From Bacteroidota bacterium (GTDB taxonomy: Bacteria > Bacteroidota > Bacteroidia > Palsa-965), in NCBI GenBank assembly GCA_013288325.1, contig JABDCB010000001.1, positions 62,001-126,000 of the forward strand: DNA of 64,000 nt, in the 5' to 3' direction. The position numbers were made by a program, and so were the translations under genes. This document shows, in pieces, positions 1 to 64,000 of the stretch. Under the pieces are notes generated by a model that did no database searches, had not been told where the DNA came from, and worked only from the letters and a program-made list of their open reading frames with translations. Position 1 is the first letter of the stretch. Each line of letters begins with the position of its first letter.

Positions 1-1
1 T

Positions 2-538
2 TCGCTTTATCCGGACAGGCTGGATATGCGTTTCGGTAAAATATACATGCTGGGGCAAACAGAAAACTATGATGCTTTTACAAAACAGATTGTTGAAATG
101 ATAGAATATGGCTATTCGATTAAAAACATGTGGAAGCTTCCCAATAAGCCTACTGCCAAAAATGAGGAAACACTCCTGCTAGGCACCATACAACTATATG
201 TGGGTACATTGTTGGATATTGGCGATGCGCAGGGTCCTCATATCCGGACTATTTGTGAAGAGGTTATCAAACACAATCCCGAAAGGATGGATTTTCTTTT
301 TGACCTGAGTGTAACCTATATGTTTAAGGAAGAGTGGGACAAAGCATTACCTGAACTTCTGAAAGCCGAAAAATTATCTCCCTCCGATATCAGTGTTTTA
401 AACAACATCGCTTTTTGTTATCAGCAAAAAAATGACAAGACCAATGCAATTGCTTATTTCGAAAAAATAACCAAAGTGGGTACTGAGGAAGATAAAAGCA
501 AGGCCGAAGAAGAGATCAAAAAATTGAAACAGAAGTAA
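2..538 (+). CDS. TPR-containing protein, 5' end outside window
   Basis: The reading frame is open from base 2 (Y-P-D-R-L-D before the first Met at 26), so the gene starts upstream of the window and only its last ~178 codons are present. The C-terminal part carries two helix-turn-helix units of TPR type: roughly residues 95-120 (DFLFDLSVTYMFKEEWDKAL) and 125-155 (ISVLNNIAFCYQQKNDKTNA), with the usual aromatic/Ala/Gly spacing. It ends in a charged Lys/Glu helix. No catalytic motif is visible. TPR proteins usually mediate protein-protein contacts; the partner cannot be told from this fragment. Confidence 0.75.
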   Translation, partial: SLYPDRLDMRFGKIYMLGQTENYDAFTKQIVEMIEYGYSIKNMWKLPNKPTAKNEETLLLGTIQLYVGTLLDIGDAQGPHIRTICEEVIKHNPERMDFLFDLSVTYMFKEEWDKALPELLKAEKLSPSDISVLNNIAFCYQQKNDKTNAIAYFEKITKVGTEEDKSKAEEEIKKLKQK

Positions 539-654
539 AGGAATTTGCCGGATACTCGCTTATAACGACCGTTTACTCATAAAACCCTACCGTTTACTCA
601 ATGTGCCTTTGGATAGAGCAGATTTAATATACCTTGTAATCCTAAAATCAGCAC

Positions 655-1704
655 ATGAAAAAAACACTACTTATCATAGCTCTTTTATATTCTTTCATTT
701 CGCTCCGGGCTCAGCATTACTATCCTATGTTGGATAGCGCCAATATATGGATTTATACAGGTAATATAATACCTGCAACAACACCTCCCGGCCACCAAGT
801 AGCAGCAACCGGAGTATGTTATTACTTTTCCGGAACACCTATAGGATCGACGATTCAGGTGTACACAACCCGTGATACTTCTGATGGAGGGCATACATAT
901 AAAATCGTGTTGCAGAATCCGGCTAGCCCCTGTTATATGGGATTGATCCGGGAAGATACTGCTGCCCATCAGGTGTTTTTTAAAGATAATCTGGGAGATC
1001 CGGAAGGCATCCTTTATGACTTTTCAAAGACTATCGGAGATTCCTTATTGATCCATGCCAGACCGGGAAATTATTTTCAAACCGGAACATACCGGGTAGA
1101 TTCTATAGGGTACATTCATATAAAGGCGGGGAAAAGAAGAATATTTTATCTTAATTGCCATGCCTGTGGAGCTGGATATAATCCTCTGGAATGGGTAGAG
1201 GGATCGGGCAACAGAGCGGATGCCATTTATAGTTACAGTCCGATATCCAGTGGTGGAGGGGGACTTTATTTTTGCCCGGGTTATCCGCATACCATGTCAT
1301 CCTTTATGGCTTGTTTTGAGCACAAATACATTGAGTATTACGATACCTGTTCGTTCTATAATGCTCAGCATAATTCATGTATTCATTATCAGGATACATG
1401 CGATTATTATGATATTTGCGGTGGAATAAAAGAGTATAATTCATTCAGTAAATGGGTTGTATTTCCGAACCCGGCTGGTAATCGTATAACGATGCAACTG
1501 GATGTAAACGTAGCTTCCCTTTTTGAAATCCGGGTATTGGATGTAAATGGCCGGGAGGTGATGAAGCCGCAATCGCTGGGAGAGCTCGGTACAGGATTAA
1601 ACGAAAGAGAGCTGGATCTTACTGCTCTTTGTAACGGCTTTTATTTTATCGAATGCCGGTCCGGGCAGGATATCCGGTATCAGAAGTTGTCGGTACAGAA
1701 GTAA
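655..1704 (+). CDS. Secreted protein with T9SS type A sorting domain
   Basis: The 349-residue protein starts with a clear signal peptide (MKKTLLIIALLYSFISLRAQ), so the ATG at 655 is right. The body (about 21-255) resembles no family I know. It has an unusual Cys-rich stretch around residues 205-260 with CPGYPH, several Cys-Tyr pairs and DTCDYYDICGG, which could form disulfides outside the cell. The last ~80 residues are a type IX secretion C-terminal sorting domain: VVFPNPAGNRITM, then the VLDVNGREV strand, then NGFYFIEC. After export by the Sec system the T9SS would anchor or release it at the outer membrane. Its function is unknown. Confidence 0.85.
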   Translation: MKKTLLIIALLYSFISLRAQHYYPMLDSANIWIYTGNIIPATTPPGHQVAATGVCYYFSGTPIGSTIQVYTTRDTSDGGHTYKIVLQNPASPCYMGLIREDTAAHQVFFKDNLGDPEGILYDFSKTIGDSLLIHARPGNYFQTGTYRVDSIGYIHIKAGKRRIFYLNCHACGAGYNPLEWVEGSGNRADAIYSYSPISSGGGGLYFCPGYPHTMSSFMACFEHKYIEYYDTCSFYNAQHNSCIHYQDTCDYYDICGGIKEYNSFSKWVVFPNPAGNRITMQLDVNVASLFEIRVLDVNGREVMKPQSLGELGTGLNERELDLTALCNGFYFIECRSGQDIRYQKLSVQK

Positions 1705-1710
1705 TACTTC

Positions 1711-2382
1711 TTATTTTCCCAGCAGGTTAATATCCTTCATTTCAATTATCTTTTTAGCATAGCCATTTCTGGCTGCGGAAATCATTGCTTTTCCAAGGGT
1801 GGTGGTATCCGTTACCGCCCCTTTGAATGGTTTGAGGAGATAATACAGCGGTGTGAAAATCTTATAAATGATGCGATAGCTTTTTGTTCTGGATACAATC
1901 CCTTTCATGGGTTGAATATATCCCGGGCGAAACATAAAAGCATTTTTAAAAGGCAGGGCCAGCAAGGCATTTTCCAGTTTACCTTTTACCCGGGCCCACA
2001 TCTGTCTTCCTTTTTCAGTACTGTCGGTACCGGCTCCGGAAACATAACAAAACGTATAAGTTGTTCCGCTTTGGAGGAGCGTATTGGCGGCCTTTATACA
2101 TAGGTCATAGGTAATTTTTGTATACTCCTCTTCGCTCAAACCCAGGGCAGAAATACCCAGGCAAAAGAAACAGGTATTATAGTTTCCAAACTCTTTGACC
2201 AGTGCCGAGAAATTGGAAAAATCAGAAAGCAATATTTCCTTTACTTTCTGGTGCTTAACACCGGATGAACTGCGGTTTATGATGAGTATGGTTTCAATCT
2301 GTGGATCCTCTATACATTCCAGCAATACCGCCTGACCAATCATTCCTGTGGATCCGAAAATAAGAGGTTTGATGGTGTTCAT
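1711..2382 (-). CDS. Atypical SDR / NAD(P)-binding oxidoreductase-like protein
   Basis: A 223-residue Rossmann-fold protein. The N-terminal LIFGSTGMIGQAVL (residues 8-21) is the glycine-rich dinucleotide-binding loop GxxGxxG of atypical short-chain dehydrogenases, and FCLGIS near residue 93 fits the fourth strand. The overall pattern, including the C-terminal MFRPGYIQP segment, matches the HTATIP2/YbjT-like group often annotated as epimerase or semialdehyde dehydrogenase NAD-binding protein. There is no classical YxxxK catalytic pair; a Y-C-Y-V-S-G stretch lies where the catalytic region would be. The gene converges on the T9SS cargo gene with only six bases between them. Substrate unknown. 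Confidence 0.75.
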   Translation of the reverse strand: MNTIKPLIFGSTGMIGQAVLLECIEDPQIETILIINRSSSGVKHQKVKEILLSDFSNFSALVKEFGNYNTCFFCLGISALGLSEEEYTKITYDLCIKAANTLLQSGTTYTFCYVSGAGTDSTEKGRQMWARVKGKLENALLALPFKNAFMFRPGYIQPMKGIVSRTKSYRIIYKIFTPLYYLLKPFKGAVTDTTTLGKAMISAARNGYAKKIIEMKDINLLGK

Positions 2383-2520
2383 ACAGATGATTTAGAAATA
2401 GATTGCTCTGATAAAGGTAGATAAAATCGTCCACCAATTTAAAGACATTAAATCTGTCTGTGCCACGAATAATCTCCTTTAGATTCGCGTTTATTCGTTA
2501 TAAGTCGCAGTAGTAATTAT

Positions 2521-3039
2521 TTAAAAAAACGTAACATCAGAGACAGGAAAAATCAGTTTTCTCAAATCAGAGACCTTATTGCATATGTAAGTGGGGGCAG
2601 TTTCAAGAAGCGATTCGGCATTGCCACAACCCCATATTGCAGCAACAGAAATAATGCCTGCGCCCTTGGAAGCTATAATGTCTTTGGGGTCATCTCCTAT
2701 TGACAATATTTCATCCTTTGCTACTCCCATTTTTTTAAGGGCCAAAAGCATTGGTTCTGGGTGTGGCTTTTTATTGTGCGTATCATGATAGCATACTCTG
2801 TTTACAAAAGGTAGGCCGTGGTGGGATAATACTTTATCGCAATATGTAGATGGGCTTGTAGTTACAATACATGTTGGTATACCATTCGAATTAATCTCTG
2901 CGATAAGGTCAAAGATTCCTTCATACAAAACGAATGAAGGGATTAAGTCATATACTTTATTCCACTCCCTGTTTTTTCTCTCTTGAAGAGCAATATTGGA
3001 ATCAATAATTGTTTGATCTAAATCGAAGATGATTCCCAT
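2521..3039 (-). CDS. HAD-superfamily phosphatase of PRTase-DprA cassette
   Basis: This 172-residue protein has all four HAD motifs: DLDQT with nucleophile Asp6 and acid/base Asp8, Thr60/Thr61 in IVTTSP, Lys in NKKPHPEP (about residue 91), and GDDPKD (115-120) with the metal-binding acids. The helical cap between motifs I and II is short, as in phosphoglycolate-phosphatase-like enzymes. Its start lies 22 bases inside the DprA-like gene, so the two are translationally coupled and it is the last gene of the leftward operon. By inference it dephosphorylates a nucleotide or phosphoribosyl compound linked to the upstream PRTase, or detoxifies it. The substrate cannot be read from the sequence. Confidence 0.85.
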   Translation of the reverse strand: MGIIFDLDQTIIDSNIALQERKNREWNKVYDLIPSFVLYEGIFDLIAEINSNGIPTCIVTTSPSTYCDKVLSHHGLPFVNRVCYHDTHNKKPHPEPMLLALKKMGVAKDEILSIGDDPKDIIASKGAGIISVAAIWGCGNAESLLETAPTYICNKVSDLRKLIFPVSDVTFF

Positions 3040-4112
3040 ATTATTCCTTGATAGCTTGTGTCTAAGCTTTTAACCTTTTTCTTTCTTTTTTTCTTTATCG
3101 CTTCTTCTGTAACGCCGTCAATGTTATTCGTCACCAATTCGTCAATATCGAAAAGTGTCTTTGAAAATCCAATGTTATCATGAAGCATTGATGCTGTATT
3201 TTTTGCAATTCCAATTCTTTCATATATTCTGGAAATAAAGCTCTCAATATCTTCAGCAGTTCCAATAGGAGCAGCCCGTTTTTCGGCTATCAACATTTTA
3301 TTGCCATTTACCTTAGAGTAGTCACTTTTTTCAATGGGATGATTAATACAGGCTAACGGTTTCTTCTCCTCTTCTGTAAATTTTACTGTATGCATTGTTC
3401 CTCCCAATATATCTGTCTCAATCACAATTGTCCCGTTACTCAGACCACTTTGCAGACGATCTCTTTCAACAAAAAGAGGGCCAAAGGGTTTTTGCCCAAT
3501 TGAATACTCGCTAAGTAACGCCCCGCCACTTTGAACAATTTCATGAGCTAAACTTTGATTCACTTTTGGATATATCATGTCTAAGCCGTGAGCTAGAACC
3601 GCTACTGTCCTTCCTTTCTTATCCAAACATCCACGATGACCCGCAGTGTCACTACCCTTTGCAAGTCCACTTACTACTACAAAACCCTCTTGCGCAAATA
3701 TTTGAGCCAGCCGCCTACCCGTCCTAAACCCATATGGAGAAGGTTCACGAGTTCCAATAATAGCTACAATTTTTTTTTCGTTTAGTATATTCACATCACC
3801 GACAACATGCACCAATACAGGAGGCTGCTTAATTATTTTCAAATTAGAGGGGAATTTTGCATTCCAGTAACTATAAATGTTGATATGCCCCTTCTCTGAA
3901 TTTTCCAGAACAGTTTCAGCTTTATGCAAACCAATATCATACTCAGAGTTGGTAATATGCTTAAGATTATTCTGCTCAGCCCAATTCACAATGAAGTGTT
4001 TAAATTCAGGGTCGCTCAAGACTGTCGTAATACTTTCACCAATGGTGAATATAGTTTTCTTGCCTATTTTGTGTAAGGCACTTAATGTAAGTATTTGTTT
4101 TTCAGTAAGCAT
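3018..4112 (-). CDS. DprA/Smf-like SLOG-domain protein (ShosA-like)
   Basis: A 364-residue protein with the DprA/Smf Rossmann core: IIGTREPSPYG (residues 118-128), VSGLAKGSDTAGHRG (147-161) and ERDRLQSGLSNGTIVIET (216-233), the counterpart of the RNRIISGLS signature of competence DprA, followed by GGTMHT. The N-terminal ~80 residues look like the helical pre-domain. The C-terminal tail after residue 300 is Lys-rich (KKKRKKKVK) and replaces the usual winged helix. The gene sits 18 bases downstream of a phosphoribosyltransferase gene and overlaps a HAD gene. A PRTase plus DprA-like pair is the architecture of ShosTA, in which the DprA protein is the antitoxin. Housekeeping DprA is the alternative, but this context argues against it. 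Confidence 0.85.
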   Translation of the reverse strand: MLTEKQILTLSALHKIGKKTIFTIGESITTVLSDPEFKHFIVNWAEQNNLKHITNSEYDIGLHKAETVLENSEKGHINIYSYWNAKFPSNLKIIKQPPVLVHVVGDVNILNEKKIVAIIGTREPSPYGFRTGRRLAQIFAQEGFVVVSGLAKGSDTAGHRGCLDKKGRTVAVLAHGLDMIYPKVNQSLAHEIVQSGGALLSEYSIGQKPFGPLFVERDRLQSGLSNGTIVIETDILGGTMHTVKFTEEEKKPLACINHPIEKSDYSKVNGNKMLIAEKRAAPIGTAEDIESFISRIYERIGIAKNTASMLHDNIGFSKTLFDIDELVTNNIDGVTEEAIKKKRKKKVKSLDTSYQGIIWESSSI

Positions 4113-4130
4113 TGCAGTAATTAAAAAGAA

Positions 4131-4745
4131 TCAATCAAAAATAGAAGGATCGTATTGATTATTACATCCTTCGAGTCTTTCGGTTCTTGCTAAGGTATAA
4201 AAATAAATTTTGGACGTAGGAAAGTATTTTTCTAGTTCACTTCTTATTGCATTAACCGTTGCTCCAGAAGTGCTAATGTCATCAATTATTAAGAAAGAAT
4301 TGCCATCTGTAAGATTTGAATCGGGATTAACTTGGTATATTCCCTCAAGCGCTTTGATCCTATCAACTTTCCTTGAAATATAATGCATTGGCCCAATATG
4401 CTTCTTCTTTAACATAGTCTCTGGAACATATTGACATTTCAGTGTAGCAGCTAGCGCAGCCCCAAGGCTATCCAAAGACTTTGTTCCAGAAGATTTCAGT
4501 TCTTTACTCCCGAGAGGCCTTACAATATAATCTATCTTAATGTTCAATGACGCGAAGCATTCTGAAGCAAGTTTACTCCAAACTTTCACTGCATTGGCTT
4601 CATTATCTTTGAATTCTCGAATGGACACAGAAAAGGGTTCTTGACCCTGTGGAATGAAATGAACTAAATACCACGCCCCATCAAAATTTGGATACGAGCG
4701 ACTGATACTAATTGGTTTGATAAGTTGGTGCGCCATGTTATACAT
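4131..4745 (-). CDS. ComF-like phosphoribosyltransferase (ShosT-like)
   Basis: A 204-residue type I phosphoribosyltransferase. The PRPP-binding loop is FLIIDDISTSGAT (residues 151-163), and IVRPLGSKEL (74-83) matches the early loop of ComF (VPLxxxRL). The N-terminal 70 residues, starting MYNMAHQLIKPISISRSYP, are not ComF-like; no zinc finger is present. It is the first gene of the leftward operon, followed by the DprA-like and HAD genes. In ShosTA the PRTase protein is the toxin, thought to act on nucleotide metabolism or DNA. The ATG at 4745 is used here; a second ATG at 4736 is possible. PRTase confidence is high; the ShosT assignment is an inference from the pairing. Confidence 0.8.
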   Translation of the reverse strand: MYNMAHQLIKPISISRSYPNFDGAWYLVHFIPQGQEPFSVSIREFKDNEANAVKVWSKLASECFASLNIKIDYIVRPLGSKELKSSGTKSLDSLGAALAATLKCQYVPETMLKKKHIGPMHYISRKVDRIKALEGIYQVNPDSNLTDGNSFLIIDDISTSGATVNAIRSELEKYFPTSKIYFYTLARTERLEGCNNQYDPSIFD

Positions 4746-5091
4746 TTTTTGTTACATCAAGGAGTAACCTGATGCAATTACCTATTTCATGTTCCGATTT
4801 TTCGTTTTGTTGAAATATTCTTGTTTTACAAAAAATTGGATGACAATTAAATATATTGATTTCGCTTGAATTTTAAAGGATACGACTCAGAAAAGTTAAA
4901 TACTTCCTTAAATAAGCCAAAATTATATTCAATGTAATATTGAATAAAGGTTGTAGAGGTTTTACAAATACTACGAAAAACTTACATCTGTAATATTGTG
5001 TCTGTTTTTGTAAGCAAATTAGTTCCTTTTTACTTCAAGGGAAACTGAAAATAAGTATATTAGGAAAATATTAATAAACCCCCATTCAAAT
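4746..5091. promoter_or_regulatory. Divergent intergenic region of the defence island
   Basis: This 346-base, strongly AT-rich gap separates the first genes of two divergent operons, so it must hold both promoters. TAATATTG occurs twice (around 4936 and 4991), one mismatch from the Bacteroidota -7 consensus TAnnTTTG, but no well-spaced -33 TTG accompanies either. I see no tRNA, small ORF or convincing operator palindrome. The shared control region raises the possibility that both cassettes are co-regulated. Confidence 0.45.
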
Positions 5092-5286
5092 ATGAATTTT
5101 GGCGACAACACAACGCGAATCATTATTGCGGTAGTTGGTGTATTAACCCTACTTGCAGGCGGAGCTTTCATTTCTTATAAGAAAAATAAGAAGAAAACTT
5201 CTAGGAACTCACAGAGTGGTATAATTCAGGTTGGTGATGGTAATAGAGTAACAGGAGAAGATGATAAATCGACAAATCAGAAATGA
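5092..5286 (+). CDS. Small single-pass membrane protein, first gene of ABC-3C cassette
   Basis: A 64-residue protein with one transmembrane helix at about residues 9-28 (IIIAVVGVLTLLAGGAFI), followed by a strongly positive stretch (KKNKKK), which predicts N-out/C-in topology. The cytoplasmic tail carries IIQVGDGNRVTG (44-55). The next protein repeats this motif near its N-terminus as IQQSGIGNRVTL, identical at I, Q, G, G, N, R, V and T. The stop codon overlaps the next ATG (ATGA), so the two are coupled. I do not recognise the family. By inference it is a membrane anchor or membrane effector of the ABC-3C system, joined to its partner through the shared GNRVT strand. Confidence 0.7.
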   Translation: MNFGDNTTRIIIAVVGVLTLLAGGAFISYKKNKKKTSRNSQSGIIQVGDGNRVTGEDDKSTNQK

Positions 5287-5858
5287 GTTTAGGAAGGAAG
5301 CAGGAGAACATCCAGCAATCGGGCATTGGTAATAGGGTAACTCTTGGGAATGATAATTCAAGTAACCTTTATATCATTCCTGCAAAAGGCAAGCTTGCGA
5401 CCCTTTTTGAAAGGCTGAAGGACAAATTCGACAATAAAGAAGAGATTTCTAAAATTTCTGAAGACTTAAAACGATACACTGACCTTCAGGATGTTATTGG
5501 TCTAGAAAAGAAGCTTGAGGATGCTAATATGCAGCATTATGTTGATGATTTTTTATGGTATAAACAAGAATTCAACAAAAAACTTATTTTATATCAGAAT
5601 TACGAGCCTGCACAGGAAATATTTTCATATATCCTTGCGATTGTTTTGGAAAGATATAGGAACATTATCAAGCCAATGATTATAAATGGAGCTTCCGAGA
5701 GCGAGATACTCTTAACCATTTCTAACGCAATAGTTACACCTCTTTTGGATTTGGTCCAGCAGGAAGGATGTAATGACATCATGGGCCTTTCCGCAACAGA
5801 GATTAATGGAATGTTTCATTATCTAACTGGACAGTGTCATATTAAGTGGAAGCTATGA
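5283..5858 (+). CDS. ABC-3C system protein with C-terminal CHIKW-type domain
   Basis: A 191-residue protein. Residues 10-21 (IQQSGIGNRVTL) are the Gly/Asn motif shared with the preceding membrane protein. Residues 34-80 are charged helix, and about 80-191 form a helical domain ending GMFHYLTGQCHIKW. That ending, plus the YEPAQEIFSYILA and KPMIINGASES segments, is what I recall of the C-terminal domains (CTDs) that define ABC-three-component systems. In those systems an effector domain is usually fused in front of the CTD. Here there is no enzymatic effector, only the short GNRVT motif, so the effector may be supplied by a separate gene. It is coupled to both neighbours by ATGA overlaps. Confidence 0.75.
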   Translation: MSLGRKQENIQQSGIGNRVTLGNDNSSNLYIIPAKGKLATLFERLKDKFDNKEEISKISEDLKRYTDLQDVIGLEKKLEDANMQHYVDDFLWYKQEFNKKLILYQNYEPAQEIFSYILAIVLERYRNIIKPMIINGASESEILLTISNAIVTPLLDLVQQEGCNDIMGLSATEINGMFHYLTGQCHIKWKL

Positions 5859-6373
5859 TTGTCTATCAACAAGCCTTCGATCTATACCATAGTGTTTACC
5901 GGCTCATAAAGCTTTTGGCTTATTTCGACCGAAATGACTATGTTGAAATAGAACGATTACGAATATGGGATTACTATTTGTTGTATCCCAATAAGATGAG
6001 TCAAATTAAACTTAAGCGTGAAGAGAAGGATATCAAGTCAATTATCAGAACATATATTCTTAAGCCTGAAAATCCATATGAGCGCATTTTAAATGACAGG
6101 AAGATGTTTGAAAAAATTAAACCGTATCAAATGGCAGCAATCAAGTGCTTAGCCTCATATGGAATTATTAATATGGATTATTTGATTTTGAACAGAATAA
6201 CTATCATTTCAAAAGATCTATTTGATAAATATGAAAATGACTTCAAGGACTTAAGTGCACAGGAGGGAAATACCATTAGATTATTAACATCTCATTTTTA
6301 CCTTATGCCATTGAATGGAGAAGATGGATTAAAGGAAAGAACTAACCTTCTAGAAAGCAAGTATGATGCGTAA
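5855..6373 (+). CDS. ABC-3C middle component
   Basis: The start is the ATG at 5855, which overlaps the upstream stop as ATGA; a GTG at 5846 is less likely. The 172-residue protein begins MIVYQQAFDLYHSVYRLIKLL and contains IERLRIWDYYLLYPNK (about 32-47). The arginine, leucine and DYYLLYP pattern is typical of the small helical middle-component proteins between CTD protein and ATPase in ABC-3C cassettes. The rest has the look of a winged-helix fold. It overlaps the ATPase gene by 11 bases. The family role is to bridge effector and ATPase; I cannot say which numbered MC family this is. Confidence 0.7.
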   Translation: MIVYQQAFDLYHSVYRLIKLLAYFDRNDYVEIERLRIWDYYLLYPNKMSQIKLKREEKDIKSIIRTYILKPENPYERILNDRKMFEKIKPYQMAAIKCLASYGIINMDYLILNRITIISKDLFDKYENDFKDLSAQEGNTIRLLTSHFYLMPLNGEDGLKERTNLLESKYDA

Positions 6374-8285
6374 TAGATTGCTGTTGAATCGAATGATTAT
6401 TTATACTTCGTCAGGTGAGGTTGCTTATGATGAACTATTTCATAAAGGTGTAAATATTATACGTGGCGACAATAGTAGTGGAAAGTCTACATTAACACAC
6501 TTCATATTTTATGTCCTAGGCGGAGGGTTTAATAACTGGGTAAAAGAAGCGAAAAAATGCTCCAGAGTAATGGCCGAAGTTGAGATGAATGGGGCAATAG
6601 TTTCATTAAAAAGGGAAATTAATCTTAACGACAGCGGAAGAGCAAACGCAACCGAAGGATTGTGCTTTTTCTGGGGGCCAATGACTGAGTCACTTGTTAA
6701 TACTACTGATTGGCAAAAATTTAATTTTAACACAACGGCCAATAATAAGAGCTATTCAAATGTAATCTTTGAGAATTTAGACCTGCCAATTGTTGAAGGT
6801 GAGAATAATATTACTTTTCATCAGGTATTGAGACTTTTATATATAGATCAGGAATCTCCAACAAATTCGTTATTTTATTTCGAACAGTTTGATTCGTCTC
6901 TAACTAGGGAAACCGTCTCAGACTTGCTTCTTGGAGCATATAATCAAGAGCTGTACGATAAAAAACAAAGAAAAAATGATGCAGAAAAAGAATTTGAAAC
7001 CATAACGAGTGAAATAAAGGTAATTAAGAAGTTCATCCCCAACCCTCTTGATTTAATCCCAGCTAATATACAGACTAACATTCAAAACAATGAAGCAAAA
7101 GTTAGCGAAATAGAGGAGGAAATTCTTTCACTCAGAGAGAAGAATAAAGCAATACGCTATAGCGCAAAGACAAAGCTTGAATTTGAAGTGCTAAATAGTC
7201 AATCCGTGACCCAAAGGCAAATCGTAAAAGAGCTTGAGAGCAAGATAAGGGGATCTCAACTAGAAATAGAAGACACAGAGTTCTTTATTTCGGCTTTGGG
7301 AAATAAATTAAATGCGCTAAAGAAATCTCTACTTACAAGAGATTTTTTAGGTCATCTGCCCTTAGAGCATTGCCCAGAGTGTTTGTCTAGACTGGAGCCA
7401 GTCGAAGATCCTAAAATATGTAAATTGTGTAAAAGAGAAATAGAGGGCAGTGTTGGAATAACTCAGGCACGTAAAATTGAACAAGAAATCAGTTTTCAAA
7501 TAAAGGAATCAAAAAGGCTAACAGACAAAAAGAGCAGAGAGCTTTTGGAATTAAAGGCTCAATTTGAATCAGAACAGGTAAAATTGCATCAGTTGCAAAC
7601 AAGAGTTAATCAAGCTTTAGCTGATGTTAAGCCCATTAGAGATGAAAAAATTGATGGATTATATGTTGACAAAGGATTTGTTGAAGGGGAAATACTACAG
7701 CTAAGGACATTATTAGAGAACGCGGAGGTGTATCAAAGTCTCGTGAAAAAACAGATGGAATTAGAGCAGGAACTCGAAGGGCTTAAATATACCATTGATA
7801 AGATAACTACTGAGCAGAATAAACTAAAGAAAGAAACAAATAATGCAATAGAAAGGGAAGGAGTCTATTTGCTAAATAATGATCTTAGGAGACAAAGCGA
7901 ATTTATTGATGCAAAAGAGTTTCATATTGATTATAGAAATAATCTTGCTTATGTTTCTGATAAGGAAGCCAGGTATTCAGCCAGTTCCAGTTTTTATTTA
8001 AAAACATCTGCTCGATTTGCAATTTTTCTGGCATCTCTTTCGATCGAGAAGATGAGATATCCACGTTTTGTTTTCTGCGACAATATGGAAGATAAAGGGA
8101 TTGAAAAGGAAAGAGCGCAGAATTTTCAGCGAATACTTATAAATGAAGCAAACAAACATGCTTCAGAATCATATCAGTTAATATATACTACATCGTTTAT
8201 TCCAGATGAATTGGATAATACAGAATATTGTGTTGGAGATTTTTATACTGAAAGTAATCCATCTTTAAAAAATGTGAATAACTAA
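6363..8285 (+). CDS. Rad50/RecN-like ABC ATPase of ABC-3C system
   Basis: A 640-residue SMC-like ATPase. The Walker A is GDNSSGKST (residues 35-43). The middle (~190-500) is coiled coil interrupted by a four-cysteine zinc site, Cys337-x2-Cys340-x12-Cys353-x2-Cys356. The C-terminal head has a degenerate signature region (ASSSFYLKTSARFA) and a Walker B strand YPRFVFCDNMEDKGIE. There the Asp (573) is followed by Asn instead of the usual catalytic Glu, with Glu three residues on. This pattern is what I expect of ABC-3C ATPases, which sense nucleic-acid or nucleoprotein states and license the effector. The gene overlaps the middle component and is followed after ten bases by the last gene. Confidence 0.85.
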   Translation: MMRNRLLLNRMIIYTSSGEVAYDELFHKGVNIIRGDNSSGKSTLTHFIFYVLGGGFNNWVKEAKKCSRVMAEVEMNGAIVSLKREINLNDSGRANATEGLCFFWGPMTESLVNTTDWQKFNFNTTANNKSYSNVIFENLDLPIVEGENNITFHQVLRLLYIDQESPTNSLFYFEQFDSSLTRETVSDLLLGAYNQELYDKKQRKNDAEKEFETITSEIKVIKKFIPNPLDLIPANIQTNIQNNEAKVSEIEEEILSLREKNKAIRYSAKTKLEFEVLNSQSVTQRQIVKELESKIRGSQLEIEDTEFFISALGNKLNALKKSLLTRDFLGHLPLEHCPECLSRLEPVEDPKICKLCKREIEGSVGITQARKIEQEISFQIKESKRLTDKKSRELLELKAQFESEQVKLHQLQTRVNQALADVKPIRDEKIDGLYVDKGFVEGEILQLRTLLENAEVYQSLVKKQMELEQELEGLKYTIDKITTEQNKLKKETNNAIEREGVYLLNNDLRRQSEFIDAKEFHIDYRNNLAYVSDKEARYSASSSFYLKTSARFAIFLASLSIEKMRYPRFVFCDNMEDKGIEKERAQNFQRILINEANKHASESYQLIYTTSFIPDELDNTEYCVGDFYTESNPSLKNVNN

Positions 8286-8295
8286 CATCAGGCTC

Positions 8296-8649
8296 ATGAG
8301 AACCTACGTTCTTGCATATGATAGGTTAAACGAGATTGATAATGATGAGTTATTGAAAGATCTTGTTATTTTCTTAGTGAATGAGGGAGCCGAAGGGGTT
8401 TATCATCTTGTTGCGTCAACATTGATTTTCACATGTGATTATAAATATGTGTATACTCATTGGGTCCGTGCGTTGGAGGAATATAAAATCAGAGACAAAG
8501 TGTTTTATGTTTTATCAGAAGTATATCACAGCGGCTCATCAAAACACATTTCTGCGCAAAAAAGTGAAGAAATTGATCACAAAAATTTTCAAATTTTAGT
8601 AGACGTAGCTAAAGCCTCTAGAACTAGTCTGCCAGCCCCTAAATTATAA
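8296..8649 (+). CDS. Small protein, possibly Cas2/SinR-like ferredoxin fold
   Basis: A 117-residue protein. The first ~85 residues read as strand MRTYVLAYD, helix NDELLKDLVIFLVNEG, strand GVYHLVASTLIFTCD, helix YVYTHWVRALEEYKI, strand DKVFYVLSEVY. This is the order of Cas2, SinR and VapD-like ferredoxin-fold proteins, with Asp9 at the end of the first strand, where the metal-binding acid of Cas2 nucleases lies. The tail (86-117) is unrelated and polar. No CRISPR array or cas1 is near. It ends the ABC-3C operon, ten bases after the ATPase. By inference it could be the nuclease effector of the cassette; the fold call is from pattern only. Confidence 0.5.
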   Translation: MRTYVLAYDRLNEIDNDELLKDLVIFLVNEGAEGVYHLVASTLIFTCDYKYVYTHWVRALEEYKIRDKVFYVLSEVYHSGSSKHISAQKSEEIDHKNFQILVDVAKASRTSLPAPKL

Positions 8650-8671
8650 ATACACTTGATATTTATAATTT
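8641..8671 (+). terminator. AT-only perfect hairpin over the stop codon of the last ABC-3C gene
   Basis: AAATTATAAATA (8641-8652) is exactly complementary to 8660-8671 across a 7-base loop. The left arm contains the TAA stop of the Cas2-like gene. There is no following U-tract, so this may act as a mRNA 3'-end stabiliser or weak terminator. Confidence 0.5.
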
Positions 8672-8940
8672 CATGAGTAAGCATTTGGGTACCATGAAAT
8701 TTAGTATTTGCCACTTTGCCAACATCCTTCATAACCCTTCAATGAGCATTGCTGGTCTCCGATCCCCAAGGCACTACTACATGGTGTGCAATAACTACCT
8801 AGACGTATATAACCTTTTCTTGGAGATGCCTTATTGGGCCTCGTGCAAATATAGTGTGGCAAACATTGTTTTTAGATACTTCAGATGAAGAAAGTCTAAA
8901 AATGTTCTCTCTCCACTTTATAGCTGATAAAGGGCTATAA
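8672..8940. other. Intergenic stretch, no gene recognised
   Basis: About 270 bases between the end of the defence island and the M13 peptidase gene. A 71-codon frame on the plus strand (8673-8888) has no recognisable family, no upstream context and an unlikely residue mix. I see no tRNA, att-like repeat or hairpin here. Confidence 0.5.
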
Positions 8941-11004
8941 TTACCAGATCCGGATCCGGTCTTCCGGCTTTTTATACAGCTTATCGCCGGGTTTAATATC
9001 AAAGGCTTTGTACCAGGCATCCATATTAACGGGAGTGCCTATGGCGCGGTACATACCCGGAGAATGGTTATCGGTAAGGATGAGCTGTGCGGCGGTTTCG
9101 GGCAGGGTATTGGTTCTCCATACCTGTGCCCAGGCCAGAAAGAAACGCTGATCAGGTGTAAAGCCATCAATCTTTTCATTCGACATACCCTGTTTGGTCA
9201 TCTTGAATGCTTCGTAGGCTGCATTGAGACCGCCCAGATCGCCTATGTTTTCGCCCATGGTGAGTTTGCCGTTTACATGGATGGTATCGAGTACGGTATA
9301 GGCATCAAACTGTTCCTGCAGGGTTTTTGTTTTGGCTTTGAAATGCTGCATGTCTTCGTCAGTCCACCAGTTGCGGAGCGATCCGTCTTTGTCGTATTTG
9401 CTTCCGGAATCATCAAAGCCATGGGAAATTTCATGTCCTATTACGGCGCCTATACCTCCATAGTTAACGGCATCATCGGCTGTAGGATCAAAAAACGGCC
9501 ATTGCAGGATACCGGCAGGGAATACGATTTCATTTAATTCGGGACTGTAATATGCATTCACCGTTGGAGGCGTCATACCAAAACGTTTACGATCCACCGG
9601 TTTACCCAGCTGATTCACCATATCCTGATAGTTCCAGGTGGCGGCATTGCGTACATTCTGGAAAAAGGTTTTGCGGTTTATCACAAGACCATTATACGTC
9701 TTCCATTTTTCCGGATATCCTATTTTAGGGTTGAGGGCATGTAATTTGTCAATGGCTTTTTGTTTGGTAGCAGCCGTCATCCAGTCCAATCCCTGAATAC
9801 GGATCTCATAGGCCTTAATCAGATTTTTGATCATCTCATCCATCCGGACTTTAGCCTGCTGATTAAAGTATTTGGCCACATACAGCTGACCCAATAGCTC
9901 GCCTATGCTGCGGTCGGTAAGTCCCGACATACGCTCCCAGCGTGGGGTCTGTGCTTTTTGTCCGGTGAGTACTTTATTGAATTCAAAAGTGGCATCTACA
10001 AAAGGGGAGCTTAGGAAAGGAGCTGCACTTCTGATTACGTTCCATTGCAGGTATACCTGCCAGTCGGCAACGGGTGTAGATGTTAAGAGTGCATTGAGGC
10101 TGACAAAGAAGGCCGGGTTGCTTACGATCACCGAATCCTGTCCGGGTGTTTTCATATCTGCAAACAAGGCTTTCCAATCCAGGAGAGGTGTGGTCTTGCT
10201 CAGATCTGCCACCGAAAATTTATTGTAGGTTTTAACCGGATCGCGCATCTCTACTTTGGGTAGTTCGTTTTCGGCAAACTTCTTTTCCAGTGCAAAAACG
10301 ACTTCTGCATTTTTATCCGCATCGGCGGCTGATACGCCTGTCAACTTAAAGAGTGTGGACACATAACTTTTATATGCTTCCTGTACTTTTACTTTGCGGG
10401 GATCGGATTTCAGATAATAGTCACGGTCGGGCAACGAGATTCCCCCCTGATTCAATTGTGGCAGGAGGTGTTCAGGATTTTTACGATCCTGATCCACAGA
10501 AAAACCGAACATAGGATGGCTGGTGCCGTTTATTCTCATGGCAGCCGTTTCATGCAGAATAGCTTTAAGGTCTTTGAGTTCTTTTATTTTTTTGAGTTCT
10601 GCATCAATGGGCTGGTGTCCTGCTTTTTCGATAGTGATGCTATCCATTCCGGCAGCATAAAAATCGCCAACTCTTTTCTCGATGGAATCGGCGCCGGATG
10701 TTTTGGCTGCAGCGGCTTCCAGAAGTCCTTTGAGGGCTTTTGAATTGGCCTCTCTCAGCTCATTAAAGCTGCCCCAACGGGTTTCTTTGGCAGGTACGGG
10801 GTTATTCTTGAGCCAGGTTCCATTGGCATAATGGTAAAAATCATCTCCCGGTTTTATCTGAAGATCCATATTGGTTTTATCCAAAAATGGCTTTTTGGAA
10901 GGATCATCAGGAAGAACAGTGGCACGTACCGCTATCAGTGCAACGGTTCCGATAATGACGGCATGTAAGGAAGTATTGCCTAATACGCGTTTTAATTTTG
11001 TCAT
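8941..11004 (-). CDS. M13 (neprilysin/PepO-like) metallopeptidase, exported
   Basis: The gluzincin motif GHEISHGFDD (about residues 521-530 from the ATG at 11004) supplies the two zinc histidines and catalytic Glu, and GENIGDLGG some 60 residues later supplies the third ligand. The YYSPELNEIVFPAGILQ segment before HEISH and the C-terminal RAIGTPVNMDAWYKAFDI are typical M13 blocks. The start at 11004 (MTKLKRVLGN) is chosen because it opens a hydrophobic export signal; the longer frame to 11064 would begin at TTG. The 687-residue length is normal for M13. The enzyme would cleave peptides in the periplasm or at the cell surface. Confidence 0.92.
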   Translation of the reverse strand: MTKLKRVLGNTSLHAVIIGTVALIAVRATVLPDDPSKKPFLDKTNMDLQIKPGDDFYHYANGTWLKNNPVPAKETRWGSFNELREANSKALKGLLEAAAAKTSGADSIEKRVGDFYAAGMDSITIEKAGHQPIDAELKKIKELKDLKAILHETAAMRINGTSHPMFGFSVDQDRKNPEHLLPQLNQGGISLPDRDYYLKSDPRKVKVQEAYKSYVSTLFKLTGVSAADADKNAEVVFALEKKFAENELPKVEMRDPVKTYNKFSVADLSKTTPLLDWKALFADMKTPGQDSVIVSNPAFFVSLNALLTSTPVADWQVYLQWNVIRSAAPFLSSPFVDATFEFNKVLTGQKAQTPRWERMSGLTDRSIGELLGQLYVAKYFNQQAKVRMDEMIKNLIKAYEIRIQGLDWMTAATKQKAIDKLHALNPKIGYPEKWKTYNGLVINRKTFFQNVRNAATWNYQDMVNQLGKPVDRKRFGMTPPTVNAYYSPELNEIVFPAGILQWPFFDPTADDAVNYGGIGAVIGHEISHGFDDSGSKYDKDGSLRNWWTDEDMQHFKAKTKTLQEQFDAYTVLDTIHVNGKLTMGENIGDLGGLNAAYEAFKMTKQGMSNEKIDGFTPDQRFFLAWAQVWRTNTLPETAAQLILTDNHSPGMYRAIGTPVNMDAWYKAFDIKPGDKLYKKPEDRIRIW

Positions 11005-11217
11005 GGGTTCTTTTTCGTTAGTAATGGATGATCGTATTTGTTCAGTTCCATATCCCTGATACAAATAGTGGCTGCTGCTTATTTACGATATCCGCGTGAA
11101 TGTACAGAAGTTTTTTGATAAATTCATTTACCGGAAATATGCAGGAAATAAGAATGAGCCGGGTAATAATAAATCCTACATTCGTTTTATTAAACAACTT
11201 CCGAATAACTGCCTCTC

Positions 11218-11823
11218 ATGGACATCGTTAATCCGAAAGATATTAAACGCCTCCTCCGTATGGATGATGTGTTTGCCCGTATTCAGGAACAGTATGGATC
11301 GCCGCCTTCCTGGTCGCGTCCTGCCGGTTTTATTTCTCTGTCTCAGATTATCCTGGAGCAACAGGTAAGTCTGGCTTCGGCAAAGGCTCATTTTTTGAAA
11401 CTAAAAGGTCATATAAAAACAGTTACTCCGCGTAAGATATTAACGCTATCGGATGAGGAAATGAGAGCGTGTCAAATAAGCAGACAAAAATCGGTGTATC
11501 TGAGAGCATTGTCAACGGCTGTGCTGGATAAAAGCCTGGAGCTGGATAAGCTGGAACAACTGCATCATACGGAAGTGCGGAAACAGCTTACGGCTATCAA
11601 AGGTATCGGGGACTGGACCACCGATATTTATCTTATGTTTTGTCTGCAAGCTAAAGATGTTTTCCCCATCGGTGATATTGCAGTGGTTAATACGATCAAG
11701 GAATTTTATGAGGTGAAAAAGAAAGAAGAGATGCTGGAGCTGGCAGAAAGCTGGAAACCACTCCGGTCCCTGGCTACTTATTTCTTATGGCATCATTATC
11801 TGAAAAAAAGAAACAGATCGTAA
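11218..11823 (+). CDS. HhH-GPD DNA glycosylase (AlkA-like 3-methyladenine DNA glycosylase II)
   Basis: A 201-residue helix-hairpin-helix glycosylase. Residues about 37-50 give SLSQIILEQQVS, the conserved helix of AlkA/MPG-type enzymes (QxIxxQQxS). ITAIKGIGDWTTD-like text near 125-137 (AIKGIGDWTTD) is the helix-hairpin-helix, and PIGDIAVVNTI (about 151-161) carries the catalytic Asp. It lacks the extra N-terminal domain of E. coli AlkA, as do many compact bacterial homologues. It removes alkylated bases in base-excision repair. The gene converges on the next one with eight bases between. Confidence 0.88.
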   Translation: MDIVNPKDIKRLLRMDDVFARIQEQYGSPPSWSRPAGFISLSQIILEQQVSLASAKAHFLKLKGHIKTVTPRKILTLSDEEMRACQISRQKSVYLRALSTAVLDKSLELDKLEQLHHTEVRKQLTAIKGIGDWTTDIYLMFCLQAKDVFPIGDIAVVNTIKEFYEVKKKEEMLELAESWKPLRSLATYFLWHHYLKKRNRS

Positions 11824-11830
11824 GGCTCTC

Positions 11831-13855
11831 TTACCGGATCACCGTTACAAAGCCCTTTATCAAACCAGCCTCGGTTTGTTCGTTACAATCTTTGTAACGC
11901 GCCAGGATATAATAGGTACCGTCGCTGGTATCGGGTTTCCAGATACAGGCGGGGTCGGTACTTTCAAAAACAAGCTTTCCCCAGCGATCATAAATCTGCA
12001 CCTGCAGGGTGGTGAAATCATACTTAGAAAAATCAATACGATTGTTGACATCTCCGCTGGTAGGAGTTACGATGTTGGGAAAGATGGGAGGGCTGTATAG
12101 TGTTACATGAATGGTATCCGAATTCCGGCATCCTGCTGCGCTGGTTACGGTTACCGAGTAGTTACCTGATCGGATGGCGGTAATCTGTTTGCTTGTGGCT
12201 CCGGTATTCCATATACAGGGATATGACGTGCCGGCCGTAAGCGTGCAGGAGGTGCGACAGCTGACAGTATCTTTGGCAAGCTGCAGCGTGGGGATGCTGT
12301 CGATGGCAACGGTGAAACTATCGGTGGCGGTGCAGAAATCAGCGAGTGAATATTGAACCCAATAATTTCCCGGTGCAGGAAGCGTATGATCGGGGAGCGT
12401 ATATCCATCATTCCATAAATAGGAGAGGGTATTGGGATAAGTGGCATGCAGGGTAAGCGGCACCCAGGTATTGCTGCAAACAACAGTATCGCGCAATACA
12501 CGGATCACCGGAGGATGGGTAAGCGAAACATAAAAGGAATCGATGAGGCGGCAGCCTGCGGCCGAGATGTCTGTTACACTGTAATTTCCAAATGTGTTGA
12601 TCGTAATGGTTTGGGAAGTATCCCCGTTGGACCAATGGTAGTTTGTGTTGCCTGCTCCGGCATCCAGTACATAAGATGGAAAGGTGCATAGGGGCAATGG
12701 GTGTGGAGTGAAAACAGGTGGGGGGGTACCCATATCAATAAAGTTGGGCAATCCGAAAGCGCAACTGTCGGATGCGGCAAGCGCCACGCTGTTGGCTACA
12801 AACGTGCAGGTGAGCGAAGCGGGGTTCTGAATAAGGGAAAGAAAACGGCGGGCATAAACGGTTACATAGATATTTCCATCGGGTCCCAGCTGGATAGCGC
12901 CTAAGCCATACAATCCGGTATTGATGGTTCGCTGAGAAGCGAGTATAACAGACGGAATACCGCTGCTTAGATCATACTGAAAAATAGGTCCTGTAAAATC
13001 GCTGACATATACTTTGGAGTTATCGGCCGAGAAGGCAACACCATACGGTAAATGGGTGCCATTGGTACCGGTGGTGCCGGGATAGATAACGGTGAAGGGA
13101 TTGCTTACTACGCCGGATGAATTATCAAAATCGGCCATTTCAAAAACAGAGCTGTATTCAATCGTATAAGCCAGGTATCTTCCATTGGGTGATGGCCTCA
13201 GGTATCCGCTGGCTTCATCTACGGGTCCTTGCTGAATCGTGCCCACATTGGAAACTACAGGCACCGGGTTAATACCTGAAGCACTGAGGAGATAAGCATT
13301 GAAAGCATTGCTGTTGTAGGAATGGGTTATGATCCAGAAATCGGTTCCATTGCAATGTTTAACGGCAGTAAGTTTTTCGGTTGCGGGGGGAGGGGTGAGG
13401 ACTTGGTTTTTCAGCGATACATCACCGAGTCCACCGTTCAGTGTCATATCAATGATGGAATAATGGACTCCCTGATTGACGGTGGATATACGATCATCGC
13501 AGGTCATGAGATAATAAAGCGTGGTGCTACCCGGTTTTTGAATGATCAAGGCAGCCTGGGTGGCGTCACCATTACCGCCAATGAGACCTGTTCCATTTGG
13601 CATGGGATTATTATTTCTGTCCCAAACGATGCTTCCGTCCGAATAAAACAAAAGAGCTCCGGTGTTTTTATCGCTTATGGAAGCACAGCCGGTCATCACG
13701 GAAAGTGCACCGGAAGAAGCAACAGGAGTTCCGCTGCTGAAATCAATGGCATTATGAAATCCGAATTGCCAATGCCAGCTTTCTTTACCAAGCTGGGCCT
13801 GTAAAGGAATGGTAAAGGTGAGAACCAGAAGGGAAAAAATAAAACGGAGGTTCAC
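11831..13855 (-). CDS. T9SS type B (CHU_C) secreted beta-propeller protein
   Basis: I place the start at the GTG at 13855, which gives a clean signal peptide, MNLRFIFSLLVLTFTIPLQAQ; the longer frame begins with TTG at 13906 and would bury the signal. Residues about 30-380 form a propeller-like region with repeated GRYLAYT, DNSKVYVSDF and GPDGNIYVTVY strands. Two Ig/PKD-like modules follow (LDAGAGNTNYHWSNGDTSQ and a repeat with SCRTSCTLTAG). The C-terminus is a CHU_C domain with FPNIVTPTSGDVNNRID, QIYDRWGKLVFES and DGTYYILARY. Type B domains direct secretion by the T9SS, often with an SprF-like partner. Substrate or adhesion target unknown. Confidence 0.88.
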   Translation of the reverse strand: MNLRFIFSLLVLTFTIPLQAQLGKESWHWQFGFHNAIDFSSGTPVASSGALSVMTGCASISDKNTGALLFYSDGSIVWDRNNNPMPNGTGLIGGNGDATQAALIIQKPGSTTLYYLMTCDDRISTVNQGVHYSIIDMTLNGGLGDVSLKNQVLTPPPATEKLTAVKHCNGTDFWIITHSYNSNAFNAYLLSASGINPVPVVSNVGTIQQGPVDEASGYLRPSPNGRYLAYTIEYSSVFEMADFDNSSGVVSNPFTVIYPGTTGTNGTHLPYGVAFSADNSKVYVSDFTGPIFQYDLSSGIPSVILASQRTINTGLYGLGAIQLGPDGNIYVTVYARRFLSLIQNPASLTCTFVANSVALAASDSCAFGLPNFIDMGTPPPVFTPHPLPLCTFPSYVLDAGAGNTNYHWSNGDTSQTITINTFGNYSVTDISAAGCRLIDSFYVSLTHPPVIRVLRDTVVCSNTWVPLTLHATYPNTLSYLWNDGYTLPDHTLPAPGNYWVQYSLADFCTATDSFTVAIDSIPTLQLAKDTVSCRTSCTLTAGTSYPCIWNTGATSKQITAIRSGNYSVTVTSAAGCRNSDTIHVTLYSPPIFPNIVTPTSGDVNNRIDFSKYDFTTLQVQIYDRWGKLVFESTDPACIWKPDTSDGTYYILARYKDCNEQTEAGLIKGFVTVIR

Positions 13856-13932
13856 GGAGCATCGATTTTCGGAGACTAAAGTTAGGCTAAGAAAGCCAAT
13901 CTTCAAAGGTGCCGGTAATGATGACGCAGAAT

Positions 13933-14232
13933 CTATACTTTGAAGGTGAGCAGCCAGGCAACAGCCTCTTCTTCTTGTTTAAAGGTTTTTACCGGACTTG
14001 CAGCTTTATCGAGCATAGTCATGTGATTCACAATAAGGTGAGTGCCTGCACCTTCAGAAAGGATGGCGGTAGCAATCCGGTTCTTATTTCTGAAATTGGT
14101 ACGCATGAATTTTACCGCTTCATTGGTAAGGGTATGAAATGGACGGGCATCAATCAGTGCCAGTATGGGTTTATCGGTAAGTGTTTCAAATATGAAAGAC
14201 AATTTGTCAGCAAATTTTATTCTGAAATTCAC
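13933..14232 (-). pseudogene. STAS/SpoIIAA-like protein (DUF7793-like), N-terminally truncated
   Basis: The 99 residues match the C-terminal two thirds of Bacteroidota STAS-like proteins: ILALIDARPFHTLTNEA, then a helix, TAILSEGAGTHLIVN, and FKQEEEAVAWL at the end. Family members usually begin some 35 residues earlier with a beta-hairpin. Here the frame opens only at a GTG (14232), closed four codons upstream by TAG, and that upstream DNA is a 21-bp repeat array (see 14224-14863). The GTG itself lies in the repeat word TTCGTGAATTT. The gene therefore looks cut off by the repeat array, though expression of a short form cannot be excluded. Confidence 0.55.
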
Positions 14233-14863
14233 GAACAGGTACTATAGCTACACCGATAAACTCTCCATCTAAAGGAAAAGACTATTTTCCTTTAGATGGA
14301 GAGTCTTTTCCTTCACCGATTGTATCTCCCCGTGAAGAGAATTGTCTTTATTGTCACAAATCCTGACAATTTATTTGAGAATTTGTCCTTTCGGTACACG
14401 AAGAGCATCTCCAGGTAAAAGAAGACGAACAATTCCTTCGACGATTGTGTCTAAAGGTTCAGGAATCCTGTCAATCTGTCCGCAAATCCGATCTAAATTC
14501 ACGAATAGAGCATGTGCCCTCTTACAAAGAGGTACTATGGTTAAAGGAGGAGACTATTTATCTAAAGGAAAATAGTCTATAGCTAAAGGAAGAGATACAA
14601 TTCGTGAAGTTGGAGATGGTATCGGTGAAGGAATTGTTCGTTTTCCTGACAATGGAGGTGGTATCGGTGAAGGTTTAGTAAGGATCGGTGAAGGAGGACA
14701 TACAATTTGTAAAGGAGGAGGTGTTATATGTGGACAAGGAGATGGTATATGTATGCCTTTTGTACCAATCGGTGAAGGAGGACATACAATTTGTATAGGA
14801 GGAGATGGTATAGGCGTAGCTTTTGTGTGTATCAGTGAACGTATACGTGGTCATTCTGAACAG
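14224..14863. repeat. Degenerate 21-bp minisatellite, about 29-30 units
   Basis: Written in 21-base lines in phase with 14591, the sequence shows a repeating unit with consensus GGAGATGGTATCGGTGAAGGA. Examples are 14549 (GGAGACTATTTATCTAAAGGA less its last base pairs), 14612, 14654, 14675, 14696, 14738 and 14780. Units at 14696 and 14780 differ at only a few bases. Some units at the left end are inverted, including the one read on the minus strand at about 14309-14329. Because 21 is a multiple of three, a frame runs through it, but it is broken by TGA at 14333 and TAG at 14573. I regard it as non-coding. Confidence 0.75.
14261..14303. repeat. Perfect 19-bp palindrome inside the repeat array
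   Basis: CTCTCCATCTAAAGGAAAA (14261-14279) is exactly complementary to 14285-14303 across a 5-base loop (GACTA). It marks the point where unit orientation in the 21-bp array switches. It could fold as a cruciform, and it shares the TCTAAAGGA word with the array. Confidence 0.85.
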
Positions 14864-14890
14864 AAGGGCGGCAAAAGTCCGGTGAACTTT

Positions 14891-15023
14891 TGAGCGAGCT
14901 AGTGTGAAAGCCAGCTAACATCCTCCCCCTTGCCCCCTCCGAAGGGGGATATGCTTTCACACATGCTCGCTCAATCCCGCACTGCGGGATTGCCGTCCCT
15001 CCGGAGGGGGCAAGGGGGAGGAT
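14891..15023. repeat. Interleaved inverted-repeat element (A-B-A'-B')
   Basis: Arm A (14891-14911) pairs with A' (14953-14973) at 19 of 21 positions. Arm B (14920-14940, ATCCTCCCCCTTGCCCCCTCC) pairs perfectly with B' (15003-15023). The order A, B, A', B' makes the two helices cross as in a pseudoknot. A third hairpin (AATCCCGCA, 14973-14981 with 14983-14991) sits between. No ORF or transposase is present. C-rich palindromes of this kind are scattered in Bacteroidota genomes; a MITE-like or REP-like element is the likely class. Confidence 0.75.
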
Positions 15024-15128
15024 AACGTTTTAAATACAAGTTAATAATCTCATATCCTCATCAACCAAACCAGAAAATAATACAATTTCATTCTATATTT
15101 ACAGATCAACTTTTAAAACCACAAAACG

Positions 15129-15545
15129 ATGTCAAACAAATTATTTTCCAATGTATACCTCACCTTTAACGGTAACTGCCGGGAGGCCATGACTTTTTAC
15201 AATGATTGCTTAGGCGGCAAGCTCGAGATGATGGATTTCGGTGATTCACCTGTAGAGGTTCCTGCCAGCGGGAAAAAACTGGTGCTGCATTCCAATATTC
15301 AACGAGAAGGAATTACGCTGATGGCTTCCGATACCACACCGGATCGTGCTGTAACGGTGGGACAGAATGCGTCCATCTCCATTAATTGCGAAAACGCTGC
15401 ACAGGCCGATTCATTTTATGGCAAGCTTTCCGTAGGTGGAAAACAAACCATGCCCATGCAGAAAACATTCTGGGGTGCATACTTCGGAATGCTGACCGAT
15501 AAATTCGGAGTGCAGTGGATGTTTAATTTTGACGAGCCCAAATAA
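15129..15545 (+). CDS. VOC (PhnB/glyoxalase-like) family protein
   Basis: A 138-residue vicinal-oxygen-chelate protein of the PhnB type. It shows the two beta-alpha-beta-beta-beta modules: NVYLTFNGNCREAMTFYND at the start, IQREGITLMASD in the middle and FWGAYFGMLTDKFGVQWMFN at the end. The last block is the hallmark of PhnB/3-demethylubiquinone-methyltransferase-like VOC proteins. Metal ligands are not obvious: the usual first His is replaced by Tyr/Asn, as in many PhnB members of unknown activity. Substrate unknown. Confidence 0.85.
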   Translation: MSNKLFSNVYLTFNGNCREAMTFYNDCLGGKLEMMDFGDSPVEVPASGKKLVLHSNIQREGITLMASDTTPDRAVTVGQNASISINCENAAQADSFYGKLSVGGKQTMPMQKTFWGAYFGMLTDKFGVQWMFNFDEPK

Positions 15546-15552
15546 AAACTCA

Positions 15553-18500
15553 TCAGCGTACTAAGCTGATGTCTCCTTTCTGCGTTACCGCTTGACCATT
15601 GAGCAAGGTAGCCTGCAGATAATAAACAAATACCGCCGTATTCATGGGTTGCCCGTGAAAGGCCCCGTCCCAGCATTGGGATGGGCTGGCGGAGGTGAAT
15701 ACACATTCGCCCCAGCGGTCGTATATGTTTATAGTCATTGTTTGTATACAACGTCCGTATACGCATAGATAGTCATTCACTCCATCTGCATTGGGCGAAA
15801 AATAATTCGGCACATACACTTCCCCGCAGGTAGCATCGACCGTAATAATAACACAGGAGCTATCCACACACCCTCCGCTGTTACTTACTCTTACGCAATA
15901 TTCTGTTGTAGCCAATGGGGTTGCCACCGGATGCGCGCAGGTGGAGCAACTGAGTGTGGATGCAGGGCTCCATAAATAAGTACCGCCTCCGTTTGCATTT
16001 AATATAGTAGAGGAACCGATATGGATGGTGGTATCTATTCCGGCAAAAGCCACCGGAATGCTGTCGGCCTGAACTGTTGCTGTGGCAGTTGCCGTGCATC
16101 CGTTGGCATCAGTTACTATGCAGGTATAAGTCCCTGATGTAAGCGAAGAGGCGCTGACCGTGTTGCCCCCAGCAGGAGTCCAGCTATAGGTAAGCGTTCC
16201 TGTACCACCATTTGCAGTGGCACTTGCCGATCCGTTATGCAATCCGCAGACAGGAACGGAAGAAATAGTTTCTGTAATAGCAGTAGGATTTGTAAGTGTG
16301 AGTACCTGCGATTGTGTACAACCTCCTGCATCTGTTACCATACAAGTGTATGTTCCGGCAGTCAGATTGGCTGCTGTAGCTCCGCTTCCTCCTGCAGGAC
16401 TCCAACTGTAGGTATAAGGACTCGTGCCTCCGCTGGCATTCACCGTAGCGCTTCCGGTAGCAGCTCCATGGCAAAGCGGATTGTTTTGTGATGCAAGTGT
16501 TACTGCCGGCCCACCGCTACTGGTAAGGGCAACGGTGTTTGTATTGCTGCAGCCATGGGCATCGGTGACGGTACAGGTATAGGTACCTGCTGCAAGCGAT
16601 GTGGCAGTTGCTGATGTTCCTCCGGAGGGCGACCAGGAATAAGTAAATGCTCCGGTTCCCCCGGAAGCAGAAGCGGTAGCTGTTCCGTTGCTGCTGCCAC
16701 AGCTGGCAGGCGTGAAAGCAGTTGTTATGGTAATAGAAGAAGGAGCGGTAAGACTGACGGTTTGTGTTTGAATACAACCACCTGCATCTGTTACCGTACA
16801 GGTGAATGTTCCTCCGCCTAACCCGGTAGCTGTGGCACTCGTACCTCCTGAAGGGCTCCAGCTGTAGGTATAAGGAGCGGTCCCTCCGCTTACACTTACG
16901 GTTGCGTTTCCATTTGTTGATGCGTTACAGGCAGGATTAGTTTGAGCAGACAATGTAACCGTTTGTCCGCTCCCTGCAGCAACAATAACCGGTTTGGTAA
17001 TGGAGTCTTTACCCAGCGTACAATTATAAACAATGAGTTTAACCTGATAGGTTCCGGCAGTTCCATACGTATGTATAGGATTGGGAAGGGTAGAGGTATC
17101 AGCTGCGCCCGATGCAGGATCGCCGAAATTCCAGAGACGGGATTTTATTTCATTGCAATTGGGTACACTGTTGTCCGTGAAAGTCACTTTTTGTGAACCG
17201 CATCCTGCACCGGCGGTAAAAGTGAAAGCGGCAGACGGTTTGTCGGGCACATATTTCCAAACTTCAAAATGATTATAATAGGACGGAGAATGAAAAAGTC
17301 CTGTGCCATGATCGTGCCAGTTGGCGCCGCCGCAGAGCCAGAGACCATCGCCCAGTAAATAAAAGGCATTGGCTCCTTCCATAGCTTCGGGTTTGTTAGC
17401 TGTTGATGCTACGCCTTTTGTGCCATACACGCCGGTAGTATTGGTTGTGTTATCGCCACTTACCCAGGTCCACAGATTAGTCTTCGTATTATATCTCCAT
17501 AAATCGTTGCGATCTTCCTGTCCTATAATTCCATCGTAAAAAGAACCACCCAACATCCAGAGGTTGTCACAGTTATCGGTCCAGTGTGCACGGGCCTCTA
17601 TGCGTTGGCATGGAATATTGGAAGCTGCGGGTACGCATTGTGTGCCGTAGTTGCCAACGGGGTTTGCGACAGAAGCACTGGTGCCGCTCATCCAGGTCCA
17701 TAACCCGGTAGTGGTACTATACATCCACATATCGTTCAGGGGATTGATGGCACCGGTGGCATCATATCCCCGTCCGCCCCAAAACCAGATCTGATCCTTG
17801 CTGTCTATCCAACCCAGATGTATCTGACGGCAGCCGGGCCAGTTGGTGGCAGCAGCAGTGCCCATGGTGCCATAAACACCTTTCTGATCACCTAATTTAT
17901 TTCCTCCCATAAATGCCCATTGGTTTGTATTAGGATCAAAAGCCCAGAGCTCATTACTATGTCTCCATACAAAACCGGTAGAGTCTATGCCTTGTCCTCC
18001 AAACAACCAAAGTTTTCCGTGGCTATCGGTTACCGCGCAATCTGTTTCAACTTTCCCGCCCGGAGTATTGGCGGGGGCAAATACTCCTTTTGTACCATAT
18101 ACTCCTGTGGCATTGGTGGTGTTGGTACCATTCATCCAGGTCCACTGATTGGTAACGGGATCGTATTTCCACATATCATTATAAAAATAACTGCCGGCGG
18201 TGTTACCTCCTCCGAACATCCAGAACTTACCATTATGATCTGTCCAGGAGGCGGGAGCCAGGAGCCGCACGCCCGGTAGATTGGAAGTCGAAGGGATGCC
18301 TTTGGTTCCCCAGGAGGGGACCGTTCCGCTTACATTCGACCCCGACATCCAGGTCCACATATTGGTAGCCGGATCATACTTCCACATATCCGCATGATCA
18401 TAGGGAGTGCTGGTTTCGTAACCGGCATAGATCCAAAATTTTCCATTCACATCTTTCCATTCGGCGGCTTCATACCGTATGCCCGGATAATTTGTTGCCG

Positions 18501-18642
18501 ATGCCACACCTTGTGCGCCATATACGGTATGACCGTTCATGGCACTGTCGCCGTTTACCCAGGTCCAGGAATTATATACCTGAGCCGGAACTGCGCAAGA
18601 GAGAACGAAGAAAAAATAAAAAGAAAAAAGGCTGCGTTGCAT
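15553..18642 (-). CDS. T9SS type B cargo: Kelch propeller, PKD, four SprB repeats, CHU_C
   Basis: Signal peptide 1-21 (ending AVPAQ). Residues ~25-455 contain six Kelch-like blades, each with WTWMSG or a variant, VYGTKGV, a GKLWLFGG-like strand and a DMWKYDPxTN turn, enough for one closed propeller. A PKD domain follows (FGDPASGAADTSTLPNPIHTYGTAGTY). Four SprB repeats (CNASTNGNATVSVSGG, YTYSWSPSGG, GTYTCTVTDAHGC pattern) come next. The end is a CHU_C domain with VPNYFSPNADGVNDYL, VYGRCIQTM and IYDRWGECVF. The Cys in VYGRCI is shared with the protein at 35276. It is likely a surface adhesin or sugar-binding protein exported by the T9SS. Confidence 0.9.
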   Translation of the reverse strand: MQRSLFSFYFFFVLSCAVPAQVYNSWTWVNGDSAMNGHTVYGAQGVASATNYPGIRYEAAEWKDVNGKFWIYAGYETSTPYDHADMWKYDPATNMWTWMSGSNVSGTVPSWGTKGIPSTSNLPGVRLLAPASWTDHNGKFWMFGGGNTAGSYFYNDMWKYDPVTNQWTWMNGTNTTNATGVYGTKGVFAPANTPGGKVETDCAVTDSHGKLWLFGGQGIDSTGFVWRHSNELWAFDPNTNQWAFMGGNKLGDQKGVYGTMGTAAATNWPGCRQIHLGWIDSKDQIWFWGGRGYDATGAINPLNDMWMYSTTTGLWTWMSGTSASVANPVGNYGTQCVPAASNIPCQRIEARAHWTDNCDNLWMLGGSFYDGIIGQEDRNDLWRYNTKTNLWTWVSGDNTTNTTGVYGTKGVASTANKPEAMEGANAFYLLGDGLWLCGGANWHDHGTGLFHSPSYYNHFEVWKYVPDKPSAAFTFTAGAGCGSQKVTFTDNSVPNCNEIKSRLWNFGDPASGAADTSTLPNPIHTYGTAGTYQVKLIVYNCTLGKDSITKPVIVAAGSGQTVTLSAQTNPACNASTNGNATVSVSGGTAPYTYSWSPSGGTSATATGLGGGTFTCTVTDAGGCIQTQTVSLTAPSSITITTAFTPASCGSSNGTATASASGGTGAFTYSWSPSGGTSATATSLAAGTYTCTVTDAHGCSNTNTVALTSSGGPAVTLASQNNPLCHGAATGSATVNASGGTSPYTYSWSPAGGSGATAANLTAGTYTCMVTDAGGCTQSQVLTLTNPTAITETISSVPVCGLHNGSASATANGGTGTLTYSWTPAGGNTVSASSLTSGTYTCIVTDANGCTATATATVQADSIPVAFAGIDTTIHIGSSTILNANGGGTYLWSPASTLSCSTCAHPVATPLATTEYCVRVSNSGGCVDSSCVIITVDATCGEVYVPNYFSPNADGVNDYLCVYGRCIQTMTINIYDRWGECVFTSASPSQCWDGAFHGQPMNTAVFVYYLQATLLNGQAVTQKGDISLVR

Positions 18643-18961
18643 GATGAAGGACTCTAGATCAATGTAAAAACTATTTTGCTGATCTCCTTTCTTTTATGCG
18701 AGAATTGCTGGAAGTTGAACGATTGTGTTGTCAGAAAATTTAGGAAGGAGTAATACAATCTATGCACTACTTAAAAAAACATTTTCTATTATTGATGTTT
18801 CAAATATGAAACATGATAAATAGTTTATTTTATCATGTTTTGGGAGCTTCCATAAGGAATAAATAACTGATTAAAGTCAGGCGAAAAATTGACAAATGCT
18901 CTTGAAAATAATTCTATAACGCCGGACTTTTATTAAACAATTAAACCGAATACGCTTTATT
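18643..18961. other. Divergent intergenic region with two mutually exclusive hairpins
   Basis: The 319-base gap holds an 8-bp stem (18795-18802 with 18807-18814) and a 12-bp perfect stem (AAACATGATAAA, 18809-18820, with 18829-18840). They share 18809-18814, so only one can form. The second is followed by a short T/G run. They lie ~120 bases before the rhodanese gene. No ORF, tRNA or clear promoter was recognised elsewhere in the gap. Confidence 0.55.
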
Positions 18962-19345
18962 ATGAAAACGATTGCTTTATATTTCGCATTGCTCTTTTTG
19001 AGTTATAATACGATAGCAGCCCAGCGTTCACCGAACACCTTATCGCCTGCCGAGTTTAAACTTCGATGTGCCAACGCACATGGTATTCTGCTGGATGTAC
19101 GCACACCGGAAGAGTATCTGGCATCCACTATTCCGGGAGCCATCAATATCAATGTGATGGACCCGGATTATTTTGCATCTCATATTAAGAAGCTGGATAA
19201 GAACAAAACCTATTTCCTGTTTTGCGGTACTGGGATGCGTAGCTCGGAAGCCATGGAAGAAATGAAAAAGGCAGGCTTCCTGAAAGTATATGAACTGAAT
19301 GGAGGCCTTACAGTCTGGGAAAAATATGATTTGCCTCTGGATTAA
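18962..19345 (+). CDS. Exported rhodanese-like sulfurtransferase
   Basis: A 127-residue single-domain rhodanese. A signal peptide (MKTIALYFALLFLSYNTIAAQ) puts it in the periplasm or envelope. The domain shows LLDVRTPEEYLASTIPGAIN (about 43-62) and the active-site loop LFCGTGMRS with the catalytic Cys near residue 84, then AGFLKVYELNGGLTVWE, the typical C-terminal block. Such proteins transfer sulfane sulfur or bind thiols; the physiological acceptor is unknown. The stop lies eight bases from the convergent A2M gene. Confidence 0.9.
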   Translation: MKTIALYFALLFLSYNTIAAQRSPNTLSPAEFKLRCANAHGILLDVRTPEEYLASTIPGAININVMDPDYFASHIKKLDKNKTYFLFCGTGMRSSEAMEEMKKAGFLKVYELNGGLTVWEKYDLPLD

Positions 19346-19353
19346 ACCCGAGG

Positions 19354-22300
19354 CTAATCGATCTTCACCCGTCGGATATCATTTCGCCCATAAAATAAGG
19401 GGAAATACATCAACTCTACTTTAGCCGGATTGAGTGTGTAGTTTCCCGTATATCGGGGCTGCAAAGAAATATCAAAGGTCCAGGTGCCGGCAGGTAATGA
19501 CTCACAAAAGATAAGTACTTTGTTTTTCAGATACTCGCGGTGTACCTCATAGGCAGCATACGGCTGGTTTTTATTATTGTAACTACAGCCTGCAGGGATC
19601 GGAATTTCAATCATGATATAGTCGGCTTTTTTTCTGGCCACTATTTCTGCCTTCATGGTTGCAACCTGTCCTGCTGGTAAGCCTTCCGATTTTTTTCCAT
19701 TCTCCTCAAACCATGTTTTAACGGCATACAGATCTTCCTTTTTCTCCGGATGTGTATTCCAGTTTTTCCGGTATGCAGAGAAATAAACGGGCCCACTTCC
19801 TTTTTTGGTGACCTGTAAGGTGTTATCCGTTGTTTTAATGCGTGCCGTGTAAGGGAATTCTTTAATAGATGCTGTCATTCCACCGCTGATATCAACCGTT
19901 GGTTTTGATTTCTTAGGATCATATTTACCCACGATAGCCGGGAGAATGGTTTCCAGAATACTGGCTGTTTCATAGGTATTGCGCCAGGTGTTGGCATCGC
20001 TGTGTTCCAGAAAATAGTTACGGATTCCCTGTACATTCTTTTCCTGCCCTTTTTCTTTTTCCAGAATGCGGTATGCCATCAGGCTTAACTGATTCCGATT
20101 ATCATACCAATCGGTGCTTTGCTCGCCCCAGTAACATCCTCCGAGTACGGTTTCTTTTTTCTCTTTCAGCATCATGGCAAGATCAGCATCGATGTTTATT
20201 CCGTTTTGTTGTTTTAAAAGCAGCAAGGTATAACGGGTCCACATAGAGGGATTCTTTTCTTTTTGAGCCTCTGCTATATATTTCGCTGCATCAGAGAGAT
20301 TCTTGTTTTCGGAAAGAACGCTCATAGCATGCAATAGTTCAGAACCGCTCAGGGCCGGAAGTTGGAAACGAAGGTTGTCGAGGCCTTTTTGTAAGGAAGC
20401 GGTTGTGTACGATGTTTTGGAAGCGAGACCGAGTACATGGGTGATCCAGGTGGTCATGAATATGTTTCCGGAAGGGGCATCATCCCACCAGCCCCATGAT
20501 CCGTCAGGGCGTTGTGCTTTTTCAAGTTTATGAAGAAGATGTTTTACTTCTTTCTCGCTTTTAAACGAGAGCCCCATTTTTTCGTCAATAATTTTTTGCT
20601 GAAGCAGGGCATTCAGTTTGGAGGCCATCTGCTCATTGCAGTAATAAGGATAGTTAGCGAGGTCCTTCATTTTGGCCATGAGCACATCCAGGTCGTTATC
20701 GAGAACGGTTATTTCTGTATAAGCTCCTGGACTGTCGAGGGTAAAATGAAAAACAGAATCTTTTTCCAGGAAATAGTACACCCCTTTTGATTCTTCTGTT
20801 CCTATGGGGCAGATGGGAACGGTTTGCTGCACGCCATCGAAATAGCCTTCGGCCGACTCCAGGGAATATTCAAACCGTAAACTATCTTCAGCCGGAGCTA
20901 CGATGAGCTGGCTTTGATTGAAACCATTACTTACAAGCTGGGTGCTCTGGCTGAGGGTTTCGTTTTTCAGTTTGAATATTGTCTTTACGCTTAAGGGTGT
21001 TTTTCCATAGTTCATCACCTTCCCGATGATAAGGGTTGAATCGCCGGGAAGAAGAAAGCGGGGAGTATTTAAACTGGCCAGAAGCGGTTTGTATGATTTG
21101 GTGAAGGCTTTTGCCTCACCGCTTTGTTTATTGGCCGTAATAGCAATGGCTCCTGCTTTCCATCCGGTAACATCATCCGGAAAATGGAAACGGAACTGTA
21201 CCTGTCCGCTGTCATTTGTCAACAGATTGGGTTGCCAGTAAGCACAATCGGAAAAAGCTTTGCGCATTTGTTTTTTGGGAATGAAGCGGTCGTTCCGGGT
21301 GGAGTCGGCGCTGAAAGAACTGGGGTCGGAAAGATAGTCGGGGTTAAGATCGTGGCTAAATTTTCCAAGGCGGGCTCTGCTACCCCGGGTAGAAATAGTC
21401 ACTTCTTGCAGCGCTACACTCTGGTTGGCAAGTACACCAGGTTCGGTATACAATACACTTGCTAAGTCCTTATCTTCTGCTCCGTCGCGATCCTCTTCCG
21501 TCATTACTTGTCTGTTTGCAAATCCTCCTGATTTGCCTCCGGCCCATCCGAAGGTGCTATACCGGCTGCGATAAAAAGAAGACCTGTGCCGGTGATGAAT
21601 AAAGATATGACGACATTCATTATAGGAATACAAAGTAGTTCCATCCACTTCCAGCGCAGTTTCGTCATAATACGCTTGAGGAGAAGAATTCTGCCCGGCC
21701 ATCCAGAAGCTATGCTCAAGCGGATGTGGGGTTTGGGTTTTATGTCTGCATTGAATCACCTCTAATGCGGCACCGCTGGCGATATGGGAATGCAGCTCAA
21801 TATTCTTGCCCTGATAAGCCAGATTATACGAGGAGAAATGATGAATGCTATCGTAGGTAGGAGAGAGCCGTATTTTTAATGAAGGAGAACAGTTTTCGCT
21901 TACGGTAAGACTGTAAATAGTTATATTCTTATATGTAGTATCAGGCACCACAAAGAGATCATAGATACCGGATTCCTTCATTTTTACCAGAAAGTTTCCG
22001 GCAGCATCGCTTTTCATCTGGCCTTCTACACGACCGTTGTGCATCAGATAGGTAGTAATATCACTCGTATTCCTTGGGGCCAGAAACGAGCCGGATATTT
22101 GCAATGGGGAATTAGTATAGCTCAAATCATATACATCGCATTTCACATTTTCAGGATGTAAGGAAGCAAGCGGTTTGAAGTCTTTCTTGTACACTTTGTC
22201 GAGGTGCATTTTTCCCGACTGAATATGAATCGAATTTTTGACAAAATAATTTCCCTTCTCATCATAGTAAGTGGCTTTATAAATTCCTGGTTTCAGATTC

Positions 22301-25221
22301 TCTACTTTTTTCTTTTGCCCTCCGAATGGAGACCTCCAGTCGCGCTGAAAGGCAACCACCCCATCAAACTGATCGGTACGTGCCAGCTCCATTCTGTAAA
22401 CGCTCAGGCCTTCGTCTTCCAGAAGCAGATAGCTTCCGTTTTCTGTTTCGGTATAAGTGCCTTCCGGGCAAGCGCCATATGGGCGGTCTCCGTACAGATA
22501 TTCAAAATTCTTTTTAAGTCTTGCCGCCGTGATGACAGTATCGCCCGTATCCTGATATTTATAATAATAATAACGGTGCAGTTTGGAGATATTAAAAACA
22601 TAGGGTTTCTTGGTTACTTCGGAGCCGGCTATCTGATACTCAAATCCGGGTTGAAAGACGAAGCTGCCTTCATACGATTTACTGTATTCATTCAATTGAA
22701 AATGAACGGTGTCATTTGGATGAAAGGTGGTGAAGCTTCTGCTCTGCAGGGCCTTAAAATTATTTCCCTGCCAGAAATATTGATCTTCGTACGAGTAGCC
22801 CGCAATATTATCCAACAGCAACACATTTTTATTTACCACTTCTTTTTCCTCCCTGGTGAGGTGTTTGCCTCTCTTAACGACAACAACACCCGCCGGGGGC
22901 TGATCTTTACTGAAGGAGAGCTCCAGCTTTTGTCCTTTACGGAACTCTACATTGGTAAGCGTATATTCTTTGTCGTAAGTGCGTAATCTGACGGTGTGTT
23001 TCCCTTCCGGAACCAAAAAGGACCAGGGCGAATGATCCTGATGAGCTCCGTATTTGGAATAATAAAAACTGCCGAGTACAAACACAGGCTGATCATCTAC
23101 GTAAATAAAATAAATGCGGGAAAGACCATTTTTTGTAGCAATGAACGGCGCAAATTGTGGTTGGCTGGTGGAAACCGGAAAATAATGTGTGTATAAAGAC
23201 GCTCCGGGATTATGGATGTGATAGAAAGGAATGGTGTCGAGTCTCAGTCTTTTGTACCAATATTTTTTAAAGCCTACATCGTTTTGTACCCCATTCTCCC
23301 ACATCTGATAAGTACGGAAAGCGTGTTTTTTCAGTTTAGCACTTTTGTTATAATTCGGAGCATAAGCAAGAGGCTGACTATTAAACTGTGCATTGATACA
23401 ACTGAGCGTAATGTTTGCATCTTTAACAGGCTTCGCATCGTAGTCATGTACCTTAACGGTAACAGCAGCATCCCCACCCGGATATGTTTCGGATGGTTGC
23501 TTCATCTCCACCTGCAAGGTTTTTTCTTTGGGCAGAATATTCAATACCTGGCATTCGTTTATCCGTTCATCACATAAGTGCGTAATAATCCGGTAGGGAG
23601 TATGTCCGGGATCGGAAGCTTTATAATCGAAATGTCGGCTCACGCCTTCTTTGATTTTTACTTCGTTTCGGTATAACTCCCAGTTAAATAGCTTACCGCC
23701 CGGATTTTCCACACCGGCAAAAATGGAATCTTTGTTGCGATAACCATACAAACTCAGGCGTTTTGGAGTCAGATCATATTCTTCCTGTATGCCGTCACAT
23801 TTTATAAGCAGGGAGTTCACATTGGCTAAAGGTTGTATGGTGCCCGGAAATGTAAAAGGAACTGTACTTAGCGAATCCCGATCCTTACCAACGAAAGTAA
23901 CAGAGCCTTGCATACTTTGCTGCTTACCCTTTTTTGAATACGTGATTTCATACACAGAATCATGATCGGCAACCTCTATATGTTGTACTTGCTGCTTAAT
24001 GGTAAAATATGTGGAATCGATATGCAACTCATTATTACTGTTCCGGAAACGGGCCCTTACCTTATATTGTACACCGGAAGAGGAGAAGCGTGCAGGTGGC
24101 AGATCAATACGGGTTTCGCCTGACGGTTCCAGGCTATGCGTGTTTTTATAGATGCTGAATGCAAAATCTTCTGAATCCAGAGCCGGGTCCAGAATCACAT
24201 GGGTTATGACTTCCACCTCTGCTGAGGCGTCAAAAAGAGGAAGCCCGTTAAAATCAGTACCGGAAAGAAAAATAGTTATACTGTCACCGGCCGAATATGC
24301 TTTTTTAGATGTACGAATGGAATATTTGGTTTGATCAAGCTGATAATCCTCCGTTTGAAAACTGCTCGAGAATAGCTCCACATTGTCCCGCCCCTTTTTA
24401 ACCTTGTTGGTGCGATAGACCTCGACAGGGTATTTACGATCCATTTTAAATGAATCGCCCACTACAAACTGGCAAACATACGCTCCGGGAGATACCGGAT
24501 GAAAACGGGTTTTAAATAGAGTACCTTGTCCTTTCCAGTAATACTCTTCTTTCTTAACCCGGAGTTCCAGCTCTTCCTCCATGGGTTTATTTTTGTAATA
24601 AATAAAAGCTTTGAGTTTAACCGTATCACCCTGCCGGTAACGTGGACGGCTAAAAGCAATAAAGCCGTTTGGAGAAGAGTCGTAACTATCTCTTTTTGCT
24701 GAACGCTCGGACTTTGTAGTAAGAAACAACGTTTCGCCCCGGGCTTCAATTTTTAGTTTGCCGTTTTTCTGGCTCCCGGGCAACATATAAGCCATTCGTG
24801 AAACGTCGTAAGGAACCAATCTCCCGGAAAGGGTTACCGACGCATCGGCTACGGGTTTGTCAGTCGCTTTCTCGGTAATACGCAGCGCAAAATCTTTTCC
24901 GGTGTTTACTACATGAATATTCATGGAGGTGATGGTTACCACCTGGTAACGAAATGATAACTGATCAGGTACTACAAACAGATAATGACCCGCGGCTGGT
25001 ATTTTTGAATAATTGGCTGTGACAGGAACGGAATCATAAAGGGTGTGAAAAAAGGTGGAGTCGATGATGGTTTTGGGGGACAGAAATAATTTTTCAGCCT
25101 CTTTGACATTAAGCTTATATATATACGTATTGACGGATGCTGTCAGGTTGCGGTTTCGTTGCGCTTCTAACCCGTTAAAAAATAAGATACAGATAAGAGG
25201 AATAAAAAGTCTGAGTTTCAT
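19354..25221 (-). CDS. Bacterial alpha-2-macroglobulin-like protein with CxEQ thioester
   Basis: At 1955 residues it is the largest gene here. It has a signal peptide (1-20), an MG2 domain whose PRYRQGDTVKLKAF motif lies at 193-206, further macroglobulin beta-domains, and an A2M core with FHFPDDVTGWKAGAIAIT. The thioester segment is YYCNEQMASKLNALLQ, with Cys1528 and Gln1531 fitting the CxEQ thioester, followed by an alpha/alpha-toroid-like region (RPDGSWGWWDDAPSGN). Bacterial A2Ms trap foreign proteases at the cell surface. A short VALQEVTIS stretch near residue 1265 resembles the TonB-plug leader found in other Bacteroidota envelope proteins. The gene is divergent from a VIT/vWA/DUF2135 gene, a likely functional partner. 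Confidence 0.9.
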   Translation of the reverse strand: MKLRLFIPLICILFFNGLEAQRNRNLTASVNTYIYKLNVKEAEKLFLSPKTIIDSTFFHTLYDSVPVTANYSKIPAAGHYLFVVPDQLSFRYQVVTITSMNIHVVNTGKDFALRITEKATDKPVADASVTLSGRLVPYDVSRMAYMLPGSQKNGKLKIEARGETLFLTTKSERSAKRDSYDSSPNGFIAFSRPRYRQGDTVKLKAFIYYKNKPMEEELELRVKKEEYYWKGQGTLFKTRFHPVSPGAYVCQFVVGDSFKMDRKYPVEVYRTNKVKKGRDNVELFSSSFQTEDYQLDQTKYSIRTSKKAYSAGDSITIFLSGTDFNGLPLFDASAEVEVITHVILDPALDSEDFAFSIYKNTHSLEPSGETRIDLPPARFSSSGVQYKVRARFRNSNNELHIDSTYFTIKQQVQHIEVADHDSVYEITYSKKGKQQSMQGSVTFVGKDRDSLSTVPFTFPGTIQPLANVNSLLIKCDGIQEEYDLTPKRLSLYGYRNKDSIFAGVENPGGKLFNWELYRNEVKIKEGVSRHFDYKASDPGHTPYRIITHLCDERINECQVLNILPKEKTLQVEMKQPSETYPGGDAAVTVKVHDYDAKPVKDANITLSCINAQFNSQPLAYAPNYNKSAKLKKHAFRTYQMWENGVQNDVGFKKYWYKRLRLDTIPFYHIHNPGASLYTHYFPVSTSQPQFAPFIATKNGLSRIYFIYVDDQPVFVLGSFYYSKYGAHQDHSPWSFLVPEGKHTVRLRTYDKEYTLTNVEFRKGQKLELSFSKDQPPAGVVVVKRGKHLTREEKEVVNKNVLLLDNIAGYSYEDQYFWQGNNFKALQSRSFTTFHPNDTVHFQLNEYSKSYEGSFVFQPGFEYQIAGSEVTKKPYVFNISKLHRYYYYKYQDTGDTVITAARLKKNFEYLYGDRPYGACPEGTYTETENGSYLLLEDEGLSVYRMELARTDQFDGVVAFQRDWRSPFGGQKKKVENLKPGIYKATYYDEKGNYFVKNSIHIQSGKMHLDKVYKKDFKPLASLHPENVKCDVYDLSYTNSPLQISGSFLAPRNTSDITTYLMHNGRVEGQMKSDAAGNFLVKMKESGIYDLFVVPDTTYKNITIYSLTVSENCSPSLKIRLSPTYDSIHHFSSYNLAYQGKNIELHSHIASGAALEVIQCRHKTQTPHPLEHSFWMAGQNSSPQAYYDETALEVDGTTLYSYNECRHIFIHHRHRSSFYRSRYSTFGWAGGKSGGFANRQVMTEEDRDGAEDKDLASVLYTEPGVLANQSVALQEVTISTRGSRARLGKFSHDLNPDYLSDPSSFSADSTRNDRFIPKKQMRKAFSDCAYWQPNLLTNDSGQVQFRFHFPDDVTGWKAGAIAITANKQSGEAKAFTKSYKPLLASLNTPRFLLPGDSTLIIGKVMNYGKTPLSVKTIFKLKNETLSQSTQLVSNGFNQSQLIVAPAEDSLRFEYSLESAEGYFDGVQQTVPICPIGTEESKGVYYFLEKDSVFHFTLDSPGAYTEITVLDNDLDVLMAKMKDLANYPYYCNEQMASKLNALLQQKIIDEKMGLSFKSEKEVKHLLHKLEKAQRPDGSWGWWDDAPSGNIFMTTWITHVLGLASKTSYTTASLQKGLDNLRFQLPALSGSELLHAMSVLSENKNLSDAAKYIAEAQKEKNPSMWTRYTLLLLKQQNGINIDADLAMMLKEKKETVLGGCYWGEQSTDWYDNRNQLSLMAYRILEKEKGQEKNVQGIRNYFLEHSDANTWRNTYETASILETILPAIVGKYDPKKSKPTVDISGGMTASIKEFPYTARIKTTDNTLQVTKKGSGPVYFSAYRKNWNTHPEKKEDLYAVKTWFEENGKKSEGLPAGQVATMKAEIVARKKADYIMIEIPIPAGCSYNNKNQPYAAYEVHREYLKNKVLIFCESLPAGTWTFDISLQPRYTGNYTLNPAKVELMYFPLFYGRNDIRRVKID

Positions 25222-25427
25222 AAAAGGTAGTTCATGGAGGGGTGCTATTCAAAGATAGAATAATTGCGGTATTCTCTCCCAGGCACCCTCCTGCCTATTA
25301 GGACGTCAATTTAAGAGACGGTTGCCTGCCTTAAATTCCATAAATCAATCTGAAATTTTTATGGGCGTTTATGGAATGTCATACCCCCCTGCATCTAATG
25401 GGTGTATTTACTCCTAAATCTGCTGCT

Positions 25428-28400
25428 ATGAAACTGAGCAAATTCTTTTTGTTACCCGCCATTGCAGGAACTGCTACGGTTCTGTTTACGCTGCCAGGCG
25501 TCGTTCCCCCTCAAGCTGCTAATAGCTTGCAAATTGTTAGGGAACAGCAACTTAGTGATAAAACATATCGGATAAAAGGAGATTCAGATTCGCTCTTTAC
25601 CCTTCCTTCGGGAAAAATAAAATCCCCTGCTTTGCTTGTAAAAAAAGAGGCCGGAGACAGTTCTTCCGTCCCTTTAAGAATTACCAACTGTCAGGTAGAG
25701 ATACAGGTGATAGGAACCATTTCGCGGACAACACTGGATCTTACCTTTTATAATGACCTGAACAGACAGCTGGAAGGAGAGTTTTGTTTCCCGTTGGGGG
25801 ACGGTCAACGGGTATCAGGTTTTGCTCTGGAGGTGGAAGGGAAAATGAGAGAAGGAGTGGTAGTAGGAAAAACGGAAGGGCGACAGATTTTTGAATCGGT
25901 AGTAAGAAGAAGAATAGATCCGGGACTGCTGGAATGGACAGCCGGGAATAATTTCCGGGCACGGGTATTTCCTATTCTTGCCAAAGCCAGCAAACATATA
26001 CGGGTAACATTCGAATCTGAACTTTTGTCCGCACCGGGAGCCTATGTGTATTTTTTACCGATGGATTACCAGACTAAAATCGATGAGTTTTCCATTCGTG
26101 CCGAAGTGATTCACCAGGTAGTGAAACCGGAAACCTATGGAAAGGGAGTTACCACGCTGGAGTTCAGCTCCTGGAACAACTCCTGGACTGCATCCAGGAA
26201 GATGAAAGACTACCTCCCCAATACACCTATCGCCTTTGATATACCCCGCACAGAGCAGACTCAACGGGTATTTATGGAAAAGGGAAAAGGAGATTCGGCC
26301 TGGTTCTGCCTTTCGCTGGAGCCTGCCAAATACAAACAGGCTAAGAAATTGCCATCCAAAATCTGTCTCTTATGGGATGTGAGCGGCTCGGGAGCAGGAA
26401 GAAACATAAAAAAGGAAGAAGAAATTCTGGATCGGTATTTCGGCAAAATACAGGATGCCTCGGTGCGTCTGGTTACTTTCAGCAACGATGTTAACAGTAA
26501 TACGGAATATAAACTGGAAAAAGGGCAGTGGTCTGCATTGCATGCTGCAATCGATAGCCTGGATTATGACGGAGGCACTCAACTGGGAGCTGTCAATCTG
26601 AAAAAATATTCCTGTGATGAATTTCTGTTGTTCAGCGATGGGTTGTCCAATTTCGGGCAGGAAGAAATGACAACAAGCAGCGTTCCGGTTATGGCCATCA
26701 CCAGTTCTCAGCTGGCCGATTACGAATACCTACGTCATCTGGCACGGGTTACCAACGGACAGTTTATCAATGCACTTACCTGCACCGCTCAGGAGGCGGA
26801 ACAGAAACTGGAAACACAGCCTTACCGTTTTATTTCGGCAACATATGATGGAAACACCATCACCCAGGTATATCCCTCCATAAGTACAGATGTGGGAAGA
26901 ACCATGACTTTTTCCGGAATGATGAAAGGAACAGAAGGAGAAATCACATTGAATTTCGGCTTCGGATCGGAAATTGTAGCAACAGAGAAAGTGAAGCTCA
27001 GCAGGGCTGCAGGCGGTGAAGTTCCGGAAAGTGTGCAAGGTATTTTGCCTGCTATATGGGCTCAGAAAAAAATGGAGGAACTGGAAGGCAATGCCGAAAA
27101 GAACAAAGAAGAGATTACGGCATTGGGGAAAAAATATTCCGTCGTATCTCGCTATACTTCATTGCTGGTGCTTGATCGTCTGGAAGATTATATGCAATAC
27201 CAGGTGATGCCGCCGGAAGGAAATATGAGAGAAGAATATCTGGCCCGCACAGGAGAAGAGCACCGTATCAAAGTGAAATCGGATAAGGAACACATGGAAA
27301 CCGTAGTACGAGATTTTAATGAACGCCTGGAATGGTGGAAAAAAGAATATAAACCCGATACGAACCGGTTCAAATGGACAGATGGGGAAGGGAGAACTCA
27401 TGGATATAATTATACCATAAGGGCCGATAGCGTGAGTGGTAACATCGGTAGAATGAGTTTGCAAAGTGTACAGATCACAAATAGCAATGCAGTCACGTAT
27501 AATTTCTCGAGTAATGGGGCATCAAGAGAAACAAATGCCGGAGCAATGCAGTCTTATGAAGCAAGGTCGGCCGACGAGAGCGGAGTACTGGCGGATGATA
27601 TGAATACAGGAAAGGCGGATAAGAAAGCAGAGGGGAGGGGTCCTGGGGAGTTCAAGGAGAACCACGCTGCCATAGAACTTAAAACCTGGGACCCTCAGAC
27701 ACCTTATATGACCAAACTGAAAGAAGCTAAACCGGGCATGTTGCTTGCAACTTACCGCAAGCTAAGAGAAAGCTATAAAAAGACTCCTTCATTCTTTTTG
27801 GATGCGTCCGATTATTTTGCAAAACTGGGAGAAAACAAGGAAGCTGTGCGCATCCTTTCCAATCTGGCAGAACTGAATGCGGAAGATCACCAGGCACTGC
27901 GGGTATTGGCACACCGGTTGGAGCAGCAGGGATACCTGGATCTTTCCATTCTTACCTTCCGCAAAATCCAGAAAATAAGAAGTGAAGAACCTCAGAGTTA
28001 CCGGGATCTTGGACTGGCTCTGGCTGCCAATAAAGAATATCCGGAAGCATTGCATTGGCTTTGTAAGGTAGTAAACCATAGTTGGGATCCGAGGTTTCCA
28101 AAGATTGAAAGCCTGGTGGCTTGTGAAATAAATCATATCCTGGGTGTGACAGGAGGAAATATACGACCCGATTCCCTCGACTCACGCCTTATTGCAGCGA
28201 TGCCAGTGGATGTAAGAGTAGTGATAAACTGGGATTCGAATGACTGTGATCTTGATTTGTGGACTACCGATCCCTATGGAGAATTGTGTATGTACAACCA
28301 CCCCCTTACGGTGGCAGGTGGAAGAATATCCAGCGATTTTACAGGAGGATATGGACCGGAAGAGTTTATTATTAAAAAGGCATCGAAGGGAAAATATAAT

Positions 28401-28577
28401 ATACAGGTCAATTACTTTGGCAATCATCAGCAAAACCTTTATGGGCCGGCAACTGTTCAGGCTGAGCTGTATACTAATTATGGAAAACCCAATGAGGTGA
28501 AAAAAGTTATTACCCTTCGTCTGAAAGATAATAAGGAAGTGGTGGATATAGGGGCGCTGAGTTTTAAAGGAAACTGA
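25428..28577 (+). CDS. VIT / von Willebrand A / TPR / DUF2135 protein
   Basis: The start is the ATG at 25428 because it opens the signal peptide MKLSKFFLLPAIAGTATVLF; the frame extends upstream to 25371 but without such a signal. From this start the order is a VIT domain (~65-185, FCFPLGDGQRVSGFALEVEG), a vWA domain with intact MIDAS start DVSGSG (Asp317-x-Ser319-x-Ser321), a linker, TPR-like helices (~790-890) and a C-terminal DUF2135 domain (NWDSNDCDLDLWTTDPYGE, YNIQVNYFGNHQQ). It faces an A2M gene. In E. coli a DUF2135 protein (YfaP) is also encoded beside an A2M-like protein (YfaS), so the pairing looks conserved. Confidence 0.88.
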   Translation: MKLSKFFLLPAIAGTATVLFTLPGVVPPQAANSLQIVREQQLSDKTYRIKGDSDSLFTLPSGKIKSPALLVKKEAGDSSSVPLRITNCQVEIQVIGTISRTTLDLTFYNDLNRQLEGEFCFPLGDGQRVSGFALEVEGKMREGVVVGKTEGRQIFESVVRRRIDPGLLEWTAGNNFRARVFPILAKASKHIRVTFESELLSAPGAYVYFLPMDYQTKIDEFSIRAEVIHQVVKPETYGKGVTTLEFSSWNNSWTASRKMKDYLPNTPIAFDIPRTEQTQRVFMEKGKGDSAWFCLSLEPAKYKQAKKLPSKICLLWDVSGSGAGRNIKKEEEILDRYFGKIQDASVRLVTFSNDVNSNTEYKLEKGQWSALHAAIDSLDYDGGTQLGAVNLKKYSCDEFLLFSDGLSNFGQEEMTTSSVPVMAITSSQLADYEYLRHLARVTNGQFINALTCTAQEAEQKLETQPYRFISATYDGNTITQVYPSISTDVGRTMTFSGMMKGTEGEITLNFGFGSEIVATEKVKLSRAAGGEVPESVQGILPAIWAQKKMEELEGNAEKNKEEITALGKKYSVVSRYTSLLVLDRLEDYMQYQVMPPEGNMREEYLARTGEEHRIKVKSDKEHMETVVRDFNERLEWWKKEYKPDTNRFKWTDGEGRTHGYNYTIRADSVSGNIGRMSLQSVQITNSNAVTYNFSSNGASRETNAGAMQSYEARSADESGVLADDMNTGKADKKAEGRGPGEFKENHAAIELKTWDPQTPYMTKLKEAKPGMLLATYRKLRESYKKTPSFFLDASDYFAKLGENKEAVRILSNLAELNAEDHQALRVLAHRLEQQGYLDLSILTFRKIQKIRSEEPQSYRDLGLALAANKEYPEALHWLCKVVNHSWDPRFPKIESLVACEINHILGVTGGNIRPDSLDSRLIAAMPVDVRVVINWDSNDCDLDLWTTDPYGELCMYNHPLTVAGGRISSDFTGGYGPEEFIIKKASKGKYNIQVNYFGNHQQNLYGPATVQAELYTNYGKPNEVKKVITLRLKDNKEVVDIGALSFKGN

Positions 28578-28608
28578 CGAGTGGATTACGGTTTTGTTAA
28601 AAAATGTG

Positions 28609-28645
28609 AAGGCTATCTGCGGAAATTCACCAGATAGCCTTTTTT
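28609..28645 (+). terminator. Rho-independent terminator after VIT/vWA gene
   Basis: AAGGCTATCTG (28609-28619) pairs perfectly with CAGATAGCCTT (28631-28641) across an 11-base loop and is followed by a run of T to 28645. It lies 32 bases after the stop codon. Confidence 0.9.
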
Positions 28646-28705
28646 CGACGAATGAATGAACAACTGTTCTGATTTACCCGTAAATTTAGAACAGGTATAA
28701 AATGT

Positions 28706-29386
28706 ATGAAGAGCATTCGTCTTGCAATTCTTTTTCTTTTCCTCTCCGTCCTTGCCGGGGCCAGAAATTTTGATTTCCCGGATATTCGTTCCTCAGCCAA
28801 AGACATTGATGATTTTATTCCCGAAGGATGGACTTTAATGGATAGTGTTTCCGGTGATCTGAACAAGGATGGTTTTGCCGATAAAGCATTGGTGATAGAA
28901 TATGACGATTCCGTTGTGGAAACAAGACCCAATGGCTGTAGCAGACTTGACCACCCCCGTATATTATTGGTGCTGTTAAAAAACGCTTCGGGTAAATACA
29001 CCCTTGCTCTTCAGGATAATTCGTTTCTATACCGCACCGGTGAGGCCGGACTTATGCATGGCGACCCGTATGAAAAAATGGATATTAACGGAGATACCCT
29101 GAGCATTGATTTTATGCGCTCGCGCGGACATATGAGCTACGATTTTGTTTTTAAAGACGATGACTTATGGCTCATCAGCGCTTATAACAGTTATGTGAGT
29201 ACAACAGGCACTATCGACGAATGGGAATTTGATTTCGTGAATCAAAAGGCGATTCATATTCTGGGAGCTGTAGAAGAGAAAGATATTTATGAAGTCCATT
29301 CACGTATTCCCTGTGAACAGCTTAAAACGCTGGATGATTTAAAAATGCCCCAGCTCTGGGAAGTGTTTCAGCATGTTTTTATCTGA
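28706..29386 (+). CDS. Exported protein of unknown function, DLNxD motif
   Basis: A 226-residue protein with a signal peptide (MKSIRLAILFLFLSVLAGA). The mature N-terminus has DDFIPEGWTLMDSVSGDLN followed by KDGFADKALVIE. The D-N-D-G-D spacing looks like a calcium-binding FG-GAP/EF-loop segment. The pattern P-[EK]-G-[WY]-x(8-10)-DLN-x-D-x(3)-D-K-x-[LV]-[VI] recurs in the protein at 57448-58059, so the two are paralogues. The C-terminal half is aromatic and acidic with no catalytic motif. A second ATG lies four bases upstream at 28702 but is out of frame. Function unknown. Confidence 0.75.
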   Translation: MKSIRLAILFLFLSVLAGARNFDFPDIRSSAKDIDDFIPEGWTLMDSVSGDLNKDGFADKALVIEYDDSVVETRPNGCSRLDHPRILLVLLKNASGKYTLALQDNSFLYRTGEAGLMHGDPYEKMDINGDTLSIDFMRSRGHMSYDFVFKDDDLWLISAYNSYVSTTGTIDEWEFDFVNQKAIHILGAVEEKDIYEVHSRIPCEQLKTLDDLKMPQLWEVFQHVFI

Positions 29387-29422
29387 AAATATTTTTTCTT
29401 TCCTCCTGATTATCCCGTTGCT

Positions 29423-32400
29423 TTAATTTCTCATCAGCTGTATGTAGCCGGTAAGATTATAGCTCTTCCCGTCATCTCCCTTTGCATTCAGGATATAATA
29501 ATAGGTTCCGTCTGAAGCACGTTCCCCGCCAAGGGTATATCCATCCCAGGTTTGCCCCGGTACGTACAGTTGCGCAATCATCACTCCCCAACGGTCATAG
29601 ATTTTCATGTTGAAGGATAAAATGCCCTGATAGTTGATATGATAGAGATCGTTACTGCCATCTCCATTGGGAGTAAATACATTCGGAACCGTAATCCAGG
29701 AGTTGATATCTTTTACCACAATAACTTCTGAATATGTGGACGTACATCCGTTGATATCTGTCACCGTAAGCGTCACCGTATATGTACCGGCAGTTCCGAA
29801 GGTGTGAATAGGATTAGGCCCTGTTCCGGAAGTTCCATCTCCGAAATTCCATTGAAAGGTAGTTGCATTCACAGAACTCAGATTTGTAAAGGTAACCGGC
29901 AATGGTGCCGATCCCAATGTGGTGTCGGGCCGGAACAGGGCTGTTACGCTGTTTACCTTTACTGTATCAACCGTTGTGGCACTGCCGCAATTGTTGGTAA
30001 CGGTAACCGTGTAATTTCCCGACGCAGTAACATGTATAGTATCTGTAACGGCACCTGTACTCCAGGAATAACTGGTTCCCCCGGCAGCTGTGAGAATACT
30101 TGAATTGCCAGAGCATAAATTATTGAGCCCTGTAACAGATGGGTTTGGCAAAGGGTTAACGGTTATCGCATCCGCACTCGATGCCGTGCCACAGACATTG
30201 GTTACAAACACCGTATAATTACCAGTGGTAGTTATGGTAATAGAACTGGTTGTGGCACCATTACTCCAGGAATAACTGCCACCGCCTGTCGCGGTTAGTA
30301 TTACATTGTTTCCAGCGCAAAAAGTGAGAGGCCCGCTGGCAGTAACAACAGGATGCGGAAGATATCCCGTGTTTTTTACGGTGTCTGTTACGGTGGCAGA
30401 ACAGCCCAGTGAATCGGTAATGGTGCAGACATACACTCCGGAATCGAGGGTTGTAGCTATAGATCCGTTTCCGCCTGCGGGCGACCAGGAATAAGTATAA
30501 GATCCGCTGCCTCCGGAAGGAGTCACGGAAGCGGAACCGTTTTTGTTTTGACAGGTAGCAGCAGTACTGCTACCAATGCTGCTAAGAAGAGAAGGTTGTG
30601 TAATAGTGAACGATTGTGCCGAAGTGCAACCCGATGCATCCGTAACAGTACAGGAATAACTTCCGGCACAAAGATTTGTAAGTGAAGGAGTAGTGGCAGC
30701 TGAGCCTTGCCAGGAGTAAGTATATGGAGCATTGCCTCCCGAAACACTTGTTGTTGCATTGCCATTACAAACAGCATTACACGACAAATTGATTTGTGAA
30801 GGAGCAATGGAAAGGGCAGTGGGTTGTGTAAGGGCAAACGTTTGAACAGAACTACAGCCATTGGCATCCTTGATAGTACAGGTATATGATCCGGAACAAA
30901 GATTATTCAATGCCGGAGTAACAGAGGGCGATGATGACCAGGAATACGTATATGGAGCAGTGCCTCCCGTTGGAGCTACCACCGCACTGCCATTACACAC
31001 ACTGTTACACGAAAGGTTGGTTGAGGTGGGGTGAGCCGCAAGCGCGGCAGGTGTATGAATTGTATCTATTTGTGTAGCCAGACAGTTATTCGCATCGCGT
31101 ATATAACAGGTATAAATTCCGGTACAGAGGTTGGAGGAACTATTGGTAATGCTTCCGCCAGCTGACCAGGAATAAGTATAAGGGCCTGCTCCTCCACTAG
31201 GTGTTACAGTAATACTTCCGGTGCAGGATGCATTGCAAACAGGATTGGTTTGTACAGCGGAAGAAGAAGGTGCTCCGGAATTAGTCACGGCCACCGTTGT
31301 GTTTTTTGAACAACCTGATCCGTCCGTTATTGTTGCGGTGTATGTACCTGCGGTAAGACCGGTGATGGATGAAGTCCCTTGTCCGGAACCAATAGGATTG
31401 GTTGACGACCAGGAATAAGTGAGTGTTCCGGTACCTCCGGATGCACTGACACTTGCACTTCCGTTATTTGAATTACAGGTGGCAGAAACGCTGCTTGTTG
31501 TTGCGGCCAGTGCCGCAGGTTGTGTGATAGTTGCTTGCTGGGTTGTTTGGCAACCATTAGCATCGGTTACATAACAGGTATAAGTTCCTGCACAAAGAGA
31601 AGATGCTGTAGCACCCGTACCACCGCTTGGAGCCCAGGAATAGGTCATGGCACCCGTTCCTCCTGAAGCACTGACGGTAGCTGTTCCTGTACAGCTTGCG
31701 TTGCAAGTCAGGTTAGCGCTGGAAGCCAATGTTGCATTAGGAGCATTGGTTGCAGAAATGGCAACGGTATATGTTTGTGAGCAGGCTTTGGTATCGTTTA
31801 CGGTAAGGGTATAGCTACCAGCACCCAATCCTGTGGCATTGGCTGTTCCTTGTCCACCGCCCGGTGCAGGACTCCATATATATGTATACCCGGGAGTGCC
31901 TCCGGAAACCGTAACACTTGCCGTTCCGGTATGAGCGGTACAGGAAGTAGATGTACTGGAAGCTGGAGCAATGGAAAGAACAGACGGCTGAGTAACGGTA
32001 AAGATCTGTGAAGTGTTACACCCTTTGGCATCGGAAATGCTGCATGTATAATTACCCGGGCAAAGTGCGGATGCGGTATTTGTAGTGCTTGGGTTTCCGG
32101 TCCATGCATATGTGTATGGAGCCGTTCCTCCCGAAACCGTTGTTACCGCCGAACCGTTACAGGATCCGTTGCATGAAATATTGGTTTGAGAAGGAGCTTC
32201 ACCCAAAACTGCTGGCTGGGTAATGACGGCTGTCTGTGTTTTGATACATCCGTTTGCATCCGTCACATGACAGGTATAGGTGCCTGCACACAAAGCCGAG
32301 GCGGTAGCAGCTGTACCTCCTGAAGGAGCCCAGGAATAGGTATAGGAAGCGGTTCCTCCGCTGGGACTCACGGTAGCTGAGCCATTGCAGACTGCGTTAC

Positions 32401-34954
32401 AGGAGAGATTGGTAGTGGTTGATGCAGGGATAGAAAGTGCCGCCGGCTGAGTAATCGTAACACTCTGAGTGGTGGTGCAACCATGTGCATCGGTAATGGT
32501 GCATGTATAAGTATTGGGGCAAAGGGAACTGGCAGTGGCGCTTGTGCCCCCACCTCCTGTCCAGGAGTAGGTATACGCCGAAGTGCCGCCGGAAGGAGAG
32601 ACGGTGGCAGAGCCATTGCAGGCAGCATTGCATGTAATATTAACGGGGCTGACCGAAGCGCTTAGTGCCGATGGAGGTGCATTGATTGTTACAATAGCAG
32701 TGTCCCCGGCAGAGGTAGGACAAAGTAAAGAACCTTTTACAATGACCGTATAGGAACCTGCAGAAAGATTACTGATGGTTTGTGTGGTCTGTCCGCTGCT
32801 CCAGGAGTATGAATAAGGCGCTCCGCAAAAAGTTGGGTTGGCTGTAGCAGCTCCCAGATTACTTGAACAGAGTGGCTGTGTAACAGCAACTGATAACGCC
32901 CCGGGAGGAGTACAGGCAGCAACGGTAATTGCAGCAACGAAAGAAGTGTTATCGGTAATTCCCCCGCAGGCATATAATACTCCATTTGCTCCGAAAGCCA
33001 GATCAAACACCATATCAGGTAATCCGGAAATGGTGTGTATCAGATTCAGATTCGGATCGTATTCATAAACATGGGTATTGGATCCAACAAATACATTCCC
33101 GCATTTATCCACTACGAGTCCTCCGTTCACCTGCAGCGTGGTGCTGCTTCCATTGGAAGCTATATTCTGTCCTCCGGTAATCGTGGTGGTATGAATATGG
33201 GCACCTGTTGTTGCATCCCACTGATCCAGGTTGAGTCCATCAGTAGTGTACACATAGGCACAGGAAGCTGTCAGCGCATTCATTCCCGGTGAGTTGGGAG
33301 CCTTTTTGTCAAAGTCGCGGAAACTGTATTTTGTACGTGCTGTAAAAAGTTTGATTCCTGTATTCGGGTTATAGCAAACCAGGGTATTGTGTCCTCCGCT
33401 CGTATACTTAGGAACAGTGGCCGGATTTTTCTGCGCCATGTAATTGCTATCGGAACAGAGGTGATAGATATTGCCATTAGGAGCCCAGAAGGTTGAAATG
33501 ATATCCCCCAGGGTGTCGTTTTCGGTAAAAGAACTTTCAGCTCCTGTAGCAGTATTTACCGATTCAAAATCCCCCAGGTTATGATAACGGGTGACACCAT
33601 TATAGGTGCCGCCTCCGGATTGAATAAGTTTGGTATAGTCACAATTGAAACTAATGTTCCAGGTTTCATACAGATCGGTGGTGCTGCCTCCCGGAGTTGC
33701 AGCGCCCCACAGGACAATAGTTCCAGTTGGATCCACTTTGACGGTATTGTAATAGTTTGGAAAATTACCGAGACCGATGGTAATGTAAATATTGCCGGAA
33801 GGGTCAGCTGCCACATCACCCTGATAGATCTGATTATAACCGAATTTTGTAATGAGGTCAAGGGTCCACTGCTGGGTGCCTGCAGCGTTATATTTAGTTA
33901 TATGTGTCCTTCCTCCGGTAGTAGTATCAATAGAATACACGATAGAGTTCCCGGCAGCATCTACCGTTACATCATCAGCTGCTTCATGCACAGAAATAGG
34001 AGGCCCCACGGTCCAGGGATCAATCACCAAAGTAGATTGGGTGGATTTGTTTTTATTCAGAGCGAGGCTGAAGCCTATAGTTTGAGCATCATTGAGCCGG
34101 AAAGCTGATTCAATCTCCCCTTGTGAATTTCCTTGATCAGATTCGAAATGAGAAATAGGAGCATGATCGGTAATTGTTCCTAAAGAAGTAGGAAGAAGAA
34201 TATTATTGTCTGCATCCAGTTTAGGGAATACACCTTCATAATGCATCTGAATTTTTGAAGGATCAGCACCGGGATGTAAAAAATACGAATACTTAATTCC
34301 CGCATCCGGATGAATCGTAAAAACAATATCAATACCCGGGTAAATATTTTTGTAGGTCAGTTTTTTATAAGCTCTTGCATGACCAATGATGGGTGTCTGT
34401 TTATAAAGTAACAGGTAATTAAAGTAGTTGGGTGCTTCCTCACCGGCATCAATGGACACGGAGGGGTTCGCCCCTTCCCAGTTCATTTGAATATCAGCGG
34501 TCTTTGTAATGAAATGTTGATCATCCTCCTCTTCCCCTTCTTCATTCTGGATATTATTTTTTTTGGAGAATTTGTTCCATTGCCGCTCGGAAGCTTTTTC
34601 CATTTTGGAAATACGATAGGTTACCCCTTTTTTTGTAAAGAAGTATTCCGTCACACCATCCCGGAAGCTATATAGAATGCTGTTTCCATCCAGTCCCTGC
34701 AAATCTTCCAGTTGGCCTTTATTTTCAATAAAAACTTTATTCCGGAGACTGTTTACATTTTTGATCCAGGCAATAGAAGGAGCAACAGAGCCTGGTGAGG
34801 TAGCTTGATTCCTCTTACTTTGTGCAGACAGGAAAATTTGTGATGGGTGTTTATCCGGAGACGCTTTTATTTGCTGCGCATATCCTGATTCCTGCCAGGA
34901 ACACAGCGATATAAACAACAACACCCAGAAAGAGAAAGTAAATTTCCGAATCAT
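29423..34954 (-). CDS. Giant T9SS type B cargo: DUF7948, eleven SprB repeats, PKD, CHU_C
   Basis: 1843 residues. Signal peptide 1-26. Residues ~75-320 match the DUF7948 module that begins FIENKGQ and ends VIDPWTVG. A beta-propeller-like region follows (~320-690). Eleven SprB repeats then run in tandem (about 690-1500), most with CNA-CNGSATVSPSGG, YTYSW, AGTYTC and VTDANGC. Two Ig-like modules (GGGSYSWSNGATTSS type), a PKD domain (WNFGDGTSGTGPNPIHTFG) and a CHU_C domain (VPNVFTPNGDGSNDLYHI, IYDRWGVMIAQ) complete it. SprB-type proteins are mobile or static surface adhesins exported by the T9SS. The eight or so near-identical repeats make this locus prone to recombination. Confidence 0.9.
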   Translation of the reverse strand: MIRKFTFSFWVLLFISLCSWQESGYAQQIKASPDKHPSQIFLSAQSKRNQATSPGSVAPSIAWIKNVNSLRNKVFIENKGQLEDLQGLDGNSILYSFRDGVTEYFFTKKGVTYRISKMEKASERQWNKFSKKNNIQNEEGEEEDDQHFITKTADIQMNWEGANPSVSIDAGEEAPNYFNYLLLYKQTPIIGHARAYKKLTYKNIYPGIDIVFTIHPDAGIKYSYFLHPGADPSKIQMHYEGVFPKLDADNNILLPTSLGTITDHAPISHFESDQGNSQGEIESAFRLNDAQTIGFSLALNKNKSTQSTLVIDPWTVGPPISVHEAADDVTVDAAGNSIVYSIDTTTGGRTHITKYNAAGTQQWTLDLITKFGYNQIYQGDVAADPSGNIYITIGLGNFPNYYNTVKVDPTGTIVLWGAATPGGSTTDLYETWNISFNCDYTKLIQSGGGTYNGVTRYHNLGDFESVNTATGAESSFTENDTLGDIISTFWAPNGNIYHLCSDSNYMAQKNPATVPKYTSGGHNTLVCYNPNTGIKLFTARTKYSFRDFDKKAPNSPGMNALTASCAYVYTTDGLNLDQWDATTGAHIHTTTITGGQNIASNGSSTTLQVNGGLVVDKCGNVFVGSNTHVYEYDPNLNLIHTISGLPDMVFDLAFGANGVLYACGGITDNTSFVAAITVAACTPPGALSVAVTQPLCSSNLGAATANPTFCGAPYSYSWSSGQTTQTISNLSAGSYTVIVKGSLLCPTSAGDTAIVTINAPPSALSASVSPVNITCNAACNGSATVSPSGGTSAYTYSWTGGGGTSATASSLCPNTYTCTITDAHGCTTTQSVTITQPAALSIPASTTTNLSCNAVCNGSATVSPSGGTASYTYSWAPSGGTAATASALCAGTYTCHVTDANGCIKTQTAVITQPAVLGEAPSQTNISCNGSCNGSAVTTVSGGTAPYTYAWTGNPSTTNTASALCPGNYTCSISDAKGCNTSQIFTVTQPSVLSIAPASSTSTSCTAHTGTASVTVSGGTPGYTYIWSPAPGGGQGTANATGLGAGSYTLTVNDTKACSQTYTVAISATNAPNATLASSANLTCNASCTGTATVSASGGTGAMTYSWAPSGGTGATASSLCAGTYTCYVTDANGCQTTQQATITQPAALAATTSSVSATCNSNNGSASVSASGGTGTLTYSWSSTNPIGSGQGTSSITGLTAGTYTATITDGSGCSKNTTVAVTNSGAPSSSAVQTNPVCNASCTGSITVTPSGGAGPYTYSWSAGGSITNSSSNLCTGIYTCYIRDANNCLATQIDTIHTPAALAAHPTSTNLSCNSVCNGSAVVAPTGGTAPYTYSWSSSPSVTPALNNLCSGSYTCTIKDANGCSSVQTFALTQPTALSIAPSQINLSCNAVCNGNATTSVSGGNAPYTYSWQGSAATTPSLTNLCAGSYSCTVTDASGCTSAQSFTITQPSLLSSIGSSTAATCQNKNGSASVTPSGGSGSYTYSWSPAGGNGSIATTLDSGVYVCTITDSLGCSATVTDTVKNTGYLPHPVVTASGPLTFCAGNNVILTATGGGSYSWSNGATTSSITITTTGNYTVFVTNVCGTASSADAITVNPLPNPSVTGLNNLCSGNSSILTAAGGTSYSWSTGAVTDTIHVTASGNYTVTVTNNCGSATTVDTVKVNSVTALFRPDTTLGSAPLPVTFTNLSSVNATTFQWNFGDGTSGTGPNPIHTFGTAGTYTVTLTVTDINGCTSTYSEVIVVKDINSWITVPNVFTPNGDGSNDLYHINYQGILSFNMKIYDRWGVMIAQLYVPGQTWDGYTLGGERASDGTYYYILNAKGDDGKSYNLTGYIQLMRN

Positions 34955-35275
34955 GCAGCACTTTGTTTACCCCAGATCAGGGTTCCCCATAATTGTATAG
35001 CTGCAAGGACAGCCGGAGAATCCTGAAAAAAGGAAAAATCGTATACTCGTAAAGTGTGTTCTGATTGTTACCTTAAAAGTAGGAAAAAAAATCCGGTATT
35101 ATTGGAACTTAAGATAATCTTCATGCAAATATGATGTGAAGGGCTGTTTTGAGAGTATAATGTATTAAAATCCGTAATTATCACTTAAAATTATTAATTT
35201 GCTGCATCCTTGTGCTTATATAGTGTTTCACAACACCCTTGACGGGGGCCGATCTTATTATTAAACAAAGCGAGC
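34955..35275. promoter_or_regulatory. Divergent promoter region between two T9SS cargo genes
   Basis: This 321-base AT-rich gap separates the starts of two divergent large cargo genes, so it should hold both promoters. TTAATTTG near 35194 is one mismatch from the Bacteroidota -7 box TAnnTTTG and points toward the gene at 35276, but the -33 element is not clear. No gene, tRNA or strong hairpin was seen. Confidence 0.4.
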
Positions 35276-38200
35276 ATGAAGTGTAATTTACTCTTTCTTC
35301 GATTCATTTTTCTTTTGTCGATTGTTGGTTTTTCTTCCGGTGCCATTATAGGGCAGGAGTGTAATGTCATTTATGTTACACCTGGTGGAGCTTCCTCCGG
35401 AGTAGCCGGCACAAGGGCAACACCGGCGAATCTTACTTATGGACTTTCGCTGATTTCTGCAACAGCTAATCAGTTATGGCTGTCAACCGGAACATATACC
35501 ATATCTGCTACGTTGGCAATTCCTGCTAACGCAACCCTTGAAGGAGGATTTACCGCCGGTACATGGACAAAGAGCAATGCAACAGCCTCCATTATAAGCA
35601 GGGATACAAATAATGTTTTGGTTGCAAATAATGCGCTGATCGGATTGATGGGAAACTCGGTTTCTGGGTTCCGTTTGCAGGATATCACTGTGAATGTGGC
35701 GAATGCACCGGGAAACCAGATATCTGTTTATGGCATTTATCTTACTTCCTGTTCTTCTTATAATATAACACGCTGTACAGTAAATACCGGGAGTGGCTCT
35801 CCTGGCCTTACCGGCCTTACCGGTAGTGCAGGGATTCCAGGTGACACAGGAACGAGAGGTGTACCTGGTAATGCCAATGAAATTATTATGGGAGGTGGAG
35901 CAGGAGGGGCTGGATCAAGCGGGAATGATGGAGGAGCTGGGGCCAATACCGGACATTGGGATCCAACGAATAATAGCCCGGGTACAGATGGTTTGTCTTT
36001 AGGATGTGGCGGTACTGGCGGTGCATCAGGTAGCGGTCCAGCCTGTTCATTGGGTTGTGCTTTCGGCGATCCTGCTTGCGGGTCTGAAACACCAGGAACA
36101 AATGGCAACCCTGGTAATCCTGGACCAGTAGGTACAAGTGGTGCTGCCGGCCCTGCAGGATCAATTACAACTTGTTTTTATGTGCCGGGAGGTGCAGGAG
36201 GATCCGGTACAAATGGCGGGAGTGGATGTGGTGGCGGCGGTGGAGGTGGCGGCGGCGGAAGACAGAAGAATGGTTCCGATGATGTAGGTGGAAGCGGCGG
36301 CGGCGGCGGCGGCGGAGGTGGTGGTGGAAATGCTGGTGGTGGCGGAACAGGTGGAGGAAGTTCATTTGCCGTATTTCTTTGCAGCAATGGAGCAGGAGGT
36401 ATCATACAAGATTGTATGCTTAATCCGGGTGCCGGTGGCACCGGTGGAGCAGGTGGTGCCGGCGGCGCCGGTGGGGCTGGTGGAGCAGGCGGTGCCGGTG
36501 GACCCGCAGGACCTTGCAGCAACAGCTATGGAGGAAGTGGGGGCAATGGAGGAAGCGGCGGTAATGGAGGAAGCGGCGGATCAGGAGCAGCAGGAATGAG
36601 CCTTGCGTTGAGCGAAAACGGTGGTACGCCTGTAAGTAATTTAGGAATAAGTGGTGTTCCAGGGAATCCTCCGGTAATTACCGTTGCAAATAAAGGATGT
36701 ACAAATTCAGAAGTGGTTTTTAATGCAACCACCAGCGGCACCTGGAATTTCGGAGCGGGAGCCAGTCCGGCAACAGCAACCGGTACAGGACCCTTTTCTG
36801 TTTTCTATAGCAGTTTAGGAAGAAAAAATATTGTACTGGGAGGGGTCACGTTTACCGATTATATCAATATTTTTCAAAATGGCCCCGGGGCATCTGGTAT
36901 CACTCCGGCAAATGCTACGGTGACGGCCGGTTGTCCAAACAGTTTTTCTACGGCTTCAAGCGGAACCAATTATCAATGGGTGTTCGGCCCTTCTGCCAGC
37001 CCTGATACTGTTTCCGGAACGAGTCTTACCACAACAGGGAACATTTATTTTACCCACCCAGGCACCTATACCATTTACGTTTATGTTACCACTACCTGTT
37101 GCGGAAGGATAAAGGACTCCACAACAGTTACAGTAAATCCCAGCCCGAGTAATGTAACGCTTACTGCTTCCCCGCTGGTTATCTGTCAAGGTGATACGGT
37201 ACACTTTACGGCCAGCCCGGCTACTTATAGCGGATATCAGTTTTTTGTTAATGGCGTCTCGGTGCAAAGCGGAATTAGCAATACACTGGTTACATCCACC
37301 TTAGTCACCGGCGATAGTATTGAAGTTGTCGCTCTTGCCGGAACTTGTTTTACCAATCCGAGTGCTGTTGTCAAACCAACGGTTAATGCGGTTCCCAGTG
37401 TAACATTATCTTCTTCTCCAACTCCTTCTATCTGTGCCGGACAAAGTGTAACCTTTACAGCCAGCCCTTCAGGATTTACCAATTATCAGTTTTTTAACGG
37501 AGCATCCTCGGTTCAAAACGGAAGCGGGAACACCTATACTACAACATCACTTGCTGTGGGAAATAGTATTACAGTAATTGGAAACAACGGATGCAAGAGC
37601 CCGGTCAGTACACCGATTGTAACAACTGTAAATCCGTTGCCGATAGTTACAATAAGTGGTCTGGATTCGGTTTGTTCAGGTAATGGAACAACACTTACTG
37701 CCGGAGGGGGAGGAACCTATAGCTGGAGCGGCGGTCCTGCTACAGCTGCCTATACATTTACTCCGGCTTCTACAGCAACGTATACCGTAACAGTGACAAA
37801 CGGAGCGGGCTGTATCGCAACAAATACACAAACGGTAAAAATGAATCCATTGCCAGTAACTACGGTGACCGGGAATACTGTTATATGTGGTGGCTCTAAC
37901 GCAGTTCTAACCGCTAGTGGCGGGGGTGCTTATTCCTGGTCGAATGGAAACACCACGGCCAGCATTACGGTTAGCCCGGCAGCTAACACAACCTATACAG
38001 TTACAGTCACCAGCATTTCCGGCTGCACGGCTACAGCTACACAACTGCTTACCGTAAATCCTTCTCCACAAATAACGGTTACTACCGCCAATTCTACCTG
38101 CAATAACAGCAATGGTTCGGCAACTGCAACTGTTACCAATGGAGGAGCTCCTTATACTTATAGCTGGAGTAATGGACAAACAACACAAACTGCTACCGGA

Positions 38201-39247
38201 ATTCCTGCCGGTACTTATACAGTAACGATAACAAATACAAACGGATGTAAGCAAAATGCAATAGCAACGGTGGTGAACAATTCTATGCCTTCTGTTGCAT
38301 TGGCTTCGCAAACCAATGTTGCGTGTTTTGGAGGTACTAATGGATCGGCGATTATGACGGCCAGTGGTGGATCAGCACCTTATACCTATTCCTGGAATAC
38401 AACACCTGTCCAAACAACGGCAACAGCTTCGGGCCTTGCCCAGGGTACCTATACAGTTACTCTTACTGACGCAAACGGATGTAGTCTTCAGCAAACAGTA
38501 ACTATTACACAGCCCACATTGCTATCGGATTCCGCCACATCTGTTAAAGTATGCGGAGCAGGAAAAGGAACGGCGTCTGCCTTGGCGAGCGGAGGCACCG
38601 GACCCTATACCTATTCCTGGTCGCCGGCAGGCGGAACAGCAGCATCAGCTTCTAATCTTGTTTTGGGAACTTATACATGCCTGGTAACAGACAGTCATGG
38701 TTGTATTAAAGCATCAACGGTTGCAGTTATTGCCGATAGTGTTCCCAATGCAAACGCAGGACCAGGAGTAACGATGGGTTATGGCAGCACCACCATACTT
38801 GCCGGAACAGGTGGCGGAACCTATAACTGGAGCCCTGCCGACGGACTGAGTTGTACAAGTTGTGCAAATCCTTCGGCCACACCATTAACTACAACCACGT
38901 ATACGCTTACGGTGACAAGCGACAGCGGTTGTGTGGCCATGGCTAAAACCACCATTGTAATTGATTACGATTGCGGTGATGTATTTGTACCCAATGCTTT
39001 TTCTCCTAACGGAGATTCTGAAAATGATCTGGAGTGTGTTTATGGACGGTGTATAGAGACCATGTATTTTGCTATTTATGACCGGTGGGGTGAAAAGGTG
39101 TTCGAATCATCGGAAAAGAAACAATGCTGGGATGGAACATTCAGGGGGCAACTCATGAACACAGACAGCTTTGTGTATTACCTAAGTGCAAAATTGGTAA
39201 CCGGAGAAACGATTACGAAAAAAGGGAATATCAATCTGGTCAGGTAG
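35276..39247 (+). CDS. T9SS type B cargo: beta-helix with Gly-rich insertion, Ig-like and SprB repeats, CHU_C
   Basis: 1323 residues. Signal peptide 1-26. Residues ~28-170 look like a right-handed beta-helix (YVTPGGASSGVAG, ISATLAIPANATLEGG). Then, at ~175-445, comes an extremely Gly-rich segment: collagen-like GLTGLTGSAGIPGDTGTRG at its start, runs of GGAGGAG and GGNGGSG at its end. After it the helix-like text resumes. Several Ig-like modules (SPLVICQGDTVHFTAS, GGGTYSWSGG types), three SprB repeats and a CHU_C domain (VPNAFSPNGDSENDLE, VYGRCIETM, IYDRWGEKVFES) follow. The next gene, 27 bases on, is a PorP/SprF homologue, so cargo and export partner are likely co-transcribed. Confidence 0.9.
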   Translation: MKCNLLFLRFIFLLSIVGFSSGAIIGQECNVIYVTPGGASSGVAGTRATPANLTYGLSLISATANQLWLSTGTYTISATLAIPANATLEGGFTAGTWTKSNATASIISRDTNNVLVANNALIGLMGNSVSGFRLQDITVNVANAPGNQISVYGIYLTSCSSYNITRCTVNTGSGSPGLTGLTGSAGIPGDTGTRGVPGNANEIIMGGGAGGAGSSGNDGGAGANTGHWDPTNNSPGTDGLSLGCGGTGGASGSGPACSLGCAFGDPACGSETPGTNGNPGNPGPVGTSGAAGPAGSITTCFYVPGGAGGSGTNGGSGCGGGGGGGGGGRQKNGSDDVGGSGGGGGGGGGGGNAGGGGTGGGSSFAVFLCSNGAGGIIQDCMLNPGAGGTGGAGGAGGAGGAGGAGGAGGPAGPCSNSYGGSGGNGGSGGNGGSGGSGAAGMSLALSENGGTPVSNLGISGVPGNPPVITVANKGCTNSEVVFNATTSGTWNFGAGASPATATGTGPFSVFYSSLGRKNIVLGGVTFTDYINIFQNGPGASGITPANATVTAGCPNSFSTASSGTNYQWVFGPSASPDTVSGTSLTTTGNIYFTHPGTYTIYVYVTTTCCGRIKDSTTVTVNPSPSNVTLTASPLVICQGDTVHFTASPATYSGYQFFVNGVSVQSGISNTLVTSTLVTGDSIEVVALAGTCFTNPSAVVKPTVNAVPSVTLSSSPTPSICAGQSVTFTASPSGFTNYQFFNGASSVQNGSGNTYTTTSLAVGNSITVIGNNGCKSPVSTPIVTTVNPLPIVTISGLDSVCSGNGTTLTAGGGGTYSWSGGPATAAYTFTPASTATYTVTVTNGAGCIATNTQTVKMNPLPVTTVTGNTVICGGSNAVLTASGGGAYSWSNGNTTASITVSPAANTTYTVTVTSISGCTATATQLLTVNPSPQITVTTANSTCNNSNGSATATVTNGGAPYTYSWSNGQTTQTATGIPAGTYTVTITNTNGCKQNAIATVVNNSMPSVALASQTNVACFGGTNGSAIMTASGGSAPYTYSWNTTPVQTTATASGLAQGTYTVTLTDANGCSLQQTVTITQPTLLSDSATSVKVCGAGKGTASALASGGTGPYTYSWSPAGGTAASASNLVLGTYTCLVTDSHGCIKASTVAVIADSVPNANAGPGVTMGYGSTTILAGTGGGTYNWSPADGLSCTSCANPSATPLTTTTYTLTVTSDSGCVAMAKTTIVIDYDCGDVFVPNAFSPNGDSENDLECVYGRCIETMYFAIYDRWGEKVFESSEKKQCWDGTFRGQLMNTDSFVYYLSAKLVTGETITKKGNINLVR

Positions 39248-39274
39248 AATAGCAAATATTCAGACGGAACAAAT

Positions 39275-40363
39275 ATGAAACAAATACAATATAAGTTTAG
39301 CGTGCGAAAATGGGCCTCCTTGTTTGCCGTTGTTTTAATAACAGGTGTTACTTCGTTAACAGCTCAGGATGTACATTTTTCGCAATTTACCATGTCGCCT
39401 CTTACACAAAATCCTGGCCTGACAGGGGCGATATATGATATTCAGGCCCTCATGAACTATCGAACTCAATGGGCCAGTGTTGCAAGTCCTTATACCACCA
39501 TGGCGGCATCTTTCGATATGCGTTTGGGACATAAAAAATCGAGAAAAGGTTTTTGGGCTGCAGGGATGAATATATATGACGATAAAGCGGGAGATGCCCA
39601 GCTCAGTATTTTGCAGGCTAACCTGAATGTTGCATATCATGTTCGTTTGAATGAATATAATATTCTGGGTGCCGGTGTTCAGGTTGGATTTGTTCAGCGA
39701 AGTATCAGTGCAGGGGCTCTGCAGTGGGGTAATCAATACAATGGAAGTGTTTACGATGCAAGTCTTCCTACCGGAGAAACTGCTGGTATCGCAGCCAGCA
39801 AAATGTTTATTGATGCCGGTGCGGGTGTTGTGTGGTCATATGATAACACAAAGGGCGCAAAAAATGTGACGGATAATCATGAATTCAAAATTAATGTAGG
39901 GGCGTCTGTTTTTCACCCTCAGCAAAGCTCCTATTCATTCTATGGAGATGGAGAAAAATTGTATATGAAATTTTTAGTCCACAGTGATGCACGAATCAGT
40001 ATTCCGAATTCTAATATGGCTATCGTACCCGCTGTCATGTATAGCAGGCAGGGAGATGTTCAGGAGCTGGATGCCGGGGCGATGCTTCGCTATAAATTAA
40101 AGCAAGACAGTAAATACACCGGATTTGCAAAAGGCGCGGCCCTTTCATTGGGAGGGTATTATCGTGCAGGCGATGCTTTTGCACCAGCCATGTTGCTGGA
40201 ATATGCTAATTATGCGTTAGGGATGAGTTATGATCTGAATACATCCCCGCTTCGTACAGCCAGTAATCTGAGGGGGGGAGTAGAAATAACACTTCGCTTT
40301 GTAACTCCCAATCCCTTTCTTAAAAGAGGTTCTTCCTCTATACTTTATCAGCCAACTCCCTGA
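39275..40363 (+). CDS. PorP/SprF-family T9SS outer-membrane protein
   Basis: A 362-residue outer-membrane beta-barrel of the PorP/SprF family. After the signal peptide (ending SLTAQ) comes the family hallmark DVHFSQFTMSPLTQNPGLTGA, then MNYRTQWASV, and later long amphipathic strands with LKQDSKYTGFAKGAALSLGGYYR. In Flavobacterium, SprF is needed for secretion of the adjacent SprB, and many type B cargo genes have their own SprF-like partner. The 27-base spacing to the cargo gene at 35276 fits that arrangement. Confidence 0.92.
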   Translation: MKQIQYKFSVRKWASLFAVVLITGVTSLTAQDVHFSQFTMSPLTQNPGLTGAIYDIQALMNYRTQWASVASPYTTMAASFDMRLGHKKSRKGFWAAGMNIYDDKAGDAQLSILQANLNVAYHVRLNEYNILGAGVQVGFVQRSISAGALQWGNQYNGSVYDASLPTGETAGIAASKMFIDAGAGVVWSYDNTKGAKNVTDNHEFKINVGASVFHPQQSSYSFYGDGEKLYMKFLVHSDARISIPNSNMAIVPAVMYSRQGDVQELDAGAMLRYKLKQDSKYTGFAKGAALSLGGYYRAGDAFAPAMLLEYANYALGMSYDLNTSPLRTASNLRGGVEITLRFVTPNPFLKRGSSSILYQPTP

Positions 40364-40396
40364 GGAATTATTTCCGGATAAATTATATTTGCAGTC

Positions 40397-41644
40397 ATGA
40401 ACAGAAGAAATTTTGTAAAAACAGGCAGCGTATTGACATCATTGGCGGCATTAGCTCCGATTTTGTCTTTTTCTCGCACTAAGTCTTCAGACATACCAGC
40501 GGAATACAAAATATTTCACGACCGGATTCAGCCGATAACAGCCGAAGAATATGCGGCGCGGCAGGAAGAAGCACGGAAGAAGATGCAGGAAGCTAAGCTC
40601 GATATGATACTGATGGAGGGCGGAACCTCCATGAAATATTTTACTGGAATATCATGGGGGCATAGCGAACGTCTTTTTGCTATGGTGATGACAAGAAAAG
40701 GGGACTCCTTTTTTATAGCGCCCAAATTTGAAGAAGGGAGGGCGAGAGAGCAGGTGGGTTCTTCGAAGTTATATACATGGGAAGAGAATGAAAGCCCGTA
40801 TGAACTGATTGGAAAATGTTTAAAGGATCAGGGCGTGCAAACATCTACAATGGGCATAGAAGAATCCTGCCGCTTTTTTGTGACAGAAAATCTTCAGAAA
40901 ACGATGCCTTCCTTACTTATCCAAAGCGCTACTCCTGTTGTAGCAGGATGCCGGAGCATTAAATCAAAACATGAGATTGAGCTCATGCAGATTGCGAATG
41001 ATATTACTGCTGAAGTATTTAGTGCTTCTGTAAAGGAACTGAAAGAAGGAATGACAGAAATGGAATTCGGAACCATCATTTCGGATCGATTTTCGGCGGC
41101 CGGGGCCCCGGGCGGGGCATTGGTTTTGTTTGGAGAAGCGTCGGCCTATCCGCATGGTCTTAGAAAAGAAAACAGACTGAAAGAAGGAGATATTGTTTTG
41201 ATGGATGGAGGATGTACCGTTGAAGGATATGAATCGGATGTTACCCGTACCACAGTGTTTGGAAAGCCAAGTGAGAAAATGAAAAGTGTGTGGGAAATTG
41301 TGCGTAAAGCCCAGGAAGCCGGATTGAAATCGGCCAAACCCGGAATACCCGCAGAGGAAATAGATGCAGCAACCCGAAAAGTAATTGCAGATCATGGGTA
41401 TGGACCCGGATACAAATATTTCACACACAGGCTCGGACATGGCATTGGCATGGACGGGCATGAATGGTACTATTTGGTAGGAGGAAACAAACGTCTGGTT
41501 AAGCCTGGAAACATGTTCAGTAATGAGCCGGGTATTTATCTTGTCGGAGAGTTTGGTATCCGTATTGAAGATGAGATGCTTATTACCGAAGATGGAGCTC
41601 GCCTTCTACTTCCGCCTCCCCAAAGCCTGGAAAAAATATTTTAA
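40397..41644 (+). CDS. M24 family Xaa-Pro aminopeptidase-like enzyme, exported
   Basis: A 415-residue pita-bread-fold protein. The N-terminus MNRRNFVKTGSVLTSLAAL is a Tat-type signal (RRxFxK). The creatinase-like N-domain spans ~35-180. The catalytic domain carries the M24 metal ligands: Asp in VLMDGGC, Asp in YESDVTRT, His in HRLGHGIGMDGHE, Glu in SNEPGIY and Glu in IRIEDEMLIT. The order and spacing are those of prolidase/aminopeptidase P. A dinuclear Mn or Co centre and cleavage of Xaa-Pro bonds in the periplasm are expected from the family. Confidence 0.9.
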   Translation: MNRRNFVKTGSVLTSLAALAPILSFSRTKSSDIPAEYKIFHDRIQPITAEEYAARQEEARKKMQEAKLDMILMEGGTSMKYFTGISWGHSERLFAMVMTRKGDSFFIAPKFEEGRAREQVGSSKLYTWEENESPYELIGKCLKDQGVQTSTMGIEESCRFFVTENLQKTMPSLLIQSATPVVAGCRSIKSKHEIELMQIANDITAEVFSASVKELKEGMTEMEFGTIISDRFSAAGAPGGALVLFGEASAYPHGLRKENRLKEGDIVLMDGGCTVEGYESDVTRTTVFGKPSEKMKSVWEIVRKAQEAGLKSAKPGIPAEEIDAATRKVIADHGYGPGYKYFTHRLGHGIGMDGHEWYYLVGGNKRLVKPGNMFSNEPGIYLVGEFGIRIEDEMLITEDGARLLLPPPQSLEKIF

Positions 41645-41756
41645 TGCCGCTTTTTATTCTACGTCTCTCCAATACAGTGAAGATCAGTTCACTCAAAGTA
41701 GGATTTAGCTTTTAAACAGGCAAAAAGCAAGAAAACAAAGACTATTTTGGGGCAAC

Positions 41757-41782
41757 TGTCCCATTTTTAAATCTCAATCGTT
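41757..41782 (+). promoter_or_regulatory. Possible ECF42-type promoter upstream of YciI gene
   Basis: TGTCCC (41757-41762) and TCGTT (41778-41782) lie about 16 bases apart, 45-70 bases before the YciI start. ECF42 promoters are reported to carry a TGTC-type -35 and a CG-containing -10. A similar TGTCAT...CCGTG pair occurs at 43485-43508 before the DUF1569 gene. Both are weak matches read by eye. Confidence 0.3.
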
Positions 41783-41826
41783 AAGGAGATATAAAGCAAT
41801 TAATAGGAACCTTAAAAACTAAAAAA

Positions 41827-42171
41827 ATGGAAAAATTCTTGTATTTATTCCGTGGTGGAAACAACAGTGAATTGTCGCCAGATGCCCTGCAAGCTCATCT
41901 TCAGAAATGGCAGGAATGGATGATGAAATTGGGGAAAGCCGGTATTTTTGTTGGTGGAGAACCCCTGGCACGTACTGGCAAGCAGGTAAATGGCACAAAG
42001 AAAGTAGTTACAGATGGACCGTTTGTAGAAGCTAAGGAAATGATAGGCGGGTATATGCTCGTCCAGGTAAAGAATATGGACGAAGCTATTGAGATTTCAA
42101 AGGGGTGTCCTATTCTGGAGGTAGATGGTAAGCTGGAAATTCGTCCGATTCAGAAAATGGGGGAAATGTAA
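41827..42171 (+). CDS. YciI-like DGPF-domain protein
   Basis: A 114-residue dimeric alpha/beta protein of the YCII-related family. It starts MEKFLYLFRGG and has the family signature VTDGPFVEAKEMIGGY (about 59-74), with DGPF. Such DGPF proteins are characteristically encoded beside ECF42 sigma factors, as here: the sigma factor gene follows after 29 bases. Their biochemical role is not settled. The ATG at 41827 is preceded by an A-rich tract, the normal Bacteroidota initiation context. Confidence 0.9.
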   Translation: MEKFLYLFRGGNNSELSPDALQAHLQKWQEWMMKLGKAGIFVGGEPLARTGKQVNGTKKVVTDGPFVEAKEMIGGYMLVQVKNMDEAIEISKGCPILEVDGKLEIRPIQKMGEM

Positions 42172-42200
42172 ACGCGTTTTCTCCTTGTTAAAGATACAGC

Positions 42201-43469
42201 ATGGATCAGCATTCTGAGAATAAAGAAACAGCTAAAGCGATCGACCATCTTTTCCGTCAGGAGGCGGGTAAGATGGTTGCTGTATTGACCCGGATATTAG
42301 GTTTTCCCAATATTGAACAAGCCGAAGACATTGTTCAGGACACAATTTTAAAAGCGCTTGAAATATGGAAATACGGAAAAATGCCCGAACATCCGGAAGC
42401 GTGGCTCTACCGTACGGCAAAAAACCAGGCTATTGATCTTATACGCAGAAAAAAAATAAGACACCGTATCGAAAATGATCTTACCTATCTATTGAAATCT
42501 GAATACACGCTGGTGCCAACGATAGAGGATATGTTTGGTGAAAATTCGATTAAAGACAGCCAGTTAAGAATGATGTTTGCCTGTTGTCATCCTTCCATTA
42601 CTCAGGAACAACAGATAACATTGATCCTTAAAACACTTTGTGGTCTTAGCCCCAAAGAGATCGGCAATGCTTTTCTGAGTAATGAAGAAACAATCCGCAA
42701 GCGTATATATCGTACACGGGAAAAGATAGCAGAAGAACGAATTCCGCTTGAATTTCCTTCAGAAGGATTACTGGGGGAGCGGTTGGAATCTATTCTGAGA
42801 ACATTATATCTGCTTTTTAATGAAGGATATAATTCATCTCATCCGGAGCGATTGATACGGGAAGACTTATGTGAAGAAGCCATGCGTCTCACTATTTTGC
42901 TTACCGAGCAACAACAAACGAGTTTACCTCAGACTTATGCATTGCTGGCATTAATGTGTTATCAGACATCCCGTTTCAATACACGGCTGGATGATAAGGG
43001 GCTTATCATTTTACTTCAGGACCAGGATCGGGGACGCTGGAATCAGTTTTTGATATCAAAAGGGAATGAATATCTGCAGCTTTCAACTTCGGGGCCTGCG
43101 ATTCATGATTTTCATCTGGAGGCTGGAATTGCTTCCATGCATGCTAATGCCGGATCGTATGAAAACACCGATTGGAAACTTATCCTTGGATTATATGATG
43201 AGCTGTTTTTGCGTACGCAAAGCCCGGTAGTTGCATTAAACCGCGCCCTGGTGATTGGAGAGGTGGAAGGGTATGAGAAAGCTATTCGACAATTGGAAGC
43301 CATGAAGGGCCTGGAGGAAAACTGCTATTATCATTCATCATTAGGAGAGATGTACCGCAAAACAGGAGAAAAAGAAAAGGCAAAAAAGCACTTCGGCTCG
43401 GCCTTATGTTTTACTTCGTCCAACGCAGAAACAGAATTGATCAGAAGAAAACTTCAGGACTGTTTATGA
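42201..43469 (+). CDS. ECF42-type RNA polymerase sigma factor with DUF6596/TPR extension
   Basis: A 422-residue sigma factor. Region 2 spans ~15-80 (EQAEDIVQDTILKALEIW, PEAWLYRTAKNQAIDLIRR). Region 4 lies at ~130-180 (LCGLSPKEIGNAFLSNEETIRKR). A long C-terminal extension follows with the hallmark LYLLFNEGYNSSHPE (~207-221) and TPR-like helices to the end (RALVIGEVEGYEKAIRQLE). This architecture, plus the adjacent DGPF gene, defines ECF42. These have no anti-sigma factor; the extension is needed for activity. It probably drives its own YciI partner and perhaps the small genes downstream. Confidence 0.92.
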   Translation: MDQHSENKETAKAIDHLFRQEAGKMVAVLTRILGFPNIEQAEDIVQDTILKALEIWKYGKMPEHPEAWLYRTAKNQAIDLIRRKKIRHRIENDLTYLLKSEYTLVPTIEDMFGENSIKDSQLRMMFACCHPSITQEQQITLILKTLCGLSPKEIGNAFLSNEETIRKRIYRTREKIAEERIPLEFPSEGLLGERLESILRTLYLLFNEGYNSSHPERLIREDLCEEAMRLTILLTEQQQTSLPQTYALLALMCYQTSRFNTRLDDKGLIILLQDQDRGRWNQFLISKGNEYLQLSTSGPAIHDFHLEAGIASMHANAGSYENTDWKLILGLYDELFLRTQSPVVALNRALVIGEVEGYEKAIRQLEAMKGLEENCYYHSSLGEMYRKTGEKEKAKKHFGSALCFTSSNAETELIRRKLQDCL

Positions 43470-43558
43470 AGGGCATATAGACTATGTCATGATTCTGTTA
43501 AGATCCGTGACAGATTGCAAAAAAAACGTACATTTCCTTACCAATACTAAAACGAAAA

Positions 43559-43999
43559 ATGAAAAATCTGTTCAATCCCAACGACAAAGAGGAAATAATT
43601 CAAAGAATCCAAAAATTAACAGAATCTACACAACCTCAATGGGGCAAAATGAGTGTTGCTCAAATGCTTAAGCATTGTACTTTGCCATTAGGAGTTGCTA
43701 TGACTAATCCTAAACCGCCCCGAGGACTGTTTGCAAAAATTTTCGGAGGAATGATAAAAGGCCCCGTAATTGGCCCTAAGCCATTTAAGAAAAACGGATT
43801 TACCCCAAAGGAGTTTAAGGTAGAGTCGAAAGAGATTTTCAATGAACAGAAAAGCAAACTGGTTGGAATGCTTGAAAAATTCAGCCCTGCAGCAGTAACG
43901 GATAAAGTCCATCCGTTTTTTGGACTCATGACAGATGCAGAATGGGGCGAAAGTCAGTATAAACATCTGGATCATCACCTCGTTCAGTTTGGAGTATAA
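43559..43999 (+). CDS. DUF1569 (DinB-like) protein
   Basis: A 146-residue helical-bundle protein of the DUF1569 group: PQWGKMSVAQMLKHCTLPL near residue 25-43 and the C-terminal HPFFGLMTDAEWGESQYKHLDHHLVQFG. The paired His near the end (KHLDHHL) and the single His of LKHC resemble the metal-binding histidines of DinB/YfiT four-helix proteins. It lies in the block following the ECF42 sigma factor. Activity unknown; thiol or metal chemistry is a family-based guess. Confidence 0.82.
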   Translation: MKNLFNPNDKEEIIQRIQKLTESTQPQWGKMSVAQMLKHCTLPLGVAMTNPKPPRGLFAKIFGGMIKGPVIGPKPFKKNGFTPKEFKVESKEIFNEQKSKLVGMLEKFSPAAVTDKVHPFFGLMTDAEWGESQYKHLDHHLVQFGV

Positions 44000-44042
44000 T
44001 CATCAACTAACAGAATAGGTATTCACTTTTAAAATCATAGGC

Positions 44043-44465
44043 ATGTCAAAAACAATTCGTCAAAAAGTGTTGTTCAAAAACACAAGCCCTAAGGCGCTGT
44101 ATGAGCTTTATATGGACTCTAAGAAGCATTCTGCAGCTACCGGTGCGCCGGCTAAGATATCGGCCAAAGAGGGAGGAGATTTCTCTGCTCATGACGGGTA
44201 TATAAACGGTAAAAACCTGCATTTGGCAAAAGATCAGCTGATTGTTCAGAGCTGGAGAGGTGCCGATTGGGATAAAAGCGATCAGGACTCTGTGTTTATG
44301 ATACGACTTGAAAAAAAGGGAAAGGATACGGTTCTGCATGCTGTACATACGAATGTACCTGAGAAACAAGCTGAGGGAATTAACAAAGGTTGGCATGATC
44401 ATTATTGGAAGCCCTGGAAAAAATTCCTGGCCGGGAAACCTATCGGAAAATATCCAACTATGTAA
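44043..44465 (+). CDS. AHSA1/SRPBCC-domain protein
   Basis: A 140-residue START/Bet v1-like protein. It begins SKTIRQKVLFKNTSPKALYELYMDSKKHSA, the N-terminal strand-helix of AHSA1 proteins, has LAKDQLIVQSWRGADWDKSD in the middle and ends HDHYWKPWKKFLAG. Members bind small hydrophobic ligands or Hsp90; this one has no further indication. It is packed between the DUF1569 gene and a DinB-family gene only one base downstream. Confidence 0.88.
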   Translation: MSKTIRQKVLFKNTSPKALYELYMDSKKHSAATGAPAKISAKEGGDFSAHDGYINGKNLHLAKDQLIVQSWRGADWDKSDQDSVFMIRLEKKGKDTVLHAVHTNVPEKQAEGINKGWHDHYWKPWKKFLAGKPIGKYPTM

Positions 44466-44466
44466 A

Positions 44467-45015
44467 ATGACAGAAGCAGCACTAGAACAACTAAGATACC
44501 CTATAGGCCGTTTCCAGGTATCGGAAACATTCGGACCTTCTCAATATTCAGAGTGGAGTCAAACCATTATTGGTTTCCCTGTTAAACTGAAACAGGAAAT
44601 AGAAGGACTGAATGAAGATGAACTTCGTTACCACTATCGCCCGGGAGGATGGACCATTTTACAAGTAGTCCATCACCTGGCTGATAGCCACATGAATGCT
44701 TTGATTCGCTTCAAACTGGCATTGACGGAAGAAGAGCCGGTAATTAAACCGTATTTTGAAGATAGGGTTGCTCAATTAAGCGACAGCTTATTCTCTCCTC
44801 CTGAATCGTCTCTTCTTATTCTGGAAGGGGTACACCAGCGATGGGGGCAGCTGTTGGGAAGCATGACGACAGAAGATTTTCGCAGAACTTATTTTCACCC
44901 GGAGTATAAGAAATCATTCCGGTTGGATGTTGCACTGGCCCTGTATGCATGGCATTGCCAGCATCACCTGGCACATATTCGTCAGGCAAAACAAATGGAA
45001 AACAAATTTCAATAA
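44467..45015 (+). CDS. DinB/YfiT family metal-dependent hydrolase or thiol transferase (BstA-like)
   Basis: The start is the ATG at 44467 (MTEAALEQLRYPIGRFQ), directly after the AHSA1 stop; the longer frame to 44308 runs through the AHSA1 gene and is not used. The 182-residue protein has the three-His metal site of YfiT-like DinB proteins: VVHHLADSHMN (about 70-80) and WHCQHHLAHIRQ near the end. YRPGGWTILQ before the first His is typical of the family. Relatives include the bacillithiol S-transferase BstA, which detoxifies electrophiles; that function is inferred only. Confidence 0.88.
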   Translation: MTEAALEQLRYPIGRFQVSETFGPSQYSEWSQTIIGFPVKLKQEIEGLNEDELRYHYRPGGWTILQVVHHLADSHMNALIRFKLALTEEEPVIKPYFEDRVAQLSDSLFSPPESSLLILEGVHQRWGQLLGSMTTEDFRRTYFHPEYKKSFRLDVALALYAWHCQHHLAHIRQAKQMENKFQ

Positions 45016-45039
45016 ACGGAAAGCATCAGACTTGCAGTT

Positions 45040-45798
45040 TTATTTTTTACCAGCGTTATATAGCTTTTCAGCTTCATCCCAGTTTACAACCTTCCACCAG
45101 TCGTTCACATAATCCATCCGCAGGTTTTGATGTTTGAGATAGTAGGCGTGCTCCCAAACATCCAGGGCTAAAACCGGAATCCCTTTGCTCAAAGCAAATT
45201 GCATCAATGGATTATCCTGATTGGGAGTGGTTGAAATTTCCAGCTTGTAAACATCATTTACAATCAGCCAGCACCAACCTGATCCAAACACACCTTTTGC
45301 TTTGTCGTTAAATTTGGTTTTGAAGGCATCAAAGCTTCCGAAGGAATTTTTGATGTCTTCAGCCAGTTTGCCAGTAGGTTCTGCTGCCGGAGTAGCGGGG
45401 TCTTTGCTAAGCGGAGGTCTCATAATTTTCCAGAAAAAACTATGATTGAAGTGCCCTCCTCCGTTATTGCGGAGTGCTGTATTGCCTTCATGGATAGTGC
45501 GGCATAGTTCAGCGATATCTGTTGACGCTGTTTTTCCGCCTTCGATGGCCTTATTCAAATTGGTAACATAGGCCTGGTGATGTTTATCATGATGGATTTC
45601 CATTGTTTGTTTGTCAATGAATGGCTCCAGCGCATCATAGGCATAAGGCAAGGGGGGTAAAGTATACGCGTCAGCAGGTAATGTATTATTAGCGGCAGTA
45701 AGAGAACCGGGCAATGCAGAGAGAAGAAGCCCGCCTGCGCCGAGTACTGCACTTGTTTTTATAAACTGACGTCTTTCCATATTGTTTGAGTCGCTCAT
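45040..45798 (-). CDS. Fe/Mn superoxide dismutase with Tat-type signal
   Basis: A 252-residue SOD. After the twin-arginine leader ([20 protein letters not shown]) comes the SOD fold: [27 protein letters not shown] with the first metal His, [10 protein letters not shown] with the second, and [10 protein letters not shown] with Asp and the last His. Spacing is normal for Fe/Mn SODs; I do not assign the metal. An exported SOD is less usual than a cytosolic one and would protect the periplasm. A biotin-carrier gene ends upstream 17 bases away, on the same strand. Confidence 0.92.
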
Positions 45799-45814
45799 AG
45801 TCTATCTTTTAAGG

Positions 45815-46330
45815 TTATGAAAAATTAATTAGTACCTGATTTTTTTCTACAGCAACACCCTTTTTCACAATTACTTTTTTTATGGTTAGGTCCCCGGGTG
45901 ATTTTAAAATATTTTCCATTTTCATGGCTTCCAGAACAAGCAAAGGGTCTCCCTTTTTTACCGTTTGGCCTTCAGCTACCTCAATACGCAGCACTAATCC
46001 GGGCATTGGAGCCTTTAGATCATTTACTTTTTTGTTGTTAAGGTTATCCAATCCCAGATTATGAAGAAGCAGATCGTATTGGTCTTTTACCTGTAACGTA
46101 TATTTGTTGCCGTTTATACTTAATGTAACAGATTTGGTATCCGGATCCAGGCGAACAACTTCAATATTCCAGGATCTGTTGTCCTTCAAGACATGAAAAC
46201 TGCCGGCCTTCAGGGTTAGCAAATCCAGATCAAAAGGCAAATCATTTACTGTTCCGGAGAGAGGGCCATTGAATTTGATCCGTTGCGTTTTGCCTCCAGG
46301 AGTCAAAACATTAAATTCTGAAGAAGCCAT
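45815..46330 (-). CDS. Biotin/lipoyl carrier protein (BCCP-like)
   Basis: A 171-residue protein whose C-terminal domain has PMPGLVLRIEVAEGQTVKKG and the biotinylation site EAMKMEN (about residue 136-142), followed by a half-domain VKKGVAVEKNQVLINF. The N-terminal ~90 residues form a separate beta-rich module with KYTLQVKDQYDLLL, as in the carrier subunits of acyl-CoA or oxaloacetate-type carboxylases. No carboxylase or carboxyltransferase gene lies next to it in the window, so its complex partner is elsewhere. It is 17 bases upstream of the SOD gene. Confidence 0.9.
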   Translation of the reverse strand: MASSEFNVLTPGGKTQRIKFNGPLSGTVNDLPFDLDLLTLKAGSFHVLKDNRSWNIEVVRLDPDTKSVTLSINGNKYTLQVKDQYDLLLHNLGLDNLNNKKVNDLKAPMPGLVLRIEVAEGQTVKKGDPLLVLEAMKMENILKSPGDLTIKKVIVKKGVAVEKNQVLINFS

Positions 46331-46578
46331 ATTAATCAGTTTATTATTACCTATACGAAAGTACGAATTTTAATCTGCCTTCATTCACTAAAAAGGGCAA
46401 GAGAACGAGTGAATTTCATGGGATATGGTTAGCCAGTCATCCGGCGAATAGACCGCTTGTAAAACAGTCTTTGGTACTCCTCCTTTTTTTCTGATCTTTA
46501 GGCATATTTTATGTCAGTGTAATCTGTTAAAAAGAGCTGTCTCAAACTACCGGCAGCTCATAATCAATCTTCAAAACT

Positions 46579-49302
46579 GTGAAAAAAGTTCTACTCTCCC
46601 TGCTGGTATCTTCGTTCCTGTTTACTTCCTGTAAGGAATTCAAAGGTTCGGCCAAGAATAATAAGGATAATAAGACGGTAGCTGTTAACCTGGATACGGT
46701 AAAAGTCAAGCCCAAACTGCCGGAACCATTGGTTTACAGGGCTGCTGCAACACGCTATAATGATCTGGTTCATACCAAACTGGATGTTAGGTTCGACTAT
46801 GAAAAATGTTATCTGTTTGGGAAGGCAACGATTACTGCCCATCCTCATTTTTACCCTCAAACGACCCTTATTTTGGATGCCAGAGGGATGGAACTGCAGG
46901 AAGTATCACTGATAGAAGCAGGTAGCCACAAAAAACTGGAGTATTCCTATGCCAATGATGTGATCACCATACAGTTAGACAAAGAATACAAAAAAGATCA
47001 AAATTTCACGGTTTTCATTGAATATGTCGCCAAACCGAATGAGGTAAAAACAGGTGGTAGCTCTGCCATCAGCTCTGATAAAGGATTATACTTTATTAAC
47101 CCCCTTGGAAAGGATAAAACAAAACCAATTCAGATCTGGACACAGGGAGAAACACAGAGCAATTCAGTTTGGTTTCCTACAATTGATAGAACCGATCAGC
47201 GCCAGACAGATGAAATTTTTATGACGGTACCCAAAAAGTATGTTACCCTCTCCAATGGTGACCTTATTTCGTCTACAGAAAATGCAGACGGAACAAGAAC
47301 CGATTATTGGAATATGAAACTGCCTCATGCTCCATACCTCGTAATGATGGCTGTAGGTGATTTTTCTATTGTAAAGGATAAATGGAGAGACCGGGAGGTA
47401 AATTATTATGTGGAACCCGAATTTGCTAAATATGCCAAATCTATTTTTGGGAATACTCCTGAGATGATAGAATTTTTTTCAAAAAAACTGGGAGTAGATT
47501 ATGCCTGGCCAAAATATTCACAGATTGTTGTCAGGGATTATGTATCAGGTGCAATGGAAAATACGAGTGCAACTCTGCATGGAGAATTTCTGCAGCAAAC
47601 AGACAGGGAGCTCCTGGATCATGATAATGAGGTGGTAGTTTCTCATGAATTGTTCCACCAATGGTTTGGAGACCTTGTTACCTGCGAATCCTGGTCTAAC
47701 CTGCCCCTGAACGAAAGCTTTGCTACATACGGCGAGTATCTGTGGGAAGAATACAAGAGAGGACGCGATGCTGCTGACATGCATGGATATATGAATAACT
47801 CCGTATACCTGAGGGAGTCAAAAAACGGGAAAGATGTTAACCTGATCCGGTTTCAATACGATGACAAAGAAGATATGTTTGATGCTCATTCGTATCAAAA
47901 AGGCGGTGCTGTATTGCATATGTTACGGAAGTATGTGGGAGATGACGCATTTTTCGCATCTCTTAAATACTATTTGGAGACAAATAAATTTACCCCGGTG
48001 GAAATCCACCAATTGCGACTTGCTTTTGAACATGTTACCGGTGAAGATCTGAACTGGTTTTTTAATCAATGGTTTTTAAGCCCTGGTCATCCTGATTTGA
48101 GTATCAAATATGCGTATGATCCGGCAGCAAAAAAAGAAACAGTAAGTATTGCCCAAACGCAGGACTTTACACGTTTCTCTCTTTTTCGTATTCCAATGTA
48201 TGTAGATATTTATGCCGGCGGAAAAATAATTCGTAAGAATATTAATATTACAAAAGCAGAAGAGGATTTCACATTCGATAGTGATGTACAGCCAGATTTG
48301 GTAAATGTGGATGCTGAAAAAATGCTGCTCTGTACCAAAAAAGATAATCATTCGGTAGATGAATGGGTGTATATGTATAATCACGCTCCTTTATATCTCG
48401 ACCGGTTGGAAGCACTTCAGGCATTATCAAAAAACAGTACCGTTGCCGGAGCAAAGGAAACATTGCAGAAGGCCATGGATGATAAGTTTTGGAAGCTTAG
48501 AGAAACTGCTATGAGGAGCCTGGATGGTAAGATGAACAATGATCCCGTGCTGGAGCAAAAACTGATAGCGATTGCAGGGAATGATGAGAAGGCAGAAGTG
48601 AGGGCTTATGCTTTGGAAAGTTTATCAAGGAATTTCGGGAAAGATGAAAAACTATTGCCGATATATAAAAACAGTATGAATGATAAATCCTATGCAGTAA
48701 TAGGGGAAGGGTTAAATGGGATACTAAAACAGAACCCGGCAATGGGTCTGGAGGCGGCTAAAGCCTTTAAAGATGAAACAAGCACCTATATTCTTTCCCC
48801 ACTGTGTTCCATTTATGCCAATTATGGATCTGATGGAGACTTTGCATTTTTTCAACACGTTGCTCCTCTATACAGGAGTTGGGATCAGACAGCCTTTCTG
48901 GGTAGCCTGGGTTCGTTCCTCAAAGACAGATGTAAAGATGAAACAGTGGTGCAGGGCATCCCTCTACTGGTTGACATGACCCGCAATGCATCCAATAAAT
49001 ATGTAAAATATTATGGTTTCAGTGCGTTGAATGGGCTGCTTAATCATTATCAGGATTTGCAGGATAAGACGCAGCATAAAATAGACGAGTTAAAAGCAGC
49101 CACTGCTTCGGGTACAGATCCTAAGTCGAAAGATGGCGCAGCACGGAAAAAAGGAGAAGATGCTGTTGCTGATGATGCAATGAAGTCCAAAAACATCAAC
49201 GATCAAAAGATGCTGGAAGATAAGCTGTCATCATACAAAGAAATGACACGTCTTATTAATGATGGTATTGCCACCGTAAAGAAGCACGACGATTCGGAAT
49301 AA
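46579..49302 (+). CDS. M1 family aminopeptidase, lipoprotein
   Basis: A 907-residue M1 peptidase starting at GTG (46579). The lipobox FLFTSC makes Cys18 or so the lipidated residue, so it is membrane-anchored. The exopeptidase motif is SGAMENTSA, and the zinc site is HELFH (356-360) with the third ligand Glu379 in NESFA, exactly the HExxH-x18-E spacing. The C-terminal ~330 residues are HEAT-like helical repeats, then a Lys-rich tail. It would trim amino-terminal residues from peptides in the periplasm. It converges on aat with one base between. Confidence 0.92.
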   Translation: MKKVLLSLLVSSFLFTSCKEFKGSAKNNKDNKTVAVNLDTVKVKPKLPEPLVYRAAATRYNDLVHTKLDVRFDYEKCYLFGKATITAHPHFYPQTTLILDARGMELQEVSLIEAGSHKKLEYSYANDVITIQLDKEYKKDQNFTVFIEYVAKPNEVKTGGSSAISSDKGLYFINPLGKDKTKPIQIWTQGETQSNSVWFPTIDRTDQRQTDEIFMTVPKKYVTLSNGDLISSTENADGTRTDYWNMKLPHAPYLVMMAVGDFSIVKDKWRDREVNYYVEPEFAKYAKSIFGNTPEMIEFFSKKLGVDYAWPKYSQIVVRDYVSGAMENTSATLHGEFLQQTDRELLDHDNEVVVSHELFHQWFGDLVTCESWSNLPLNESFATYGEYLWEEYKRGRDAADMHGYMNNSVYLRESKNGKDVNLIRFQYDDKEDMFDAHSYQKGGAVLHMLRKYVGDDAFFASLKYYLETNKFTPVEIHQLRLAFEHVTGEDLNWFFNQWFLSPGHPDLSIKYAYDPAAKKETVSIAQTQDFTRFSLFRIPMYVDIYAGGKIIRKNINITKAEEDFTFDSDVQPDLVNVDAEKMLLCTKKDNHSVDEWVYMYNHAPLYLDRLEALQALSKNSTVAGAKETLQKAMDDKFWKLRETAMRSLDGKMNNDPVLEQKLIAIAGNDEKAEVRAYALESLSRNFGKDEKLLPIYKNSMNDKSYAVIGEGLNGILKQNPAMGLEAAKAFKDETSTYILSPLCSIYANYGSDGDFAFFQHVAPLYRSWDQTAFLGSLGSFLKDRCKDETVVQGIPLLVDMTRNASNKYVKYYGFSALNGLLNHYQDLQDKTQHKIDELKAATASGTDPKSKDGAARKKGEDAVADDAMKSKNINDQKMLEDKLSSYKEMTRLINDGIATVKKHDDSE

Positions 49303-49303
49303 A

Positions 49304-49942
49304 TCAACCGGACCACTGATTAAGGTAATCAAGATATTGGCGTTGAGAGATCATCTCAGCGCCAAGACTTTCAAGATGGGCGGTGTGTACCTGGCAGTCT
49401 ATGAGTAGAAAGTGGTGCTGAGTCACAAGATGTATAAAAGCTGCTTTTGATGCATTGGGCACCAGACTGAACATACTTTCACCGCAAAACACTTTTCCAC
49501 AGACGATCCCATACAACCCGCCGGCAAGTTCTCCATCTTTCCATGATTCTATAGAGATAGCATGCCCCATATGATTTAGCTCCCGGTATGCTTTATTCAT
49601 TGCCCCGGTTATCCATGTTCCTTTCTGATTTTTTCTGCGAACCTCTGCGCAGGCAGTTATTACTTTATCAAAAGCCTTATTGATTGTTATTTCAAACATA
49701 TTCCGATCAATTATTTTTTGCATCGACGAAGAGACCTTCAGTTTTTCAGGAAAAAGGACAAAACGCTGATGTGGGGAGTACCAAAGGAGGGGCTGCCCTT
49801 TTTCAGGCCAGGGAAAAATACCATTTTGATAAGCAAGCAACAGTCTTTCCGGTTTTAGATCCCCGCCTATGGCAAGCAATCCATCTTCTTCAGCAAGGGA
49901 AGGATCGGGAAAGATAAGGTCATCGCTAAGACGGAAAAACAT
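49304..49942 (-). CDS. aat: Leucyl/phenylalanyl-tRNA-protein transferase
   Basis: A 212-residue Aat enzyme. Family blocks are FPDPSLAEEDGLLAIGGDL, FPWPEKGQPLLWYSPHQRFVL, TWITGAMNKAYRELNHMGHA, SIESWKDGELAGGLYGI, GKVFCGESMFS and NASKAAFIHLV, in order. It attaches Leu or Phe to N-terminal Arg or Lys, marking proteins for the ClpS/ClpAP N-end-rule pathway. It is the last gene of the marC-rnhA-aat operon and its ATG directly follows the rnhA stop. Confidence 0.95.
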   Translation of the reverse strand: MFFRLSDDLIFPDPSLAEEDGLLAIGGDLKPERLLLAYQNGIFPWPEKGQPLLWYSPHQRFVLFPEKLKVSSSMQKIIDRNMFEITINKAFDKVITACAEVRRKNQKGTWITGAMNKAYRELNHMGHAISIESWKDGELAGGLYGIVCGKVFCGESMFSLVPNASKAAFIHLVTQHHFLLIDCQVHTAHLESLGAEMISQRQYLDYLNQWSG

Positions 49943-50395
49943 CTAATTGGCGTTTTCATAGCCGCTGTCAATGTGAAGACCTGTGCCGTGGGAAGCGGCA
50001 ACCGCTAATTCATCACATCTGTTGTTTTCTACATTGCTGGCATGTCCTTTAACCCAGTGGAATTTTATTTTATGTTTAGGATATACACGGAGAAAGCGTT
50101 GCCAGAGATCAGCATTTTTTTTTCCGGCGAAATATTTTTTCTCCCAATTAAAAACCCAACCTTTTTCTACAGAATCAACTACATACTTACTGTCGGAATA
50201 GATGGTAACAATGCTTCCAGGTTTTTTGAGGGTTTCAAGAGCCACAATCACACTGAGTAGTTCCATGCGATTGTTAGTCGTCATCCGAAACCCTTCTGAA
50301 AGTTCTTTTCGATGTACTCCGGCCAACATCACTACTCCAAATCCGCCTGGGCCAGGATTGCCTCTTGCAGCTCCATCTGTATAAATTGAAATCAT
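49943..50395 (-). CDS. rnhA: Ribonuclease HI
   Basis: A 150-residue type 1 RNase H. The catalytic carboxylates are Asp7 in YTDGAARGNPGPGG, Glu45 in NNRMELLSVI, Asp69-ish in YSDSKYVV and Asp near 128 in NRCDELA; HWVKGHAS supplies the conserved His. No N-terminal hybrid-binding domain is present. It degrades RNA in RNA-DNA hybrids such as primers and R-loops. It overlaps the marC stop by four bases (ATGA) and abuts aat, so translation of the three is coupled. Confidence 0.95.
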   Translation of the reverse strand: MISIYTDGAARGNPGPGGFGVVMLAGVHRKELSEGFRMTTNNRMELLSVIVALETLKKPGSIVTIYSDSKYVVDSVEKGWVFNWEKKYFAGKKNADLWQRFLRVYPKHKIKFHWVKGHASNVENNRCDELAVAASHGTGLHIDSGYENAN

Positions 50396-50970
50396 TTGGG
50401 AAGGGTTATGCCCGCATTCGTAGTAAATAGCTTCACTGCAATGGCCAGCAGGATGATTCCAAAAACTTTCCGTATAATATTAATCCCTCCGGGGCCTAAC
50501 AATGTTTCCAACCGGTAGATATTTTTTAGGACGATGTAGACAAAAACAAGGTTGATCAGGATAGCTACAATAATGCTTTCCATTCTGTATTCAGCACGCA
50601 TGGAAAGCAGGGTGGTGAGTGTCCCGGTTCCGGCAATAAGTGGGAATGCAATAGGAACGATAGATGCGGTGGCGGCACTGTCATCTTTATAGAATCGCAT
50701 GCCAAGGATCATTTCAAGAGCCAGAAAGAATATGATTAGCGAACCGGCAATGGCAAAAGAATGAACATCAATACCAATGAGATGGAGCATGTTTTCGCCC
50801 AGAAACATAAAAGCAATCATGATACCACCCGAAACGAGGGTCACCTTTCCGGAATCGATGCTTCCTACCTTCTGTTTCAGATCAAGCAATACTGGTAAGG
50901 AGCCGACAACATCCACCACGGCAAAGAGAACCATAGTGGCCGTTAATATTTCATGCAGGTCAAAAACCAT
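50392..50970 (-). CDS. MarC family integral membrane protein
   Basis: The start is the ATG at 50970 (MVFDLHEILTATMVLFAVVD); a GTG at 51030 would add a 20-residue unneeded leader. The ~192-residue protein has six hydrophobic helices, with the family features VVDVVGSLPVLLDL early, FLFLGENMLHLIGI-like text, and the highly conserved IVPIAFPLIAGTGTLTTLL. MarC proteins are polytopic inner-membrane proteins of unknown transport function, no longer thought to act in multiple antibiotic resistance. First gene of the operon with rnhA and aat. Confidence 0.9.
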   Translation of the reverse strand: MVFDLHEILTATMVLFAVVDVVGSLPVLLDLKQKVGSIDSGKVTLVSGGIMIAFMFLGENMLHLIGIDVHSFAIAGSLIIFFLALEMILGMRFYKDDSAATASIVPIAFPLIAGTGTLTTLLSMRAEYRMESIIVAILINLVFVYIVLKNIYRLETLLGPGGINIIRKVFGIILLAIAVKLFTTNAGITLPK

Positions 50971-51136
50971 AACAGCGTCTGTTGTGGCAAAAATACAAAG
51001 AATTACTAATCGTTTTCGATAGGAAAACACTTGAATTTTAACCTATATTATATATCTTTCGCCTGATTTCATGAAATTTTCTCCGGATAAAAATTTTCAG
51101 CAGGCTTCAAAAGCAACAAACCTCCTTTTTGTTTGC

Positions 51137-52414
51137 ATGAAAAGGCGTGTACTATTACTATTCATTCTCTCCCTGAGCTTTTTATCTATTCTTAGTGCAC
51201 AAGGGGATATGCGTTTTTTCGGAACGGCAACAAAAGACAGTCATCCTTTAGCCGGAGCAACGGTTAAGGTTACCTGTGACGGTCACGATTATAAAACCAT
51301 TACCACAGGGAAAAACGGAAAATTCAAATTCGATTTTGACCTGGCTCATCAGTATAAGATAAGTTTTTCGGCTCCGGGGTGTATTGATATGTTCATGTTG
51401 TTGGATCTTCGGGTTCCGCAAGAAAAAATGGGCATCTTCCCGGATTATGCTACTGAAATTCCATTTTTCGAACCTAGCAGCAAGGCCGTACGGGTTGGCA
51501 AATACAAGGATCAGGCATTTGCAAAGGTTATTTTTGACGGGAAGGAAGGTTTCAAGGACGATCCCAATTACAAATTTACCGAGGACGTGGTTATTGACCA
51601 GGGCGAGGAGCTTCGTAAACAGGCCGCTATAGCAGCGGCTGCGGAAGAGCAGAAAGCGAAAGAGGCAGCAGATAAAAAGGCCAAGGAAGATGCATTGGCT
51701 GAAGAAGCCCGCAAAGCAAAAGAAGCAGCCGAGCAAAAAGCGCTGGAAGAAGCTGTATCAAAAGCCAAGGATGATGATAGCCGTAAGAAAGCAGAAGAGG
51801 CTTTGAAAGCCAAACAGGAAGAAACGATGGAGTCGGACGCTCAGCGTCTGGAAAAAGAAAAGCAGGAAAAGGTAGCCCTTGAAAAAAAGAATAAAGGCAT
51901 TAAGACACAATATGAAAATGACTTGCTGAAAATGGTTGCTGAAAGTGAGAAAAAGGCAAACCTGCAAAAGTATAACAGCATGAAAAGCGAGGCTGAATCC
52001 AGATCCGTTATTCAAAGTATGCGCAGAGATGCAGAATTAAAAGCTAATGCTGAACTGCTACGTCAGCAACAAAAAGAAAAGGCAGCAAAGACACTGGTGA
52101 ATCAGCAAATGAAAATGAACCAGATGAAAAAGCTGGTGGAGGCGGCAGCGCTTACCGAAAGGACCATAAAAATTTCAACGGAGCCGGCAAAAGACCCGGC
52201 TACCTATTCGCATGTTTCGGAGCCCAATGTAGTGGTTGCAGTAACGGAAGGCGTGTTGTCCGATATACGTAATACCATCATTACGGATGGCGCATTTCAT
52301 GTGAATTACAAAGAAGAAAAGTATTTCTGGGGTAGTACCTACTATTATAAAGACAATAAAGAGATAGACGAAACTACGTATCATACAGAACTCAAAAAAT
52401 ATGTTCACAAATAG
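51137..52414 (+). CDS. Exported coiled-coil protein with carboxypeptidase-regulatory-like domain
   Basis: The start is the ATG at 51137, which opens a signal peptide (MKRRVLLLFILSLSFLSILSAQ); the frame upstream to 51071 is not needed. Residues ~24-90 are a CarboxypepD_reg-like beta-sandwich (GTATKDSHPLAGATVKV). About 170-340 is a long Ala/Lys/Glu coiled coil. The C-terminal ~80 residues (EKYFWGSTYYYKDNKE) are aromatic and globular. It overlaps the SpoIIE sensor gene by 14 bases, so the two are coupled and likely act together in envelope sensing. I know no named family for it. Confidence 0.8.
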   Translation: MKRRVLLLFILSLSFLSILSAQGDMRFFGTATKDSHPLAGATVKVTCDGHDYKTITTGKNGKFKFDFDLAHQYKISFSAPGCIDMFMLLDLRVPQEKMGIFPDYATEIPFFEPSSKAVRVGKYKDQAFAKVIFDGKEGFKDDPNYKFTEDVVIDQGEELRKQAAIAAAAEEQKAKEAADKKAKEDALAEEARKAKEAAEQKALEEAVSKAKDDDSRKKAEEALKAKQEETMESDAQRLEKEKQEKVALEKKNKGIKTQYENDLLKMVAESEKKANLQKYNSMKSEAESRSVIQSMRRDAELKANAELLRQQQKEKAAKTLVNQQMKMNQMKKLVEAAALTERTIKISTEPAKDPATYSHVSEPNVVVAVTEGVLSDIRNTIITDGAFHVNYKEEKYFWGSTYYYKDNKEIDETTYHTELKKYVHK

Positions 52415-55400
52415 CCTTCATCGGACAAAGCCCGGCCTGCTGCTCCTGTTTTTGCTGTCGCTTTGTATGTCTGTCATCGGGCAGACCACCAGCTTCATTA
52501 ATTATGGGGTAGAGCAGGGTATTTCACAGTCTCAGGTTCAGACCCTGACACAAGACAATGAAGGAAATCTTTGGATAGGAACCCTTGCCGGACTCACAAA
52601 ATACAATGGACATAATTTTACCACCTACTCCAAGAAAAATGGAATGGCAGAGGATTGGGTAACATCTTGTTATAAGGATCAGTACGGAGATTTGTGGTTT
52701 GGACACTGGGCTGGAGGAGTAACAAGATACAGCAGTAAGAACAAGAATTTTGAAGATATGCATCTGGAGGAATATACCCGTTTTAAAACGGTTACCTCCA
52801 TTATGGAAGATGCAAAAGGATATTTCTGGATCGGTACCGAAGGTTCAGGCGTATTTATTTACGACCCGGTAAAAAACAAAATGTTTGCCCTCTCCAAAAA
52901 GGATGGGTTAGTGAGCGACAATATTTACAGAGTAGTTACCGATCATCTGGGAAATATCTGGATAGCCACAGATATGGGAATTACGATTTATGACCCTCAT
53001 CTGGATATCAGCTCTAAAACATCTTTTAGTTTATTGAATAGCCAGAATGGACTTATCAGTGATAAAATAACGGCGCTGGCAGTAGTGAATACAAACGAAA
53101 TGTGGATAGGTACAGCTGATGCCGGTGCCATGATGATTCCTGTTCCAGATAACTTTTCGCAAAAAAAGCCAGCTGAAAACCTGGGGGCTCATGCTGTGGT
53201 GTTTAACATGAGTAAGGGTTTGAAATCGAATTTTGTGAATGTTGTTTATGAAGATAATCTGCATAATGTGTGGATCGGAACAACATCCGGTGGCGCTACA
53301 AAGCTAATTCCTTTCAAGAGCAATAACCGAAATGAATCGCTTTCCAAGGCAATTATTAAAAGCTATAGCACCAAACAAGGACTTAATTATTTCAATGTTA
53401 ATTCCATTTACCAGGACAGGGAAAACAATGTATGGATCGGTACCGATTTGGGGCTTAACCAGTACCGTGGTGACCGTTTTATATTATTGGATCAGGCAGA
53501 TGGTATTTCGAATAATATCGTCTGGTCTACATTATGTGATCACGAGGGTAATTTATGGCTTGGAACCAATGACGGTCTTACCAAAGTTGTATTTGAGACA
53601 GATCCTGTAAATAATGAAGAAAAATTTAACATAAAAACGTATACAACAAGTGATGGGTTAAGCAGCAACGTAATTCTTTCCAGTTTTGAAGATAGCCAGG
53701 GAAATATATGGTTCGGAACTGGCTTTGGAGGTGTATGTATGTTGGAAAAGGGGAAAGGAAAATTTAAAACCCTGAATACGGGTAATGGGCTGGCGAGCGA
53801 TGTAGTATATGCTATCAATGAAGATAGTAAAGGGAATCTTTGGTTCGGAACGAAGGAAGGCGTTTCCAAATATGAAGTAGATTCTAAGTCATTCCGAAAT
53901 TTTACTACTGCCGATGGTCTTGGAGGCGATTATGTTTACCGTATTTTCAGAGATGGCAAAGGGAATCTTTGGTTTGGTGCACTTGGTGGAAATCTGAGTG
54001 TATATGATGGAGCCAGTTTTATGAAGTTTGATGAAACCAATGGAATAGATAAACGTTTTATTCTGGCCATAAGCGAAGATAAGGATCACAATATATGGTT
54101 TGGATCATACGGGGGCGGGCTTTTCCGTTATGATGGAAAGAAATTTCAAAATTACACAACCAAGGATGGAATGATGACGGATTCTCCTTACTCTATTATT
54201 GCGGATAATGAGAATAATCTTTGGATAGGACATAACCGGGGTATTGATAAATATCTTCCTGCCAGCAACCAGTTTATACACTATGGGCGCAGTGAAGGGT
54301 TTCTTGGTGTGGAGGCTAATCCCAATGCAACATGTAAAGACAAAAAAGGGAATATCTGGTTCGGTACCATTATGGGTGTCGTTCGTTTTAGTCCATCAGA
54401 AGATAAACCCAATACGATCCCACCTAAAGTGTTTATTACGGGGATCAAGATTTTTATGAAGGATGCAGAATTTCCTGTGAACAGTAAATTTTCATATAGC
54501 CAGAATCACCTCACTTTTGTTTTTAACGGAATCAGTCTTACCAACCCTGAAAAAGTCCTGTACCAATATAAATTAGAAGGATTTGATAAAGACTGGTCGC
54601 CTGTGGCCCAGAATGTAAATGAAGCAGCTTATTCGAATGTGCCACCTGGAACATATAAGTTTCTTGTCAGAGCATCCAATAATGATGGAGTATTAAGTGA
54701 AGTCCCTGCCTCCTATAGCTTTACTGTAAGGCCTCCTTTCTGGCAAACACTTACTTTCTATATAGCTGTAGTTCTCTTTGCTATTTTCGGAATCTATCTT
54801 TTTGATAAAATTCGTACCCGTAATCTGAAAGCAGCTAAAAAACGACTCGAATCCATGGTGGTGGAGCGGACTCTTGAACTGGCTGTTAAGAATAACGAAC
54901 TCGCAGAAAAAAACAAGGATATCACGGATAGTATTCGCTATGCACAGCGAATACAGGAAACACTGATGCCTTCTATTGGCGACATAAGGAAAGGATTGTC
55001 AGACTCATTCATTCTTTATAAGCCAAAGGATATTGTAAGTGGAGACTTTGTTTTTTACAGAGAGTTCAAGAAAGGAAACGATCAGATTATTCAGATTGCA
55101 GCGATTGATTGTACCGGTCATGGTGTACCTGGTGCATTTATGAGTATTGTAGCGCATAATATGCTGGAGTGGGCAGTGGATGTTAATCCAATGAGCTCGC
55201 CGGCTGAGATCCTGGACAGGCTTAACAAAGGCATGAGTGAGCGTATGATGCACAGTGTCCAGGAATACAGAATCAAAGATGGAATGGATATTGCATTCTG
55301 TTCGTTCAATAAAACAAAAATGATTCTGGAATATGCTGGAGCATATAACCCGGTTTATCTTATCAGAAATAAAGTGATATCGGAATTTAAGGCTGACAAG

Positions 55401-55685
55401 ATTTCTATTGGCAATTATCTGGAGGATAAGGAGAAGCATTATACCAACCATGTTGTGGAGGTGAAGGAGCATGATAGTATTTATCTGTTCTCTGACGGGT
55501 ATGTTGATCAGTTTGGCGGTCCTACCGGAAAGAAGTACAAATCCAACCAGCTAAAACAATACCTCGTTACGATTCAGCATCTGGCGATGCCGGAACAGAG
55601 AGAGGCATTGGAAAACAATCTGGAAGGCTGGAGAGGAAACCTCGAGCAGGTAGATGACATTCTTATCCTTGGTTTCAGGATTTGA
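52401..55685 (+). CDS. Propeller/Y_Y_Y sensor with SpoIIE-type serine phosphatase domain
   Basis: 1094 residues: signal peptide (1-28), then a periplasmic propeller of ~14 Reg_prop repeats (GNLWIGT, GNIWFGT, DGLxSD), a Y_Y_Y domain (~710-776, YQYKLEGFDKDW), one transmembrane helix (~783-802) and a coiled linker. The cytoplasmic part ends in a PP2C/SpoIIE phosphatase domain (~870-1094) with SGDFV and DCTGHGVPGAFMS metal-binding motifs. In most Bacteroidota this sensory half is fused to a histidine kinase; here output is dephosphorylation, presumably of an anti-sigma-type partner not visible in the window. It overlaps the preceding gene by 14 bases. Confidence 0.9.
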   Translation: MFTNSLHRTKPGLLLLFLLSLCMSVIGQTTSFINYGVEQGISQSQVQTLTQDNEGNLWIGTLAGLTKYNGHNFTTYSKKNGMAEDWVTSCYKDQYGDLWFGHWAGGVTRYSSKNKNFEDMHLEEYTRFKTVTSIMEDAKGYFWIGTEGSGVFIYDPVKNKMFALSKKDGLVSDNIYRVVTDHLGNIWIATDMGITIYDPHLDISSKTSFSLLNSQNGLISDKITALAVVNTNEMWIGTADAGAMMIPVPDNFSQKKPAENLGAHAVVFNMSKGLKSNFVNVVYEDNLHNVWIGTTSGGATKLIPFKSNNRNESLSKAIIKSYSTKQGLNYFNVNSIYQDRENNVWIGTDLGLNQYRGDRFILLDQADGISNNIVWSTLCDHEGNLWLGTNDGLTKVVFETDPVNNEEKFNIKTYTTSDGLSSNVILSSFEDSQGNIWFGTGFGGVCMLEKGKGKFKTLNTGNGLASDVVYAINEDSKGNLWFGTKEGVSKYEVDSKSFRNFTTADGLGGDYVYRIFRDGKGNLWFGALGGNLSVYDGASFMKFDETNGIDKRFILAISEDKDHNIWFGSYGGGLFRYDGKKFQNYTTKDGMMTDSPYSIIADNENNLWIGHNRGIDKYLPASNQFIHYGRSEGFLGVEANPNATCKDKKGNIWFGTIMGVVRFSPSEDKPNTIPPKVFITGIKIFMKDAEFPVNSKFSYSQNHLTFVFNGISLTNPEKVLYQYKLEGFDKDWSPVAQNVNEAAYSNVPPGTYKFLVRASNNDGVLSEVPASYSFTVRPPFWQTLTFYIAVVLFAIFGIYLFDKIRTRNLKAAKKRLESMVVERTLELAVKNNELAEKNKDITDSIRYAQRIQETLMPSIGDIRKGLSDSFILYKPKDIVSGDFVFYREFKKGNDQIIQIAAIDCTGHGVPGAFMSIVAHNMLEWAVDVNPMSSPAEILDRLNKGMSERMMHSVQEYRIKDGMDIAFCSFNKTKMILEYAGAYNPVYLIRNKVISEFKADKISIGNYLEDKEKHYTNHVVEVKEHDSIYLFSDGYVDQFGGPTGKKYKSNQLKQYLVTIQHLAMPEQREALENNLEGWRGNLEQVDDILILGFRI

Positions 55686-55705
55686 TTCGGTAGTCAACAA
55701 CAGGT

Positions 55706-57376
55706 TTATTTTATGATCAGCTTACCCGTGCTGATTAACTCTCTTTTTTCACTTTCTAACTTGAAGAGGTATAGTCCTGCGGGAAGACTGGCATCTATTT
55801 CAAACGAAGTGCCCGCTGACACTAAGCTTTCTCTGACTAACACTCCCTGTGAATTGTAAATTGCAAGGAAAGAGGAATTCGTTAACTCTTTCGAGGAACT
55901 GAATACGAAATGGCCGTCAGAAGGGTTGGGATAAACGAGCAGATCGCGACTGCTTTTGATTAAGGATTCGATACCGGTAATCCCGGCAATTTTTGCTACA
56001 TACATATTTGTTGACCCGCTGTAGAGAACCGTATGCGAGTCGAACAACACGCTGGGAGAAGTAAAATAACCTGCCATCCATGCATTTCCTGAAAGGTCGG
56101 CATAAGAGGCCAGACCGTAATCTGATGCGGAGCCTCCGGCACAGCGGGCCCAAAGCACATCTCCCCAGGGATTATATTCAGCAAAAAAGATATTCAGATT
56201 ACCATTATTTACGAGATTGCTCGTTCCGATTCTGAAACTTTGAGAAGAAAAGCTGCCTGATATATAAGCATATCCCATGGCATCTACGGCAACACTATTG
56301 GCTTGCTCATCTCCAGTCCCTCCGCTGGCTTTGGCCCACAACGCTGTTCCATTCGGATCATATTTAGTAATGAATGCATCATCCTGTCCAGCAGTTACCA
56401 GTGTATATGCTCCAAAACTGATGCTGGGAGAGTTGAAACTGCCACTGACATAAATATTGCCAGCCTGATCGGCCCCCACACCGCTTATAGCATCTTCATT
56501 TATTCCACCTGCTCCACGTACCCAACTTACAGTACCGCTCGTATCATACTTAGTCAAGAAGCAATTTGTGATACCACTATTGTTCAATATTTGTGAACCG
56601 AATTGAATCGTTGAGAAACTGAATCCACCGGCCGCATAAATATTCGATGCCGTATCCGAGCAGATGGTAGCAGCGTAATTACCATTGCTTCCTCCGCTGC
56701 CAGTAGCAGTCTTTGCCCACAGAAATGTACCACTGGTATCATATTTTGCAACGATCGGTTGTGTTTGAGAGGTAGAATTGCTTAAAGTAACAGAACCCAT
56801 AGAAAGAAGGGGAGAATTAAAATCACCAGCTATACAGGGGCGTCCTTTTGCATCGGTGCATATAGCCAGGCAAACATCATTTCCAACTCCTCCTGCATTC
56901 TGAGCCCAGATTACATGACCAGATGGATCAAGCTTGGCAAGAAACAAATCCTCGCCTCCATTATTGGAAAATGTAGCAGGACCAATTGTAAATGTGGGAG
57001 AATCGAAATAACCACAGATATAAATGTGACCTTGCGCATCCAATGCAATTCCGTATCCTTCGTCATTCCCCGTCCCTCCAAATGTTCTCGCCCATGCCAC
57101 CGTCCCGTTGGGAAGATATTTAACAAGAAAGATATCAAAGCCGTTTGCCCCCGCATTGGTTAATGTAGCGGTATCAAAGCGAATGGTAGGAGAATAATAA
57201 GATCCGGTCACATAAGAGTTTCCTGCGGCATCTGCTACTACTGCATTTGAAAAACTGCTTTGGTTTGTCTGAACAACACCCGATTTGGCCCAAAGCCATG
57301 ATTGTCCATAGCTTCCTGGGCTATTGAATATCAGAAACAGGAGTACACATAGACAGGCAACCGTGTTGTTTTTCAT
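55706..57376 (-). CDS. SBBP-repeat beta-propeller protein with T9SS type A sorting domain
   Basis: 556 residues. Signal peptide 1-24 (ending SYGQ). Residues ~40-460 are about eight SBBP-type repeats, each with a VTGSF- or YISGSF-like strand and FLAKYDPSGTVLWA turns, and ARxAGGxGND spacing; this should close into a propeller. The last ~75 residues are a type A sorting domain: LVYPNPSDGHFVF, AIYNSQGVLVRES and PAGLYLFKLES. The T9SS would secrete or anchor it. Ligand unknown. Confidence 0.9.
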   Translation of the reverse strand: MKNNTVACLCVLLFLIFNSPGSYGQSWLWAKSGVVQTNQSSFSNAVVADAAGNSYVTGSYYSPTIRFDTATLTNAGANGFDIFLVKYLPNGTVAWARTFGGTGNDEGYGIALDAQGHIYICGYFDSPTFTIGPATFSNNGGEDLFLAKLDPSGHVIWAQNAGGVGNDVCLAICTDAKGRPCIAGDFNSPLLSMGSVTLSNSTSQTQPIVAKYDTSGTFLWAKTATGSGGSNGNYAATICSDTASNIYAAGGFSFSTIQFGSQILNNSGITNCFLTKYDTSGTVSWVRGAGGINEDAISGVGADQAGNIYVSGSFNSPSISFGAYTLVTAGQDDAFITKYDPNGTALWAKASGGTGDEQANSVAVDAMGYAYISGSFSSQSFRIGTSNLVNNGNLNIFFAEYNPWGDVLWARCAGGSASDYGLASYADLSGNAWMAGYFTSPSVLFDSHTVLYSGSTNMYVAKIAGITGIESLIKSSRDLLVYPNPSDGHFVFSSSKELTNSSFLAIYNSQGVLVRESLVSAGTSFEIDASLPAGLYLFKLESEKRELISTGKLIIK

Positions 57377-57447
57377 TTGCTTCAGTAATTGGGGGATGAC
57401 TTATACTATTTTCGGGGATGAGCAAAGATAGAATATTAATAACAACT

Positions 57448-58059
57448 TTATTGGCCCCACTCATCAATTTCAATATCCATGGGGTACTTGAACTTTTCAA
57501 ATTTTAACTTACCAAAATTCTTAGGAGTTTTTTCCTTATACACTTCTCCTTCGGAACCGGGAAGCGTATTTGCGGTAGCGCAGGTATGAGAATAATTTGT
57601 CAGGTACCAGTCTTTCTGTTTGGGTACCCATTCAAATTTTGCAGCCACTGTACACTGTTGCGTACCATCATTGATGACATGCTGAATAATGAAAAGCCCC
57701 GAAGCTGTTCCAATTGTTCGAAAAGGATCCGTTATACCCAAAGCTTGCGATATAGCCTGGTCATTTCTTGCGGCACGTTCATACAGATGATTGCCTTTCC
57801 CGAGCAAGATGATAAGGGGGCGTTTCTGATAATTCATTTCCCGAGGAAAAATAGTTTTTAAAACCGAGTCGCCTAATGATTTATCAACGCCGATTATGAC
57901 CAATTTGTCAGTGATCGAGTCCAGATTCAGATCTGCGTCATATTGGAAAAGAATTTTATATCCTTTAGGAATATAAGGTTTAAGATCGTCCGATGTTTGT
58001 GCCGACGATATATTTCCCCAGAGAAGTAAAAGAAAGTATATAAAAGAGAAATAGTTCAT
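57448..58059 (-). CDS. Exported protein of unknown function, paralogue of 28706 gene
   Basis: A 203-residue protein with a signal peptide (MNYFSFIYFLLLLWGNISSAQ). The mature start SDDLKPYIPKGYKILFQYD leads into ADLNLDSITDKLVIIG, and RPLIILLGKGNHLYER follows. The same order (PEGW, DLNKDGFADKALVIE, PRILLVLLKN) is seen in the protein at 28706-29386, so the two belong to one family. The C-terminal half has a different Cys content (QQCTVAAKFEW, YSHTCATAN). The function is unknown. It lies 18 bases downstream of nrdJ on the same strand. Confidence 0.75.
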   Translation of the reverse strand: MNYFSFIYFLLLLWGNISSAQTSDDLKPYIPKGYKILFQYDADLNLDSITDKLVIIGVDKSLGDSVLKTIFPREMNYQKRPLIILLGKGNHLYERAARNDQAISQALGITDPFRTIGTASGLFIIQHVINDGTQQCTVAAKFEWVPKQKDWYLTNYSHTCATANTLPGSEGEVYKEKTPKNFGKLKFEKFKYPMDIEIDEWGQ

Positions 58060-58077
58060 CCGTTCTGTTGTTTTATA

Positions 58078-60615
58078 TTATCCGCATAACGAATACCCGC
58101 AACTTTTGCATTTTAAGCAACCTTCTTCGTAAATAATTCCATCCGGATCCTTGCATTGGGGACAGGTAGTACCGGTCTTTGTTCCATTGGGAATGAATTT
58201 GGACAAGGCGCGTGCAACCCCTGATTTCCAGGTGTTAATCTGATCATCATAGAGGTGCAGGGTGTTTACAAGCTCCAACACTTTTACAATGGGCATTCCC
58301 TGTCGCAGCACACCCGAAATAAGTTTCGCATAGTTCCAATACTCACTGTTAAAGGATCGGGAAAGGCCTTCAAGAATCAATTCATTTCCATTTCCATTTT
58401 TGTATTGGAAGTCATAACGGTGTTCTTTTATCAGGCTCTCTCCATTTGAATGAACAGGGTGTTTAATGACTTGCCCGCTAACTACATTCGGCGGAAGAGA
58501 AAAAGAGTCATCTTCTTTACCGGTAAATATTTCATATGGTTTTCCGTTCATTACTCCAACTACTGCTATCCAGTGCTCTTTTCCGTTCATGAAACGAATG
58601 ACCTCTGCCTGGAGACTTGATGGGCGATGAACTTGTTTTTCTGTACTTGCAGGGACCTCATTTTCATCTTCAGCAATAAGAACTCCACTTCTGGCGCCAT
58701 CACGGTATATCGTAATTCCTTTCAGTCCCATCTTCCAGGCTTCAACATAAATATCCCCAACTTTTTCAACGGACACGTTGGAAGGCAAGTTTATGGTAGA
58801 ACTAATGGAGTGAGTAACATATTTTTGAATAATGCTTTGCAACCGGATCCGTTTCATCCAGTCAATTTCGGCAGCAGTACTTCCATAATATGGGCTTTTC
58901 GTGATGTCCTGGTTTCCCGTGATTGTCAGCCATTGGCTTAATCCGGGGTGATGAACCGAATACTCCTGCCAGGTATCACCATGGGAGTCCGTATAATCAA
59001 TACGCTTATTTTTGTCACGGGAATTATTTTTTTTCCGGCGTTTATAGCTGAGCATAAATACGGGTTCTATACCGGATGAGCTTCGGGAGAGAAGGCTGAG
59101 TGTGCCTGTTGGGGCCACCGTACTGAGTGAAATATTCCTTCTTCCAAACTTCATCATACGTGCATGATGTTCGGGAAATTCTTTTTTCATCATGCTGATG
59201 AAGGCAGATTTCCTTTCTATACGAGGGTCAAAACAAGAGAAAGCACCTCTTTCCAATGCCATATCAATAGAGCTGTCAAACTCTGCACGGCATTTAGCTT
59301 TCATTATTTTTTCCGCCAGATCAAGCGCTTGATCCGAATCGAAAGAATATCCAAGTGCCGCAAATGTGTCAGCCAAAGCGGTAAACCCGAGTCCGGTCCT
59401 GCGCCCTTTCTTCCCATTCGCATATATCAGTTTCCAGGTTTCGAGCTCTACAGACTTTATGCCTTTGGGTTCCGGATCCTTTTCAATTTTTGTCATGATA
59501 CGGTCAATAGCTTCCAACTCCAGATCCACCAGGTCGTCCATAAGGCGTTGTGACTCATATACGATTTCATAAAATTTTTGATACTGAAAAACAGCTTGAG
59601 GGGTAAAGGGGTTGTCTACAAAACCAAAAAGGTTCAGTGCAATGAGACGGCAACTGTCGCCACCCTGCATCGCAATTTCGGAACAAGGGTTGGTACTTAT
59701 GTTTTTAAAACCGGGGTAGACAGAGGAGGTGGAGTAGGTATGTTGCCGATCCCAAAAGATAATTCCCGGCTCGGCGGTTTTGTGAGCACAATGTACGATT
59801 GTGTTCCACAAATCTTTCGCAACCACCTCCTTTGTGTAGGTTGGTTTTTTAGCATCAAGGGGAAAACGCAGTGTAAATTTCTTATCACCCACAACAGCCT
59901 TCATAAATTCATCGCTTATGCGAACAGATACATTTGCTCCTGTAACCTTATGAAGATCTTGTTTAATCAAAACAAACTGTTCGATATCCGGATGAGCAAT
60001 ATCCATGGTTATCATCAGGGCTCCTCTTCGTCCGTTTTGTGCCACTTCACGGGTCGTATTGGAAAACCGTTCCATAAAGGAAACAGAGCCCGATGTGCTA
60101 CCCGCAGCATTGTATACAAACATTCCCGATGGACGGAGTGTACTGATATCTATACCAACACCGCAACGGCGTTTAAACAGTTGTGCAAGTTGCTGATCGG
60201 TATATAGAATTCCTCCGTAAGAATCGAAAATTTCGGGCAGTACAATACAGTTTGAAAGCGATCCGATGGTATTGGTATTCCCAAGATTCGCCATCACGCT
60301 GCCTTGCGGGATTACATAACGGAAATCTTTAAACAGATTGAATATTTTTTGCTCCGTCAGCGGAAGCCGGATTTGTCCGTAAGCAGAAAGATTTTTTTTA
60401 TGTCTGGAGTTGCCCTTTTTTAAGGTGTACTCTTTTTCTTTCCTGAAAAATGCTTTTGCCAGCCGGTTGTGCATATCATCGGGGCAAAGCTCGAGGAAGC
60501 GCCCTTCTTTATCCCGCATGGCATATTTATCGATCCAGCAAGTAGCTGCCAGCTCATCCCCGTGAAAGTAGGCCAGTGTTTTTGAAAAGACTTGTTCAAA
60601 TGAATAGCTGGGCAC
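58078..60615 (-). CDS. nrdJ: Class II (adenosylcobalamin-dependent) ribonucleotide reductase
   Basis: 845 residues from a GTG start. The RNR barrel shows TNTIGSLSNCIVLPE with the first redox Cys, the finger-loop NPCSEI (309-314) with the radical Cys311, and TVAPTGTLSLLSRSSSGIEP. The C-terminus is a zinc ribbon with redox cysteines, CPQC...CLKCKSCGYSLCG, typical of NrdJ. It makes deoxyribonucleotides independently of oxygen and uses coenzyme B12. Length is normal, with no intein. No ATP-cone is visible at the N-terminus. Confidence 0.95.
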   Translation of the reverse strand: MPSYSFEQVFSKTLAYFHGDELAATCWIDKYAMRDKEGRFLELCPDDMHNRLAKAFFRKEKEYTLKKGNSRHKKNLSAYGQIRLPLTEQKIFNLFKDFRYVIPQGSVMANLGNTNTIGSLSNCIVLPEIFDSYGGILYTDQQLAQLFKRRCGVGIDISTLRPSGMFVYNAAGSTSGSVSFMERFSNTTREVAQNGRRGALMITMDIAHPDIEQFVLIKQDLHKVTGANVSVRISDEFMKAVVGDKKFTLRFPLDAKKPTYTKEVVAKDLWNTIVHCAHKTAEPGIIFWDRQHTYSTSSVYPGFKNISTNPCSEIAMQGGDSCRLIALNLFGFVDNPFTPQAVFQYQKFYEIVYESQRLMDDLVDLELEAIDRIMTKIEKDPEPKGIKSVELETWKLIYANGKKGRRTGLGFTALADTFAALGYSFDSDQALDLAEKIMKAKCRAEFDSSIDMALERGAFSCFDPRIERKSAFISMMKKEFPEHHARMMKFGRRNISLSTVAPTGTLSLLSRSSSGIEPVFMLSYKRRKKNNSRDKNKRIDYTDSHGDTWQEYSVHHPGLSQWLTITGNQDITKSPYYGSTAAEIDWMKRIRLQSIIQKYVTHSISSTINLPSNVSVEKVGDIYVEAWKMGLKGITIYRDGARSGVLIAEDENEVPASTEKQVHRPSSLQAEVIRFMNGKEHWIAVVGVMNGKPYEIFTGKEDDSFSLPPNVVSGQVIKHPVHSNGESLIKEHRYDFQYKNGNGNELILEGLSRSFNSEYWNYAKLISGVLRQGMPIVKVLELVNTLHLYDDQINTWKSGVARALSKFIPNGTKTGTTCPQCKDPDGIIYEEGCLKCKSCGYSLCG

Positions 60616-60659
60616 GATATTTAATCCATTATTAAAGGATTAAAATTACGAAATGCGCA

Positions 60660-62210
60660 TCACTTCTCCCAGCGCCACTGTTTCTCCAGTATCAGCTCAT
60701 CCTTGAGGTTCGCCTTGATGAAGAATGCCTTGGTTTCTTCTTCGTTAAGCATTTGTGCCGGTATATGTTCTGTATCGGCCAGTGCATAAAGCATCATACC
60801 TACATACATGGCACAGAGGCTCATGTGTTCGGGGTTCACAAGGGCAAAATCATCTTTATTGGAATGATAAAATTTATAGACGTAAGAATCCAGACTACCT
60901 TCAGGCTCTATAGTAAGGATGCCTTGTTCCAAAAACGGCTGATGATCACTGTGCAGGCCAGCGCTATTGGCAAAGGTGCCTTTAAAGGAAGGCTCAACAG
61001 CCTGAATATCTGCAATGACTGTTTTTATAAAATTTTCCATTTCCGGTCGCCCGCCGGCATTAAATCCCTGTGTATTACCTGCCATATCCAGATTGATGAC
61101 GGCCCTTATCTTATTTAATGTTTTTTGGTTCAACCGTTCTTTTACCATTGCTCTGGATCCCAGCAATCCTTGTTCTTCACCCATAAAGGTTACAAAACGA
61201 ATCGTTCTGCGAGGTTTGATTTTGAGCTTTTGAAATACACGCGCTATTTCCATGACGGTAAACGAACCAATCCCGTTGTCAATGGCACCTGTTGCCAGAT
61301 CCCAGCTATCTAAATGTCCGCAAAGAATTATTTCTTCTCCCGCAGGATCAGATCCTTTTATTGTTGCAACTACATTTCTCGCCTTAATTTTTCCGCTTTT
61401 GTTATGCATGCGGATACGGGCATTCGTAAAGGGGGCCAGTTGAAGACACTGACGGAGACTTTGACCGTCTTCCTGACAAATACATACAGCAGGAATAGAA
61501 ATCAGTTGACCATCTACAGAGGCTGTTCCGGTGAGCAAAATCCGTCCTTCTACCTGATTAATAAAGATACATCCCGCAGCACCATATTGAATCGCAAGGG
61601 CAGTTTTTTCCGACCTGTGCAGGTTCTTTAATGTAGAGTCTTTAGGATAGATATTAATATTTAGGAGTACTATTTTCCCTTTTATACTGTCTCGATGCAT
61701 TTCGAAGTCCTTTTTCAAACCGTTGCCTACATCGATTAACCGGGCAAAAACATCGGCGCTGACAGGAGAGTGGGCCAGGCTGACGACTTCTGGTAAGGTT
61801 ATACAGCCTGCATTGCCCGGCTCCAGTTTGGCAGGGACAGTTATTGCGGAACCTTTTACAACAGCGTTTGTATCAGAACCTTGGTAATATATTTTAAGTG
61901 CCACATCTTTTCTGCTCCATGCATCCACTTCGAATTCTTCAAAACGGGCATCGGGGTAACCATATTTTTTAAACAGATCCAATGCAAATTGTTCCGCTTT
62001 TTTGCCATTGTCACTGCCGGTAAGCCGGTGACCAATGGTGTGGGTTGCTTCCTTCAGTTCATCTGCAACTTTCTGATTATGGAACTCTTCCATCTTAATG
62101 GCAGTAAAAATGTCTTTTTCTTTATCCTGGCGTAGTGCCCTTAATGGAAAAGCCATCAGGAGGACAGATAATCCGGCAAGTACAAGGATGGAAAAGAGCA
62201 GGCGCTTCAT
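60660..62210 (-). CDS. M28 family metallopeptidase with PA domain, exported
   Basis: 516 residues with a signal peptide or N-terminal anchor (RLLFSILVLAGLSVLLMAF). A PA-type insert lies at ~120-270 (AVLNINIY-like, GAAGCIFINQ). The M28 catalytic domain has CGHLDSWDLATGAIDNGIG (His and bridging Asp), FMGEEQGLLGS (Glu pair), NLDMAGN (Asp) and HSDHQPF (His), the full dinuclear zinc set. Members are exported aminopeptidases or carboxypeptidases. The promoter region lies in the 41-base gap shared with sixA, which runs the other way. Confidence 0.92.
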   Translation of the reverse strand: MKRLLFSILVLAGLSVLLMAFPLRALRQDKEKDIFTAIKMEEFHNQKVADELKEATHTIGHRLTGSDNGKKAEQFALDLFKKYGYPDARFEEFEVDAWSRKDVALKIYYQGSDTNAVVKGSAITVPAKLEPGNAGCITLPEVVSLAHSPVSADVFARLIDVGNGLKKDFEMHRDSIKGKIVLLNINIYPKDSTLKNLHRSEKTALAIQYGAAGCIFINQVEGRILLTGTASVDGQLISIPAVCICQEDGQSLRQCLQLAPFTNARIRMHNKSGKIKARNVVATIKGSDPAGEEIILCGHLDSWDLATGAIDNGIGSFTVMEIARVFQKLKIKPRRTIRFVTFMGEEQGLLGSRAMVKERLNQKTLNKIRAVINLDMAGNTQGFNAGGRPEMENFIKTVIADIQAVEPSFKGTFANSAGLHSDHQPFLEQGILTIEPEGSLDSYVYKFYHSNKDDFALVNPEHMSLCAMYVGMMLYALADTEHIPAQMLNEEETKAFFIKANLKDELILEKQWRWEK

Positions 62211-62251
62211 TATTTCAGTATATTTGAGAGAGACAATAATACGTAATTTTT

Positions 62252-62746
62252 ATGAAGCTGTTGGGGCTTATAAGGCATGCTAAATCTGACTGGGATAACC
62301 CGGCATTAGAGGATTTTGAACGGCCGTTGAATGCAAGAGGATACAGAGATTCAAAACTGGTATCGTTGCGCCTGAAAGAGGCCGGTATCATACCTGATCA
62401 TATACTTACCAGTGCGGCTATAAGAGCGGCATCTACAGCCCTTATATTTTCAAAAACGTTCCATCTTCAGGAACATCAGATACATGTAACACCTTTGTTA
62501 TATGCTGCCACAGAAACTGCGTTTCTCGAAATTTTGCGTTCCCTTCCGGATAGCAGCTCCTGTAGTTTTGTATTCGGGCATAATGATACATTAAGTCATG
62601 TAGCCGGTCTCCTTGCCCGACAACCCTTAATTCATGTCCCTACCTGCGGGGCGGTGATTTTGGAAACAGGAGTTGAAAAGTGGAAAGAGCTCAATAAATG
62701 TAATCTCCGGCTTTTTGATTTCCCGAAAAGAGAACTAACCGATTGA
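62252..62746 (+). CDS. sixA: SixA-type phosphohistidine phosphatase
   Basis: A 164-residue histidine-phosphatase-superfamily protein. The RHAKSDW motif at residues 8-14 holds the catalytic His; ERPLNARGYRDS and HILTSAAIRAASTA supply the usual Arg residues, and FGHNDTLSH the second active-site His. SixA removes phosphate from phosphohistidine in phosphotransfer proteins. It precedes ppk1 by ~80 bases on the same strand, an arrangement common in Bacteroidota and suggesting joint phosphate metabolism. Confidence 0.92.
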   Translation: MKLLGLIRHAKSDWDNPALEDFERPLNARGYRDSKLVSLRLKEAGIIPDHILTSAAIRAASTALIFSKTFHLQEHQIHVTPLLYAATETAFLEILRSLPDSSSCSFVFGHNDTLSHVAGLLARQPLIHVPTCGAVILETGVEKWKELNKCNLRLFDFPKRELTD

Positions 62747-62827
62747 AGTCGGAGTACTTCGGGAGTATTATGTTTATGTTAAACCGTTCAGGAATAGTTT
62801 ACCCACCCTCTTTTTTTTTGAAACTTT

Positions 62828-64000
62828 ATGGTCAGAAGCCCAATGTACTTGATACGAGGAAAGAAAATATCCAAACAGGCAAAAAAGAAGATCCCCTTTA
62901 CTTACCGGGATCTGAGCTGGCTTTCATTTAACGACAGGGTATTACAGGAAGCATCCGATGAATCAGTTCCGCTCATGGAGCGGATACGATTTCTGGGCAT
63001 TTTTTCCAACAACAGAGACGAGTTTTTCAGGGTTCGGGTAGCTACCATTAAACGAATGGTTAGATTGGGTAAAAAGGGGCTTGATCTGATTGGACAGGAT
63101 CCTGTTGATGTGCTGGAAAAAATAGTAGAATTTTCAAAGGATAGTGAAGAGAAGTTTGAAAAGGTATACCGCAACATTCTTCATGAACTGGAGAAGCACA
63201 ATGTGTTTATAAGGAATGAAAAGGGACTTACTCCCGAACAAGCTAAATTTGTAAAGGATTATTTTCATGACGAGGTAATGCCGGCATTGGTTCCCATCAT
63301 GCTGGATAGCACCAGAAAATTCCCATATCTGAAGGATAAGTCCATTTACCTGGCTATACGTTTGGTTCGCAATGGCAAAAAATCACGTCATTCATTGGTT
63401 GAAATACCTACCGGTGACATTTCAAGATTCCTGGTGCTGCCTCAGGATGGCAAAACCAAATACGTGATGTTGCTGGATGATGTGATCCGTTTTTGTTTGG
63501 ATGAAATGTTTTATCTTTTTGATTATGACAGGATAGAGGCTCATACCATCAAGCTTACCCGGGATGCGGAGCTGGATATTGATACCGATGTGTCACAGAC
63601 TATTCTTGAAAAAATATCCAGGAGTCTTAAAAAGCGTAAGATGGGACAGCCGGTTCGTTTTGTTTATGACGATGAAATGCCGGATGAAACGTTGGAATAT
63701 TTTTCCAGACGTGTAAAATTTATCGGTTCCGACAGTCTGATTCCCGGTGGGAGATACCATAATTTCAAGGATTTCATGAAATTTCCGGATTTGGGAATGA
63801 AAGAATTGTGCTATCCTGCCCGCCATCCTGCCAATCATCCCGATCTTCCTGATGGGGTAAGCATGTTCCGTGTTATACGGGAAAAAGACATCATGCTTCA
63901 CTATCCGTATCAAAGCTTCCGGCATATCATCGATCTGCTTCGCGAAGCATCTATCGACCCTAAGGTGGTTTCAATAAGCACCACACTTTACAGGGCCGCC
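62828..64000 (+). CDS. ppk1: Polyphosphate kinase 1, 3' end outside window
   Basis: A 391-codon open frame runs off the window end. After a basic leader (MVRSPMYLIRGKKISKQAKK) comes the PPK1 N-domain hallmark RDLSWLSFNDRVLQEA, then PLMERIRFLGIFSNNRDEFF, the head domain (VIREKDIMLHYPYQSF) and the start of the catalytic part, DPKVVSISTTLYRAA. A second ATG at 62843 would shorten the leader. PPK1 reversibly polymerises the gamma-phosphate of ATP into polyphosphate. The catalytic histidines lie beyond the window. Confidence 0.92.
   Translation, partial: MVRSPMYLIRGKKISKQAKKKIPFTYRDLSWLSFNDRVLQEASDESVPLMERIRFLGIFSNNRDEFFRVRVATIKRMVRLGKKGLDLIGQDPVDVLEKIVEFSKDSEEKFEKVYRNILHELEKHNVFIRNEKGLTPEQAKFVKDYFHDEVMPALVPIMLDSTRKFPYLKDKSIYLAIRLVRNGKKSRHSLVEIPTGDISRFLVLPQDGKTKYVMLLDDVIRFCLDEMFYLFDYDRIEAHTIKLTRDAELDIDTDVSQTILEKISRSLKKRKMGQPVRFVYDDEMPDETLEYFSRRVKFIGSDSLIPGGRYHNFKDFMKFPDLGMKELCYPARHPANHPDLPDGVSMFRVIREKDIMLHYPYQSFRHIIDLLREASIDPKVVSISTTLYRAA

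Follow-up and report, generated by a model that had tools for sequence, protein, structure and literature searches.

The window, the whole stretch of 64,000 nucleotides of bacterial DNA that was analysed, carries a 21-bp repeat array that is probably a copy of a dispersed, non-coding element of the foldback type (a mobile minisatellite), whose family belongs to a genus-wide class of intergenic arrays. Across this class the period and not the sequence is conserved, as if unit length rather than the letters were kept. The element itself is most likely selfish or neutral, and effects on the host, if any (through a hairpin, a cruciform, or a 3'-UTR structure), would be secondary.

An earlier note had described a degenerate 21-bp minisatellite at 14224-14863, and its period is borne out. 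In the comparison that was fixed beforehand as decisive for this claim, the lag-21 autocorrelation over these positions (0.460) lies above every one of 1000 dinucleotide-preserving shuffles (mean 0.263, sd 0.017, maximum 0.338). Peaks occur at lags 21, 42, 63, 84, 105, and 126, and the two halves are each significant separately (lag-21 autocorrelation 0.415 and 0.508). The tandem repeat search proposed in the same note gave a divided answer: Tandem Repeats Finder (TRF) with default settings reported nothing at the array because its units are merely about 50-60% alike, and with lenient settings it returned period 21 at 14536-14819 (13.5 copies, 52% matches). The array has tandem units in the range of 10-100 bp, like a minisatellite, and it is not a CRISPR array, as the units are degenerate along the full length and no constant repeat is present. 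The bounds had to be amended: the element begins at 14198 and ends at about 14849, and what starts at 14850 is a different dispersed repeat. The features of the region are the following (positions of the window):

13933 to 14232, minus strand: truncated DUF7793 gene, in which the element supplies codons 1 to 11 (VNFRIKFADKL).
14198 to 14849, plus strand: whole element (copy C1) of phase-locked 21-bp units, non-coding, delimited by the 13-copy alignment, the left ends, and the single strand switch.
14198 to 14227, plus strand: near-invariant left end GACAATTTGTCAGCAAATTTTATTCTGAAA, opening with the palindrome GACAATTTGTC; all 14 genome matches to its pattern are element copies.
14243 to 14512, minus strand: left half, made of reversed 21-bp units by unit matrix scan, with the switch after about 315 nt (boundary approximate).
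14513 to 14849, plus strand: right half, made of forward-oriented 21-bp units, near GGAGATNNNATNNGTNNANNN; the plus-strand matches all share one phase modulo 21, and the TRF array at 14536-14819 lies within it.
14850 to 14872, plus strand: first bases (GTCATTCTGAACAGAAGGGCGGC) of an independent dispersed repeat, which abuts the right end and is treated as separate from the element; 29 genome matches.

The element measures about 650 bp in the window and 630-790 bp elsewhere. A left end of 30 bp (GACAATTTGTCNNCAAATNTTATTC) is common to all 14 copies and nearly invariant, and in the correctly oriented alignment the left boundary is sharp: GACAATTTGTC(AG/GC)CAAAT(T/A)TTATTC(T/C)GAAA. The body is far less conserved than this end, which suggests that the end is recognised by something or otherwise constrained. 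When all copies were scanned with a unit matrix derived from C15 (its right half), the left half of each of the 13 readable copies proved to consist of reversed units and the right half of forward ones, with a single orientation switch near 315-390 nt in every copy scanned and, in most copies, with matches in one phase modulo 21 per side. The inverted units mentioned in the earlier note are thus present, but they take up essentially the whole left half rather than a few positions at the left end. With its two halves opposed and phase-locked to 21, the element folds back on itself, and it has the long inverted arms of tandem subrepeats by which foldback elements are defined. A single mismatch separates C7 from C10 in their first ~360 nt, whereas beyond ~420 nt their identity drops to 40-65% per 60-nt block, from which it appears that copies recombine near the axis. 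Terminal inverted repeats are absent: in no copy does the right end contain an inverted match to the left end (GACAATTTGTC...). Therefore, membership among the MITEs is not claimed, although the element shares with them its non-coding nature, its dispersal, and its lineage-specific insertions.

The assembly to which the window belongs (G000) is a Bacteroidota MAG of 2.81 Mb in 104 contigs and 59.6% complete. The genome-wide search for the unit that had been suggested was rewarding, with at least 14 copies of the element in this assembly. Querying with the array retrieved six long copies at 76-80% identity, plus further diverged ones. The left-end pattern has exactly 14 matches, all of them element copies and 12 without a mismatch, compared with none for its reversed control, and a sequence model (R1) of the first 65 nt recovers the identical 14 copies. 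They occupy intergenic positions among varied genes and in no constant orientation; flanking genes, which encode CHU_C type IX secretion domains and SprB repeats, mark the genome as one of the Bacteroidota. No autonomous partner with the element's left end was found in this 60%-complete genome. Target specificity of the IS200/REP type was rejected because the left flanks of the copies share no common tetranucleotide, and the left end bears neither of the GTAG and CGTC tags that mark REP/BIME sequences.

Two loci speak for arrival by insertion. In the window, the copy replaces the 5' end of the DUF7793 gene: the Pfam match (PF25056) spans profile positions 36-113 of 113, positions 1-35 are missing, and DUF7793 homologues within the genus are ORFs of 125-203 aa. 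At the purL locus of G000, the array and an adjacent G-rich palindrome together fill ~830 bp between two genes, both of which are kept, with no array between them, in the congeners G001-G003; the flanks on either side of the insertion align between G000 and G001. At the purL junction (TTTTT on the left, ACTTA on the right) no target-site duplication was seen, and the right end is ragged; the right end also varies among copies in general. The glyS locus is uninformative as an empty-site test, because the neighbouring gene differs between genomes. With one clean empty site (purL) and one truncated gene as its basis, the element would have arrived by insertion.

Relatives of the element's sequence were sought at several levels. 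BLAST of the element in 58 related genomes, including the three congeners, gave no match, nor did the left-end model outside G000 across the order. Over 395 genomes of the class, this model gave five borderline matches (E 2e-4 to 1e-3), which is about chance level, and only one of the five (L133) is periodic, at lag 63 and in an open frame. The unit pattern matched 16 genome and 11 viral stretches; none of these gave a 21-bp autocorrelation that would suggest a non-coding array of this kind, and L083 and L098, the strongest two, look coding. Phage and plasmid DNA contained no match to the element, and the left-end pattern is absent from IMG/VR and GTDB contigs, on which grounds a phage or plasmid origin was rejected. 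The remark in the earlier note that no known feature class accounts for the array is a fair one, given the lack of any Rfam, phage, plasmid, or reference-genome match. A limited literature search found no description of such period-conserved arrays.

The surroundings of the copies are themselves rich in repeats. The dispersed repeat from 14850 (GTCATTCTGAACAGAAGGG...) has 29 occurrences in the assembly, and seven of these adjoin a copy of the element; in the form GTCATTCTGAACAGAAG(G/C)GNNGG, these 7 of the 29 (window 14850-14872 and 28 others in G000) begin exactly at the element's end. A palindromic repeat of ~100 bp at 14920-15023 of the window (ATCCTCCCCCTTGCCCCCTCC ... GGAGGGGGCAAGGGGGAGGAT) adjoins several element copies (C2, C8, C10, C22, C25, and C85) and has a weak, below-threshold likeness to whalefall-1 RNA. 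At C25, positions 8105 to 9067 of that contig form a nest of three repeat kinds, in which a copy of the element is followed on its right by the palindromic repeat and then by the GTCATTCTGAAC repeat in the opposite orientation.

Tandem arrays with periods of 21, 42, 63, 84, or 126 bp are found in the congeners G001, G002, and G003 and elsewhere in G000. The scan of the congeners sought any periodic DNA and not the element's sequence, with one TRF setting throughout, and the census is a sample of 1.07 Mb of the genus and about 1.02 Mb outside it, in stretches that are mostly contig starts. Of the 33 arrays sampled in the genus, 27 have a period divisible by 21, compared with 2 of 16 outside (Fisher p = 5e-6); the 27 are not fully independent, as several per genome share a family (~17 sequence families). 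The remaining six arrays of the genus have periods that are multiples of three. Among the 27, at least one (L141) looks coding and by eye resembles a histidine-kinase-like coiled coil, and another (L147) is probably coding. Both outside arrays come from a single genome of another family (G014). Intergenic arrays of G014 (L204 332-583 and L205 3982-4264) have periods of 42 and 63 and are built from units with CGCACATGTGCG and TTAATTGCG, respectively, in view of which the class may be patchy beyond the genus. Short repeats of period 14, with two to three copies, are common in most of the Bacteroidia genomes that were sampled; other families also have longer 14-bp arrays (L194 and L200, for example).

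The units of different arrays are unrelated, as illustrated by TTGTTCTAGAGAACAACACCC (L148), AAGCTTAGGGAACATGTCGGG (L165), and TGATCAATGCAAGGTCTCTTC (L222). Over 253 pairs from 23 arrays, the mean pairwise z of the 21-mers is 0.17, and clear similarity is limited to three arrays, all in G002; common ancestry of the units between arrays thus finds no support in pairwise comparison. Purine/pyrimidine asymmetry at period 21 is raised in the arrays. In G002, the 21-bp array at L165 309-722 (unit GGGAAGCTTAGGGAACATGTC) is directly followed by an IS110-family transposase (PF01548), and the same unit forms a further array at L167.

A coding origin has the obvious attraction that 21 bp equal seven codons, and the earlier note had considered a decayed Gly-rich repeat gene whose seven-codon phase was broken by only two stops. 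The cited frame in fact contains three (14270, 14333, and 14573) before the one at 14891, and stops occur in every frame in most copies. Substitutions among copies, compared in the well-aligned left part, are equal across the three codon positions, and because they do not track codon position the seven-codon phase is without meaning; within families, too, no codon-phase signal exists. Several copies do contain ORFs of 160-260 codons, but open frames are expected by chance of any 21-mer array, and in other 21-bp arrays the stop-free frames are no more open than in column-permuted arrays. Translated frames of the element had no Pfam match. The unit also resembles the heptad DNA (EELQSVNEE) of a CheR/PAS protein (L098), a likeness that had been pre-selected by the search pattern itself, and an origin from this heptad was therefore rejected. 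Frames, Pfam, codon-phase, and stop-purging tests all led to the rejection of a coding origin, and descent from a decayed seven-residue-repeat gene or from pieces of a coiled-coil gene is highly improbable.

An ordinary minisatellite (VNTR), expanded locally at each site and dispersed only by occasional gene conversion, is a better candidate and still an unlikely one. Families B and D of the same genome, which occupy three and about five loci, share the array but not the flanks and have no conserved ends, agree with it, as does the variable number of units between element copies. What it does not explain is the left end of 30 bp of unique sequence common to all 14 copies, the identical half-and-half orientation in all copies, and the purL site that is empty in three congeners. 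The suggestion of a selfish expanding array accordingly holds as far as a multiplying array is concerned, but not as local expansion alone, since the element is dispersed and lineage-specific, its end is conserved, and its halves are inverted. That the foldback would be a functional structured RNA or DNA hairpin under selection seems improbable from the sequences at hand. RNAfold energies are 3 to 12 sd below shuffles on both strands of 13 copies (z -3 to -12), and the local palindromes change in sequence among copies yet remain palindromic. However, equal strength on both strands is what an inverted repeat in DNA gives anyway, C7 and C10 combine one left arm with different right arms, no Rfam family was matched at gathering score, and the gene context is varied. 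Slightly less probable again is that the arrays would serve to bind a DNA-coating or centromere-like protein whose sites must lie two helical turns apart. Such a role would fit a 21-bp period equal to two turns of B-DNA, its persistence while the sequence changes, and the dyads in some units, which are significant (p ≤ 0.05) in about a third of the arrays of the genus. Against it, the arrays have no common motif, most lack dyads (so that dyads were rejected as a common rule), and no 10.5-bp harmonic was detected in A+T or AA/TT, for which reason helical bending was rejected as well.

According to the preferred reading of a mobile foldback element, copies would spread by transposition or a copy-paste process in which the left end is recognised and the enzyme supplied in trans. 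Within copies, units may be gained and lost through in-register slippage or unequal exchange, template switching between the arms would produce inverted and locally palindromic words, and copies may recombine near the axis. Together, these processes would let the sequence turn over fast while the step of two helical turns persists. For the fixed step across the genus, shared descent of satellites with full turnover of the letters is favoured as the less demanding explanation. A sequence-indifferent process with a fixed 21-bp step (a polymerase, a recombinase, or a DNA-coating protein acting every two helical turns) that makes or reshapes the arrays is a tentative idea with perhaps one chance in a few. 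If it is true, the element of the window would be one product of it that turned mobile, and the unit length would be the signature of an enzyme not yet described.

Bacterial VNTRs and minisatellites are normally single loci with unrelated periods. The element resembles them in its tandem non-coding units and in a copy number that varies between copies, and differs in being dispersed with a unique end; in addition, almost all sampled arrays of the genus are equal in period. Satellite DNA under concerted evolution likewise shows sequence turnover with a persisting unit length and families at many loci, whereas here the arrays are bacterial, short, and intergenic, and two orientations occur inside one element. 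The units of bacterial MITEs and other intergenic repeats are shorter and have terminal inverted repeats or modules, and to our knowledge none of these repeats is a 21-bp phase-locked array in two orientations. They are like the element in being short, non-coding, intergenic, multicopy, palindromic, and lineage-specific. The sets compared were, for example, RU/ERIC-like repeats (PMC2759123, which gives RU units of 103-168 bp), the pneumococcal BOX/RUP repeats (PMC3049150), and a Cardinium MITE (PMC9769881). REP/BIME palindromes (PMC3733652) are 20-40 bp long and GTAG- or CGTC-tagged; they are also dispersed extragenic palindromic DNA, but the element is 630-790 bp long and its left end has no such tag.

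Eukaryotic foldback (FB-type) elements consist of long inverted halves of short tandem subrepeats, have little or no coding content, and are dispersed. The window element is like them in its inverted subrepeat halves, its non-coding nature, and its dispersal, and unlike them it is bacterial, its ends show no terminal match, no target duplication was seen, and one fixed 21-bp register is kept through both halves. Its mobility and the growth of its array can be tested, because 14 copies share a fixed end and one empty site is known. Arms of inverted subrepeats are already known from foldback elements of eukaryotes, and bacteria have short dispersed palindromes; the part that will surprise the specialist is a conserved period with unrelated sequences. 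The period of bacterial tandem repeats is normally whatever chance gave, and one period of two helix turns shared by unrelated sequences would point either to mutation by a mechanism whose step size is built in or to a protein for which the spacing counts and not the letters.
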